Assembly: GCA_947561585.1 (NCBI GenBank)
Contig: CANNZV010000332.1
Coordinates: 310,001-374,000 of the forward strand
Reading direction: 5' to 3'
DNA length: 64,000 nucleotides
DNA from: Caprella mutica
Taxonomy: Eukaryota > Arthropoda > Malacostraca > Amphipoda > Caprellidae
Part shown: in pieces, positions 1 to 64,000 of the stretch
How positions within the stretch are numbered: the stretch's first letter is position 1
Layout: every line of letters begins with the position of its first letter
Translations under genes and position numbers: made by a program
Notes under the pieces: generated by a model
What the model was told of the DNA's origin: nothing
The model's database searches: none
Seen by the model: the letters and a program-made list of their open reading frames with translations, nothing else

Positions 1-135
1 TCACCCCAACCAATACACATTAACAACTGAAAATGTTAACCATTCTTCACCCAACCTACACACCTTTACAACTGTTAACCATTCCTCACTCCAAAGTATA
101 CACTTTACAACTGTTAACCATGTTAACCACAGTGC
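1..135. repeat. Degenerate ~47-bp direct repeat
   Basis: Three or so copies of a unit containing CAACTGTTAACCATTCCTCA, ending near position 135. Confidence 0.55.
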
Positions 136-1559
136 ACACCTTTTCCCCCGCGAGTCCCAATCGCAATGACCGTTAGAAGGCCCAATAATAGGGTCAGAAG
201 AAATGTGTGTCACACAAGCCATCCACTGTACCCGGAATAGCAGGACCTGTAAAAAGAAATCGAAAGCAGATTTAACAGCTCTAACGGTTCTGTGATGTCA
301 AGTGGGGGGGGGGGGGGTTATTTAGAGACGCGATGCTATATTTAACTACTATATACATATTTCATTATTTAATTGGGTTAAAAGCATATATATAAATTTA
401 TATTTGACTATGTTATAGTATAAATACATATGAACATTGAATTTATACATTCCATACTTGCAATTAATGTTTTGATCAGTATATACGTAAACACATATAT
501 ACATTATTCAATTGTACAATAATTTGTACATAATATACCTAGGTCAAATGCTAAAGCGCGTGAATGCAGTAAAGCTACTCATTTTACTGCATAGAGATTA
601 TTTGCATTGAACCTTTATTGAATAAAAAAAGTTAGTGACAATAAATTTTAAACTCATTAGTATGGAAAAGTTCTATTCAGTAATCTGTCCAATATATTTA
701 ATATAAAGATTTATGTATGTTTTCAAAGTTTTTAATAGTCTGTGTGCAAAAACAGTATATATTATGAAAAAATGATATGACGTCAAATAAAAATAATGTA
801 CGCTCTTCGATTAAAATTAGTATAGAGAAACATAACAGTCGAATTTTGAAAATTGTGTATCAACTTGAATCTAGTGTCATAATCTATTTAATTCAGGCAT
901 TTATATTTCAAATTCATACTCTGTATCATGGCTGCAGATTGCAATATAATGATATAGAAGCTCCACAGAGAAGGTGGACTAGGTAATTCATCAATTGAAA
1001 ATATGTCGATAATAAATTATTTAACTGTTGGTAAAATTACTAAAAAGATCAAAAAAACTTGCTAAAACTCAGATAAACGCGTGGAATAAAAAATCAGATA
1101 AACGAGTCAGTCAGTACCTAGTTAGAAAAAACTACCTTACTAGGATAACCATAGTTACTTTAACCTAGGTAAAAAGTGAGCTACTTACGGGTTTATGCCG
1201 TTAGCAAAGGAAGCGCAAGAGCCAAAAAACTGTTTAAAAAACACTGGGAGAAGTTACATCAAAACACACGTCGATCTCATCGTAAATTGGCAGTAGAAAC
1301 CAGTTAATAAAACTTCAATGTATCGAGATAAGAGAACAAAACCATTTCAAATGAGCTAATACTGACAATCATTGGAGAACGAGAGCTGAAAGAAGTCGTC
1401 ACATCCTGAAAGAGATAACTGATGGAACGCTTTCTAACTTGGTCTTCAGAAGAGAGATTTTTTAATTTCAATAAGTTTTTCCCTTGTAATTCATACAAGA
1501 TAATTAAGTTTGTGTATGTGCATGGTATTTTAATGGGTTTTCAATTCGGATGGTTTTCC

Positions 1560-1872
1560 TCTACAAAACATCTCCAATCTTGGAATAGATGATGACGGCA
1601 CAAACATCAGCATACATTACATCTTTGAAATAATTAATGCAATTAGGTAGTTCGTTTATGTAATTGAGAAATAGCAGGGGACCAAGGTTACTAACTTGAG
1701 GAGCAGAATAAAATAAACTACATTCACTAGATATAGCACTTCCTTGAGTGAACTATAAAACCTCAGCCAACTATAAGAGTTTTTCTCTAATTCCAAAGAA
1801 CATCAACTTATCAAGCAATGTGAAGTGATCTGTATACACAGTGTCAAGTTCTTTTATAAAGTCCAAAAACAT
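1560..1872 (-). pseudogene. Non-LTR (jockey-type) reverse transcriptase remnant A
   Basis: Minus-strand reading gives FIKELDTVY, LLDKLMFFGIR, then after two stops SNLGPLLFLNYINELPN and YADV, matching in order the SKAFDTVDH, LLDKL-YGIRG, QGS-LGPLLFLIYINDLP and YADD blocks of jockey-like RTs. Stops and substitutions show it is dead. Both ends are missing. Confidence 0.75.
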
Positions 1873-1901
1873 AGTTCACAGAGAAAATAAACAACTCCAA
1901 C

Positions 1902-2209
1902 TGATGCACCCAGGTGTTTCGAGTACACCCTATGGCTTTCTCTCTAAAGCGAGACACTTTAGTGCATCAAACTATAGTTTGGATGCACTAGAGTGCATCA
2001 GGTCGATGCACTTTAGTGTCTTAATTATAAGTTTGCTAAAATGATGAGGAAATTGTTCTTTCCTCCTTTTTCATAACAAACTTATAGTTTAAACACTAAA
2101 GTGTATCGAATGGATGCACTTTAGTGCTTCCAAACTATAGTTTGATGCACTAAAGTGTCTCGCTTTAGAGACAAAGCCATATGGTGTACTCGAAACACCT
2201 GAGTGCATC
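1902..2209. mobile_element. 308-bp foldback MITE
   Basis: Two arms of about 150 bp are near-perfect inverted copies (GATGCACCCAGGTGTTTCGA at the left). Complementarity may extend to about 1873 and 2227. The arms also repeat GATGCACTTTAGTG internally. No coding capacity. Confidence 0.85.
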
Positions 2210-4070
2210 ACAATTTCTCTGAGTGTTATATCATCATTATTACATTAGTCTCATGTATAATTTGCAAGTTTGATAGTTTCTCTACGATACATTATAGCAA
2301 GTCTGTGTTTCGCCTTGTATTTTCTAGATAAACAGACATGCTTATGATGCTTTAGTTATTACAGTCATGTTTAAACATGCTTACGAAATACAATAAATTA
2401 TCAATTATCAGCTAAAGAATCGGAAATCGTAGTTCAGAGATGCCGATTTCCCAAAATTCACGATTCTTACGATTCCGATTAATCGTCCCATAACTAAATC
2501 TATATGTATGCTGAATGTTGCAAGGCCGATTGTATTATTTTTCTTCTGCTCCCTCGAAATCCAACTTCTCATGGGTTCATTATATCTTTATTTTAGAAAT
2601 AATTGTACAGTTAAGAATATGCAAGTGAAATCAGTACTAGTTTGGTATACGATCTGAGTGTCAATAATTGGTTTGGCATTCAATCTAATTTACCAGCAAA
2701 TCCAAAGGATACAGGCATACGAGATACATAATATAATAAAATTTATTTATTATAATGAAATTTATACATAATATAATATAATTTATTTATTCATTTTAAT
2801 ATAATAAAATATTATTCATTAATAAAAGAATAAAATTTATTGAGGATATATCTCGTCTATATTGTTTGTTTTGTATCACAGAGACTTAAACAGAAAAATT
2901 ATCATATTAAAATGAAAATATTAATGCATTATCAGATCACATAAACCTCTCAGATCAAATACCAAACAATAGCACCGTGAAATCTCCTGTACAACCGTAG
3001 CTAACTTCAGACTCTTTGAAATTCACTGGTCATTGACAAATATATGTTACATTATTGATGCTATCATGCTATGATATACTGGGAATGAACCTAATAACAC
3101 AATAAAAAAATTCCATAGAGCAAGCAATATACATCTAATGATTTCTTCTACACAAGTAGGTGGTAAAAAAGAAACAGTTCGAGTAATTACCACGTAAATA
3201 TTTACCGTAGTAATTACCACGTAATTCCCCTTAATAGTAAGCATTGTCAAATGATTTTCAGCTAATCGTGGAGAAATACGAATTATATAAATTGTTCACA
3301 TCTAAAGAGCTTGAGACAACATTGTTATAAATGTAATAAAATATTCCAACTCAAATAGATTTGTCAAAAAATAGCATATTTTAAATTATGAATTACTATA
3401 GAATATCTACTCAGTTTATTGTAGTTATCCTCCAACTTGTAGTTTTCTATGAAGTATTTTCTATGAATGAAATGGGGGTAAGCTCTCTTAATTTTATAGT
3501 CTTGAAATTTATTCCAAAGAAGCTATAAAATTATTGTGATATTAGAACAAAATAAGATAAATAAATAGCAGAAAGAATTTAAAAATTTGATATGAGTTAA
3601 CACTTTATGGAGGATAAAATTTAGAAAATACTACATTCTTACAAGACTTACAAGAACACTGTACTACAATACAATACAGGCATGAGGATGCATCCCCCGC
3701 TTTAGTCACCAAATCACGACTCTGTTTAGTTACCAAACGGTAACTAAAGCGAATAAAAGAAACAAGAAATTTATAATTGTCACTCCTTGATTATATATCT
3801 CATTTTCTATTAGTTACAGAAAGAAAATATGTTTTAGAGTTAATAGTGTACGACGTATATAAGCATATTAATAATAATATACAGTCTTTCATCGTTTGTG
3901 ACTGTGATGAAAAAGTTTAAAGTCGTGCATTTATTAAATGTTTTAAAAACATCCAATAGCTTAACTCTCACTCAGTATAGGTGGGTAATTAATAGATACT
4001 TAAACTTCTATAATTATTGTGCTACATTTAACAAAAGCAATTTTATGCTCTATGAAATATTTTTGGTAGT

Positions 4071-4271
4071 AGGGTATACTAAGTTCCAAGTTATTGGTTG
4101 GTTCTACAATTTCGGACACGTCAGAAAAGAAAATATTATAATTATTATTTAACTTCTATTCTAATTGGTAACCTGAATACCAATTGAAATAAAAGTTAAA
4201 TAATGATTATCATATAAAGATTTTCACGTGTTCGAAAATATGGAACCGTGCAATAACACGTAACTAACCCT
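4071..4271. mobile_element. GGGTAAGTTC-family palindromic MITE, copy 1
   Basis: Terminal AGGGTATACTAAGTTCC at left and complementary AACTAACCCT at right; arms contain the family block near GGTTCTACAATTTCGGACAC and pair over much of their length. About 200 bp. Confidence 0.75.
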
Positions 4272-4639
4272 AAAATATTAAATAGGACTTGTTGCATTTC
4301 TGAACCAATTGCTCCTAATAACCTCATCTGGATTATAGTTTTTATGTTTTTTTAGTTACCGTGAAATAATCACAAAAAATTGTCTCCGTTTTCTATGTCT
4401 ACGAACGGTTCTTATTTCGAAACATGACTCGATATAAAATACCACTTTTATTATATATAGATACCTAAAATTATATATAGATTCAAAATTGTAAAAGTAT
4501 TAGAAAACAAAGTAGCTAAACATTACAAATATTACGATATAAAAGAACATAAAAGTTTATTCATTTCTTTCTAAAAACAGAGCTAACTGTTGATGGTTAT
4601 AATATAAAAAGATATAGCAACGTGCAAGAAAAAATTCTT

Positions 4640-5835
4640 AGACACCGTCTTCTTGTACTTCGGCAAAACTATACTCGATGCCCCCTGGTAAAGTGGTCAT
4701 GTACTTCCCCATGTGTCCATAGATTCAACCTCAGCTGCTTGTCTTGGTCAAATTTGATAGCCTTAAAAGTATACATATTTGTTAAAAACTTATAGACATC
4801 TCCAAACTTTATTATATTGCCAGAAATGAAATTGTGATTGGTTTGAACGCCATAACTAAGCCCATAAACTTCTCTCACAGCTTTCTTCTGCAGGACAACC
4901 AGTTTGTTCAGATTAGTCTATTCTCTATAATCTAAACCATATTAAATATAGATATATTATTGAATACTAGTACAGTACCTGCTATTGAATTTAATTTATA
5001 TTCGAATGCAAGTATGTATTATGGATAAACATATTCTGATTAAACAAAAAATTGTCTCTCAAAAACCAAAATATAATTTTTTTAAATAATTAGTGTCAAT
5101 ACTTTTTCTTTTAGTATGTATTTCTTAATAGAAGTGTGACACAGGACGGACACAGCTCTTATTACAATGTAGATATATTTTTTTAGTAGATATGGAAGAA
5201 CGTAAAGAGTTAATTTTTTACAATACACCAAAAGCTTTAGAAAAATTGTAGCTATGTAACTAATATATCTAGAGAAAGATAAGTTCCTGTCAATAATTTC
5301 ATCTAAAATTTTCACAGAGTCAACAGATTCAATAACATCCGATTAAAAATGGATAGGTTCAATTACCTGTTCACACAAGAGAAAATAACTTCTTATCAAG
5401 TAACCATTTATTTATTACAAAGTATTTTTTTTACAAAGCAATCATTGAGAAACCTCAAAATCGAGCTGAATTTATTTCATTATTAGCATATCATAGTCTC
5501 CCCTATGAAACAAATAGCTCATCTTGCTGTCATCTGCATACATTGTATAGTTCAAAAAGTCAGATGAAGATATAAATTGACATATTATATCGTTGATAAA
5601 GATGGTGAACAGAAGTAGGCCTAAAATGAAACCTTGTGGCGCCCACACACTTTATTTTTCTGAGAGTTGATTGAGCAATATTAGTTGCAACATATTGATA
5701 TCTCTCAGTCAAATATGACCTAAAGGAGCCATTATAACAATTCCTCTCACACCGTAATGTTTCAGTTTAGCGAGTAGAATTTCATGATTAACAGAGTCAA
5801 AAACGCCTTTGAAAAATCAACAAATATTGAATAAA
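4640..5835 (-). pseudogene. Non-LTR (jockey-type) reverse transcriptase remnant B
   Basis: Minus strand in order: FVDFSKAF, LLAKLKHYGVRG, a frameshift, APQGFILGLLLFTIFINDII, YADDS (near 5528-5539) and, some 650 nt on, LQKKAVREVYGL followed by FGDVYKFLTNMYTFKAIKF, which matches the conserved post-polymerase tail of jockey-like ORF2. Spacing fits one element. Frameshifts and stops show it is inactive. Confidence 0.8.
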
Positions 5836-6684
5836 GTACATATTTTCCCATATAAATTTAGTTTTCTTTATATATAATTATTAAGAAATACAGCTAGTAC
5901 AGGTGATAAAATAGTTACTACACGTTTGAAAACACATATAGGGACACTAAAAGTCGCTTCTTTTATTATTATTCAACGAATTTATAATTTTACATATTCC
6001 ATGTTCAGAAAAAATCACGGGAAGAAAGATCTCCAAAAATTATCATATAAACTTATAAAGTATAAGGAAGGCATGTTATTAGAAATGCTGTTACCAACAA
6101 TTACGTAAAAAATTCAGAACAAATACTTTATAGTTTCATACAAAAAAAAACTCAGTTTGTTAATTTAGGATTTAGTACTAGTTTATGCCTAACTAACTTA
6201 TTAATTAGGGACCATGCGTGTCTTGTGTTCGATAAATATGAATCGAACTTATGAAGTAGAAACACTTCTTGATAGCGATTATGTGCCTATTCATACATTT
6301 TATTAGATAAATTAAGCTAATTATGGTAATATCATCTGCGAACTGTTTTTTTTATATATTTCACTCCTTCTCCACAACTTTTTCAAATCCCTAAAAATAT
6401 CCTCTTTCTACTTTAAGATAAAAAAATTCAACAGCGATAGATGAAAATATTAATAATAAATCTATTGATATACAAAATTAACATAAGTTTTATAGTTCAC
6501 TAAATTTTATTTTTCATATCTACTTAACATTAATCCTTATATATTATGTTCATATATGCAACACGATCTTTTATTGCAATATAAGGTATGACAATATTCC
6601 ATTTTTCTCATATTTACTGTCAGAGGTCGATCACCAATGTGTTCCGAAGTGCAATATTCACTGGTATCTAAGCACCTCAGATAG

Positions 6685-6803
6685 CAGTTCCACAATCAGT
6701 TCTGATCAGTTCCACAATCAGTTCTGATCAGTTCCACAATCAGTTCTGATCAGTTCCACAATCAGTTCCACAATCAGTTCCACAATCAGTTCTGATCAGT
6801 TCC
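6685..6803. repeat. 22-bp minisatellite
   Basis: About six copies, some shortened, of CAGTTCCACAATCAGTTCTG plus two bases. Confidence 0.9.
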
Positions 6804-6894
6804 AATGTAGCATCAGTCACGTTAGCATGCAAGTTAAAATGCTGAGAAGTACAGCTATTGCTCCAGTTCATGGAAAGGTAATCAACTACGTGTC

Positions 6895-7505
6895 TACTTT
6901 GGTAAATTAGTACTTTGGTAAATTAATACTTTTGTCAATTAATACTTTGGTAAATTAATTCTTTTGTCAATTAATACTTTGGTGAATTAATACTTTATTA
7001 AATTAATACTTTGGTAAATTAATACTTTGGTAAATCAATACTTTGGAAAATTAATACCTGGGTAAATTAATACTTTGGTAAATTAATACTTTGGTAAATT
7101 AATACTTTGGTAAATTAATTCTTTTGTCAATTAATACTTTGGTGAATTAATACTTTATTAAATTAATACTTTGGTAAATTAATACTTTGGTAAATTAATA
7201 CTTTGGAAAATTAATACCTGGGTAAATTAATACTTTGGTAAATTAATACTTTGGTAAATTAATACTTTGGTAAATTAATACTTTGGTAAATTAATACTTT
7301 GGTAAATTAATACTTTGGTAAATTAATACTTTGGTAAATTAATACTTTGGTAAATTAATACTTTGGTAAATTAATACTTTGGTAAATTAATTCTTTGGTA
7401 AATTAATACTTTAATCACTTTATACTTTCATCAATCAATACTTTAATCAATTTATACTTTAATCAATTAATACTTTAATAACTTAATACCCAATACTTTA
7501 ATAAA
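6895..7505. repeat. 16-bp satellite TACTTTGGTAAATTAA
   Basis: Nearly 40 consecutive 16-bp units. A higher-order repeat is visible: the variant run CTTTTGTC / CTTTGGTG / CTTTATTA occurs twice, 176 bp apart. Confidence 0.95.
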
Positions 7506-9753
7506 TAGAGGATCCCTGTAAAGCTTTACATTTGAATCTGACGTCTTTTCGTAATAGGTACTTATAGCAAAGATATTTTACTAATATCTTTGCTTATAGA
7601 TCCAATATTTTTTAGGTTATTTTTCAATGGAGGAAGCTACTTTAATAAATGACGGATCTCTAAATAGCTTATACATTATAATCTGACCTATACGTAAAAA
7701 AAGTGTAGCTTTTTGTATTTAAGCATTTAAAGATCCTATTTTTTCAGGTTATTTTCAATGGAGGAAGCTGGTAGCGGAGTTTCATGCAAATCTGATTGAT
7801 GACGGAACTGCCTCAAATAAACTTTGATTTGAGGATGATCGGCTACACTGAATCAATATACTAATATCAGTTTACCTGTCTATTTTTAATCCATCTGCGA
7901 ATAAGATGAATTATTTAATATACATTTATACTTCTCTAATAGAGATTAAAAAATCTTTCTAATGTAAATACCTATTAAATCCTTCAATTTTTTTTTATTT
8001 TTTTTCTATAATCGTTGCATTTCAATTTATCTGTAAATTTCATTTTCTAATAATAGAAACATTTTATATATTTCACGTCTACTTTAGTTTTTGAATGTTT
8101 TATTCTTCTAGTATTTAGTAACATTAAAATTGGAACAAAAATTAGAACAAGAAAAATATTCACATCCACCCAATCGGACCGCTAACCTCACCTTAGGTGA
8201 AATATTGAATAGTGCACGTGTTTAGTAGTATTAGTAGTTAATAATAATAAATTAATACGGAAGTATTTAATTTGTAAAAGAAAAAATGAATAGTTGAGAA
8301 ACCTGATAATAATTATTAGGGTGGTAATCTTAACCCTATATGGAATAATTTTGCTTTCAGGAAACAAACCATGAAGTGCTACAATCACCAATAACATTTT
8401 CCATCCTCTTTTGTATAGTGTTTCTTTGATTAGTTGAACTTCTATTAGATTAAAAACAATAAACAATTCAATTAAAGACTCTCGGTACAAATTTTACCAT
8501 AAAATGTATGCCATAAAGAGGTAACAGTTGCAGTTTTTCGCGCAGAAAATCATCAATGTCAGACTTGCCAGTTCACTCTTTTCTCCGTGAAGTGAGGTTG
8601 TGTGAGCCACTTGCTCCCTCAAAAGTCGCATTTACGTAATTCCTCTCTAAACGCTAGAATAAAAGAACTATAATAGCAATTGAATAGAATTTCACTAAAT
8701 ATCAATAGTGAATCATTATTTTAATAATTATTAGATATAATCAAGTACCTAGGTAATGTATTTTTTTTAAAGTACCGAACTAGGAGGGGAAAATAGAATT
8801 TGCAATAAATGATACCTAAATAGATTTGAAAAAAATAAATGATATAACATCCAATTTCTAAAAACTCTCAACTAATTATTATATGGTTAAAAGTACCTAA
8901 TAATGAATTGCAATGATCGCCACTTTTAAATCAATTTATCGAATAAACAAGGTTGTCTCGATACCTAAATATGAAAATTTCTTGCAAAGTAGTAGAAATA
9001 ATGCTTAGTATATATAAGCATTAGGTACTCATTCTAGCGGTACAGATAATCGTAAAATGAATGTAACTAGTCTGTATTGACTGCAAGGCACACCGATCAA
9101 TACACCCTAAACGGAAATTATATATTACCCTTTATTATTCAAGCAAATCACTCTTTTTAGTTTTGCATTGTATTTATTTACTTCCATACTTATTTTGTTT
9201 TACTTTATTACCTATTGATGAACATTGGGGGAATTTTGGTAGTCACCGGCACTTAAACACGTGGCGTGATGCCCTTACACGTTGTTATGGGAACTTTGGC
9301 GCAAATCAATAAATAATAAAACTTCTAACTTAGGTAGCAGTGTGATTGATGCTTGAGAGTGAGACGCAATTAAATAATTGCTGACTCAGTATAACCAAAA
9401 GAAAACAAATTACTCCATTTATTTGATATAAGTAGAGCATTCATTCAATAAATGGTTGAGACTTTTTATAGAAGTAGGTAGCTACTGCATAATTGTTTAT
9501 TAAATTATTCATTGAACTGCACTGTATGTATTGATTTACTTATTTTTGTTTGTGAATGACATATTTCGAACTAGGTAACATGTAACTTTAGAAATATATT
9601 TATACACAAATTGTAATGTTCGTATATATTCTCAGTTCAAATTCTCACTCAATATAAGTCCAATCGATAAATTCTTGATAAGACTTTATTATATTTGAAA
9701 GCACTCAGTGAAACCTAGAAGTGGTAATCTAAAAGGTGGACACACGTGGTGAT

Positions 9754-10012
9754 ATGGAGACACCGAAAAGAGCGTCCGCGGGGGCCGCGGCACAATCCCT
9801 AGCGATGGAGGATAGTGGTAGGGGAGGGGAATTTTCCCCCCTCAGGCAGGAGGAAGATGAAGGAGGGGTTGTAACTCTGGAGGTTCCTTCCGAGCTTCCC
9901 GAGAGAGCTGCGTGGGGTTCGAAGACCCAATTCTTGTTGTCCTGCGTCTCTCTCTCCGTCGGACTGGGTAACGTGTGGCGGTTTCCCTACTTGGTACAGA
10001 AAGATGGAGGAG
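9754..10012 (+). CDS. SLC6 transporter exon 1: cytosolic N-terminus and TM1
   Basis: Codes residues 1 to 87: a 55-residue acidic cytosolic tail, then TM1 with [13 protein letters not shown], the unwound segment that binds Na+ and substrate. Donor is GTGAGT and the exon ends in phase 1, splitting a Gly codon completed at 32033. Reading upstream to GTG 9736 gives no ATG and soon meets a stop, so ATG 9754 is preferred. Composition is clearly more GC-rich than the flanks. Confidence 0.9.
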
Positions 10013-13000
10013 GTGAGTTATCTTGTAACTTAGACATTATATCGTAACTAAGAATAGAAAATAAATATAACTTTATTTAAAAAAGTATGACATTCCAGGG
10101 ATAGATACTCGGTAGGATAAATCATGAATTATCGAATAGTTCCACTTTTTCTAGTATATATATTTTTTTCATATTTTAACTGGTTATTTTAAAGAATAAC
10201 TAAAAATAATGAATTCTATATTTTTCTGATATGATCGGAAAGGTTGAACTGACCGATAATTCATATCTTACCCTGAATATATGATCGAATACACAATGCA
10301 TAGGTAGAACATAACTAGAGCACTGACCTAAATAATACTGAAACAGGGCACTGTTCTGCTAAGAATGGATGTACTATCACATAAATATATTAGTGACTCT
10401 TATCTTCATTACCATGCTTAAATATTCACATTGTGATGTGTAAGAAGAAAGGAGCTATTATCCTGTAAAAGTTTCGTAAATGTGAAGATGTTTTTTTTTT
10501 CAAAGACTGGCTGGTGTTATACAAGAAAAAATTCTTTTATATGTATAAAATAACATAGAATAATAACAAGTAAAATCAACATAGCCCGACAAATTATCTC
10601 CATCGTGACGGATATTCTACATGAATATTTTCCAGGAATAGTTAAATTGAATTTCCATGATCGAATTTTATCATTTTTTGATAGGAACAGTTAAAAACAT
10701 GAAATTCCCTTAGTTTAGGTATATCGTTAATATTTAATATAATTTAATGTATTCTTTATTTTAAAGTGAAATGATATTTCTATCTATTTCTATCGTTTAT
10801 ATGAGCATTTTAGGTTTAATTTATCATTTATTAATTGTATTTACTAAATTACTAATATTATTTTGATGCAAAACGGAAGATTCGAGAAAAATATATCATA
10901 TACCAGAAAAAATGTGATAGTTTGCATCTTCATTATTTAGAATAGAGACATGATTATGATTGGATAATTATTATGTTCAAGATTATTCATAGTCATGATT
11001 ATGATTCAATAATTGTAGTTGATAGAATTTATTGAGGCGTGACATGAACTATTGGTTTGTTTAGCGTGTTTCATGATATACCTGTATACTGTATAGATAT
11101 ACTGTGTATACTGTATAGATATACTGTGTATACTGTATAGATATACTGTGTATACTGTATAGATATACTGTGTATACTGTATAGATATACTGTGTATACT
11201 GTATAGATTTACACTGTATATTGAATTCATATAGCGTGATATAAACTCATTAAAAAGCTTCGACCTGATATTGGGGACGTTTTCGAATATCTTCTATACT
11301 AATCTATAGTTTGTTCGTTTGTAAGTACGTGAGTGATTGTATTAACTATGACATATTGCGCAGTTTGGTAACTACTTTCAGTTCTAAATTCAATATTAAT
11401 CGTAATAGAGTCAATTCCATCATCCATGTTATCGAACAATTCCACATAATTTATTATACCTTAATGATGCCTAATCAATTCACGAAAAAACATAATTTTC
11501 AGTCAATGTAGATAGAAAATGTAAAGGAGTATTTTTATTAAATTTTGTTCATTATAAGCAAGGGAATAAATACACGCAGTTAGTTAGTGTTGCGATAACG
11601 ACCGGACGTACTAAGTGATAGTAAACATTTACCACAATTTCTCTGACCTTCCTCTGAAAAATGATAACCAGAGAGAAATTTGGCGCGAAACTCTAGAACT
11701 TCCCAAACTTTTGACTGATTAACTTATTAAATAATGAGTAGTGTTATTTTATCTTATAATATAGAATTACGTCACATCCTATTTTAAGGATTAAAATAAT
11801 GAGTATTGATAAGTATTACTATATTTTGTTCCTAATATAAAATCAGGTCACATCCTATTTAAGAATTATCATTGTAAATAATAATTTAAAGCATTACTAG
11901 CTATCTTTTTCATAATATTTTCGCTATTTTTTTTTTTATTCATTATTCATTCATTATCAATTTATAAACCTATACTACATTCTTCAAATAACAATATTTA
12001 ACTACATATACCTACATTAAAATATATAACCATAGTCAATATATATAAAATAACAATAAATTGCGCATTCATTACTCAAGTTTATCCCTCTATTACGACA
12101 TAGACTGTTACCAAATGAATGTGAGTTACATTATAATGTGGTAGGTATTTACTATTTAGTGTGGTAATTTTTGACTTTGAAATGGTATAAGATATGAAAT
12201 ATTTAAGTGCTAATACTAACTATAACACATTAGGATTTTATTTTCAACACTAACAGTGTGTAGCACATATTGGTAACACTGGTGTTAATAAATGCTAATA
12301 ACACTGGTGTTAACAAATGCTATTAACACTGGTGTATTGTTCTCTTATCAGTAAAAAGCTAACACCGGTGCGGTGTGCTACAATCGGGGTGTTACCACCG
12401 GTGTGTTATACCACTGGTGTTAACAATGTGCTACTGTTGGTGTGTTACAGAATGTACTACCATGTGGTGTTATTAGTATTTGTTAACACAAATGCTAATA
12501 ACACCAATGGTTGCACATTGTTAACACCAGTGGTAGCACACCAATGGTTGCACATTGTTAACACCAATGGTATAACACACCAATGGTATAACACACCAAT
12601 GGTATAACACACCAGTGGCAGCACACCAGTGGTAGCACATCGCACACCGGTGTTGGCGTCTGCCCGAACTTTTTACTGATAAGAGAACAATGCAGACGGA
12701 CCTCCAAGCAATATGAATAGTATATCTAATTTCCGAGAAACGATAAGAAATAATAATTCCCTTCGCGTTGAAATGGTGGATGCAGTTGTATCTCTGATAC
12801 CATTCATAGTATCTCTAGTTACAATTTTTGAATATGCAATGTATCCAAGTGGTGAGTCAGTGGCCAAAATAATATCGCGTCTTGCGGGACGCTAAAATCC
12901 TTATTTTTGGGTCAAGTGATTGACAATCTAGCGTCTGTTTAATGGAGAAATGATATAACTGAAACAAAATTTAATGGATAAATGATATAACTGAAACAAA

Positions 13001-16000
13001 ATAAGGTTTTACACTGTCTTCCTTAGCGTCCTGCAATCGATGCAGCACTTCCTCTCTCTAGAGTAGTTTATCATAACTCTATGAATGTATCATACCAACA
13101 TCCATGGTACCTTATGGATATGACCAGAAATATAATCATGAATGAAGTTTTTTGTATATACATTCGTATATAGTTTTCCACCAGAGTGAAAATATCTGAA
13201 GATAGAGATATAATACATTACATAGAGATATAATTAACTCTTAGGGAATCGAACCTCTGCCCTCCAGTGCAGTAAACCAATACACTAACCAATACAAAGC
13301 AACATGTGCATTTTGTATTGGGTTTCAGTGTTAGGGTTCATTTCCTGATGAGATATTCGCGTGCAGGGCTAGTACAATGATGTCCAAGACAATCCAATAC
13401 TGTTAGTGATAGACCAGTACAATGATGTCCAAGACAATCCAATACTGTTAGTGATAGACCAGTACAATGATGTCCAAGACAATCCAATACTGTTAGTGAT
13501 AGACCAGTACAATGATGTCCAAGACAATCCAATACTGTTAGTGATAGACCAGTACAATGATGTCCAAGACAATCCAGTACTGTAAGTGCTGTACTAGTAC
13601 AATGATGTCCAAGACAATCCAATACTGTAATTGCTGTACTAGTACAATGATGTCCAAGACAATCCAGTTCTGTAAGTGATGGACTAGTACAATGATGTCC
13701 AGGACAATCCAGTACTGTAAGTGCTGGACCAGTACAATGATGTCCAAGACAATCCAATACTGTAATTGCTGTACTAGTACAATGATGTCCAAGACAATCC
13801 AGTTCTGTAAGTGATGGACTAGTACAATGATGTCCAAGACAATCCAATACTGTAAGTGATGGACCAGTACAATGATGTCCAAGACAATCCAGTACTGTAA
13901 TTGCTGTACTAGTACAATGATGTCCAAGACAATCCAATACTGTAAGTGCTGGACTAGTACAATGATGTCCAAAACAATCCAATACTGTAAGTGCTGTACT
14001 AGTACAATGATGTCCAAGACAATCCAGTACTGTAAGTGATGGACCAGTACAATGATGTCCAAGGCAATCCAGTACTGTAAGTGCTGGACTAGTACAATGA
14101 TGTCCAAGACAATCCAATACCAATACTGTAAGTGATGGACTAGTACAATGATGTCCAAGACAATCCAGTACTGTAAGTGATGGACCAGTACAATGATGTC
14201 CAAGAGAATGCAGTACTGCAACACTGCTTGCTAATTCACGTAACCCAATCGATAATCCTTCACACGATTCCTTCTTTTTTTGCACCTATCCTATTCTCTC
14301 TCTCTATGTAACTGTGTGTGAATGTGTACACTGTACATAGTGCACCCTCTCTATGTCGAAAACTATTTCAAAATTCAAATAACTTAAACCTGCATTAATT
14401 GTGAATAATCAAACTGTTAGATATTTCCTCTTCCAACTGTACTGCATTACTATTTACTTTTAATTCAACCAATAAACTTTCCATTTTCGTAATCCTACTA
14501 GATTTCCCCCTATTTAAAGTATCACAATGTGACGTAATTCCTCAGCTTTAATAAGTGCCCCAAGTCCTTAACTTCACCAAAGGATTCGGATCCCCTATCC
14601 TTGAACTCTGTGCCTTCGATCCCCTCGTGACGTCAGAGTTGTTTCTGTAGGCGCGTCTTTAAAAGCATTGATCATCTGGCTACTCACGTGATGAAATACT
14701 GCGCAGTTAAACAATTACTCTGCCAAGTAGGAATAACTTTAAATAAATAACTTACTTTTTTACCTCCACCGAAAGATGTCAACATCATGCACCTGACCTG
14801 GGAACGTGTCTTAGACTAGCCCTGAGGCATAGTTAAACACGAGGCGTTTTTTTAAACAAAAATGAAGCATAATAATACACCCAATCTAAGTGGACATACA
14901 AAACACGTACGTTTATTCAGTTGTAGCGTTTTTCATAAACTATTGTTTTTTGCTGCGGCGTGAAAAAAACCTCCGTGTGAAAGGGACCTTCGTAGTTCTG
15001 TATACTCGTTCCAATCACTCGTTCTATTACTCGTTCCAATCACTCGTTCTATTACTCGTTCCAATCACTCGTTCTATTACTCGTTCTAAACACTCTTAGT
15101 AGTTCCATTACTCGTTTCGAACACTCATTCTATTACTCGTTCCAAAGACTCGTTTTCTTCAAATGTTCGTATGTGGGCGCGTTGGCTTACATCAGCTTTA
15201 AGGACCTAACGTTTGGACGTAAATATCGATCGCGTCGAGGGATACCATCCAGCAGTAGATCTTCCCTCTCTGCTATCCGCTAAAAGGCTTCATTTAGTAG
15301 CTACTAAACTTACTACAGTAGAAAGCATTCTCTACTAAAGTATATATGATAAACTGTTTAAATGATATCACACATTTTAGAGCGATATGAAGTTTGATAT
15401 TAATTCAAATTTGTTGCTGTCAGCTGTAATTAACTTCATGTTTATTGTTAATTCGTTATTTTATACTTATCGTTTATCTCATATCTTTTATTTCTTTATC
15501 GTCTGTTTAAAATCGTCTATTCATCATCAATTCGTCATCGTCAGATTAAAATTGTCAATATATGTTTGTTAATATTGATTTTCTACTATGTTTTCACCAC
15601 CCTTTATTACGTAATCGTTCATTTTATACCATTGGTTCGTTATCGTTTATTTTCTATCGTTTATCCGTTATCGTTTTCCCGATGGCACCCCAAGGTCATT
15701 CCCACTGCCACATCACCTTTAGTATCGTGCAGGGGTTCGTAATTCTTGTAGTTAGACTTAAAATGGCACTGCAATTGTTTCATTGCAGTTAATATCTAGA
15801 TTATAGGATACTATATGATAGTCATTTGTGATGAAACACTATACTATAGTGATGCTACTATAATGTATATTATAGAGTCATACTATACTATAGCCTAAGG
15901 AAGAAACGGTAAACAATATAAGAATTTAATATAACATGAATAATTAATCAATTAACGTCACAGTATACGTAAAATGTAAACCATATATCTTGTATTGTTT

Positions 16001-19000
16001 CTTTGAAATTAATTAACAGTCATTGTATTAATGAAATAAATATTAGGATAAGTTGTATTTTCGAAAACAATTCTTATTTTTTTATTTGAAAAACAACGTT
16101 TACACTCCATTACTTATAACCAATTGCAATTGTTATTTATTTAAAGACAAAAAATTTAGTAATCTATTGAAAAAAATTTGGGGGGATAAATCTACTTTTG
16201 AAATACTAGTTACAAATAAATTAGTAATTAATTCACTTCAAATTATTAATAGATAATTAATCAATTCACTTCAAATTGTCATATCATTAACTTCTTTAAA
16301 AAGTCTACGTGCTTGTAGAATAATATTTCATTTACAAAGTAGAATAATTCACATATTTATGTTCAGCTGTTTAACAAGTATTTATAAATATTTTATTTAT
16401 ATTATTGACCTGAAAAATTCTGTGCAATTATTCAAATTAAATATTTTCATTTAAGTTTATAGGGTGAGTTCCGAATTATCGGACAGTTCCACGTTACGAT
16501 CATGTAAGAAGAAAAAATAATTATTTAACTTTAATTTTAATTGGCATCCATGATACCTGTTGATATCAGGGATACCAATGCATTTAAATAATAATAATTC
16601 TATATTTTCTTCTTACATGATCGTAAATGTGGAACTGTCCAATAACTAGGAATTTACCCATTGATCCACCCCTTTGTATAACACAGTTTCTCACCGGTGC
16701 TTTTTAATAATTGGGTGGTATCCAAGGTATGTGTTTGCTATGGTGGATACTGTGCAATGACTGGCATAAAGCATAATACTATTTAAAGTCAAGCAGGCGA
16801 AATAAGTTAATAAGAATGTATCTTTGGCACCATCGTACATCAGCTGATGGTAACATTGAAAAGAATAATGAAGAAATATGTTAAAAAGCAGCTGATGAGG
16901 AGATATTGGCACTATCTTCTCTAGCCTAAATAGTTAGTTTTAATTGATTACAATTTAATTTGTATTACTCCTGTCAGTTGTAAAGAATGCGCTGGTATTT
17001 TAAATTGAATAATGCTTTGTTGTCTCATCTATTTTACCCTCAAAAAAGAAGCTAAAGTTAATTGTATTACAAATAGTTGACTGATTTATATCATAATTAA
17101 TTTAATAAAACAATATGATTAATTTTTATAAATAGATTATCTTTCATATAAAATGTTTACTATAGACTAAAATATGTTTGAAAAATTAAATCATGTTTAT
17201 TTCATACAATCCAATGAAACGTTTTAAATGTACACATTCAATATTTGCCCTTTCCTTTTACGATAGGAAATATTGTTCATTTTATTGTTCATCATTGAAA
17301 TACGTAACTATAATTTATCTTATCTTTTAGTAGCAATATATTCGTTCCAGTTCTTTATCTGTCTATGCAATGAAGAACTGCGTATTCTTTATATAGATTA
17401 CAACTAATATTATATATTGGTTGTAAATTGTAATCTTTTATATGTTGTAATATTAATCCAGTCCCTTTGATATCCTTTTTGCGTAAGCGATATGATCTTT
17501 GGTTCCTAAGTAAACAATCAACCCTACTAAATTATTTAATCCCATAGGAATTGTTACCCCATACAAATAGTTACCCCATACAAATAGTTACCCCATACAA
17601 ATAGTTACCCTCAAATAAATACCCCATTCACATAGTTAGCCCATACAAATAGTTACCCCATTCACATTGTTACCCCATACATTGTTACCCCATTCACATA
17701 GTTACCCCATACAAATAATTACGCAATAGGATGATTACCCCATAGGTAGGGTAAGTACACATAATTTTTTTTTCTATAAGGAAGTCTGTACAAACCTACT
17801 GAATAAACATGGTATGTTGACTTAAAGCGAAAAGTAGCTACTTAAGTACAATGATCCATTGTAATTAAGTATCACGTGTAGTTATAATTTATCTACCGTA
17901 TAATACAGTATTGTATTATTGTAGAACTGGCTTTGGTATCACATTTCTATTATTTTGATAGTGTAAAAGTATGTAGGCTATATCTTCCAAAGTTTTATTA
18001 CTATTGGAAAAACTATTCAGCAATATAATTCACTATTCAAAACCCTGTATTTTGAGAATACATTATATTTGAAGTTGAAAATTAGACCCAAATATTGTTT
18101 TAATTTTAATAATTACAACATAATCAATGTATGGAGGTAGAGTAGGTACTCATGATATTGCAATTTCATGTCATGTTTTACATTTACCTTGTACTATTTA
18201 TCTCTTATATAATGAGAGGCTTGAGAGTATTACGATACTTAATTTAACCACTTGATACCCAGTAGTGTCAATAGATATACACAATGTACACATACCTTCA
18301 CAAAGTACATAGACCGATAGGCTACATATGAGGTATGAATGACAGCATTGTATCTATGATATAAGACACTGTCGCGATATTTGACCTATGTAGTCACCTT
18401 TTTAGTCATCTTGATACACACCTTTTTAGTCATCTTGATAGCCACCTTTTTAGTCATCTTGATACACACCTTTTTAGTCATCTTGATACACACCTTTTTA
18501 GTCATCTTGATACACACCTTTTTAGTCATCTTGTTAGGTATATTTTCATTTAACTTCTGCGAGTCACCATTTTCTTTTGCCCATTCCTCCTGAATTACAT
18601 ACAATATGAAAAATTAAAAATGCATTTGACACAATAAACATTATTTTATCAACCATTTAAATAAGTTGGTAAACAGTTTTACCACTTCCTCTTAAATGGA
18701 TTCATATAAAATAATCCAAAGTTTGTAGGTGTTTCAAGCAGTAGATCTGGCGCGATTACTGTGCGGTATCCCAAGGCTCTATATTGGGACCTGTGTTGTT
18801 CCTTGTTTACACTAAAATACCTCCTCGGTGTTTCGCATCGTCTTACTACCGTGTTATTTTCTGACGACACCATTCTCACCATATCGTATGACATTTTCAA
18901 CTACATCATTTCATAAATCAATCAGGAGTTGGTTAAATTTAACACCCAAAACTGTTCTTTAAATAGATAACCATGTGGTCTACTGACAGCAATCTGGTAG

Positions 19001-22000
19001 GTTTTTTACGTTATTAATGTGAAGTGAAAGCAAGAGTTATTTCAATTTTAAATATATATAAAAAAATTGCATTGAGTACTTCAATTTTTATCTGCCGATG
19101 TGTATAAATCTGCCGATGGATTAATTTATATTGTTTATTCTGATGAACTTACCTTCATTTATTTTAAAGTCAGTGTTCTTTGAGCACCTATCTATTGTGA
19201 CAATAATGTATAAGATATTACTTATAGAGTAGCAAAGGTATGTTACCTTTATTTAGTAAGCATGTAAGCATTCTTATTATTTTTCATTAGTAAGCATTTC
19301 TTATTGTATTGTTCCCACAATGTTAATTATTTACATGTTTATTCATATTATATTGATGGAAAGTATAATTAACGTATCGTTCATCGCCCCGTAATAACTG
19401 GTATTGTATATAAATTTTGCAATTTTTCATACAATGCTCTGTATATAAAAATTTTTTTACAGTAACTGTATATGAATTTTACAATATAGTGACTATACGT
19501 ATACAGTGTATATACCTTTTACATTAAAAGCAGAGTGACTGTATATGACTTATATATATATGTAATGAAAAGTACATAATATGAACAATAATTCATCAAG
19601 CCCTTTTACGAATTATTGTTCATTTTTTAGACATGAATACACTCACTGTATATATCATATATAACTTTTAGCTAGTACGTACTGTATATACTATGTCTTT
19701 ACCCTGTTCTAGTTAACAATAATCTAGGTTATTCTCCAACATTCGGTTACTAGTTATAGGTTCAAACACATGCCCTTCGTGTGACACACTAGTCAATACT
19801 CTGTCACTCGTATATGTGTTATTAATACTCTGACACGCTTCTTAGTGTGTCAGATGCTATCTTTTATTTATCTGTACTCAATTTAAAAGGAAAAAGAAAT
19901 AAATTAACGTTTCAATGAAATATTTCAAATGCGACATATTTGTCTCATTTCAAATGTTGTATTTGGCAAGCGTTTTTTTTTTTGAGATATTTTCCATAAA
20001 CGATCGGCTAGAAACATGTGTACCCTCTCATATTTTAGAGCACATGTGTACTCTTAAATTAGTTAGGCACAATTGTGATTTTTTTAATATGTTTTCATCT
20101 CCTACACATTACAAATATAACAAAAATTCTCATTTTTTCACGTTGAAATATATTGGATAATCTATAAATGAAATAGTTGGTAAAAACAGCTTCACTAACC
20201 GCATTACAATCGGTATTTAAGTATTTTCCGGTATTAGAGTATTCATACGATAATTGAGTTACCTTTGAGTATTCATACGATAATTGAGTTACCTTTGAGT
20301 ATTCATACGATAATTGAGTTACCTTTGAGTATTCATACGATAATTGAGTTACCTTTGAGTATTCATACGATAATTGAGTTACCTTTGAGTATTCATACGA
20401 TAATTGAGTTACCTTTGAGTATTCATACGATAATTGAGTTACCTTTGAGTATTCATACGATAATTTAGTTTTCATCGGACAATTGAGTATATGGGAATTA
20501 CCTTCCCCATAAATCAATTGTTTTGGTTTGCATTCTTTATGCTAATTATATGTTTTAATTATGTAGGTCAGTTTACTATGTCTATGTATCGACAAACAAC
20601 CAATCGATGTTTTTTATGGGGCTTCTCCGCTGTTTAGTGTTTACTTTCATTATCATTTATTGACTTTCTTTGTTGCTTTGGTTACTAGAGAAATATTTAT
20701 GTGAAGGGAAGAATAATGGGAATCTAGTCACTGTAAATAATGTACATAAATAACTTGTAAATAACTGCTCTAAGGTTCATTAATTTATATAACTTATAAA
20801 TAACTTTTACATTTTTTTACTCATTAGGATAGAAAATTTGTTTGTTCATAAATAAAAAAATGTGAAAAATATTTAGATTTAGAGTCGAAAATATAATTGG
20901 AGAGCGGTAATTAAATTCCTTTTCTAAGTTCTTCCACTTAACACCAATAAAATGAATAACGACTCGATATAGCATGCTAAATATGTCTAGTTTTTCTGTA
21001 TAACAACATGCATTTTATTTTATTTAGTTTATTAATTACAGTGTAGAAAAAGTGAAAAATAGATACATTTATTAACATTTTCTGAGAAAGTTTGCCAGGA
21101 TTTAGCAGGATTTTGATAAGCACATTTTTTTTATTGATTGCCTGACCCACAGAAGTTAAATCCATAAAATCCGAGTTTTATGACTAGAACCGTTTAAATT
21201 TTTATTTTTTGATGTTCCTTATCCGAATCTATTAAAATAAGTTTTATAATTAACATATTTGGGATAGGTGGGGTATGTTTCGAGTTAGCGACCTGTTCCA
21301 CATTTCAGGTAAATTAGATATTTCTGATACCGGCAGGTATCATCCATGGATGCTGATTAAAATAGAAATAATATTATATAGTTTTTTCTTATATGACCGA
21401 AGATGTGGAACTGACTCATAATTCGTAACTTTCCCTACTTACTCAATTACTTTGGGTAATTAGAAAGTATTTCTCACTGTCCCCGGTGTACTAACCATAG
21501 AGTCACCTCTCTAATTATAGTTTGACTCGTTAGGCCTCTGTAAGCTGAAACAGAGAGTCTCTGTGATGCTATCTAAACTCTAAAGCACTGCTAAACCAAC
21601 TGAAACATTTAAGCAATGGTGAATTAACTGAAACATTGAAGTACTACCTTGCTAATTTAGCACTAAATGACCCTGTGACTTTTATTCGCGATTATATAGA
21701 TGATAATATTATGTAATAGTTCATTCATTTTATTGCTTAAAGTCACGATCACCAAAGTCTGTGATTGAAGAAATGAGGATATTGTAAAGTAGATGAACTC
21801 TTACGGTGAAGAACAGTCATACAATATCTATTTACAGTCAATACAAATAATATTCCACTAGGGATGATTGATATCGAAATAAATGTGGTTAATTACTTCA
21901 CGTCAGTCGTAATGTTTAAATAATTAGGCTGAATAGAGTAATTAATTTTGTATTTATTTAGATAGAAGAGCAAGTCACTACTAATCTACACAATCCATCA

Positions 22001-25000
22001 CACACATCAAGCCTATCTGCCAAAGATCTAAAAATAGAGAAGGTATTTAATATTGCTGTGTTTTGATTTCTAGCCCCCAACCTTGAGACTTATTGCCTCT
22101 TTTATTTATCTTCTCGGTGATAAGCACACGACTGTGCCTAGTTAGAAGTTAAGGGTATGGTTTTAGTAACCTTTTGTTCATTCTTTAATGTGTACTTTAG
22201 GTCCATAAGGTTTTTACCTTTTTTCTTTGATCGTATACCCTTATGATTGCCATGTGTAAACATTCTTGTATGCGAACACTTTATTAGGCTTACAGTACTC
22301 GGAAACTGGGTATTGGCTTAGGTTATGATTATTCAGAATTTTCTAATGGTTAGATTGGTTCATGAACTATGCAAGGACCCACTTCCCGAGTACTGTAAGT
22401 GTCTTAGTTCTCCGTCGTACCCTTATTTCGCATTTTTTCAACATTGAATTTAGGTCGTATGTTATTTTTTTCTAACGAGATGCGTGGCGCCATCTTGTGT
22501 CGATTTTCTATTATAAACTGAAGTGAAGTTTCTAGTCATGAGTTTAGTGGCCTCTTTAGACGACAAAAAGAAGCACAGCGAAATGCGCACTGCTATTGTT
22601 TTTGGCTAGTTGTTTAGGAGGTTATTGGCAAAGGCCTGACTGACTGTGTCTGTGCCAAACACTCGTCACAACCTTTTCTAGGTCTCTGTATTAAATCAAA
22701 TATATTCTGAACAAATTAAATATATTATGTACGATACTCGAGCTCAAAATTTAAATATTGCGGTTAAATCTCCTTCAATTGTGGTATTGTGTTGTCCACC
22801 CGAAATAAATATAATAGGAAATTTTCATAATTTCATACAGTTTTATTCTTTTTATCATTATTAAATTATGTGTTTTTAAATAATATGAAATATAGATCTC
22901 TATGTGTAGCTATTATAATTGTAATAATTGATCAACCATATCGTGAATTTAGGCCATGTCTTATTTACAGATACCTACTTCTCAATTCTCGAATATCTTA
23001 TGAGTAATAAAGAATTATTCTATAAAGTAGCTATAGAGATTAAACACCTCTTCCAAGCTTAACCGCATGAACTGTAAACAGTCTAGAATTATAGACCATG
23101 AATGGTTGTGCTAAAAATAAGCACTGTTTCAAAACAATGAGTCGAGCCGTTCTATTTGTTTTGTACAACGCTTCTAAATCTATGCACAAACACAACACTC
23201 TAAGATCAACAAACCCTAGTCATCTTAACATGAAATATGCATCTGGAAGAATATGCCTAGGAACTACTTATAGCACCATTGTAGAGAGTGTCACAGTGAT
23301 CTACAGAGTATTATTGTATTTATAATAAATCTATTGATAGCGTTGCTAAATAAGTCTCTGAAGAATGAGTAGAAAAAGGTGCTTAATCGGCTTCTGTCTG
23401 TCTGTCACACTAACTTAATAATACCCTGGTGGATATGAAATTATTCTGATATCAGTTCAATAAAAGGGTTCAATAACTAATTTTTTTTTATTTCATTCAG
23501 TTGTAAATTTTGAGTAAAAATCTGAACCAGTGATAAAAATGATTGCATAAATTCAATCAATATTTATATATAAATTACAGCACGTAATTGCTATTTTATA
23601 ATAATTTTCACCTTGATATTAAATCATCAATGTTCATTTATCTTTAGAGTATCGAATGCATGTTGTTAGTATAAGTCAACACATTCACTTTACTAATTAG
23701 GTATCACAGTCAGTAACTAGATATCTGATGATCCAACTTAACTTGTACAAACTGATCTAATATGTAACCTGTACTGACTGATCTAATATGTAACCTGTAC
23801 TGACTGATCAAATATAACCTGTACTGACTGATCAAATATAACCTGTACTGACTGATCTAATATGTAACCTGTACTAACTGATCAAATATAACCTGTACTG
23901 ACTGATCTAATGTAACCTGTACTAACTAATCAAGTATAACCTGTACTAACTGATCCAATATAACCTGTACTAACTGATCCAATTTAACCTGTACTAACTG
24001 ATCCAATATAACCTGTACTAACTGATCCAATATAACCTGTACTAACTGATCCAATATAACCTGTACTAACTGATCCAATATAACCTGTACTAACTGATCC
24101 AATATAACCTGTACTAACTGATCCAATATAACCTGTACTAACTGATCCAATATAACCTGTACTAACTGATCCAATATAACCTGTACTAACTGATCCAATA
24201 TAACCTGTACTAACTAATATAATATAACTTGTACTAAGTGACCTAATGTAACACCTATCATTTTGCCATCACAATCTTCGAACATACCATAGAGACGCAA
24301 ATCTTGGCATATTTCGATGTTTTAATGTTTATTTAAAATAACTGTTTATTATTAGGCTTTCTATTGTTGGTGCTTGTATTGGAGGAACAGCTTGAAAACT
24401 TGATGTTTGAAGAGTTACTGTCTCTAAAGTAATCACTACCTTCAAAAGAGAATGGATCGGCAAAGTAGAGGCCTGCTCGAAAGTTTTATTTGTCTGAGAG
24501 GAACCGTCGGACTCTAAATAGAATTGTTAGAGCAAAACACAAGACCACGGCTACTAAAACCATTGCAGAGCTCAATGAAAACCTATAGAACACTGTTTCC
24601 ACAAAAACTGTTAGTAGAGAACTGCACAAATTTAGATTTCACGAGCGAGCTGAAAGGTGTTTCTTTTTTTTGTAACTTTTTTATATACAGTTGCCGCTTA
24701 CATAGAATTTCCGCATGCCGTATAGCATATGTAGTTGCCGTGTGCCGCATATACAGTCTAATTATGGTAACATCTAGAGACAGGCGTATTGGACCCACGT
24801 GGCGCCGTACTTCGCGTTAATTATAGCCCTAACACTACCAAAGTTTCATGTTCAGAGTAGCGTGTTTGAAGAGGGATGATTTAAGCACATAGTTTGTATC
24901 TACAGTAATATTTAATTTTTTAATGAAATTATAAATAATGCAATGTCTCATAATTGAAGATTTAACTGTATGGGGAAATTAATATAAAAACATTCTAATT

Positions 25001-28000
25001 ATAATACAACTTTGGAATAAGTGAAATATAAATGTACATACTTCCTTTTTAGTTCTATCATTTTCCTATAATTTAAAATTATATAGTCAATAAATAATGT
25101 TTGAGGTATTATTAATGATTTCAAGTAATTTACCCATCTATAAGTTTATAACATAACATAGTAAAATTCATAACACCCATAATAGTGAACAAATTTTATG
25201 GCAGTCTAAAAAATTTGTTCACTATTCGGGGTAGTTCTCTTACTCAGGACTCTACACTCTCATAGAGAGTTCTACTATTTCCAAGACTGTGTCACAAATG
25301 TTTCAGCCACAGACCTTTGAATTGTGTTTTTGAACCTGTATGTGGATAACACTTAAAAACCTTAATATTGGAATTAACTACATATTTTAGAATGTTTGTT
25401 TGTATTGTACATTATTTTCTGCTAGAGTACCTAATATGCATATTAAATGCTCCTAAATAATAATCATGATGAAATAACTATAAAATCTATCCTAACAATA
25501 CCCGTCGTGTGAATATTTATTTATTATGTGGTGTCAGCTTCCACACGACGGGTATTAAACATGAAAATGATATGAAATATAAATTCCTATGTGCTTATTC
25601 AATTTTTATATGTATGTTATCTATAAAATAAATCAGAAAATGCAGAAGAATATATTTTAAATGAATTGACTAAAAGCATCTTAATAACGAGTTGTAAATT
25701 ATCATTAAAGACCCGTTATTTTTAACTGGAAAGTTCACTACTATATATTATATAACGATATCTTATTCCTCATTCGTGATTTGTTTTACTAATATCCATG
25801 TATGTAACTATACTTTATTATCATTCACATACTTATATATGTACCTTGAGAGAAAACCCGAAACAACCACTCTTTGTTCTCACTTTTAATTATGGCTGTC
25901 TGTTGGATAAATTTCAGATAATTACCCTGTCATAACTTTGTCGTATCAATTTGTAATATTATACAACATTATTAAGGTAATCACTTCATATTGACGTCAG
26001 GAGGAGTTGCCCTCCGTGTAGACTGGAGCCGGTGCTTTTTTTTAGCGAGTTTATCGGTACTTTACATAATTTAGTTGTTACCTCCTCGTAGAAAATTGCC
26101 ACTATTGCATACCTTTACTGCATTATGCCTTTATTTGATAGTACCTTATTTGAGAAATTTATAGGGGATTCTATATTAAATATGGATAATACAGCTTGTA
26201 GATGGAAGTTATGTATGGTGAATTAGAACCTGAAAATTGCATCATTATTATATTATTGAATTAATTGAATGGATTCAAATATCACTTTAGTCCTTGGTGC
26301 AATTGTATCTCTTCCTATAATAATTATTTTTATCCACTGAATCGAATAATTGTCATTTGACGTCTTTATACTTGTATATCACATATCATGGTTTAGTCAT
26401 TTACATGGTCAGTACGTGTCTGGGATTAGGAATTAGATTGGCAAATTGTCATGTAACTTGAAAGAACAGTCTCACTAGATAGCACTTTCGGACTTCTGTT
26501 TCAAGCCTTTTTATTTATCAGTACTCTACAATTGAACATGATTTATCTTCTTCAAAATATCTAAACTTCAAAATTGAGATACTGGAACCTATCTCTCTGC
26601 CGTCAAGGGAATTACGATCGGGATTTGGTTACTCATTCATTTTTTTTAGTTATATTAAAGATATGGTGGAAGTCTTCATTCAATACCTGCATGGGTCTGA
26701 GTTAAATGAACACTTCAGTTTTTAATATCTTCCTATATTCTTAATCTACTCCCATTTCCTTAATCTCTTCCTATATTCTTAATCTTCTTCCATTTCCTTA
26801 ATCTCCTCCTATATCCTGACGTTAAATGTTCTCTCTTCTTATTCCTTTCAATTGTTTTGTTGCCAAATTTACCTTTGGGTAAATTTGGCAAATAGAGCCT
26901 CAACCAATAGACCAGTAAAATAAAGGAAGTGCCGTTTCAATTCGGTTTATCAGCGAAATATTCCTATGTTATTCGTACGGGGATAAAAATGAGGTTCAAT
27001 AACATCCGTATAGCTGACGATTCACCTAATCTTGGGAAATTTTAATTCGATATTTGATTACCTAATATCTAACCGCATTCATTGCTGTAAAGTTTATTGA
27101 ACTTAGTTCTGATATAAAAAGTTATCCCCGTAAGAATATAATAGGAATATTTTACTTTTAAGCTGAGTTCGAATGGCGCTTTATTTAATTTACTGGTTTA
27201 TTGGGAATATAAGAAATAACCTTATTTCATATAATATATACTACTTTAACCAACATTTCAATGTTTCCTTGAGTCTTGTAAATCCGAGTCTCTAAAACTT
27301 TCTATTTGTAACTTCTTCAACCTTTATAAGTCCATCGATACAGGACAAGTTCTTAATTATCGGTCAGTACTACATATTCGGTCATATAAGAAAAAATATA
27401 TAAAAATTGTTATTATTACACAGTGCAATCTAATACTTCTGCAAACCCGGGTTTGCAGAAGTATTAGATAGCACTGTGTAATAATAACAATTTTTTTTTC
27501 TTATATGACCGAAGATGTAGAACTGACCGATAATTAAGAACTTACCCTAAAAGGTTTTTATTTTTCTCAACGCAAAATTTCTGCGAAAAAACATACCAAA
27601 GACACAGCCTATTGAGCCAACTAAATTGCAAAACCTGTACCTACCTATGGGAGTCTCTCATAGCAATTATACTAACCGTATATGGAACAGGTGGAATTGT
27701 TAAACAATCCCTTCATAATTATATTATCATAATACATTTGTAACAAGTAACAACAACTGCACATCTACTCAATGTGTTTCTATATTATTATTATCAAAAT
27801 TTAGATATTATTTTTTATTCATGTTTATTAAGATATTGTTCCTAGATATTGTTCCTATACACTGTAAAGGAACAATATCTGTATAATATATATACAGGGT
27901 GACCCACAAAAAAGTGTACGCAACTTTGAGATTTAAATAAATATAAATATCGTATATATAATTAGTTGAAAAATGAGTTGAAGTAAATTTAAAAATTAGA

Positions 28001-31000
28001 TTTTTTTATGTATCCATTCTAAAACCGTCATTGCTTAAGATTGTACGCGTACAATATTTATATTAATTCAAACTTGGGTACACTTTTTTGTGGGTCACCC
28101 TGTATATCTACGAATTAAACGGTTTAAGTTTTTTTGCCACTACAGTCACAGCCACTACTTCAAAATATTATCCATTTCGAGTCATGAAGATTTTATCTAA
28201 TTTTCTATTTTCGAGTCATTTCCCAATTTCATATTTGCGTAGATTTAATCTCTATAACTTTGGGACATTTACGTACACTGGATACACTGAACCTGATTGC
28301 AAGAAGTCCTATATTCCTTTTAACAACACGCACTAAAACAGCCTCCAATTCTTGGTAGACATCTTTAGTAAATATATTAATAGTTTTTAATATCTTCTTC
28401 AAGCTCAATTATTTGGGGTAAAAATACTAAGAAATGACACCGTAAACACTAAAAATTACTATTAAATTTTCCTTTGTTCTCAGCATCACAGGCAACATTT
28501 TTTTTATTGATTCACTTTTCGAGCACCTGTGTTTACCTTCATTCAATGTAGGGTAAATTACGAATTATCGTACAGATTTACATCTTCGTTCAGATAAGAA
28601 AAACTACAACCAGTTGAATACCCATCCGCAATTTTGCGAAAGTAATAAAAATATTAATATAGTCATTTCTTGTATGACCGAAAAAGTGGAACCGTGCGAT
28701 AACTCTGTACTTGCCCCCAGTGTCTCTAGAAGGGCTGTGTTCCTCAGTCTGTTTGTAGGTATGTTAATGTACATTGTTTTCGTCTCTCTTGTCTAGACGA
28801 ACTTTAGAAAATAATAACCCGTACTGTATGTAACAGGTACTATCAGATAAAAGAGTCACTGTGATGATGTACTATCAGAGAAAAGAGTCACTGTGATGAT
28901 GTACTATCAGAGAAAAGAGTCACTGTGATGATGTACTATCAGAGAAAAGAGTCCCTGTGACGGTGTACTATCAGAGAAAAGAGTCACTGTGATGATGTAC
29001 TATCAGAGAAAAGAGTCACTGTTATGGTGTACTATCAGAGAAAAGAGTCACTGTGATGATGTACTATCAGAGAAAAGAGTCACTGTTATGGTGTACTATC
29101 AGAGAAAAGAGTCACTGTGATGATGTACTATCAGAGAAAAGAGTCACTGTGATGATGTACTATCAGAGAAAAGAGTCACTGTGATGATGTACTATCAGAG
29201 AAAAGAGTCACTGTTATGGTGTACTATCAGAGAAAAGAGTCACTGTGATGATGTACTATCAGAGAAAAGAGTCACTGTTATGGTGTACTATCAGAGATTT
29301 TGTTTGCATTATATATTTTTCCCTGCCTGTACACAAAAGAATATAACTTGATTGATTTTCAAGTATTTTCACCATAAAAAATACGCTCAAAATATTACGA
29401 TTCTACTCATCTTATGATCTTATCCAGCAATGTTTATATCGCACAAGTTCCTATCTTTTGTGAATGTGAATAAATGAGAAAAATTTTAATATTAAATTAG
29501 CAATATATATCTAACTCCAAATACATTGATGTTTCATCAATAAAAATAATCTCTTAATTCAAACAAATGATGCGAAGATATTCTACTGTGAATTTATATT
29601 TATAGTATTTTTTGTTAATCTTAACTTGCACGATTTTATAGGTGTACTATTTTCAGTACTTTAGTTATCAGATAGCACACTAATGATGTGAGTGCTTTGA
29701 ATGAAGTGCAAGATATTAAAGTGTTCAATGAAAGGAAAACATGTTCATCACACCAAAAGTCTGACTGTCATTGAGGCAACCTTTCCTGGAAAACTGCTAA
29801 TCCAATTCAGATCAGGAACTGCTGAATTAACTAACTCTTTAAAGCTACTGTAAACAGGAAGATGATCACCAGGTCATTTCTTAGAAATTATTATATAACA
29901 TTAAGTAATTTTTAATTTGAAGTAATAAATTAAGTGATTGTATGTTAAATCAATTGTCAAGTGCACAATCACTTGCTTGGTATATGGTGATAGATTTCAA
30001 AAATTCTAAACCAAAAATTATTTTTTTCAAAGCATATATTCATATCATCGATATGAATATTATAATTCACATATCTAATCCTCATTGAAAAACTAGTAAA
30101 TTAAGGCAAAAACAACTCGATTTTCTTGATAAAAATAGTATAAACTAAGAAAAGAGGAAAACAGTACAAACATATTTTCTTTGCATTTATTTATACAGGT
30201 GCATTCGTTGCATATACGAACTAATTAATGCAGGTGAGATAATTACAAAAGCCTACCTGTCTCCCGAATATTTACTTGGTTACTTATGAGTTCAGTAACC
30301 CTGGGTTTTAACTTTGGCTGAACACTATTAAGCATCATGCTAATAAAAATCACCACCTATGAATACAGGCTGCCCCTTTAAAGTAGAAGACGTAATTTCA
30401 TAATAACCTGATATCCATGATAATCTATTATCATCTTATAGTTTTTTGCTATCACAGACAAGTAGCATGATAACCAATAAAACCGGTATTCACATGAACT
30501 ATTTCTACTCTTATATTTTTAACTTCAGGTACGCTATACAAATATTAAAATGTCAGTACTTTAAATAAAGAGGAAGGATTTATGACAGGGTGGTTCTACT
30601 AAGATTCCTTTTACATCATCACAAACATACTTATCTGACTCCATGTATAGCTTATTGAAATCACTTTCTACGTTTAGTTAGTTATTTTAATCATGTTGAG
30701 ATTTGTATCAGTTAGGTAGATCAGTATAAGGTGGTAGTTAACTGCTATCTTCAAATTCTTCACTCTTCCTGTTTACCAAAGTAGTCTTAGTTAGACTAGA
30801 TAGTCTCATGAATTTACTCAGGACTGGAGTTGTTTGTTTATTAGTCCAAATATAGTATTATTCAACTATTCGTATCTTAACATTGACATCCGAAGAAAAA
30901 AATCAGATTTTAAAATTCGAAGATCATCACATTGGATAGTTTTTGTTACCGCTAAACTATTCATCAAAGTTATTGTAAATAATCAATAAAATTTTATATG

Positions 31001-34000
31001 TCCTCCATGATAGTTTTTTTTTCTTTTCTAGTCAGCAACAAATTATTTCAAGCGTTTCTGTATTTTATAGTACTAAGTTTTGTATTATTAGGTTATTACT
31101 ATTATAAATAGAACTAATTTATGCAAATATTTTGATTCTAATAAGTATATGGTTGTCACAATATGCATTCAATATCATAGATCCCGAAATATTATAGACG
31201 GAGAGAGAATTAAAAAGTATTGAATCGTTCCAAACCAGCGGTATACAGTGTTCGATACCATTTCATTTCGTCTATGATATTCTTAATATTTATTATTTTA
31301 AAAGCATATTGTCACTACCTAACTAATAAACTTCCACGTAACCTTTAGATTATGTATAGCAGCAGTGCCAGTACATAATGTGAATCGTATATGCCCTTAT
31401 GTGATAGGTATGATGCCTAAACCTATAATTTACTGGCCACATCTTTCATCTTTTTTGATCAGCATGAGAGGTCACAGTACCACATTGACACAAGGTTGTC
31501 TGTACCTATGACACGTACATTTACTTCACAGTAACCTTTTCTAATGATAGGAAGTCAGTTATACATATATAACGTTTATTTTTAGTCATGCAAGCCTCAC
31601 TCTATCATTTTAATGTCAATTCAGTTGAAGTTTGCTACAGATTTGATACTTATGATAGTATCAATAATAGGGACACCGTATAATGTGAACTATTGAGAGG
31701 TGGTCTCATAAGATTATTAAACTTGTAAATTGTTACATTAAATTTCATATTGTAGCCTTTGTATTAATTTTCAATATGCTAAATAAATAGTATTTACATC
31801 AACGTGGCTAAAGTTGTGATTGTTTTTGTAACTCCAGTTTTACGAAAATTTTCCCATCAAAATGCAATTGTGTATTGTGATTGAAACATATATCTTTTCT
31901 ATAAGATAATCTTGAAGAATTTTCAATGATACTGAATTATAAGGCACTCAGTTTGATAACCAAACTCTCAATTTTGTACTTAACACCTACCTCAAATCTT
32001 TTCTGACTCTTTATCTTCCTTTTCCATTGCAGGCGCTTTCCTCATCCCGTACCTAATCATGATGGTGCTAGAGGGGGCACCTCTCTTCTTCATGGAACTC
32101 GGCATGGGCCAGAAAATGCGCATGGGGTCACTAGGTAAAGAATGAATCTTTCCCTTATTACTTAAAAATAACACTAGTTAGCAGTAGGTACAGATAATTT
32201 TTTAACTATTCATCAAATTTTCAATAAACCTGCCCTAGATAATCAGTGCATTCGTTATTTTCAGGTGTGTGGAATCAAATATCGCCGTGGTGGGGAGGAA
32301 TTGGTATAGCATCAACCATAGTATCATTTTGCGTCGGTTTATACTATAATGTCATCATTGCTTGGTGCTTCTACTACCTTTTCAATTCTTTTAAGGTGAG
32401 TTAACAACTTTTCCATTTATAGTATGCCTGGCAACGAAAAAGAGAGCTTAACCCAATGGCTAATTCTTAGAATCTTTAAAGACGTAGAACATTGTCCAGA
32501 CTATAATTTTGTCTGATGATTAAAAGAAATACACGTTGATAATATTCTACTTCACTGTTTGTGATCATAAATTTATTCGTAATTGTTTTACAGAGCCCCC
32601 TACCTTTCTCCGTTTGCCCCAATGAGACGATTGGCAACGTCACGCAAGTCGTGGAGGAATGCGAGATGAGTTCAGAAACAGCCTACTTCTGGTTCAGACA
32701 GACTATTGACGCTGGAGACAGCATATCAGAGCCTGGAAGTAAGATTTTTATTTCTAATTAGAGTAAAAAATTTCAGTATACAATTAATATTGCCAGGTTG
32801 AATGGAAGGGGCAGAGTCACGCCATTCTAATGTTTTAATATTTCTAAAAAAATTCAATGATAATTTGCATTTTTTTACTAATTTAATTAAATTATAAATA
32901 ATATTCTATTCTCTTAATATCTAGAAGATCCCATGATCCCAATATCTAGAAGATCCCCCTAATACTGAATATGTCAGTATTAGTAAACTACGATACATGA
33001 ACAACATTTGCAGTTCTTAACCCTTTAGTGAGAAATAATACCAACAAGTTCAGTACTATCACGTATTTACAGTCTGTTAGTGCTTGCTCTTTTTCAGTCC
33101 TATGACTAACTGTTCTACTTACCCTCATTTTCTTTGTTTGTTATTTAAATTTATTACTCTATTCCTTCTGATGAGATTATTTTTTACCAATATAATACCC
33201 ACAAGATGCTTAAATTCACAATTCGAGGATTTCCTTTTTTCTACTATTTGGTTCAAATTATATAGTGCTCAGTACTCACTTGCTCTTTACAAAAGTCTTG
33301 AATTTTCTAAACAATTTTTTAGTCTATATTTATTTTGGCAATCCCTACAATCTACATCCCATGCAATATACGTCACATTGAGTTCAGATTACACTAGTTA
33401 GGTAGGTTTTTAAGTGACTACCCTAATTAGGTATTTTAGGTGGCTATCCAAGTGAGGTCCTTTTTTTTTTCTTGTTTTAAATGACTTCCCTATTTAGGTA
33501 GTTCTAAATGATTACCCTAGTTAAATAGATTTAAATGACTATCCTAGTTAGGTAGTTTTAAATGACTATCCTAGTTAGGTAATTTTAAATGACTACCCTA
33601 TTTAGGTAGTTTTGAATGACTATCCTAGTTAGGTAATTTAAATAACTATCCTAGTTAGGTAGTTTTAAATGACAACCCTAGTTAGGTAGTTTTAAATGAC
33701 TGCCCTAGTTTGGCAGTTAAAGTGATTACCCTAGTCAGGTAGTTTTAAGTGACTACCCTAGACCCTAGTAAGGTAGTAGTTATTTACCTAGGTACTGACT
33801 GACAACTTTAGTACCTGTGACCACTCTGCTCTATAAAAAGTTGTGCAAGACTATCAACCTTGAATAATTTTTACCTTAACATTGAAACGCTAAACTCGTA
33901 AATACATGCGCTATAAAAGGTTTAATCATTATAAATAGTAAATAATTTATTAATCATTATAAATTGATAAAATACATTAGCTACATATTTTGATAATTAA

Positions 34001-37000
34001 AAATGTTTCTATTATTAATTTCAATATATTTTTTAATTATATATGTAAAAAAATTATAGTGATATAAATTATAGAATTGTTGAAAAATCTAATTTATCTC
34101 ATATTTTAAATTGCTAGGTACATTATAAATTTAAGGAATCACTATTAAATTATTAGAAATAATTTTATTACCTATTTTTCGTATTCAATTTTCGTTGTTA
34201 AAAATTAGCAATTAATGTTAAAATAATGAGCAATATTATGTCGTTTCCTTAGATATTTTATATTGTTTTAAACGACTTTTTAAATTACTTTATTTCCTAT
34301 AAAGTGAAGACCTCGTAAGCAAATTACTGTACAAACTAGCGGAATATGTTAATTAATTAGCTACCTAGCAACTAAATGGCAAGCATGTTTGTAGGTACTT
34401 TACTAAAACGTGATAAACTAAACTAGTATTACCTATATTCAAATATAGGTACTGTTATATACACTTGAATAATATAGAATTAAACTATTTACACTTTCGA
34501 TAGTTAAACATGATTTTTTTGCTATTCTTAAAAAGGTAATTAAATTTAATGATTACAATACGACTACCACATCTTGCGTTGTTTTGTGTCGTTGATATTA
34601 AAATGTCTCATCCCTAGTTCCCACTGCGCTAGAGTAGGTAACATACACCAGTAGATAATTGCACGCCAGTTTAGCGTTTTTTGTGGCCACACCAGAACCA
34701 AGTGATGGACAAAAAGTTGTTGACGCCGTCATGAGGACCAATAAACCTTGATTACGAGACCAAATTAAAGTGACAACTACTGGCGGTACTGTTGGCGCCT
34801 TCGCTACACTAACTTGCGTCTGGCATTAATGCTTAGCTAGGGGCTAAATACACCTGCCAAATTTCTTTGGATATTGTTTGCTTGCAAGTTAATTCTCATA
34901 CTGATGCTCATGATAGACTATTATCTCTACAACTTCTCACGATATATCAATCAAAGATATTTAACTATTATATCTTTATATTAATAATTTATGTAGTTAT
35001 AATACTTATCCTTAATAAAGGTTAATGATAAGGTAGACTCTATGATAGATATTTTTATCTAATGGGAGGAGTATAAAATATTAAGTCTGATTGGTCAAGA
35101 GAGCAGGCATGTCCTACAAACCTTCAATTAGTATCTTTTGATTGGTCGGCAGTTTCCCGCCATAGATTCGCATCAAGTGCGTTCTTTGTGCTCTAGCTGG
35201 ACTGCTAGAGGTTAAATCTGATATAGACATTTGAGTTGAAATACTTCAACTTCCTACTTTCGGAACAGTGCACGATCTACCTTCTAACATGAAAATTGAT
35301 AGTTAGTATAGAATTAATTTATGATTCCAAAATTATGATTCAATTAATGCACATCATTTTTATGTCTCAATACTAAAAATCTAAACGAGAGAAATAAGTA
35401 AATAATTACAACATGATTTGATTTCTGTTACTTTTCAATTTCCGTTACGTTTAATGGTAAGAAATTCAATGAATTATTTTCTCTCAAGTTGGCATCGCTT
35501 ATACCAAGATTTAATAAATAGGTCTTAAGTAATTTTCAGTATCCCTTTCATGTTAACAATAATTTCTTTCAAAACTAAAATCTCAAAATTAAACGAGGTA
35601 AATGTTCACTATTTTTAGATAGAAAAGTGGTATCTAAACAAATTCAGCGGGGAACCACAGATTTTGAACAATATGTGCTTAATCTCAATATGTATCTTTT
35701 TCATTCTTAGCTGTACTTTTCTCAATTGGCATTGTCTCATTTTACCCAGATATAAAATGGTGGATGGCACTCTGTCTCATACTTTCATGGCTGGTCGTTT
35801 GGATCTGTATTATGAAAGGAATTCAGTCTTCCGGTAAGGTAAGGAGTTACATCCAATAGCTAATGCGGATAGGTAACATTTATTTCATCCCTTGAATAAA
35901 ATTCTAACATTAAGTGCAGATTTAGATAAAATCTTAGAAACAAAGCCTCACCTACGTTCAACATCAGTACATTATTTTGATAATGTTCATGAGGTGACTA
36001 ATTGATATTTAGTGAAATAAGCAGCGTCTGTCATCTTCGAATTAATTATTGATTGGTATACTTACCCAATGCATATTTTTTTGACACACGTATCTAATAA
36101 TATTCAACATACACTGCCTTTACTTCTAATTCACTTTCCTCTCCTTCAGGTGGTGTATTTCACGGCTCTCTTCCCCTATATGATCCTCATCATCTTCTTC
36201 GGCAGAGCCATCACCCTCAAAGGAGCAGGTGTTGGCTTGAAGCACATGTTTACACCAGATGTGAGTTGACAGTTGAGGCATTACTATTCATATAAAAACC
36301 TCTGCATGTAGATTAGTAATATTTGATATTTTCTCTTACAGATGTCGAAACTCTTAAGCCCAGTGGTGTGGATGGACGCGGCATGCCAAGTTTTCTACTC
36401 GCTTGGTCTCGCATTCGGTTCTTTGATCGCCTTCGCATCCTACAATCCCCAGAATAACAACTGTAAGAGGGACGCTATCTTCATGTGCTTCATCACTGTT
36501 TTTACGGCCACCTTTGCTACTGTTGATATCTTCGCTGTACTAGGGTTCAAAGCTGTCGCTAATTATGAGAAATGCATTCACCAGTGAGTACCTAGTTACT
36601 TGTGATATAAAATTATTTATTTTCTTAATTCTGGTAGCTGTTCAAATAATGAATAATTGTTTTTTTAACGGAAAATACTTATAGTATTAACTATTGGTTA
36701 ATTTTAATATACTAGCTACACATCTATCTGCCTATGTTTCTCACACTTACTATTATTCTTTGGGCAGCAATGCAGACAAAATTCACTCTATCTTGGATAA
36801 ATTGCCAGCCAACTCCTACCCTGAGAATATAACGATTGACAACTACGAAGAGATCTGGCCCACCATCTACCCGGAAATCAAAGGTGTTTACGAGAACATG
36901 ACACATAAACACTTCCAAAACTGCAGCATCCAGGCTCAGCTCGATGAGGTAACTGTAATATCTTGTTATATCTCGTGAAATTCAAAAAAGATATTTTAGC

Positions 37001-38883
37001 TGGAAGAATATAAAGTTTTGCCATTAGATTTTTAGAAAAATACTTACTTGAATGAATATTTAATTGACCGAATTTCAATGTTTTGAATATTTAATTATTT
37101 ATGGTGCACGCAACCTTATTATTTAATTCATAGCATCAATTCATATAAATTTATTTCCTAATTATACATGGTAGCTATCATCAGCTTTTTAAGTAGTCAG
37201 TTAACGCTGCTCATTGTCCTGCTATTCATTTGTTTCATCATTCAGGTTGCTGAGGGTACAGGACTCGCTTTCATCGTGTTCACACAAGCCATCGTTGAGT
37301 TACCAGGTAGTAACTTCTGGTCAGTGAGTTTCTTCCTCATGTTGCTGGCTTTGGGTCTGGGCTCACAGTTCGGTACCATGGAAGGAGTCATCACTAACCT
37401 CTTCGACATGAGCGTTTTTGCTAGGGTTAGAAAAGAAGTACTTACTGGTGAGTTTATTACTAATCTGACCAAATTATCATTCAAGTTCCCTCTTTCGTTT
37501 GAAATCCTATAACGTTTGCATGTTTTATCATTTAATGGTCATAGAATAAAATAACATATAGCTATTGTTTTAAAAAGAGTCAAAGACCTTCCCAACAAAA
37601 TTTAAATATAATTTTTTTTTCACGTCGTGCTACTCGTATTTCTTCAGGTTGCGTATGCCTAGTTTCCATGCTCATTGGCCTCGTTTTCTGCACGGGGGCT
37701 GGTGAATACTGGCTCACACTCTTCGACACATTCGCTGGCTCTATGGGACTTATTTTCATTGCTCTTTTCGAGAGTTTGGTCATGGCCTATGTCTACGGTC
37801 ACAAGAGATTCTCAGATGACATTGAGAAGATGATAGGTACTTTTCAAATACCATATATATAATATAAACTAAGGCTTACAGCAAAATAAAGCATTGATAT
37901 TTATTGGAATGTTGTTTAAACTAAGAAAAAATATTTATACGTTAAATATGAAATATTTTCTGGTATTTTAGGAGAAAGACCAGGTTTGTACTGGCAGGCG
38001 ACCTGGCGGTTCATCTGTCCCATCACAATCTTCACCATCATCGTGTCCTCCACTATCTACAGATTCATTGAACCTTCCGACTACCCTGCCTACAAACGAG
38101 AATTGGTGTGTAGATTATTATTATTCATTTCCGAAGAAAAATTAGATTTAACATACATGTGCATCAACAGAAATAATAATTATGAACGCATAATATATTA
38201 AATCACAAGTAGAAGCTGAACAATCAATAGCTACTACTATTGATACATTTATCTAATATCCTAGATAACTTAAAAGAACCACGATAAACTAGAATGATTT
38301 TTTTAGAATTAACTCATGAAATGATCATTATATTTTCTCAGGGTATATCCGTTGATGAGGCGTACCCACCCTGGGCAATGTTCGTGTCCTTTGCCCTGTT
38401 GTGTGGAGGCATTCTTCCCATACCCATTGTATACTTAATGCGCCGCTTCCAGTGCATCAGACTAGACTCAGACATCCACCAGGCTTCCATAAAGAGGGTG
38501 GAGACAACCATGTCTACTCAGGGCATGATAAGGGGTGAAGAGGTCAGTGGTGTCCTTTATATTGACTTGCATGGTGCAAAAATATAACTTTGTATACCCA
38601 ACATGAACATTAGGTACCGATATATAATATATACATAAGAAAAATACATAATAAGATGTCTATATTAGTATGAAGATTTTCGTCCATTCACGTCTCCATA
38701 GAATATTAACAAACTTACTTTCAATATCATTTAGACTCACCAACAGTCATTAGAAGGTAGTTTGCGTATTTGTTTAGTAACTTGTCTGTACCACCCCAGT
38801 TGCCCCCAAGTGACACCTCTGACAGTGAATGGACGAATCTCTTCTCGAATAGAGTTAACTCGAGCTCTAGTCTCGATTTCTAG
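9754..38883 (+). CDS. SLC6 family Na+/Cl- dependent transporter, SLC6A15/A17/A18-like (whole gene span)
   Basis: Plasma-membrane symporter of the neurotransmitter/amino-acid transporter family. Phase-consistent exons: 9754-10012, 32033-32134, 32265-32395, 32594-32738, 35750-35838, 36150-36260, 36342-36583, 36768-36948, 37246-37447, 37648-37836, 37972-38105, 38342-38542 and last exon 38800-38883, giving about 689 residues, a normal family length. TM1 has the NVWRFPYL signature and the GGGAFLIPY run; KGIQSSGK before TM5 and the large loop after TM7 fit the SLC6A15-type branch better than monoamine or GABA transporters. Potential N-glycosylation sites (NET, NVT, NIT, NMT) lie in the two big external loops. 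Substrate is inferred (neutral amino acids or orphan). A second candidate 3' exon lies at 41819. Intron 1 is 22 kb. The first in-frame ATG is 9754, behind an in-frame stop at 9730. Subfamily call is from memory of family motifs, without alignment. Confidence 0.93.
10097..10273. mobile_element. GGGTAAGTTC-family palindromic MITE, copy 2
   Basis: GAATTATCGAATAGTTCCAC in the left arm pairs with GACCGATAATTCATATCTTA at the right, followed by CCCT. The left arm carries a small insertion or duplication. It lies 85 nt inside SLC6 intron 1. Confidence 0.65.
11083..11222. repeat. 22-bp minisatellite
   Basis: Six copies of TACTGTGTATACTGTATAGA plus two bases, unit ends nearly identical. Confidence 0.92.
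12242..12690. mobile_element. Foldback built of ACACCGGTGT-like repeats with 21-bp TIRs
   Basis: TGTTCTCTTATCAGTAAAAA (12342-12362) and its complement (12670-12690) enclose arms of degenerate GGTGTTAACA / ACACCAATGG repeats that switch orientation near 12475. A leading run of the same repeat lies outside the left TIR (12242-12341). Confidence 0.75.
13365..14216. repeat. 45-bp satellite, about 19 copies
   Basis: Tandem unit beginning AGTACAATGATGTCCAAGAC, length 45, with four identical units at the left end and more varied units to the right. Because 45 is a multiple of three, several minus-strand frames stay open for hundreds of codons; that is a by-product, not a gene. Confidence 0.96.
15000..15155. 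repeat. 25-bp minisatellite
   Basis: About six copies based on ACTCGTTCTATTACTCGTTC, the last ones degenerate. Confidence 0.85.
16461..16659. mobile_element. GGGTAAGTTC-family palindromic MITE, copy 3
   Basis: AGGGTGAGTTCCGAATTATC at left; right end complement TGGGTAAATTCCTAGTTATT. Arms of about 90 bp pair almost throughout. Confidence 0.9.
17555..17755. repeat. 17-bp minisatellite TTACCCCATACAAATAG
   Basis: About ten copies with variants such as CATTCACA in place of CATACAAA and shortened units. Confidence 0.88.
18396..18531. repeat. 24-bp minisatellite
   Basis: Six copies of CACCTTTTTAGTCATCTTGA plus TACA. Open in both directions because 24 is a multiple of three; not coding. Confidence 0.93.
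18690..18910 (+). pseudogene. Non-LTR reverse transcriptase remnant C
   Basis: Plus-strand reading contains [20 protein letters not shown] followed 15 residues on by FSDDTIL, matching the [21 protein letters not shown] and YADDT blocks of jockey-like RTs. YADD has become FSDD. About 70 codons only. Confidence 0.75.
19525..19690. repeat. Imperfect palindrome with a 14-bp central stem
   Basis: ATGAACAATAATTC and GAATTATTGTTCAT (19579-19623) form the core; outer ACTGTATAT repeats pair more loosely. Possibly a decayed MITE. Confidence 0.5.
20237..20466. repeat. 30-bp minisatellite
   Basis: Eight nearly identical copies of GAGTATTCATACGATAATTG plus ten bases. Open on both strands by length alone. 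Confidence 0.95.
21270..21436. mobile_element. GGGTAAGTTC-family palindromic MITE, copy 4
   Basis: Left GGGTATGTTTCGAGTTAGCG with CCTGTTCCACA; right CGAAGATGTGGAACTGACTC then ATAATTCGTAACTTTCCCT. The centre has diverged from copies 3 and 5. Confidence 0.8.
23750..24240. repeat. 24/26-bp satellite
   Basis: A homogeneous block (about 23930-24215) of AACCTGTACTAACTGATCCA plus four bases, preceded by a mixed block of 24- and 26-bp variants with CTGACTGATC. Minus-strand openness is due to the 24-bp unit. Confidence 0.95.
24455..24640 (+). pseudogene. Tc1-like transposase fragment (N-terminal DNA-binding region)
   Basis: Reads [34 protein letters not shown], a stop, then [15 protein letters not shown]. 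This follows Tc1-family transposase order: GRPRKLSERDRR, AELN, STKTVRREL of the second helix-turn-helix. One stop; the catalytic region is not found nearby. Confidence 0.8.
25181..25226. repeat. Short hairpin, 16-bp stem
   Basis: AATAGTGAACAAATTT and AAATTTGTTCACTATT around a 14-nt loop, perfectly paired. Confidence 0.85.
25497..25556. repeat. Short hairpin, 15-bp stem
   Basis: AATACCCGTCGTGTG and CACACGACGGGTATT, perfect, with a 30-nt loop. Could be a solo MITE end pair. Confidence 0.85.
26903..27204. mobile_element. 302-bp MITE with ~85-bp TIRs
   Basis: Left arm from CCAATAGACCAGTAAAATAA to TTCGTACGGGGATAA pairs with the right arm from TTATCCCCGTAAGAATATAA to TTTACTGGTTTATTGG at about 80%. 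No ORF. Confidence 0.8.
27342..27549. mobile_element. GGGTAAGTTC-family palindromic MITE, copy 5 (near-perfect hairpin)
   Basis: 208 bp whose two halves are almost exact inverse copies meeting at AACCCGGGTT. Outer block AAGTTCTTAATTATCGGTCA, inner block TGTTATTATTACACAGTG. The youngest-looking member in the window. Confidence 0.95.
27895..28102. mobile_element. 208-bp Tc1/mariner-type MITE with TA duplication
   Basis: Perfect 24-bp ends starting CAGGGTGACCCACAAAAAAG, flanked by TA on each side. TA target and CAGGGTG end are usual for Tc1/mariner-derived MITEs. No transposase. Confidence 0.92.
28550..28717. mobile_element. GGGTAAGTTC-family palindromic MITE, copy 6
   Basis: AGGGTAAATTACGAATTATC at left and complementary AAGTGGAACCGTGCGATAAC then TGTACTTGCCCC at right; more degraded than copy 5. 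Confidence 0.75.
28835..29297. repeat. 32-bp minisatellite, about 14 copies
   Basis: Unit GTACTATCAGAGAAAAGAGT plus CACTGTGATGAT. Two variants, GTGATGAT and GTTATGGT, alternate toward the right end, suggesting a 64-bp higher-order unit. Confidence 0.95.
32033..32134 (+). CDS. SLC6 transporter exon 2: TM2
   Basis: Acceptor TTGCAG, donor GTAAAG. Codes residues 88-121 ([10 protein letters not shown] through [15 protein letters not shown]), the TM2 block that continues the GGG turn of exon 1 across the 22-kb intron. Phase 1 at both ends. Confidence 0.92.
32265..32395 (+). CDS. SLC6 transporter exon 3: TM3
   Basis: Acceptor TTTCAG, donor GTGAGT. Codes residues 122-164, from [16 protein letters not shown] into TM3 with the [10 protein letters not shown] motif; the Tyr pair lies in the substrate-pathway region of SLC6 proteins. 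Ends in phase 0. Confidence 0.92.
32594..32738 (+). CDS. SLC6 transporter exon 4: extracellular loop 2
   Basis: Acceptor TTACAG, donor GTAAGA. Codes residues 165-212, beginning [16 protein letters not shown]. It holds two cysteines in the positions expected for the loop-2 disulphide (VCPNE and EECEM) and NET and NVT sequons. The AYFWFR stretch before TM4 resembles the SLC6A15-type branch. Ends in phase 1. Confidence 0.9.
32739..35749 (+). other. SLC6 intron 4 (3.0 kb)
   Basis: AT-rich with a 27-bp minisatellite (listed separately). A GC-richer patch (about 34610-34850) has no recognised ORF and may be an old element. Nothing coding seen. Confidence 0.7.
33405..33790. repeat. 27-bp minisatellite, about 13 copies
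   Basis: Units of TTAGGTAGTTTTAAATGACT plus ACCCTAG with point variation and short deletions. Confidence 0.93.
35750..35838 (+). CDS. SLC6 transporter exon 5: TM4
   Basis: Acceptor ACCCAG, donor GTAAGG. Codes residues 213-242 ([16 protein letters not shown] through KGIQSSGK). The GIQSSGK segment is highly typical of this branch. Too short to form a long ORF, but phase and splice sites fit both neighbours. Confidence 0.9.
36150..36260 (+). CDS. SLC6 transporter exon 6: TM5
   Basis: Acceptor CTTCAG, donor GTGAGT, phase 0 at both ends. Codes residues 243-279: [20 protein letters not shown] (TM5), then a loop ending HMFTPD. Confidence 0.92.
36342..36583 (+). CDS. SLC6 transporter exon 7: TM6 and TM7
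   Basis: Acceptor TTACAG, donor GTGAGT. Codes residues 280-359, with [20 protein letters not shown] (unwound TM6), ASYN, and the TM7 block ending [15 protein letters not shown]. The Asn in ASYN sits where Na+ is coordinated in the family. Ends in phase 2. Confidence 0.93.
36768..36948 (+). CDS. SLC6 transporter exon 8: extracellular loop 4
   Basis: Acceptor GGGCAG, donor GTAACT. Codes residues 360-420, a long hydrophilic loop with NIT and NMT sequons, ending QLDE just before the TM8 exon. A long loop 4 is characteristic of SLC6A15-A20 type proteins. Phase fits both neighbours. Confidence 0.9.
37246..37447 (+). CDS. SLC6 transporter exon 9: TM8
   Basis: Acceptor TTCAG, donor GTGAGT. Codes residues 421-487: [20 protein letters not shown], then [19 protein letters not shown] (TM8, with the LGLGSQFG Na+-site stretch). 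Ends in phase 1. Confidence 0.93.
37648..37836 (+). CDS. SLC6 transporter exon 10: TM9 and TM10
   Basis: Acceptor CTTCAG, donor GTACTT. Codes residues 488-550, with [34 protein letters not shown] and the conserved cytosolic run [10 protein letters not shown]. Confidence 0.92.
37972..38105 (+). CDS. SLC6 transporter exon 11: TM11
   Basis: Acceptor TTTTAG, donor GTGTGT. Codes residues 551-595: [20 protein letters not shown], continuing through TM11 to YPAYKREL. Ends in phase 0. Confidence 0.9.
38342..38542 (+). CDS. SLC6 transporter exon 12: TM12 and C-terminal tail
   Basis: Acceptor TCTCAG, donor GTCAGT. Codes residues 596-662: [30 protein letters not shown] and a cytosolic tail ending MIRGEE. 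If the donor is not used, reading continues 14 codons to a stop at 38587. Phase 0 at the 3' end, compatible with both candidate last exons. Confidence 0.88.
38800..38883 (+). CDS. SLC6 transporter last exon, form a
   Basis: A pyrimidine-rich tract and CCCCAG acceptor open an in-phase reading of 27 codons ([16 protein letters not shown], then a Ser-rich end LDF) closed by TAG at 38881. The block is GC-richer than its surroundings. Acidic/Ser-rich short tails are usual at SLC6 C-termini. It is the nearer of two candidate last exons. Splicing is inferred. Confidence 0.65.
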   Translation: MPPSDTSDSEWTNLFSNRVNSSSSLDF

Positions 38884-41818
38884 GGTAAGGTGTGAACCAC
38901 ACTAACAAAAATGAGAAAATATTCTCATTTAACATCCTCACCACATCTATACACTAACTAACGCTCTGTAGGAATGGTATTGTGGATGCCAGCCTCATCA
39001 GTGTCACATAAACTGTGATCCCTTTTCAATTAATACAGAGATTTTATTCTTAAACAGATACCAGCGTGTACTTTATACCATGTATTTAATTAACGTCAAA
39101 ATGCTTTTCCTAATCCATAAAATGATTTTGAATATTTAAAAACAAAAATTAATTAAAATTCGAGTTTTCCTGAATAAATCCTTCATTCATAAACTTGTGA
39201 ATTTGTTTACTAACTCGCTTCTTAAACTATGTAGAATTTTACTTATGTGTGAACATTATATTGAATTCATTATTATATTCATTTAAATAAGTGAAAATCA
39301 TAGTATAGCAGTTATTTCAATTGAACTATACAATAAATTTCGCTGAAAATTTTACTTTAAAATCAGATACAGTGAGCCACAATAGTGCACTTAGTAGTTT
39401 GTAATATGTGTCGGGAAAACAAAATTTTCTTTTTCGTCTTGAATACATATTATATAGTATCTAAGATGAAAAGTGATACTATCAATATAGATGAACCTAT
39501 TACATGAATAATTTTCATTATTAACATATAATGTAAACTAATTAGGTATAAGATGCTACCCATTTCAATTGTCAAACTTTTTTTGCAACGCCTAGACGGA
39601 ATTGGAGTTTAATGTTTGTTGTACATTACCGAGTAGACTTCTATGCGGTGTAATTAAAGGCAAGAAGAAAAATTATAAGGTAAAGGTATACCTAACATCA
39701 AAATGTTAGCTTGTTTGACACCACCATTTATTATATTGCGTCACCTAAAGTGTAATCTTGTACGTTACTATCTTCACTTTCCAATAACTCATGCAATGAT
39801 TTAGTAAATTAATCACACTTGATGATTTTACCATTTATTTTCTTGATTACTTCACAAACTGGTGTCATAACCAATGAAATGAGACGTGTATGGTAAATAT
39901 TTTATTCTACCTACTTACTATCACTTGTACATAGCTACATGCTATCGAATTACCGTGCATTGCTACCCTCCAGACGTAAAACCACAACTTATCTGAAACG
40001 AGTTCTAATGTGTTCGTATTCGAATGGTAGATCGATAAGACTAAAGCACCATGACACTTCTCAATGATGTAAATCCATATCTATTCCATCATTAATCACC
40101 ATATTCTTTGCTCAAAAATAGAGGCTACTTTTTGTAAATTGTGAATTCTTATTTTATTCTTCATATTTTCCATCACCACCACTCACCAGAAAATATTACA
40201 AAATATTCAAGAATAGATACATTTGTGCACCAATTACTTGATATGTTTGACAACAATCCAAATATGAAGGAAAATCCCCATCCGTAGGTTGAGTAAAACA
40301 GAGTTAAAATATTTCTTGCTAGCTCAGACTGAGACCAGATATTTATTTTAACTCTGTACCACATTATAGAGTGTGACTATTCTCTCCAAATTTCTGTCTG
40401 TCTAACTCACTTCCTTTTTCTTGCACGCCTCATTATCTTGCCCTCAGCTTCCAAGAAACGAATCAGGTATCTGGAGTATTTATTAGGGACAGTGAGTAAA
40501 CCGACGCAGGTTCCATCTTATTCTTCCTCTAAATGCTGCCCAATTGCTGAGCTATATATTAAATATATAGTGGAATACAGCTAATTAACTATGACATACG
40601 CTTTAAAATTACTTTATTTCTGTTTTCTGAACTGGTCGTTTACCTTTCAGTACAGCTAATCTGTAACTCAACAATTTGAATCAACAATTTAATTGCCTAT
40701 ATAAAAGTACATCATTATATGTTGCAAGTAGCTACTAAACTTTATGATCATTTTCTCATCAAAATCCTGGCCTTTATCTAATTTCTTTTGTCTCGTCCTT
40801 TTACTCACTGCTCAATGTTATATACTTACTATATATGTAACGCATATTTTAAGTAACCTCTATGTCAATATGTAATTGAACTATGGATCATTTCTTAGCA
40901 GCTAGACTTAGGTAGTCACTAACGCTTTTGTTTTCCACACGCTACCTAACTGTGCCAATTAGGTACCAGCATTGGAGGTATTATCTTCGAAACTAAAAGG
41001 AGTAAATCTCCCAATCCTCCTGTTGATGATGATAGAGCTACAGTCATCATGTTCAATACGCCCAATACTTTGAGAGTGCCTAAATAAATGTAAATGACTT
41101 CTTTTAAAATACTTAATCCTGAAATAGTAGTTAGTTTTTGGTAACATTCTTGTCTAAGATGTGCTTGTTTTCAATATTTTAAAAACCATCTGTCGGGATC
41201 ATGCATCTCCTTTATATTAGCTACATCATCAATTTTAGAATGTAAAAAATCTTTAGATGATTATTTTTAAGAATTTTTATTGTTTCTAAATTTGATCTTC
41301 TATTTTAATGCATGGCGGATTGACATATACATATATGCATGAGCCTCTGTTCAAGAAGTAGTACATCGATTATTCTTTATTATTATTTAATTAACTTATC
41401 TGTTTTTTGTATCCTAACATTTATCCTGTATTTGCTTTAGTAACATCTAACCCCTTAGCCTACTCCTGATACTTAGGATAAGTGCATTAAATACTCCACT
41501 CACCATATATCACTATTAGTAGTTCACATTCCTCATATCTTTTACATCTATGTTATGGTACGGTAAGTAATACATTTAATTATTCGTTTTGTAAATTAAT
41601 GCCTCCTTTATCATTAAATACATCGATACCTATCTGCATGTATTAGTTAAAAACTATACATTAGTTAATTCCTGAGCTCTTATAATTGAATTTCTTTCAG
41701 TTCGTTAAGAATGCTCTTACAATAAAATGTCCCTGTTAATATTATAATATATATATTGACAAATAAATTTTCTTTGTTAAAATCTTATAGTTCTGACGTT
41801 AGCTATCTTTCTTAACAG
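38884..41818. other. Stretch between the two candidate SLC6 last exons
   Basis: AT-rich, acting as 3' flank for form a and intron for form b. I see no further exon, transposon or tandem array in it. Confidence 0.5.
39173..39178 (+). promoter_or_regulatory. Candidate poly(A) signal after SLC6 last exon a
   Basis: AATAAA about 290 nt after the TAG at 38881. Consistent with use of form a as a last exon, but weak in AT-rich DNA. Confidence 0.25.
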
Positions 41819-41911
41819 CTGGAAGAATATCACGATTCTCCAGGAGAAGAAGAGGAGGATGATAGAGGTCTGCAGGTCCCTACAGGTAAATTCCGAATGG
41901 AGGTGCTCTAG
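41819..41911 (+). CDS. SLC6 transporter alternative last exon, form b (candidate)
   Basis: After TTTCTTAACAG an in-phase stretch reads LEEYHDSPGEEEEDDRGLQV and then nine further codons to TAG at 41909-41911. A GTAAAT donor at 41886 could instead pass to an unseen further exon. Its strongly acidic composition differs from form a. It would join the phase-0 donor at 38542 across 3.3 kb. Exon status rests on phase, splice sites and composition only. Confidence 0.5.
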   Translation: MEEYHDSPGEEEEDDRGLQVPTGKFRMEVL

Positions 41912-44900
41912 GCTGAACCTGAAGAGTTGTAACTTCGCTGAAATTAGTTTTTGAATCTCCAAATCTCTTCCCATAATAGATGAAATAGAAATTAGAAATG
42001 CATTCATAATGAGGTTTAGCTGAATCATAAGCTCAAACCAATTTTGTTAAATTATGATCTTTTCCTATTAATTCAGCAAATGTTTAACATGAATTGGTTC
42101 ACATTTTAAGTTATATTTCTAAAAATGTAAATAGATTTAATTGTTGAAATTTCGATTCAAACATCAATATTAAATATGTTTAATCATTACAAAGTTGTAC
42201 ACGTTTTAAGGTTATGTATGTAAAGTACAGTTGCTCAATTGATTTAGGTTAAATTTTAAAATGCACGATTGTTACCACAAATTTTAATCCTTGATTATGT
42301 TCTATATTTTAAATCAACTTTTTTATTCTTTTGAGAAATACTATCTAATATGAAATACTATTTGGTAATTTCAATTTACTTTACATTTTGTTCATTTATT
42401 AACAGCACAAATCATTTTTCCTAAATTCCCATCTCATATATTGGGAAAATTCTGACTGAAACTATTGGGTTATTATTTATGAAAAAGTGATACAAGTTGT
42501 TAAATCCATCATATATCGTATCCTACGCTATTTCCATTTTAACGCAATCAAGGAAAATCTGTTGATGCATCATACTTTCTATAGATATACTAATATAACA
42601 TAACATAGTTTTAAACTATGCAACCAATAAATGAATTGAAAGTCGATGTTGCCACAACCAAACGGGTGAACCACTGTGTCAAATAGATACCGTATAACTT
42701 CTAATTCTGATTTACATTTCCTAATACACTTTTTGAACACATCACGGTTCATGCTTTCAGTCTTATCTCAAACTGTCCTATATATCATGGATTACGATTT
42801 TCAGATGGATTTCCACAATTGGATCCAATATTTTCAACACCAGGTAGTGCTTAAACTGTTAGTAGAAAATTGACCACTACCTAAATAAGCTAACATGTAT
42901 CCGTATTTATCTAGATGAGTCTTAGATCCTTGTCATTTAGTAATCATGTTGATGTTTGAAATGTTTTGACGGATTGAGATAGATTTTAAGTGACAGTTGA
43001 ATTAAAATTACTTGAGTCATGAAAAAGACAGGAAATTCATTATTATTAGAAATGCAGAGATGCTCAGTTGAATATCCCATTTGGATATGACCAAATTAGA
43101 AGAATTGTGAAGAGTTTCAACCTGATAGGTAGTGATCGACAGCTAGATAGGAACTAATAATCTAATTCTACCTAGTGTCAGAAGTTTTAAGACTAATAAT
43201 ACTATGCTTCCATTTAGAACTCGAAAATTCATCAATTTTCTGTCCTACAGACCTAATATTGATGACTTTTCGAAATAGTGAATTTATGATAATCCTAATA
43301 TGTAAAGAGTCTTGAGCAAGTAGAAAATGTTAGCAAAACTTAAGAACATATAATGGACCGTCTTAAGATCCACAATTCGATAGTTTCGGAAGTCTGGTAG
43401 CAGAATAATTTGAAGATTGATATTGTGAAGGAAATCATAGATTATTCATCTTTAATTGGAAAAACCTAATGGTATGTATACTCAGTTCTCGAACTTCCTG
43501 TTCACCCTATTTTGCTGAATATGTTAACAATTTAACTGTTGCTACAATTAGGTAATCTACTATTATGTACAATACTTAACTGCTTCCATTTTTTTTTAAA
43601 TTTCTGATATTTTGCTGCCTAGTTTAAAATGCCTAGTCATTTCACTTTAAGATTAAACTGACTGTAGTCTCTTGATGACTTGAAATACTAACTTGTTTCT
43701 CTGTGACAATGCCCTGCTGTTCCTAGTTTTTATCTAGCGCATTTATTACAATCTTTCTTTTTCTGGATTCTGTCTAAATCTTTGGTGTGGTAACTTTTAT
43801 AGATAATGTAAGATTTCTGATGTTTTTATAGTGTACATAGTAGTCTGTAGTGCAATGTAAATAAGACTGAAACAATGCATCTCTTAAGTGGTTATTATAG
43901 ATAAATCATGGCATCCAAAACATTCTCCTGATTTTGTAGATGTTCAATGTTGTTTTCCTAATGAATGACAAATTTCTAAAATACAAATCAACCTTAACAC
44001 TATTGGTACAATTCACAAAATAAAACTTGGATTGAAATTTTAGAAATGAAAAATTAAAATAATTCACAAGGAAGGCAAAAAGTACTTTTTATAATTAATC
44101 CTATTAAATGTTTAAAAATAACGGAAAAATTGATCGTATATATTTTTATATATCTCTATTCTACTTATAAATTGAATATTCAAGTGATATATAAACATTA
44201 ATTGGGATTTTATATAGCAATTATTAATACTCAAGTTTGTATTAGAGCTGAATACGGTTTGTTTCGTACCTATTACATATCAAATAATTGATATACATCA
44301 AATCAGTGCCATATTTCTTTATAAAGTAGCTATAATGATTTTATGCGTTTTTTCTAGTTATCAAATTAGAGTTTTAAGAGATTAAAATAACTCAAATTAT
44401 CTTTTTAGTTCAGCAATGTTAACTTTGTTCCACACTGAGGGTGATATGACTATTTTAACAATGAACTAAGTTAAACACTCAAATAACGAATATCGAAATT
44501 GGACTATTGAAATTCATTGTGATGTTTTTCAAACTCCTAATTGTTGAACTTTATAAATGGTCACTTGATATTTTCTTGTGATCACTTTAATCATATTCGG
44601 AATTTGAGTAGTTAGCCTAAATACACAACAGTGGTGTCTCACATGAACATTTTTTCAAAATTAAAATGCTGATTTTATCGTCATCTTTTATTATTTTAAA
44701 TATCACAACGAAATAACCTAAAATTTCAAATTGGGTGCTATTGAATAGTTTCAATAGAATAGAAAAATATGTTTACACAGATTAAAAGAATGAAGGTTCC
44801 ACTTTTAAATATTCTAGGTACTAAACTGACAAGTTAGTTCTTTAGACATGATGCATAATTGTTCAACCATACCTACCTTATGTACTTATTCAACTGAAAT

Positions 44901-45217
44901 AATGTTATGTAACATTGAGAGTTAACTAGTTTCAATAAAAGAGTTATACGAAAAAAAATGACAATTTATATTATCCAATCTACTGCAACACGACTTTCCT
45001 TTTTAGTTCCCCATGTATTTAGTCTTAAAAACAGTAATTGGTTTTTAATATATTTCTTTTGAAAATTAGCTTCTATTTTAAGAAGCAACTAATTGGTTCT
45101 AATACGCAAACACCATATCAATTTTGTATTCACTTAATCTAAATTATTAGATGTTTTCAATCCTAAAAATTAAATAAAATATAACATTGGAATCTCCGAC
45201 TGTGAACAATATATCCA
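41912..45217. other. Convergent intergenic region
   Basis: Lies between the 3' ends of the SLC6 and sugar transporter genes. AT-rich, no coding signal, no array or clear element seen. Confidence 0.6.
45044..45049 (-). promoter_or_regulatory. Candidate poly(A) signal of the sugar transporter
   Basis: ATTAAA read on the minus strand about 170 nt after the stop codon. Position is plausible, but the region is so AT-rich that chance is likely. Confidence 0.2.
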
Positions 45218-45400
45218 TCAACCAACTTGCTCTCCCACTGTCTCCTGAACAAAGAAGTAAGAGAAAAAAATGCCAAGAAACGAGATACTACTGTAGAAGA
45301 AGAGCACTCCTGCCTGTGTAAGACCTGATTGCATGGGGCTGTACAGTTGCAGGCTCATGAAGCCAATTATCTTTGCAAAGCAATTACTCAGACATGCAGC
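45218..45400 (-). CDS. Sugar transporter exon 10: TM11-TM12 and stop
   Basis: Acceptor TTTCAG, stop TGA at 45218-45220. Codes residues 446-505: TM11 (KIIGFMSLQLYSPM), TM12 (GVLFFYSSISFLGIFFSYFF), then VQETVGEQVG where the family usually has PETKG and a longer tail. Confidence 0.88.
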   Translation of the reverse strand, partial: AACLSNCFAKIIGFMSLQLYSPMQSGLTQAGVLFFYSSISFLGIFFSYFFVQETVGEQVG

Positions 45401-48400
45401 CTGAAAGAATTTCTGCTATTAAGGTAAGACTCAGGCTATTAAAACTGCTATAAACAGTCATCATTCATTGACCTAATGAAAGTAATCGATTTATATAACC
45501 TTCCAAAGCTATCTATCGACTTACTTGGGGTCTTATGACCGTAGGGAAATATTCAGACGACAGAATAGTTGGTATGTTTTGAATGCCTAGACCAGTGCCA
45601 AATTGAGCCAACATCAAACACACCAGCGGAATCCAATGATTGTCGTACAAGAACTGGTTGTCCCTTCACGGAAATTGATATAGCATTTTTAATTTTGTTA
45701 CTTCCTTAAGATTTATCAGGTATTATAATTACAAATCACCAATAGCTAAATATATTTTAGTTTGAGTGATGATGCAGATATAAATTAGTTTAGATAGAAT
45801 TGAAGCTTACCCAATTGTTTCAGTTGTGCTCACAGTTGTCGAATTGCAGTCTTCACTCTTCGTATCTATAGACTGCGCCCTCTGGTAGTAGAGGGTGTAA
45901 GTTGCCATTAAGGTTATTGCCAAAGTAGCAATGGAGCACGAGACAACCATGGCACCCCTTCTGCCTAGTTTCTTTGCAAACACTCCCAACAAAATAATCG
46001 CTACGAACTGGAGGGATAAAATGATTTGGCATTTATTAGAAGCTCCTATAGGTTTTCTAGATATTCTTGAATATTTCAAGACACTGCTAAATTATTCATG
46101 AGAATAGTATCCACCAACAGAATGAACCAATGCGTGGAGAGTGTACAATGTCATTACATCAAACAGGGTGACCCCCAAAAATTGTGCCTAACTTTTAATT
46201 AATATCAATAGTGCATTTACATATAGGTAAATGAAATAAAAATTAGATTTTTTTACGTCTATCTATTCTAACACCGCTATGTCCCTATACCGTTAGAAGG
46301 AAATAAATAAAAACATCAACACAGATAGGAGAAGCCCAGTTATATTAATCTATAGTAATAACGTTTACTGAACCGAATTAACCTTTGTATTGATGCATTA
46401 TTATTATTATTATTTAAAATTCACATTCTGAGGGATAAGGTACTATTCGCGATTACACGAAAATACAGGTAACTTAAAGTTTCACAGTAGATACGACATA
46501 ACCAAATTTAGTGAAAATGGAGGCTATTGCGTAAATATAGAGATGATTATCAAACATATATTTAGATAGAGCCGCAAGTATAATTTCGTTAAAGTAGAGG
46601 ATCGGGAGTTAAGTGATATGTAAAACCCGAGAGTAATATGTACCAAATTTTGATCATACATTGATAATTAATTTTGAATTGTGTTAATTTTTCAATTAAC
46701 GACAACATAATATTAAGCCTAGCTTGAATATAGCATTAGCTCGCATTAATTGTTGTGAATAATAGTTAATAAAGTATTTATCAAGACAGTGATATTCCAC
46801 AATTGTGTTGATTCAATACAGTTCAAAGAAATGTTATGCGATATTTATCTCACCTGAGATGAATGTACCATCACAGTGGCTATGGTTGGGTCTGACCTGT
46901 TACCCGAGTCGTGGAGATACCTAGCAGTTTGGCCGGTAAATGGAGTGCAGCCTGAGGAAGAAATATTCCTATATAAAAGGTTATTTCTCCACTCAACTAA
47001 ATTTTATATGTGTTTGTGGTAAGATAAGCAACAAACAACAAATATATTTGTAATTGGAAAACAAGGAAGAAGTATTCTTGCATAGATTTAACTGAAATTC
47101 ACGGTTACACAGTCCTTACAGTAAATAGAGACAATTATAGGACATTTCTCTTGTAAACCTAACTCATTCTTGTAAAAAAATATAAACATCTCGACTGACA
47201 GATGAAATACTTTTATAGATTTATCCAAAATGGATCGACTCCCTACTTACCACCAAACACAGCGATTACAAAGATTGTGTAGACAATAGCCAGTCTGATG
47301 AGCACATCTCTCTGCAGCAAAGATTGCAGCTTATCTGTGTTTTTGAAGAGATCATTTTTCTGCTTATAAGCCTCTATCTCCTCATCCACGATAGCCTCAC
47401 TAACTCGGATGGTGAGCAAAATTTTGCGGGCTTCAACTTCTTTGCCTAGAGATAGAATTGGATAACGTTGATCACAAAACTCAATTCCTATTAAAGAATC
47501 TTTTTTTTTCTATCTCAGAAAATGTAGCATACTTGCTAATGTACAAAAGAACAAAAAACTCATCTATGTAACCTTTGACCGTGAGGAAGGTGGGACTTTC
47601 AGGCAACACAAATGCCACTCCTAGCAGGTAAATCACAGGCAGAACTGAGTTTATGAAACAAACGTAGTAGTAATGAAGCCAATATGCTGGAACTAAACCT
47701 AATGTTTGACCTGAAAAAAGAATATTTCACTTGTTAGGTAAATGTAAACCTTAAAATTATAGAACTTTATTGTTTGACAAACTAATTATTACTCTAAATG
47801 TAAAGGATTCCACAGGATAGAAGAAAACGTTCATATATGTTAGTTCTTGTTCTTATAAAAATTTGCATCCACCATGCGTTTCCCTCTACCAAAGTTCAAT
47901 AGGTGAATTTCATAACATCTGAAAATGTCAATTGAAATTTTGAAACATAGAGGAACAAAACGGCGTCTTGCAAGCAAAATCACTGAATGATGCTATATAG
48001 ATGAATGGGGTTTTCTAGCCGAAGGAACCTTTAAAATGCAGAGACTAAAATTAGAAAATGCATCCACCTAGTATGAGAACTGCAGCGGATAGGGCTGTGA
48101 AGAGACCTCTGGTGTCGTTATCAGATAACTCAACAACGTAGGCAATTGCAGCTAAGGTACCACTGCCATAGCCGTAACCAGCAACAAACCTGAAAAATTC
48201 TTGAAACTAAAATAACGAAATAGTTTATTCTTTTTCAACTCTACAATTAAAAGCTGACTATTTTGGCCCTTGCAAAACATAAGCAGCAATAATTTTCCTA
48301 TAGATTGACCCAGTAAATATATATTCGCTGTCATGTATCTATCAACATAAAATATCGCAACGAGTTTAATGTTTAAACTGTACACTGTCTACATTACCCT

Positions 48401-51400
48401 TAACTGCAATCTAACATCACTCAACATATTTTTTTCAGTAACTCATTAAATAATACCTGAATATTAGACACATTGCAGGGTTGACACTGAAAGCTATCCC
48501 AATCCATGATGATAAATTAGCAACTCCCATGGCTGCCAGTATTTTTCTTCTTCCAAAAATACTCATTCCTACTGCACCAACAATGACACCCAGAAGTCCT
48601 CCTAAGTTCATGAGACTTCCTGGAATTTATTTTAAATAAATAAAAAAATATCTGTTAGCTTTGTGAAAAATACTAGCTATTTTGAATATTATTAACTATG
48701 CTACAAATGTTGAAATTACATAACATTCTAAAAATTTAAAAGTGCCTTTAATTTCGGAGCTAAAAATTCCCGTAAATTTACGGTTGAACTGTTGTATTAT
48801 TCATCTTGGCTGGTAACAGAATATAGTCAAGTGGGGTGAAAAGTAAACGATTTAATTAACAAGGATTTAATTCTTTGAGTATCGGTGCTACAAAAAAATG
48901 CCATAAGGTGCGGTTCCAAATTACGCTTCTATTACATATTAGTTACACATTCCTGAATTTGTCTTTTAGATTTTTTTCTTCCAAAAAACCGGGGCTCACA
49001 GATTCTCCAAATTCGGGGTAAAAAATGAATCGTGTGGGTGGCATTTTAAAGTTCATATTTCACCGCACCGGGTGATCTAGATCACCCCACATTAAACAAC
49101 TTGTGCAGTTTTGAAGTTTGGTCTCCTGCTTGATGCTGCTATGATGGTAGCGATCACATACAACGACTCTTAACACTAGATGAAATTCATACCTGATGAC
49201 TGGTGAGATGTGAAGGTTGGTTGTCGTGAGATGTGATGGTTGGCTTGTGGTGAGATGAGATGGTTAGCTTGTGGTGAGATGTGATGGTTGGCTTGTGGTG
49301 AGATGTAATGGCTGGATTGTGGTGAGATGTGATGGTTGGCTAGTGGTGTGGTGAGATGTGATGGTTGGCTTGTGGTGTGGTGAGATGTGATGGTTGGCTT
49401 GTGGTGTGGTGAGATGTGATGGTTGGCTTGTGGTGAGATGTAATGGCTGGATTGTGGTGAGATGTGATGGTTGGCTAGTGGTGTGGTGAGATGTGATGGT
49501 TGGCTTGTGGTGTGGTGAGATGTGATGGTTGGCTTGTGGTGAGATGTAATGGCTGGATTGTGGTGAAATGTGATGGTTGGCTAGTGGTGTGGTGAGATGT
49601 GATGGTTGGCTTGTGGTGTGGTGAGATGTGATGGTTGGCTTGTGGTGAGATGTGATAGTTGGCTTGTGGTGAGATGTGATGGTTGGCTTGTGGTGAGATG
49701 TGATAGTTGGCTTGTGGTGAGATGTGATAGTTGGCTTGTGGTGAGATGTGATGGTTGGCTTGTGGTGAGATGTGATGGTTGGCTTGTGGTGAGATGTGAT
49801 AGTTGGCTTGTGGTGAGATGTGATGGCTGGCTTGTGGTGAGATGTGATGGTTGGCTTGTGGTGAGATGTGATAGTTGGCTTGTGGTGAGATGTGATGGCT
49901 GGCTTGTGGTGAGATGTAAGGGCTGGCATGTGGTGAGATGTGATTACTGATGAGATGTGATAGTTGGCTTGTGGTGAGGTGTGATTACTGATGAGATGTG
50001 AGATGTGGTGATGCTGTGAGATGTTATGACTGATAAGATGAATGATGAGGTATGATGATGTTGATGGTTGATATGATTAAAGATGCTCATATTCTCCAAC
50101 TTGAAGAAGAGCACTGGCCTCACTATCCGGGAAAGTGAAAGTGTTGTGCTTAACATAAGGTATCAGAGGTTCGTATAACATATGGTGGACATTCAAGACT
50201 TCGATTTCTGGTTTTACAGGCTCGTACCATGTCCAGTGGTTAGGATCACTGCCTATGGCTTTCTGTTCAAGATAGCGTACTTGAATCTCGGTTGTCTGTT
50301 CATTCCGTAGCAGCTTCTAATTGCCCATCTTCATTGTCAAGCAGAGGCTGGTCATTGTCGTCCTTTGGTTTTCCCTTGTTGACCCATCTGCCATAGGTTT
50401 CTAGTTTGATCTTGTCTAATCGGTCCGCATAATATATTTGCTTCTATCGATAATGACTATGCCCGTAGCCTTGAATCCTACTTTGATTATGTCAGGTGAC
50501 AGCCCCTTGTGCTAGATAGTGCAAAGCATGTTCACAAAAGATGCCTTGCGAAGAGGCTCTCCTCCACCTGGTTGGTACGAGAAATCGTGGAGCATCTTCT
50601 CGTAGTGGACCTTTAGAGAAGCAAAACATGCGACATCCAAGGGTTGGAGTTGGTCATTGCAGTGGGGATTTAGCTTTCCTTCACTGCAAGCTCTACAGTC
50701 TTCAATGAGATATGGCCGAGATATCCATCTAGTATTACTGTATCAGTAGCAATGGTCTTATTCCAGCAGTTTTCTCTGTGTTATTCCGGTGCAATGATAT
50801 ACCCAAAAGTGTAGTTATTGCACTGGAAAACAACATTTCATGATAAATTTTGGGTTCACGGGGGTGAAATATGAACCATACCTAATTGTTCACATTTCAC
50901 CCCATGCACTCATGGGGTTAAATGTGAACTAAATGTTGGTTCATACATCACCTCACACGAGTTCATAAAAAAACAAATTTGGCGGCTCGGTATTACTATA
51001 ATATTGCAAGTAAAGTTCATAGATAAAGCACACAATCACGTTTCAACCGCAAGGTAGACCAAACAATTTCACACTAAAAAATTATACCCTATTTACTGAA
51101 CCTTCTGAGATGGTTTCGGAATTAAGGATTCGTATAGTTCACTTCAGGAGCCACTCGCAACTGAACCAATAAACATCTGTTAATGAGATTTCTGCTGTAA
51201 AAAGCCAAACAAATTGCCTATATAACGAGTGACTATAAAATGGTGGCAGGTTCATTCCACCCCCCCCCCCCTTTACCCCTTTACAAGTCAGGGTTCCTTT
51301 TTCATCCCATCTGAATATAAGTACCAATTTTATATCTGCAGCGAATTTTATACAGCACATACTTCATTATCAAAGATTGCAATTAAAGGTGAAGGATTCA

Positions 51401-52499
51401 GTTACTCTGTTGGAACCACTATAAATCTCAGAGATTCGTGAGATCAATTCAAAATTCCAGATTTAGCTCTATTCCTAAGAGATTGGTCGAACATATGACC
51501 ACTATCTAATTGAAATAATTTAAAAGTATAGTTAAGATTCCGACTCACAATCAATCAATTAAGTTATACACTCTGCACAGCTAACGGTTTAGCCCCGTTC
51601 ACATTGACACTCACATCCACAGGCAACGGGCAAGTGCACTCTCAAAAAGAGTTTTTACTTGTTCACATTTGATAAGCGCATGGCGGGCAGATCGAGGAGG
51701 TGTCGCCAGTGCAAGAGTGTTCACTTGGTACTCAGAATAGGTATGAAATACATAAATAGAGTGACTCGGTTGGTAGTCAGAATAAGTATGAAATACATAA
51801 ATAGAGTGAAGTATAACTATCAAATACATTAATGTAGTGAAATAAGTTACTCAGATTCGGATCAATAGACTGGACTCACTGAGTATCGAAAAGAATGGCT
51901 AGGGTGAATGTTGAAGTGAGCAATCCAGTTGCCCGCTAGTTTGCCCGTCAACTGGGTATAGCTCGTTGTATCAACACTCAGAGTGTGCAAAAGAGCCTCA
52001 ATGTAATTTGGGCTTATGTCGTACTCACCCATTAGGTCTTTCTCCGTGTCGTTGAAGGTGATAAAGGTACCGTATATGGTGGAGTTATTCTCCAGAACGT
52101 CTGGCAGTATTACTGAAGGGAAACTCAGCACTGGCCCCGTCATTGCCATCCCAACCATTTGGAAGGACATTATGTAGAGCTAAATGAAAAAAGGATTAGG
52201 TTTCGTTAGTAATTATTGGATAAGTTAAAACGACTTCCAAAACATATTTTCTGTATTAAAGAATTCGAATTTATATAATCAGTTTTTAACAAATTATCTT
52301 CGTAGATTATAACCATGGACAGTGTAAATATTACAGACTCACACAATCCACGTTTTTAGTTACTTACGAATCTTTTTTTAGTGCGCAGAGCACTCTGTTT
52401 TTCTTGGTGGGGCACCACTATCTTGGTAGATAATTCTTTGACAGCTACGTCACTCTTGTGACTGTCTTCCATTGCTACAGATTGGTAATGTTCACTCAT
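45218..52499 (-). CDS. SLC2/Tret1-like facilitated sugar transporter (whole gene span)
   Basis: Major-facilitator membrane carrier, probably for trehalose or hexoses. Exons in transcript order: 52499-52368, 52179-52029, 48619-48457, 48189-48068, 47710-47573, 47445-47251, 46951-46854, 46007-45811, 45663-45525, 45400-45218, giving about 505 residues, the usual length. All junctions keep phase. Family marks: GRRK after TM2 (residues 117-120), RFVAGYGYGSG and TRG in TM4-5, PESPTFL (226-232) at the TM6 end, and KKLGRRG after TM8. Departures: the QQxSGIN stretch of TM7 is not recognisable and the usual C-terminal PETKG reads QETVG, so substrate is uncertain. The gene is convergent with the SLC6 gene. 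Intron 2 (3.4 kb) contains a decayed DNA transposon and a satellite. Confidence 0.9.
45525..45663 (-). CDS. Sugar transporter exon 9: TM10 and TM11 start
   Basis: Acceptor GTGAAG (a weak tract), donor GTAAGT. Codes residues 399-445: IPLVCLMLAQFGTGLGIQN, then IPTILSSEYFPTVIRPQ, which matches the conserved P-x-x-x-x-SE-x-FP-x-x-x-R pattern after TM10. Confidence 0.9.
45811..46007 (-). CDS. Sugar transporter exon 8: TM8 and TM9
   Basis: Acceptor CTCCAG, donor GTAAGC. Codes residues 334-398: FVAIILLGVFAKKLGRRGAM, with the second GRRG signature, TM9, then a hydrophilic loop containing NSTT. Confidence 0.9.
46164..46290. mobile_element. One-ended copy of the CAGGGTGACC MITE
   Basis: Left end CAGGGTGACCCCCAAAAATT and adjoining MITE body (AATTAGATTTTTTTACG, then TTCTAACACCGCTATG) resemble 27895-28102, but no matching right end is found. 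In an intron of the sugar transporter. Confidence 0.75.
46854..46951 (-). CDS. Sugar transporter exon 7: loop after TM7
   Basis: Acceptor CCTCAG, donor GTGAGA. Codes residues 301-333: CTPFTGQTARYLHDSGNRSD then TIATVMVHSSQ at the start of TM8. NRSD is a potential glycosylation sequon. Ends in phase 0. Confidence 0.82.
47251..47445 (-). CDS. Sugar transporter exon 6: central cytosolic loop and TM7
   Basis: Acceptor CTCTAG, donor GTAAGT. Codes residues 236-300: charged central loop (KEVEARKILLTIR through KTDKL-type helices), RDVLIRL, and TM7 ending VIAVFGG. The usual QQ pair of TM7 is absent. Confidence 0.88.
47573..47710 (-). CDS. Sugar transporter exon 5: TM6 and PESP motif
   Basis: Codes residues 190-235, with PAYWLHYYYVCFINSVLPV and VAFVLPESPTFL, the PESPR-like signature at the end of TM6. 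Donor GTTACA is unusual, but phase and family alignment fit the next exon. Confidence 0.9.
48068..48189 (-). CDS. Sugar transporter exon 4: TM4 and TM5
   Basis: Acceptor TTTCAG. Codes residues 149-189: RFVAGYGYGSGTLAAIAYVV, the ELSDNDTRG loop and TM5. The donor GTGGAT is weak, but it is the one that keeps phase with exon 5. Confidence 0.88.
48457..48619 (-). CDS. Sugar transporter exon 3: TM2 and TM3
   Basis: Acceptor TTCCAG, donor GTATTA. Codes residues 95-148: GSLMNLGGLLGVIVGAVG, the SIFGRRK signature, and TM3 with SWIGIAFSVNP. Ends in phase 2 after IF, splitting an Arg codon. Confidence 0.92.
49199..49990. repeat. 24-bp satellite, over 30 copies
   Basis: Units of GATGGTTGGCTTGTGGTGAG plus ATGT, some with an inserted GTGTG. 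A higher-order cycle is visible at the left, where the 24+29+29-bp pattern recurs three times. Long ORFs on both strands follow from the unit length and are not genes. Confidence 0.95.
50077..50770 (-). pseudogene. Pogo/Tigger-like DDE transposase remnant
   Basis: Minus strand gives LLDGYLGHISLKTVELAVKE, then LQPLDVACFASLKVHYEKML and, after a stop, LSPDIIKVGFKATGIVIIDR. These match in order the LLDGHxSH, QPLDVxxFxxLK and GFxxTGIxP blocks of DDE_1 (pogo/Tigger/jerky) transposases. A C-terminal open part runs to TAA at 50077. Internal stops show it is dead. The catalytic core upstream is not recognisable. Confidence 0.8.
51725..51815. repeat. 54-bp direct duplication
   Basis: CAGAATAGGTATGAAATACA through AATAGAGTGA occurs twice with small differences. 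Confidence 0.85.
52029..52179 (-). CDS. Sugar transporter exon 2: TM1 and loop 1
   Basis: Acceptor ATTTAG, donor GTGAGT. Codes residues 45-94: QMVGMAMTGPVLSFPSVILP, then a loop with the NNST glycosylation sequon and the run NDTEKDLM before TM2. Ends in phase 1. Confidence 0.88.
52368..52499 (-). CDS. Sugar transporter exon 1: cytosolic N-terminus
   Basis: 44 codons from ATG 52499 to donor GTAAGT, hydrophilic (MSEHYQSVAMEDSHKSDV through TKKRF). A further in-frame ATG lies upstream at 52574, but its extension is low-complexity AT-rich coding, so the inner ATG is preferred. Ends in phase 0. Confidence 0.7.
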
Positions 52500-53810
52500 G
52501 AAAATATTAAATTTAAGTAAACTGCCAATCACGTCTACTATCTTAAGAATATAAAAAGATGGTTTATAATGCAATAAGATTCTGTATTTTTCAGTCTACA
52601 CAGAGTGCCATAATATTTAGTAATCGACTGCTATTATTCAACATTTGAATTTCACTGTTACTTATTTACCAATATGTTTGTAGTATTCAGAATTAGTAAA
52701 TGTTTTAGTTTGCTTTATTAGATTAAAAGATCATAAAATAATGGAATGTGCCCACCTGCCTTTGGGTCTAATGTATAGTTCCCACGGAATAATAAAAGAT
52801 TTAATAGAATGTGTTAAAGACAGTTTAGAAATTCTTGCAGTCATGATAATATTTTTCTATGAGAAAAGTACTGAATAAACTAGTTGGGTATAGTGTTAGA
52901 GATTCTTGTGGTTAGGGAGCCCTATGAGAATGAGTTACACCACCCGAGATGTAGCAGGCTAATAAGAGTTTCGGTGGAGAACTCATGGTATACAGCATAA
53001 GGCCTGGAAATATATATTATATTATACATAGTGTTCAGTTATCAGTTAGTTGGACAGGCTGTTAGTAGCCATTTTTAACATAGATGGGCAATAGGGCAAG
53101 GCCCATCTGTGGTCCGCTCTCACATCACCATCTGCATACTCTACTGAATCCATTTAATTTAACTCTACTTTATTTGTGCCATCACCATTTGTGTAATTAT
53201 ATGTACTGTGCTCATGATTATTAATACAAGAATAGAAAACCAGAAATCATCATTCCACCCGTCAGTTAAAAAAAACAATCCAGAAATAAACCCCATGACT
53301 GGAACAATGTTAATTTTAACTATTGATTTCACATCCATTACTAAATATTTAAAAGCTATTATTTTATAATTATTTTTTAAGTTTCAGTTATGTATGTATA
53401 ACAATAATAACTTCTATTAGTTCTATAAGCGTTATTTTAAATTTACATCCATGTCACATACTACTTTACCATAATTTTAGTTAGTCTATAAATCTATTGT
53501 AGTAAATTAGTAATTAACATTTTGTGTTCCATAAACTTAGCACCAGCCCGGTAGCTACAAGATCAACTACCTTAAGACTGAGTATGTTGTAACGATTACT
53601 TAGTCACATTAAAATTCTTATCTGGTGAATTGTAAAAAGATTACTAAAATTCTTCATCAGATGCATGTACTGTAATATATTAAAACTATGCATGTTATTC
53701 GAAAGATTTTTTGAAGCCCATGAACAATTATAAACAAAATCATTTTGAGGATAAACCGAAAAATATTATAATGAAATGTTAGATTATTTGAATGCTTCCT
53801 ACTACAGCTA

Positions 53811-54165
53811 CGAGTTGCCTGCATCGATTGTTGCGATCATCACCTGCAATTATTGCTCAGCGATGATCGCTGTTAGACCATTTTGCATGCAACGATCACG
53901 TCAGTGTTTGTGCGACTGTTGACCAAAAGAGGGAAAATGACTTTGAGTAGTAAACTAAGTAGAAAAGTAAGGGTCTCATTTAAAAATATAGTAGATGAAA
54001 AGATACCCTTATCCGTGCGACTATTTGGAGCCAGCGATGATCACTCGCGACTGTAGAGATAATAGCTCGTTGCAAAACAGCCCCATAGGAATAGCATTGG
54101 ACTAGCGCCAAGCGAAGATCACTAGGCGATGATCGTAACAATTGCTGCATGTAAACGTACCTTAA
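53811..54165. mobile_element. Old TIR element with GCGATGATCGC repeats
   Basis: Left CCTGCATCGATTGTTGCGAT resembles the complement of right GATCGTAACAATTGCTGCAT; GCGATGATCGC-type words recur inside. Arms have drifted. About 350 bp, no ORF of note. Confidence 0.55.
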
Positions 54166-54750
54166 GTAACCAAACATCCTATATAAGCTGATGAAGGGGA
54201 AACCTTAAAAAAAGTACAATATTGACTTGCAAACTGTTGCTATCATTTGAAGTATCGTCTCAATACTCTTGGTTTATTAGTTTTACCTGTATTTACAAAT
54301 TATAATGATCAGGTGTTTTCTAATCTCCTAACATAAACAATTTAATCTATCAGATGCTCATAATAACCTCCTTTAACATTGCAACCATATAAAAGGTAGT
54401 TTATTAGTAGTAACCTTAGTTCTGAACCACCTATACTATTCATTTTTTATTTGAAATAGTTATTCTATTTTATTCATTAAAATGATTAATGATGTTTATT
54501 AATAGATATTTTTATAGGGTACGAAATGATCACACAACAGGCTTCAATAAAATTTGTTATATTGCTTAATTTATTACCCTAATAAAGAGTTTTATTCATG
54601 TATATACTACATTGATAATAACTAACTCTAAACATCGTATAGCTACCCATGAGTAAAAAAAAGACTCTATTAAATATAGATTAAGTCATTTAAATAAAAA
54701 ATTTAAAATAATAATCAGCGATAAATAAAAGCCTATCTAAAGGCCCTATA

Positions 54751-55763
54751 CAGGGTGACCCACAAAAAAGTGTACCTAACTTTGAATTAATATAAATATT
54801 GCACACAATCTTAATTCATAGGCAATGACGGAGGTATAGTGGATATGTCATGCGCGTTTGAGTGATCTGCAATATCAACCGATTTCGTTGCGCAATCTGT
54901 TGATCAACAGTTTGCGCAGCCATCGATCGATAGCACAACCATCGATCGATCCCTGCGTGTTCGAATGATATGATTTTTTTTTATTTGTACATCAAATTTG
55001 CACATTTGATCGCATATATCAATCGATAGCGCAACCATCGATTGATTTTTGCGCGTTTGAATGATATGGATTTTGATAGTTTATGCATCTAATTGTTACA
55101 TTTAATAGAGACACAATCGACTGATGGTCGACTTATTAAATATTAAAAAAGTATTTTTATAATAAAAACAAAACATTTAATTAAATGAATAAACAAAGAA
55201 AACCTGTATCATTCGAACGAGTAGAAATCGATCGATGGTTGCGCTATCGATTGATATACGCTATAAAATGTGCCAATTTGAACTACAAACTAAAAAAATC
55301 ATATCATTCGAACGCGCAGGAATCAATCGATAGGGCAGCCATCGATTGATTCCTGCACGTTCGAATGATATGATTTTTTTTAGTATACGCTATAAAATGT
55401 GCCAATTTGATCTAAAACTAAAAAAAATCATATCATTCGAACGTGCAGGAATCGATCGATGGTTGCGCTATCGATTGATATACGCAATCAAATGTGCGAA
55501 TTTGATGTACAAATTTAAAAAAATCATATCATTCGAACGCGCAGGGATCGATCGATGGTTGCGCTATCGATCGATGGCTGCGCAAACTGTTGATCAACAG
55601 ATTGCGCAGCGAAATCGGTCAATATTATAGATCACTCAAACGCGCGTGGCATATATATGTAAAAAATCTCAATTTTTAATATTACTTCAACTCCTTTTTA
55701 TCTACATGTAAATACAATATTTATATTAATTAAAAGTTGGGTACACTTTTTTGTGGGTCACTA
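54751..55763. mobile_element. CAGGGTGACC MITE split by a second, giant-hairpin element
   Basis: Outer parts (54751 to about 54848 and about 55650 to 55763) are the two ends of the MITE seen whole at 27895, with TA before the left end. The DNA between them is a different element listed next. Confidence 0.85.
54852..55645. mobile_element. Inserted 0.8-kb palindromic element with ~95-bp internal repeats
   Basis: Ends GCGCGTTTGAGTGATC and GATCACTCAAACGCGC are perfect inverted copies. Inside, blocks such as ATCGATCGATGGTTGCGCTA and ATCATATCATTCGAACG recur in both orientations, so each half is an array and the whole can fold into one hairpin. No transposase. Confidence 0.88.
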
Positions 55764-56209
55764 TAGTATATAACTATAGGTATTATATTCTACATTATGA
55801 AGATTGAAGCTGTTTTTTTTTTTATATAGAATGGTGATAAGGGGTAGTGTTAATTTTGTATGATCGGGGTTTTAAATTGTTGTTACTTTCATTTATTTGT
55901 TTAATTTCTCTTTCTTTACTTCTTTCCATTTTATTACTTATTTACGGTTGTTAATTAGTTATATTTTTACAAACAGTTACCGAGCGTCACACTAGCCTGA
56001 AGTTAGTTTGTTCAAAATTAGATATCAATTAAATTCTTGTGATTGCCAGGAATTCCTGAATCCACGAGGGTAAATGAAACGATATATTATGATAACTAAA
56101 TTCGTTATTTATAAGATTCATGCATGACATTACACAGATAATTTAATCGAGATATTTATATAATACATTATACAATTGAACATTCAATCTAAACGGTTCT
56201 ATGTATATT

Positions 56210-56285
56210 CCACCCCGGTAATTTCAACTCCGGTATATTCCACCCCAGGCATATTCCACCCCAGGTACATTTTACGCCGGTAACT
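56210..56285. repeat. Short TATTCCACCCC repeats
   Basis: Three copies of TATTCCACCCC followed by CGG or AGG, plus related TTTTACGCCGG and TTTCAACTCCGG words. Confidence 0.6.
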
Positions 56286-57369
56286 TCAATCTCCCTTATT
56301 ATAGGAAAAAATCAGACTATACCGACTTATAGCCAAACACATCCACACTCTTTTAACAATAAATAAGGAAACAGTCAGGCTATATATTCGAGCATTCATC
56401 ACCTCCTCTAACTTGGTTATCGAGACAACCGTACTCTTCCAGCAACACTTTCGACTTTATTGCATGATCATTCAAATTATTGCAGAATATAATCTGATCG
56501 TTCTTTGAATTTTGAAAGAATTATTATAAACAGACAGAAAATCCCAACAAGACTGTAGAACTATATACTTTTTTCCAAGCAGTTATATTTTTGTCCAGTT
56601 ATTCCGTTATTGAAAACTATTACTCTTAAGATTTAAGCACAAGGCTATACGAATGAAACTGCAAGATCAAATCTTTACTATTAAATCAAAAATAAAATTA
56701 ATTTTATGAGGAATCAAGAGTCATATAATCATATTGTTGACAAATTAACTAAAGACTTTAAAAATGTAGTTAGATAATAAAGTGGCTTTTCCAACAAAGT
56801 GTGATAGTGCGCACGTACAATGGAATAGAACATTCTTTAAAGGGTAGGAAGATGAAGAGATGATAATAAATGAAACCTACGAGAGTCTTTAGTCTGTACC
56901 TAAACAAATACTGCACCTTTTAGTTTAATAGCATAACCCGGCCTATTGTAGTAATTACAAATAGCGTTAGATAGCTGATGGGAATAATAAAAAGTTCATT
57001 TTCTTATTTATTTATAATTAAATTCAAACATTCTTATACAAGCAAAATAAAAATTCTGAGCATTTCTCAACAAAAGAAATCAACATTTCAGAAAAGAAAT
57101 AAATGTTAAATAAAAAGAGCACTTAGAATAATTAATATGTAGTAAGTGCATAATACATTATTCTGTGCCTCTCTACAGGAATTCCGAATCAGATTTAAAA
57201 TCTTTGTCCATAGCCCTTAGCCCCATGGTAATTAGAGGTAAGGAATAGGTCGTCATCACTGTCCATCTTAGTGAATATCTATTCGGCTGAACTTACTTTC
57301 TGTGTGAACTCCACAAGACAATTGTTCGTGACTCTTTAAGGAGTATGTTCCGATAATGATATAATAACC

Positions 57370-57726
57370 ATGTCCGATGCTGCAGTATTAATCCAAAGAG
57401 CCACAGAGCGCTTAACCAACTCAATGACGTAGTCTCAGACACCAACCTTCTTCAACAGCGCTAACTTGGCTCTGCATTCCTGAAATGAATAATTATATCA
57501 AACTGACAGGTATGGAATTAGCTGATACCAAATTATTTATGAAATTGCAATGATTTGAACCCATTTAGACAGTGTAAAAATCCAATAACTTTTGTCACAA
57601 AATAAAGTTATTGCTTAAATATAATTAATGTTTAAATACACACCACATCGACGGAATTAGCTTGAAGTCGTTTTTCTTAGTAGACATGTTACCTAGCATG
57701 CAGGCAGGTATAATACCTTTGATCCT
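57370..57726 (-). other. Exon-like scraps on the minus strand
   Basis: Two TTTCAG acceptors (before 57724 and near 57480) open readings DQRYYTCLHA and ECRAKLALLKKVG. Composition is more gene-like than the flanks, but stops follow quickly and no protein is recognised with confidence. Confidence 0.2.
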
Positions 57727-58570
57727 GAAATTTTATGGTTAAAGAATTAAATATTTATATTGAATTAATTAGTAGGGTCACGCAAGTAAATTGCGGCCCT
57801 CTAATTTTTACTAGCGGCGCACTCAAGAGAGTCTAAAATATTCTGAACCGAAGTTACATAAAAATGTTGCATACCTATCAAAAGAAGCCCAGTGCATGCT
57901 ATAATTTATTAATTTAAGTTTTTAACGGGTGTTTTGAAATTATGATGTTTCTGTTGTTAGAAATTTACCTGCTTGACCCTAGACCTAATTCTTTAGTTAT
58001 TTCATTTATCATCATATTGAATTGTATAAGGGGGGGTAAATAGTTTTATCAAATTAATGTAATGTATAGATTGTCAATGACTAACAGATTAAATATTAAG
58101 GCTTATTTAAAGCCATAAGGAAGGTGGCAAAACCGGTAGATCAGAGTGTCACTCTTTTTTCATACGCTACCTATTTAAATAATTTCATTAACCTAGTTTC
58201 TAGAAACTGTTTTAGAATATGAAAGGAAAAATAATACGGCTAATACCTAATACAAATGATAAAACAATTCATTTTGACAAAGTTTCCAAAATTTCCTAAG
58301 AAAATTAGTTATCAAACTTAAAAACTAGAAGTGAAAAGTAATTGGAATACTAAAATATTCAGTATTTTTGTGCTTTATATTTCGCCACAGATTTACGATA
58401 TTTTAACACTCTATTCAGATAAATGGGACTATTTTAAGACGTTTTACATGAATACCATTTGTTGTGGAAATTCTTCGTTTTCGGTAGGAATTACCTATAG
58501 CTTTCAGATAATAGTAATATTTTCCGCCTGTCAGATTATTTTGATCTTAAATCTTGGTGATATGAAACCA

Positions 58571-59839
58571 TTAATGTAGTTTGCTGGTTTCGCTAGTTTG
58601 TTTTACTACACACTTCATGAATATATAATTACCTGACAGGGGGGTTCGGAGTTATATCTGAAAATATACCGCAAATGTACTTTTCCCGACCCCCAAACTT
58701 AACTTCACCTATCGGAAACATAATTTCTCTATTATCTCTAAAACGAAGAGTTTCCAAAACAAATGGTAATAGTGAAAAACGCCTTAAAATGGCTCCTTTT
58801 ACCTTTATAAAGTGTCAAAATGTCTAAAATCAGAGGCGGACCTAAAGCACATATTTAAAAAATATTCCTACATACTACAACTAACCTATATCAACTCATG
58901 GCCTCATAGATAAACTAAACCTAAATCCACAACAAAATCTTAAATTAATTAACTTTGAGAATACACTTACTTTAGTAGCAGAGCTTCTATCAATGAACCA
59001 AACCGGAAGAGACGCACAAATATAATGTTCGCGATTAGTCATGTGTGTCTTGATTTCACCTATAGGTGATACCCAGTGAAAATTTGGTTCTAAATTGGCT
59101 AACTGGCAATGATATCGTACTGAAAAATTAGACAAGTTACCGACACTTTTTTACAGCAAACTTTAACTGGGAATATCTTTCAATGCAGACCTTCAATTCA
59201 AAATCTGTCTGGATAAAACTCTTTATTGACACCCCGTGCACTAAAGTAAGGTCCATAAACGTATCAATGTTATATATTTACAAAGATATTTAAAAAAGAA
59301 TTGGATGGGCTGGTCGTTTATAATATTACTTTAGCCCCAGCCCCAGCCCCCAACACTCTAGCCTTAAACAGAACTTTTCAATGCCTACTGATTCCATAGA
59401 TAAATTATACACATCATGCAAATGCTATTTTTCTCCTTAATGATTTGCTAAATTGATGAAATCTATGATAACAATTCATAGTTTTTAGAGAATAATCTAT
59501 TTGATAAAGTTCACCTGATGGTAGACAAAGGTTCAATAAAAGTAGGACATTTAAAGAGTAATATTGGTCATAATTCATAGCATTGCAATGGTGGCAAGCG
59601 CTTGTGAATTTATTTAATTGTACTAACAATGTATTGTATTTATGTATCTTCCTGAATTAATTGGAAGTTTTTATTATAACTGGGGTCATGTTATTGAACA
59701 GTGAAATATTGAACAGTGTAAAGGTTGCGAGACATGGGAAGCTGTAATGTAGTTTGTTGTATCCGCTAGTTTGTTGTACTGCACACTTCATGATTGTTTA
59801 ATGACCTGGCAGGGGGGTTTGGGGGGCGGCACGCCCCCC
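58571..59839. repeat. Direct repeat pair with a GC-rich hairpin
   Basis: About 76 bp at 58571-58646 and 59742-59820 share TAATGTAGTTTG, CGCTAGTTTGTT, CACACTTCATGA and GACAGGGGGGTT-type words. Just after copy 2 is GGGGGGCGGCACGCCCCCC (59821-59839), a perfect 8-bp stem with a 3-nt loop in otherwise AT-rich DNA. Confidence 0.8.
58971..59119 (-). CDS. Candidate isolated exon (Ig-like?)
   Basis: Between TTTTTCAG and GTAAGT lies an open 149-nt stretch reading YHCQLANLEPNFHW, then REHYICASLPVWFIDR. The C-x(9)-W spacing recalls an immunoglobulin fold strand pair, but that is weak. It may be an exon of an unrecognised minus-strand gene or chance. Confidence 0.22.
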
Positions 59840-60424
59840 GATATACACACAGTTTAATAAATGTTATATCAATAATAAATTGCACTATTAAAGTAACCAC
59901 AACCAAAGGAGTATTTTATTAATAAATAGTAACCCATAGAATGATGTTAAATTACTTTGTTTATAGATTCGATCTCTCATTATCTATCATTATTCAAAAT
60001 GTGTAATTGAAAACTTAACGATTTATATCCATTGAGTTTTTGCTACTTAATGTATTATTTAGCTAGCTGTCGTAATTGAACAAAATAACTTCAGAGTCAC
60101 ATTTCTAAAAATCGAGTGAAAATTGCTTTCAAACAGAGTTATCGCAAGTTTAAGATATTTGAATAAGGAAACCATTCATAATTTTATATGGCTACCACTA
60201 TGTATGAACTGTTTAAAATTAAATGACACTCATAATATAATGTACTTTTTGATGTCAAAACCAGACAATGAATTACAAGAGCTAGAATAAATCAACTCAT
60301 GAATATATGAACAATGGTGAAAGTATTGCGCTCATAGACAGTAACATGTTCTACAAAAGCCATAATAGTGTTACACCAATGTGAATTTTAGGTAAGCAGT
60401 AATCTTCGTACTTAAAGGACCAAC

Positions 60425-60752
60425 ATGGCTAATCTCCGAAAATCAAGATGGGTAATGACCCTCAATAACTATAATGTTGAACGGGATTACAATTCTCATC
60501 TTCGTAATCCTGTTTTCAAAATTAAAAGAGCAGTGATAGGCAAAGAGATTAGCAATGAAGGCACAAGGCATTTGCAGTGTTATGTTGAATTCGATAGGTC
60601 ATATAGGTTGGGGCACTGTCGAAAGATCTTTGGTTTAGCCTTTTGGGACTGTGCCCGTGAAAGTGCTCTGGTGAATTTCCGGTATTTTACTAAAAGTGGG
60701 AACTTTTCCCTTATTGGGGATTTCACCAAAGAGCAGTGCGGAATTGAATCAG
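60425..60752 (+). CDS. rep: Rep-derived gene exon 1: HUH endonuclease domain
   Basis: ATG in a good insect context (CAACATGGC). Carries all three rolling-circle motifs of the endonuclease domain within 110 residues. Donor GTATGT, phase 1. Reading through the donor runs 48 more AT-rich codons with no domain character, supporting the splice. Confidence 0.88.
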
Positions 60753-62852
60753 GTATGTTTTTAATATATAGTCAAATTTATGCTAATATTTACAAAAAGT
60801 TTGTATATAGTGAGTTCCACAAGTACTTTATTCAGAAATTAAATAAACTTGCCTTAAAAATAGAAATAAATATATTGTTTTCCAAATCTTTAATACAATG
60901 ATTTAATTTCCATGCATTACTATGCTTGCTAATTCTAGTGAAAAAAAAACTAGAATTTACAAGCATAATAATGAATAATTATAAACCTTGAATTTATTAA
61001 AAGATAAGGACTACTAAATATATTTCGTATATTTATAACAAGCTTGTTAAATTTTAAAATAGTGTACTTTTTTGTGGGACATACGTACGGTATAATTATG
61101 TAGTTTTTAATTAATACATTTAATTGGTTCTAAATAAAAATTTGACATAGCACAAGTACAAATTTCAGTCTATGGTTTTATTTCTCAGAAAAATATTTGA
61201 TTTCTTTCTGTAAGTTTAAATTTTACAGTGTTTCCAGATGCAGCCAAAGTGTCCATTCCATTGATAGTACAAGGCCTTCTCAATAAAGAAACTGCGACTC
61301 AAACTAAGCTTTATAAGGAATATTTTGAAAAATCGAACTGTTTCGACAAAGTAACTATGAAAATAAAACAGATTCAACAGGATCACAAGCTGTTTTCATT
61401 ATGGTCTCCTAAGTTGTTGAGGCCTTGGCAGTTCGCCTGTATCGAGTTGCTATTTTCCCAAGATGACAGGCAAATACTATGGATTGTGGATACTGTAGGG
61501 AATTTTGGGAAAAGTTTTTTGGCGCAGTATCTATCCATACTTTATGGATACCAACTTGTGGATGGCTCACTTAACTGCAGAGATGCAGCATTTCTAATTT
61601 CAGAGCATTCCAAGGGATTTTGCTTTGACATCTCTCGATGCTCTGTAAATACTTTCGAATATTCAACTTTGGAATGCCTAAAGAATGGTTAGTTAAATTC
61701 TTGACTTGAAAAATGACATCCAACTATATAACCTCAATAATCACCCTTAACATGCGTGTTTATATTTCAGGTGTGATAATGACTGGAAAATATTCTGGGA
61801 GGGTCAAGAGATTCTCAAGTTTGCCCATTGTGGTTTTTTCCAATTCCCGTCCTGTGTACACAGCACTATCTGAGGACAGGTGGAAAGTCCACGTGTTAGG
61901 GAATAATCCTTTTGCAAATATCTCTAACATTGCGACTATTCTTCCATCTCACACCTACCCATTTGTTGCGCCGGAGCCAATGCCTGACCTCTCTGAAAGT
62001 TTCAATTTGCGGGAATTCTTGGAAATGAAGCTACTGCATACTATTGAACCTGAACGTGAGTTTACTCCTTGATATTGTTACATAATACTATTATACCAGA
62101 GAACTAATCTGAATTTGTCTATATAAACATATCAAATTAATATTTTTATTTCAGAACAAGTGCCAACAATTGCTGCTGATGCTGCTGCTTCCGCTGATGA
62201 TGAACATTTGCTTCAGCTTGGGTCACATGATTTGGATGATTTGCCCAGCACAGCTGAGTTCATAAGGAACGCATTGAGGATGGATCCAGTTCAGCAACCA
62301 CAAGCATGTGATCACACCACGAGAGGTAAATATAAAACTAAATTAGAAATCAAATCTCTTATTTGTAATAGTACTTCTATTCTTCTCTTGTATGTAATAA
62401 TTAATGGATTTATTTGAAAGACGCTATAGTTTTTGTTAATATAAAGGTATCGCAATTGTTATTAAAGTGTACAATTATTTAAAGTGTTATTACCTTTTAC
62501 ATCTTCAGCATCATTAATGACGAGAATTTCAAAACCCGCTACTCGAATTGTGAATATTGTAATGGGAGAATTATACACGATTTATGAAAGACCAGAAGTT
62601 GTTGCCGAAATAGAATCCTCACAACATTCAGAGACGATGACTTCTGGTGGCTCATCTTCAGCAAAGTATGCACTGTCTTTCAGTAATCTAAAATCACTAA
62701 GTCTTCCTCCCTTCAAACCATCAAGATCAAAGAGAACTGTCAAACCTGTATCAGAATCGGATCTTTTTGACGATTCAGATTTTGACGATTCCTTCTTCGA
62801 CTCTGTTTTTTTGGGCACTTCATTTGGAAAGAAGAAAGTGAAAAGGTCTTAA
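60425..62852 (+). CDS. rep: Spliced, apparently intact CRESS-DNA Rep-derived gene (HUH endonuclease + SF3 helicase + novel tail)
   Basis: Five phase-consistent exons: 60425-60752, 61229-61687, 61771-62055, 62155-62325, 62509-62852, about 528 codons and no stop or frameshift. The encoded protein begins with a rolling-circle endonuclease: motif I WVMTLNNY (residues 9-16), motif II HLQ (49-51), motif III YFTK with candidate nucleophile Tyr87 and Lys90. It continues with an SF3 helicase: Walker A GNFGKS (200-205), Walker B FCFDIS (Asp243), motif C VVFSN (Asn287), and SEDR with candidate Arg finger 299. Viral Reps are typically about 280-320 residues; here roughly 200 more follow, Ala/Asp-rich then Ser-rich, acidic and ending in a basic run. 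The RxILWxxD and FDISR flavour recalls nanovirid/alphasatellite or unclassified CRESS Reps (weak inference). Introns and the open frame argue for a host gene of viral origin rather than a free virus or fresh insertion. Host function is unknown. Confidence 0.88.
60914..60974. repeat. Stem-loop in Rep gene intron 1
   Basis: CATTACTATGCTTGCTAATT and the complementary CTAGAATTTACAAGCATAAT enclose an A-rich loop of about 10 nt; the imperfect stem is around 25 bp. It lies 160 nt after the first exon. Confidence 0.7.
61062..61081. mobile_element. Solo end of the CAGGGTGACC MITE in Rep intron 1
   Basis: TAGTGTACTTTTTTGTGGGA matches the inner-to-outer right end of the 27895 MITE; the last bases (CACCCTG) are lost and no left end is seen. 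Confidence 0.6.
61229..61687 (+). CDS. rep: Rep-derived gene exon 2: linker and helicase Walker A/B
   Basis: Acceptor TTACAG, donor GTTAGT. Codes residues 110-262: a linker, a LRPWQ block typical of the start of the CRESS helicase, the Walker A loop GNFGKS and the Walker B strand ending FDISR. The key Lys and Asp are present. Confidence 0.88.
61771..62055 (+). CDS. rep: Rep-derived gene exon 3: helicase motif C and arginine finger
   Basis: Acceptor TTTCAG, donor GTGAGT. Codes residues 263-357, with VVFSNSRP (motif C Asn) and LSEDRWKVHVLG, matching the conserved end of CRESS helicase domains, then a Pro-rich transition into the extra tail. Confidence 0.87.
62155..62325 (+). CDS. rep: Rep-derived gene exon 4: Ala/Asp-rich linker
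   Basis: Acceptor TTTCAG, donor GTAAAT, phase 1 on both sides. About 57 residues, starting with an Ala/Asp run (ADAAASADDEH), then an acidic/Leu region. Not recognised in viral Reps; perhaps a disordered linker. Confidence 0.75.
62509..62852 (+). CDS. rep: Rep-derived gene exon 5: Ser-rich acidic tail with basic end
   Basis: Acceptor TCTTCAG; TAA at 62850-62852. About 114 residues: a short hydrophobic part, a Ser-rich stretch, an acidic Asp/Phe repeat (LFDDSDFDDSFFDS) and a terminal KKKVKR run that could act as a nuclear localisation signal. No homology recognised. Confidence 0.75.
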
Positions 62853-62904
62853 TTGTTGTAAAATAAGCTTTGGTTTTCTTTATTTATACTCTGTCAATTG
62901 ATGA

Positions 62905-62910
62905 ATTAAA
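62905..62910 (+). promoter_or_regulatory. rep: Candidate poly(A) signal of the Rep-derived gene
   Basis: ATTAAA about 55 nt after the stop, a normal distance; AT-rich context lowers the weight. Confidence 0.3.
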
Positions 62911-63009
62911 GTTCTTTTTCAGTTTCTGAATCTCTGACATCTAATTAATTTTTCCAATTATAAATTCACTACTATAGCCTAAAAATTTCCCATTCTAGCA
63001 TCTTAATCT

Positions 63010-63396
63010 GGCTTCAGTACTGACTGAAGAATTAATTTAGATTGGAAATTGTCAAGCTATAGTAATGCATGTGAAACAGAAAAAACTAGGTAAATGGTCA
63101 GGCTTCAGTACTGACTGAAGAATTAATATAGAATGGAAATTGTCAAGCTATAGTAATGCATGTGAAACGGAAAACTAGGTAAATGGTCAGGCTTCAGTAC
63201 TGACTGAAGAATTAATTTAGATTGAAAATTGTCAAGCTATAGTAATGCATGTGCAACAGAAAAAACTAGGTAAATGGTCAGGCTTCAGTACTGACTAAAG
63301 AATTAATTTAGGATGGAAAATGTACAGCTATAGTCATGCATATGAAAAAGATAGAAAAACTAGGTAAATTGTCTGGCTTCAGTACTGACTGAAGAA
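63010..63396 (+). repeat. 91-bp direct repeats with an internal hairpin, downstream of the Rep gene
   Basis: Four full units and the start of a fifth begin at about 63010, 63101, 63191, 63281 and 63374. Each opens with CTTCAGTACTGACTGAAG (7-bp stem, ACTG loop; one copy has a point change) and includes AGCTATAGTAATGCATGTG. The array begins 157 nt after the Rep stop. Confidence 0.9.
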
Positions 63397-64000
63397 TTTG
63401 AATATTATATTTAACAATGTTGAACAAAATACTGTTAAACATTTTAATCAGTCACCCTGAACAACTGTCTTAATCTGACCAAAGTAGAACTCCTTTATAG
63501 TGAACTCCAACAGATGAATAGAAAACTGGCCTTTTCATGAGAGACTACAATAAATAGTTACTTTTTTAAAAATCTATTCATTAATCATTATACAGGGTAT
63601 CAGGGTGGTTCACTACATATGCCTTTGTTACAGATGTTATAAGTTGTAATGGTAGAATTCATAGAAAACTCATTGCCATTTACGGCGGACTAAAGTAAAT
63701 ATGTTCACTACAGAGGTTAGTTCATACTAAAGGCTCGACTAATCAGGTTGGTTCACTAAATAGGAATTCATTTCTGAGGATGAGTTAGGCTTAGCATTAT
63801 TTTTTTCCTTTTGCACATCTATATATATGTCTGTTCCAATTGATTTTATTGTAACCAACAGTTTAAAATAAATTTCTTAAAAAATAATTAATTTATAATT
63901 CTAAACTATTTTGAGAATTCACGAAGCTATAGTAAGTGATTCAACAATGGAATTTGTCAGACTAATGGCAAGACGGGAAAAATATTTTTTCCAAGCCGAC

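What the first reader, a model, noticed from the sequence alone, without database searches (positions are those of the whole stretch)
60425..62852. A complete CRESS-virus Rep, split by four spliceosomal introns, sits as an open gene in an insect-type genome
Seen: five exons with GT-AG borders join in phase, with no stop or frameshift. The three rolling-circle motifs (including candidate Tyr87 and Lys90) and Walker A, Walker B, motif C and the arginine finger of an SF3 helicase are all present. Known: CRESS-DNA viruses lack spliceosomal introns of this number, and endogenous Rep copies in animals are usually broken. Inference: this is an old endogenous viral gene, domesticated and kept under selection with both enzymatic activities potentially alive. 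An eliminated alternative is fresh viral contamination, since a virus would not have these introns or these MITE-bearing flanks.
Basis: partly seen in the sequence, partly recalled or inferred. Interest (0 to 1): 0.95.

Follow-up and report, generated by a model that had tools for sequence, protein, structure and literature searches.

The report
Virus-like Rep gene inside jumping element
The virus-type replication gene is real and intact, but it is not a single tamed host gene: it belongs to a large, recently active family of animal jumping genes that appear to pair a viral circle-copying protein and origin with a cut-and-join recombinase.

Summary
Observation confirmed: five exons (60425-62852) with GT-AG introns stay in frame and carry CRESS-type Rep motifs. 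The interpretation changes. The Rep lies in a delimited mobile element, window 56279 to about 64031 (right end just past the window). Copies elsewhere share these ends but not the flanks. The genome holds at least 150 Viral_Rep matches (list cap), 145 of them without stops. In sister families Rep sits divergently beside a predicted tyrosine recombinase (YR): 68 of 130 YR loci are so paired, 0.8 expected by chance. The ends lack terminal inverted repeats and share a short GGTAA core, as in YR integration. TAATATTAC, a CRESS-type nick site, is conserved upstream of Rep in three families. Best reading: an integrating, plasmid-like transposon whose circle is excised and inserted by YR and copied by Rep. 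The window copy lost its YR (decayed remnant 57216-57497) but keeps an intact Rep. Circles, splicing and activity are inferred; the YR call rests on weak but consistent evidence. Ten searches of one open-paper library showed no such eukaryotic pairing. Host unidentified, perhaps a crustacean.

The parts
56279..64000 (.). Mobile element (family 1 copy); its right end lies at about 64031, some 31 bp beyond the window
   Evidence: Left border shared by five other loci; right border shared by six other loci at 64031-64036; flanks differ
56203..56278 (.). Minisatellite flank into which the element is inserted; it continues to the right of the element
   Evidence: Tandem repeat 56203-56271; similar unit in the right flank
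56279..56284 (+). Left end, short core GGTAAC
   Evidence: Same in six loci
57216..57497 (-). Decayed remnant of the N-terminal part of the tyrosine recombinase gene, with stops
   Evidence: tblastn with an open frame of copy C1233, 54% identity, E 2.5e-23; that frame matches YR N-termini (E 4e-12)
59307..59349 (+). Origin-like site: TAATATTAC at 59321-59329 between GGGCTGG and CCAGCCC
   Evidence: hairpin energy itself unremarkable (z -1.17)
59744..59847 (.). MITE-like repeat lying inside the element, not part of its core
   Evidence: 88-95% copies at other places in families 2 and 3 and a relative outside the element
60425..60752 (+). Rep exon 1: HUH endonuclease with motifs I-III
61229..61687 (+). 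Rep exon 2: helicase part with Walker A and B
61771..62055 (+). Rep exon 3: motif C and Arg finger
   Evidence: read by eye
62155..62325 (+). Rep exon 4: tail
62509..62852 (+). Rep exon 5: acidic tail ending in a basic KKKVKRS stretch
63010..63398 (+). Subterminal tandem repeat, 91-bp unit

Best explanation
The Rep is one gene of a eukaryotic mobile element that works like an integrating plasmid. A complete member has two divergent genes: a tyrosine recombinase (YR) with zinc-finger-like N-terminal motifs on the left, and a CRESS-type Rep (HUH endonuclease plus SF3-type helicase) on the right, with a TAATATTAC origin between them. Likely cycle: YR recombines the GGTAA-type cores at the two ends and releases a double-stranded circle (inferred); Rep nicks TAATATTAC and copies the circle by rolling circle (inferred); YR inserts a circle at another short core (ends and core shown, reaction inferred). 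The window copy is a derivative that lost its YR yet multiplied with an intact Rep, presumably using YR made by relatives (inferred). Shown: borders, unrelated flanks, copy number, YR-Rep pairing, Rep motifs and constraint, the conserved origin-like sequence. Supported but not proven: that the second gene is a YR.
For: Borders and flanks; 99.7% identity over 7,659 bp to the C74 copy; 150 of 150 listed PF02407 matches over the cut-off, 145 without stops; family 2 element of about 11.3 kb with sharp ends and both genes; 68 of 130 merged YR loci with a divergent Rep within 15 kb, 0.78 expected (first list alone 46 of 80); YR fold and motif evidence; TAATATTAC in register between families 1 and 3 and between 2 and 3, and 9 exact genome matches of the family-3 form all lying upstream of Rep loci; YR remnant in the window copy; Rep open in all five exons in C74, C2183 and C6321.
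Against: No transcript, circle, nick or strand exchange was seen. The YR has no Pfam or NCBIfam match, its model is of low confidence (pLDDT 60), no recombinase appears in a PDB sequence-profile search, and the XerD comparison has a probability of only 6%; the His of the HxxR motif is replaced. 59 of 130 YR loci have no Rep in the capped list, and the paired loci are related copies, so not 68 independent events. TAATATTAC is common by chance (4 in the window, 3.2 expected), the hairpin is weak, copy C587 lacks it, and families 1 and 2 do not align there on their own. Most family-1 copies have no YR nearby.
Confidence: 0.7

Rival explanations
1. A YR transposon (Crypton-like) picked up a viral Rep that serves another purpose, such as regulation or blocking viruses; the element moves by YR alone and no rolling-circle copying occurs.
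For: YR-type ends would suffice for movement; 59 of 130 YR loci have no Rep in the capped list.
Against: Rep catalytic motifs are kept over deep divergence and a viral-type origin sequence is conserved with it; copies that lost YR kept Rep.
Confidence: 0.14
2. Rep itself is the transposase, in a Helitron-like peel-and-paste, and the YR is only a passenger or a resolvase.
For: HUH Reps can drive rolling-circle transposition (known for Helitrons, recalled); the YR-less family-1 copies multiplied.
Against: Insertion shows a GGTAA core shared by both ends, no AT target and no Helitron-type ends; one catalytic Tyr and an SF3-type helicase.
Confidence: 0.06
3. A domesticated host gene of viral origin: an old insertion that gained introns and is kept for a host function.
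For: Intact frame, spliceosomal-type introns, purifying pattern.
Against: Multi-copy, with mobile borders and near-identical copies at unrelated sites.
Confidence: 0.04
4. Many separate integrations of exogenous CRESS viruses, or an endogenous virus still making particles.
For: Many diverse Rep families; one crustacean-associated CRESS virus Rep is a distant relative (33%); multi-copy Reps in salmon louse (59) and Varroa (56) were read partly as duplications and partly as repeated integrations (PMC3198968, passages).
Against: Copies share introns, fixed ends and 7.7-11.3 kb of structure. No relative was found in the viral contigs held (narrow pattern scans). I ran no search for a capsid gene, so its absence is not shown.
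Confidence: 0.06

Closest known systems
Cryptons (YR-only DNA transposons; PMC3212892, abstract and sections 3 and 5 read)
   Same: YR (predicted here), no terminal inverted repeats, short direct repeat at both ends, proposed circular intermediate
   Different: Here a CRESS Rep and an origin-like site accompany the YR, and the YR has no Pfam match, DUF3504 included
Bacterial integrated CRESS plasmids, pCRESS groups (PMC6668415, passages only)
   Same: Virus-like nuclease-helicase Rep in a site-specifically integrated element bounded by direct repeats; no known viral structural genes reported there
   Different: Bacterial; here an intron-bearing element of an animal genome with many copies and loose target choice
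CRESS-DNA viruses and their endogenous Reps (PMC3198968, passages and section 8)
   Same: Rep endonuclease motifs, helicase motifs, TAATATTAC-type site (the last recalled)
   Different: Introns, YR partner, transposon ends, many near-identical genomic copies
Geminivirus-like transposon of the truffle Tuber melanosporum (PMC3198968, section 8)
   Same: A Rep-like gene inside a multi-copy eukaryotic transposon
   Different: 37-bp terminal inverted repeats and transposase ORFs, Rep interrupted; here no inverted repeats, a predicted YR, and open Rep frames
Helitrons (recalled; PMC3212892 section 3 calls them the only eukaryotic transposons with a rolling-circle initiator)
   Same: Eukaryotic element with an HUH enzyme
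   Different: Helitrons (recalled) have two tyrosines, an SF1 helicase, TC...CTRR ends and AT targets

Membership tests
CRESS-DNA virus Rep | HUH endonuclease with motifs I, II and YxxK | tested here: met
   PF02407 E 4.1e-10; Tyr87/Lys90; kept in families 2-4
CRESS-DNA virus Rep | C-terminal SF3 helicase | tested here: inconclusive
   No Pfam match for exons 2-3; motifs read by eye and shared with viral and other relatives
CRESS-DNA virus Rep | Origin with nonanucleotide in a stem-loop (recalled) | tested here: inconclusive
   TAATATTAC conserved in position in three families; hairpin z -1.17; not seen in family 4
CRESS-DNA virus | Capsid gene | not tested
   No capsid search was run; no other long ORF is evident in the window element or one family-2 copy
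CRESS-DNA virus | Extrachromosomal ssDNA circle | not testable with these tools
   Needs DNA from the animal
Crypton | YR with catalytic R, K, H, R, H and Y | tested here: inconclusive
   Not encoded by the window copy; in family 2 R, K, R and H align with XerD, P 0.0059, probability 6%, H of HxxR replaced; fold matches to Cre and Xer with a low-confidence model
Crypton | No TIRs, 4- or 6-bp direct repeat at the ends | tested here: met
   GGTAA at both ends, about 5 bp, no TIR seen
Crypton | DUF3504-type YR domain | tested here: inconclusive
   No such Pfam match up to E 10; filters can miss distant relatives
Crypton | YR as the only recombination or replication enzyme | tested here: not met
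   68 of 130 YR loci are paired with a divergent Rep
Helitron | Two-tyrosine Rep (recalled) | tested here: not met
   YFTK here and YCTK in sister families: one Tyr in motif III
Helitron | 5' TC and 3' CTRR ends, AT target (recalled) | tested here: not met
   Ends GGTAAC... and ...GGGTAA
Domesticated host gene | Single or low copy, no mobile borders | tested here: not met
Integrated pCRESS-like plasmid | CRESS Rep plus integrase bounded by direct repeats | tested here: inconclusive
   Met in layout by sister families; the integrase identity rests; window copy lacks it

The most novel reading that the evidence does not exclude
A distinct superfamily of animal transposons that live as integrating replicons: a tyrosine recombinase for excision and insertion, and a CRESS-type Rep with a viral-type TAATATTAC origin for rolling-circle copying of the excised circle. 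It would be the eukaryotic counterpart of bacterial integrated CRESS plasmids, with YR-less, Rep-bearing derivatives spreading in trans.
Probability: 0.6. Interest if true: 0.93.

Novelty: new variant of a known kind. Interest (0 to 1): 0.85.

Why it matters
If true, an animal genome holds integrating, self-copying circles halfway between CRESS viruses, plasmids and transposons. It could explain why some arthropod genomes hold dozens of 'endogenous viral' Reps, would offer a route between capsid-less elements and ssDNA viruses in eukaryotes, and would add a eukaryotic transposon type that joins a YR with a rolling-circle Rep. It also warns that an intact endogenous Rep under selection need not be host-domesticated.

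Tried and rejected
PF00910 in the own genome: no match. Viral contigs: no confirmed relative with exon 2, with the YR, or with a Rep alignment (4, 2 and 18 stretches matched a pattern; narrow scans). Phage records: none with exon 2. PHROGs: only weak chance-level rows. YR profile against PDB sequences: three rows at E 0.28-0.6, no recombinase. No Crypton or DIRS structure appears in the rows, which is no evidence. No perfect hairpin with a stem of 10 bp or more and 40% GC in the five stretches scanned. Rep trees: in the helicase tree families 1-3 group with two metagenome proteins; the viral rows sit on long branches, so the viral source is unresolved. Upstream alignment fails for family 1 with 2 (64; 1 of 200 shuffles as high, maximum 75) and is marginal for family 1 with 4 (54 against maximum 53). 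Two-mismatch origin matches are at the level of the reversed control (88 against 117 in all). The script stopped with an error after exon 2, so exon 3 was not compared between families. COX1, meant to identify the host, and the end-to-end junction pattern did not complete.

Literature behind the novelty statement: ten searches of one open library without preprints. Seen: PMC3198968 passages and section 8; PMC3212892 abstract and sections 3 and 5; PMC4573495 one passage and section 9; PMC6668415 passages; other papers as search listings only.

Full report
What is at the stated place. The five exons and four GT-AG introns are as described; all junctions are phase 1 and there is no internal stop. 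Exon 1 is a Viral_Rep endonuclease (PF02407, E 4.1e-10). Exons 2 and 3 hold SF3-type motifs that also stand in the Rep relatives fetched, though neither gave a Pfam match and exon 2 gave no PDB sequence match.

It is not alone. Exon 2 finds 150 places in the 903-Mb genome, the list cap (240 candidates, 150 scored); by my count of the table 132 of 150 have no stop. PF02407 finds 150 places (195 candidates, 150 scored), all over the curated cut-off, 145 without a stop. Merged, these are 180 Rep loci on 165 contigs. Seven exon-2 matches, the window's own included, are 97-100% identical to the query, an eighth is 88%, the rest 32-77%.

Borders. The left border at window 56279 is the same in five other loci (C2183, C74, C5136, C3355, C6321; 92-100% identity over about 1.7 kb). 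The right border at 64031-64036 is shared by C74, C5136, C2183, C6321, C1274 and C587. Outside the borders the printed flanks, six left and seven right, look unrelated, so these are separate insertions, not alleles. The C74 copy is 99.7% identical over 7,659 bp. The six left ends read N|GGTAACTTCAATC. Of seven right ends, C332, C74, C5136, C2183 and C6321 read AGAAGGGTAA|N; C1274 and C587 differ slightly. I saw no terminal inverted repeat. The window copy sits in a minisatellite: a neighbouring unit CCGGTAATTTCAACTCCGGTATATTCC resembles the right flank GGTAAATTCAACTCCAGTATATTCC and suggests what the target was.

Complete relatives. Family 2 (about 58% identical in exon 2) is an element of about 11.3 kb with sharp ends. 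Besides an intron-split Rep on the plus strand it encodes, on the minus strand, a protein with zinc-finger-like motifs and a C-terminal part resembling tyrosine recombinases. In copy C143 this frame is open over 989 aa; copy C1192 has it in more than one frame. Family 3 has the same layout. Genome searches with two such proteins (80 of 600 and 110 of 474 candidates scored) merge to 130 loci: 68 have a divergent Rep within 15 kb (median gap 4,402 bp), 3 have a Rep only in another arrangement, 59 have none in the capped Rep list; 0.78 are expected by chance (first list alone 46 of 80 against 0.48). Many of these loci are copies of one another, so the pairs are not independent, but they span several families.

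Origin. TAATATTAC (recalled as the nick site of geminiviruses and other CRESS viruses) occurs at 59321, 1,104 bp upstream of the Rep start, between GGGCTGG and CCAGCCC, and also upstream of Rep in families 2 and 3; copy C587 and family 4 lack it in the stretch read. Local alignment of upstream DNA puts it in register for families 1 and 3 (score 132, highest of 200 shuffles 64) and 2 and 3 (143 against 98), but not for 1 and 2 alone (64 against 75), and family 4 is marginal (54 against 53). Synonymous sites between family 1 and the others are near saturation. In the genome GGCTGGNCNNTNTAATATTAC has 9 exact matches: eight at loci I assign to family 3 by Rep or YR, and one (C1553) 7.6 kb upstream of a Rep exon on the same strand. 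For seven of the nine the distance to the Rep match is 1.33-1.39 kb; C231 is 9.7 kb. The window form has one base more between the motifs and is not among them. Controls against: TAATATTAC occurs 4 times in 64 kb with 3.2 expected, and the hairpin has z -1.17.

The window copy lost its recombinase. Between the left end and Rep no YR is found with family-2, family-3 or C1233 sequences, except a decayed N-terminal remnant at 57216-57497. In the capped YR lists only C1233, of the eight family-1 copies checked, has a YR within 25 kb of exon 2; it lies 4.4 kb from that copy's Rep, divergently. Rep shows no stop or gap in any exon of C74, C2183 and C6321; C5136, C1233, C1274 and C587 have stops and gaps. 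dN/dS against the window copy is 0.14-0.38 for C5136, C2183, C6321, C1274 and C587, 0.63 for C1233 and undefined for C74 (0 synonymous, 2 non-synonymous); counts are small and four of the seven copies are broken. Between families pN is 0.28-0.31 (families 2, 3) and 0.36-0.47 (family 4) with pS 0.82-0.95, exons 1-2 only, as the script failed at exon 3.

Introns. Families 1-3 match up to the same exon-2 end (LECLKN and alike); family 4 reads on past it in frame. Loci such as C32 hold endonuclease and helicase matches in one 403-aa frame. Introns were thus probably gained within the element lineage (inference).

Head-to-tail pairs. C18 has two YR and two Rep genes alternating (Rep to Rep 11,984 bp, YR to YR 12,379 bp); C3324 and C3943 also have repeated YRs. 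Tandem copies fit circles inserted at an existing junction or rolling-circle concatemers, but plain duplication would do it too. The junction search that could have helped did not complete.

Literature. Multi-copy arthropod Reps and a Rep-bearing truffle transposon are in print (PMC3198968), as are bacterial integrated CRESS plasmids (PMC6668415) and Cryptons (PMC3212892). In ten searches of one open library I saw no eukaryotic element with both a YR and a CRESS Rep; subscription papers, preprints and Repbase were not searched.

Host. Unnamed. Among 11 Rep relatives the only named animal protein is from the amphipod Hyalella azteca (45%), and a giant hermit crab associated circular virus Rep (33%) is also listed. 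This hints at a crustacean and proves nothing.

Verdict. Excision, replication and splicing remain inferred.

Noticed in passing
own genome C18:406399-426227, C3324:53225-64781, C3943:11223-37888: Neighbouring YR and/or Rep copies in the same orientation, 10-20 kb apart, like head-to-tail tandem elements.
   Followed up: partly
own genome C5260:10863-11189, C3888:47697-48131, C1233:79774-80208: Rep exon-2 matches inside very long open frames (3763, 1526 and 847 aa), perhaps from in-frame tandem repeats such as those in the family-2 Rep tail.
   Followed up: no
L041 and L032 (family 2): YR tail and Rep tail: In-frame tandem repeats of coding units near the ends of both genes.
   Followed up: no
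own genome C5136:9106-29888: A family-1 copy whose two ends lie about 20.8 kb apart, because of extra DNA between the matches to window 58000 and 59074; its content was not read.
   Followed up: no
window 58572-58649, 59744-59847 and 65009-65083 of the extended contig: MITE-like repeat family with copies inside and outside the elements.
   Followed up: partly
window 37162-37512: Open frame that by eye looks like an exon of an SLC6-type transporter; not searched.
   Followed up: no
window as a whole: Very many minisatellites: 50 Tandem Repeats Finder rows, some overlapping.
   Followed up: no
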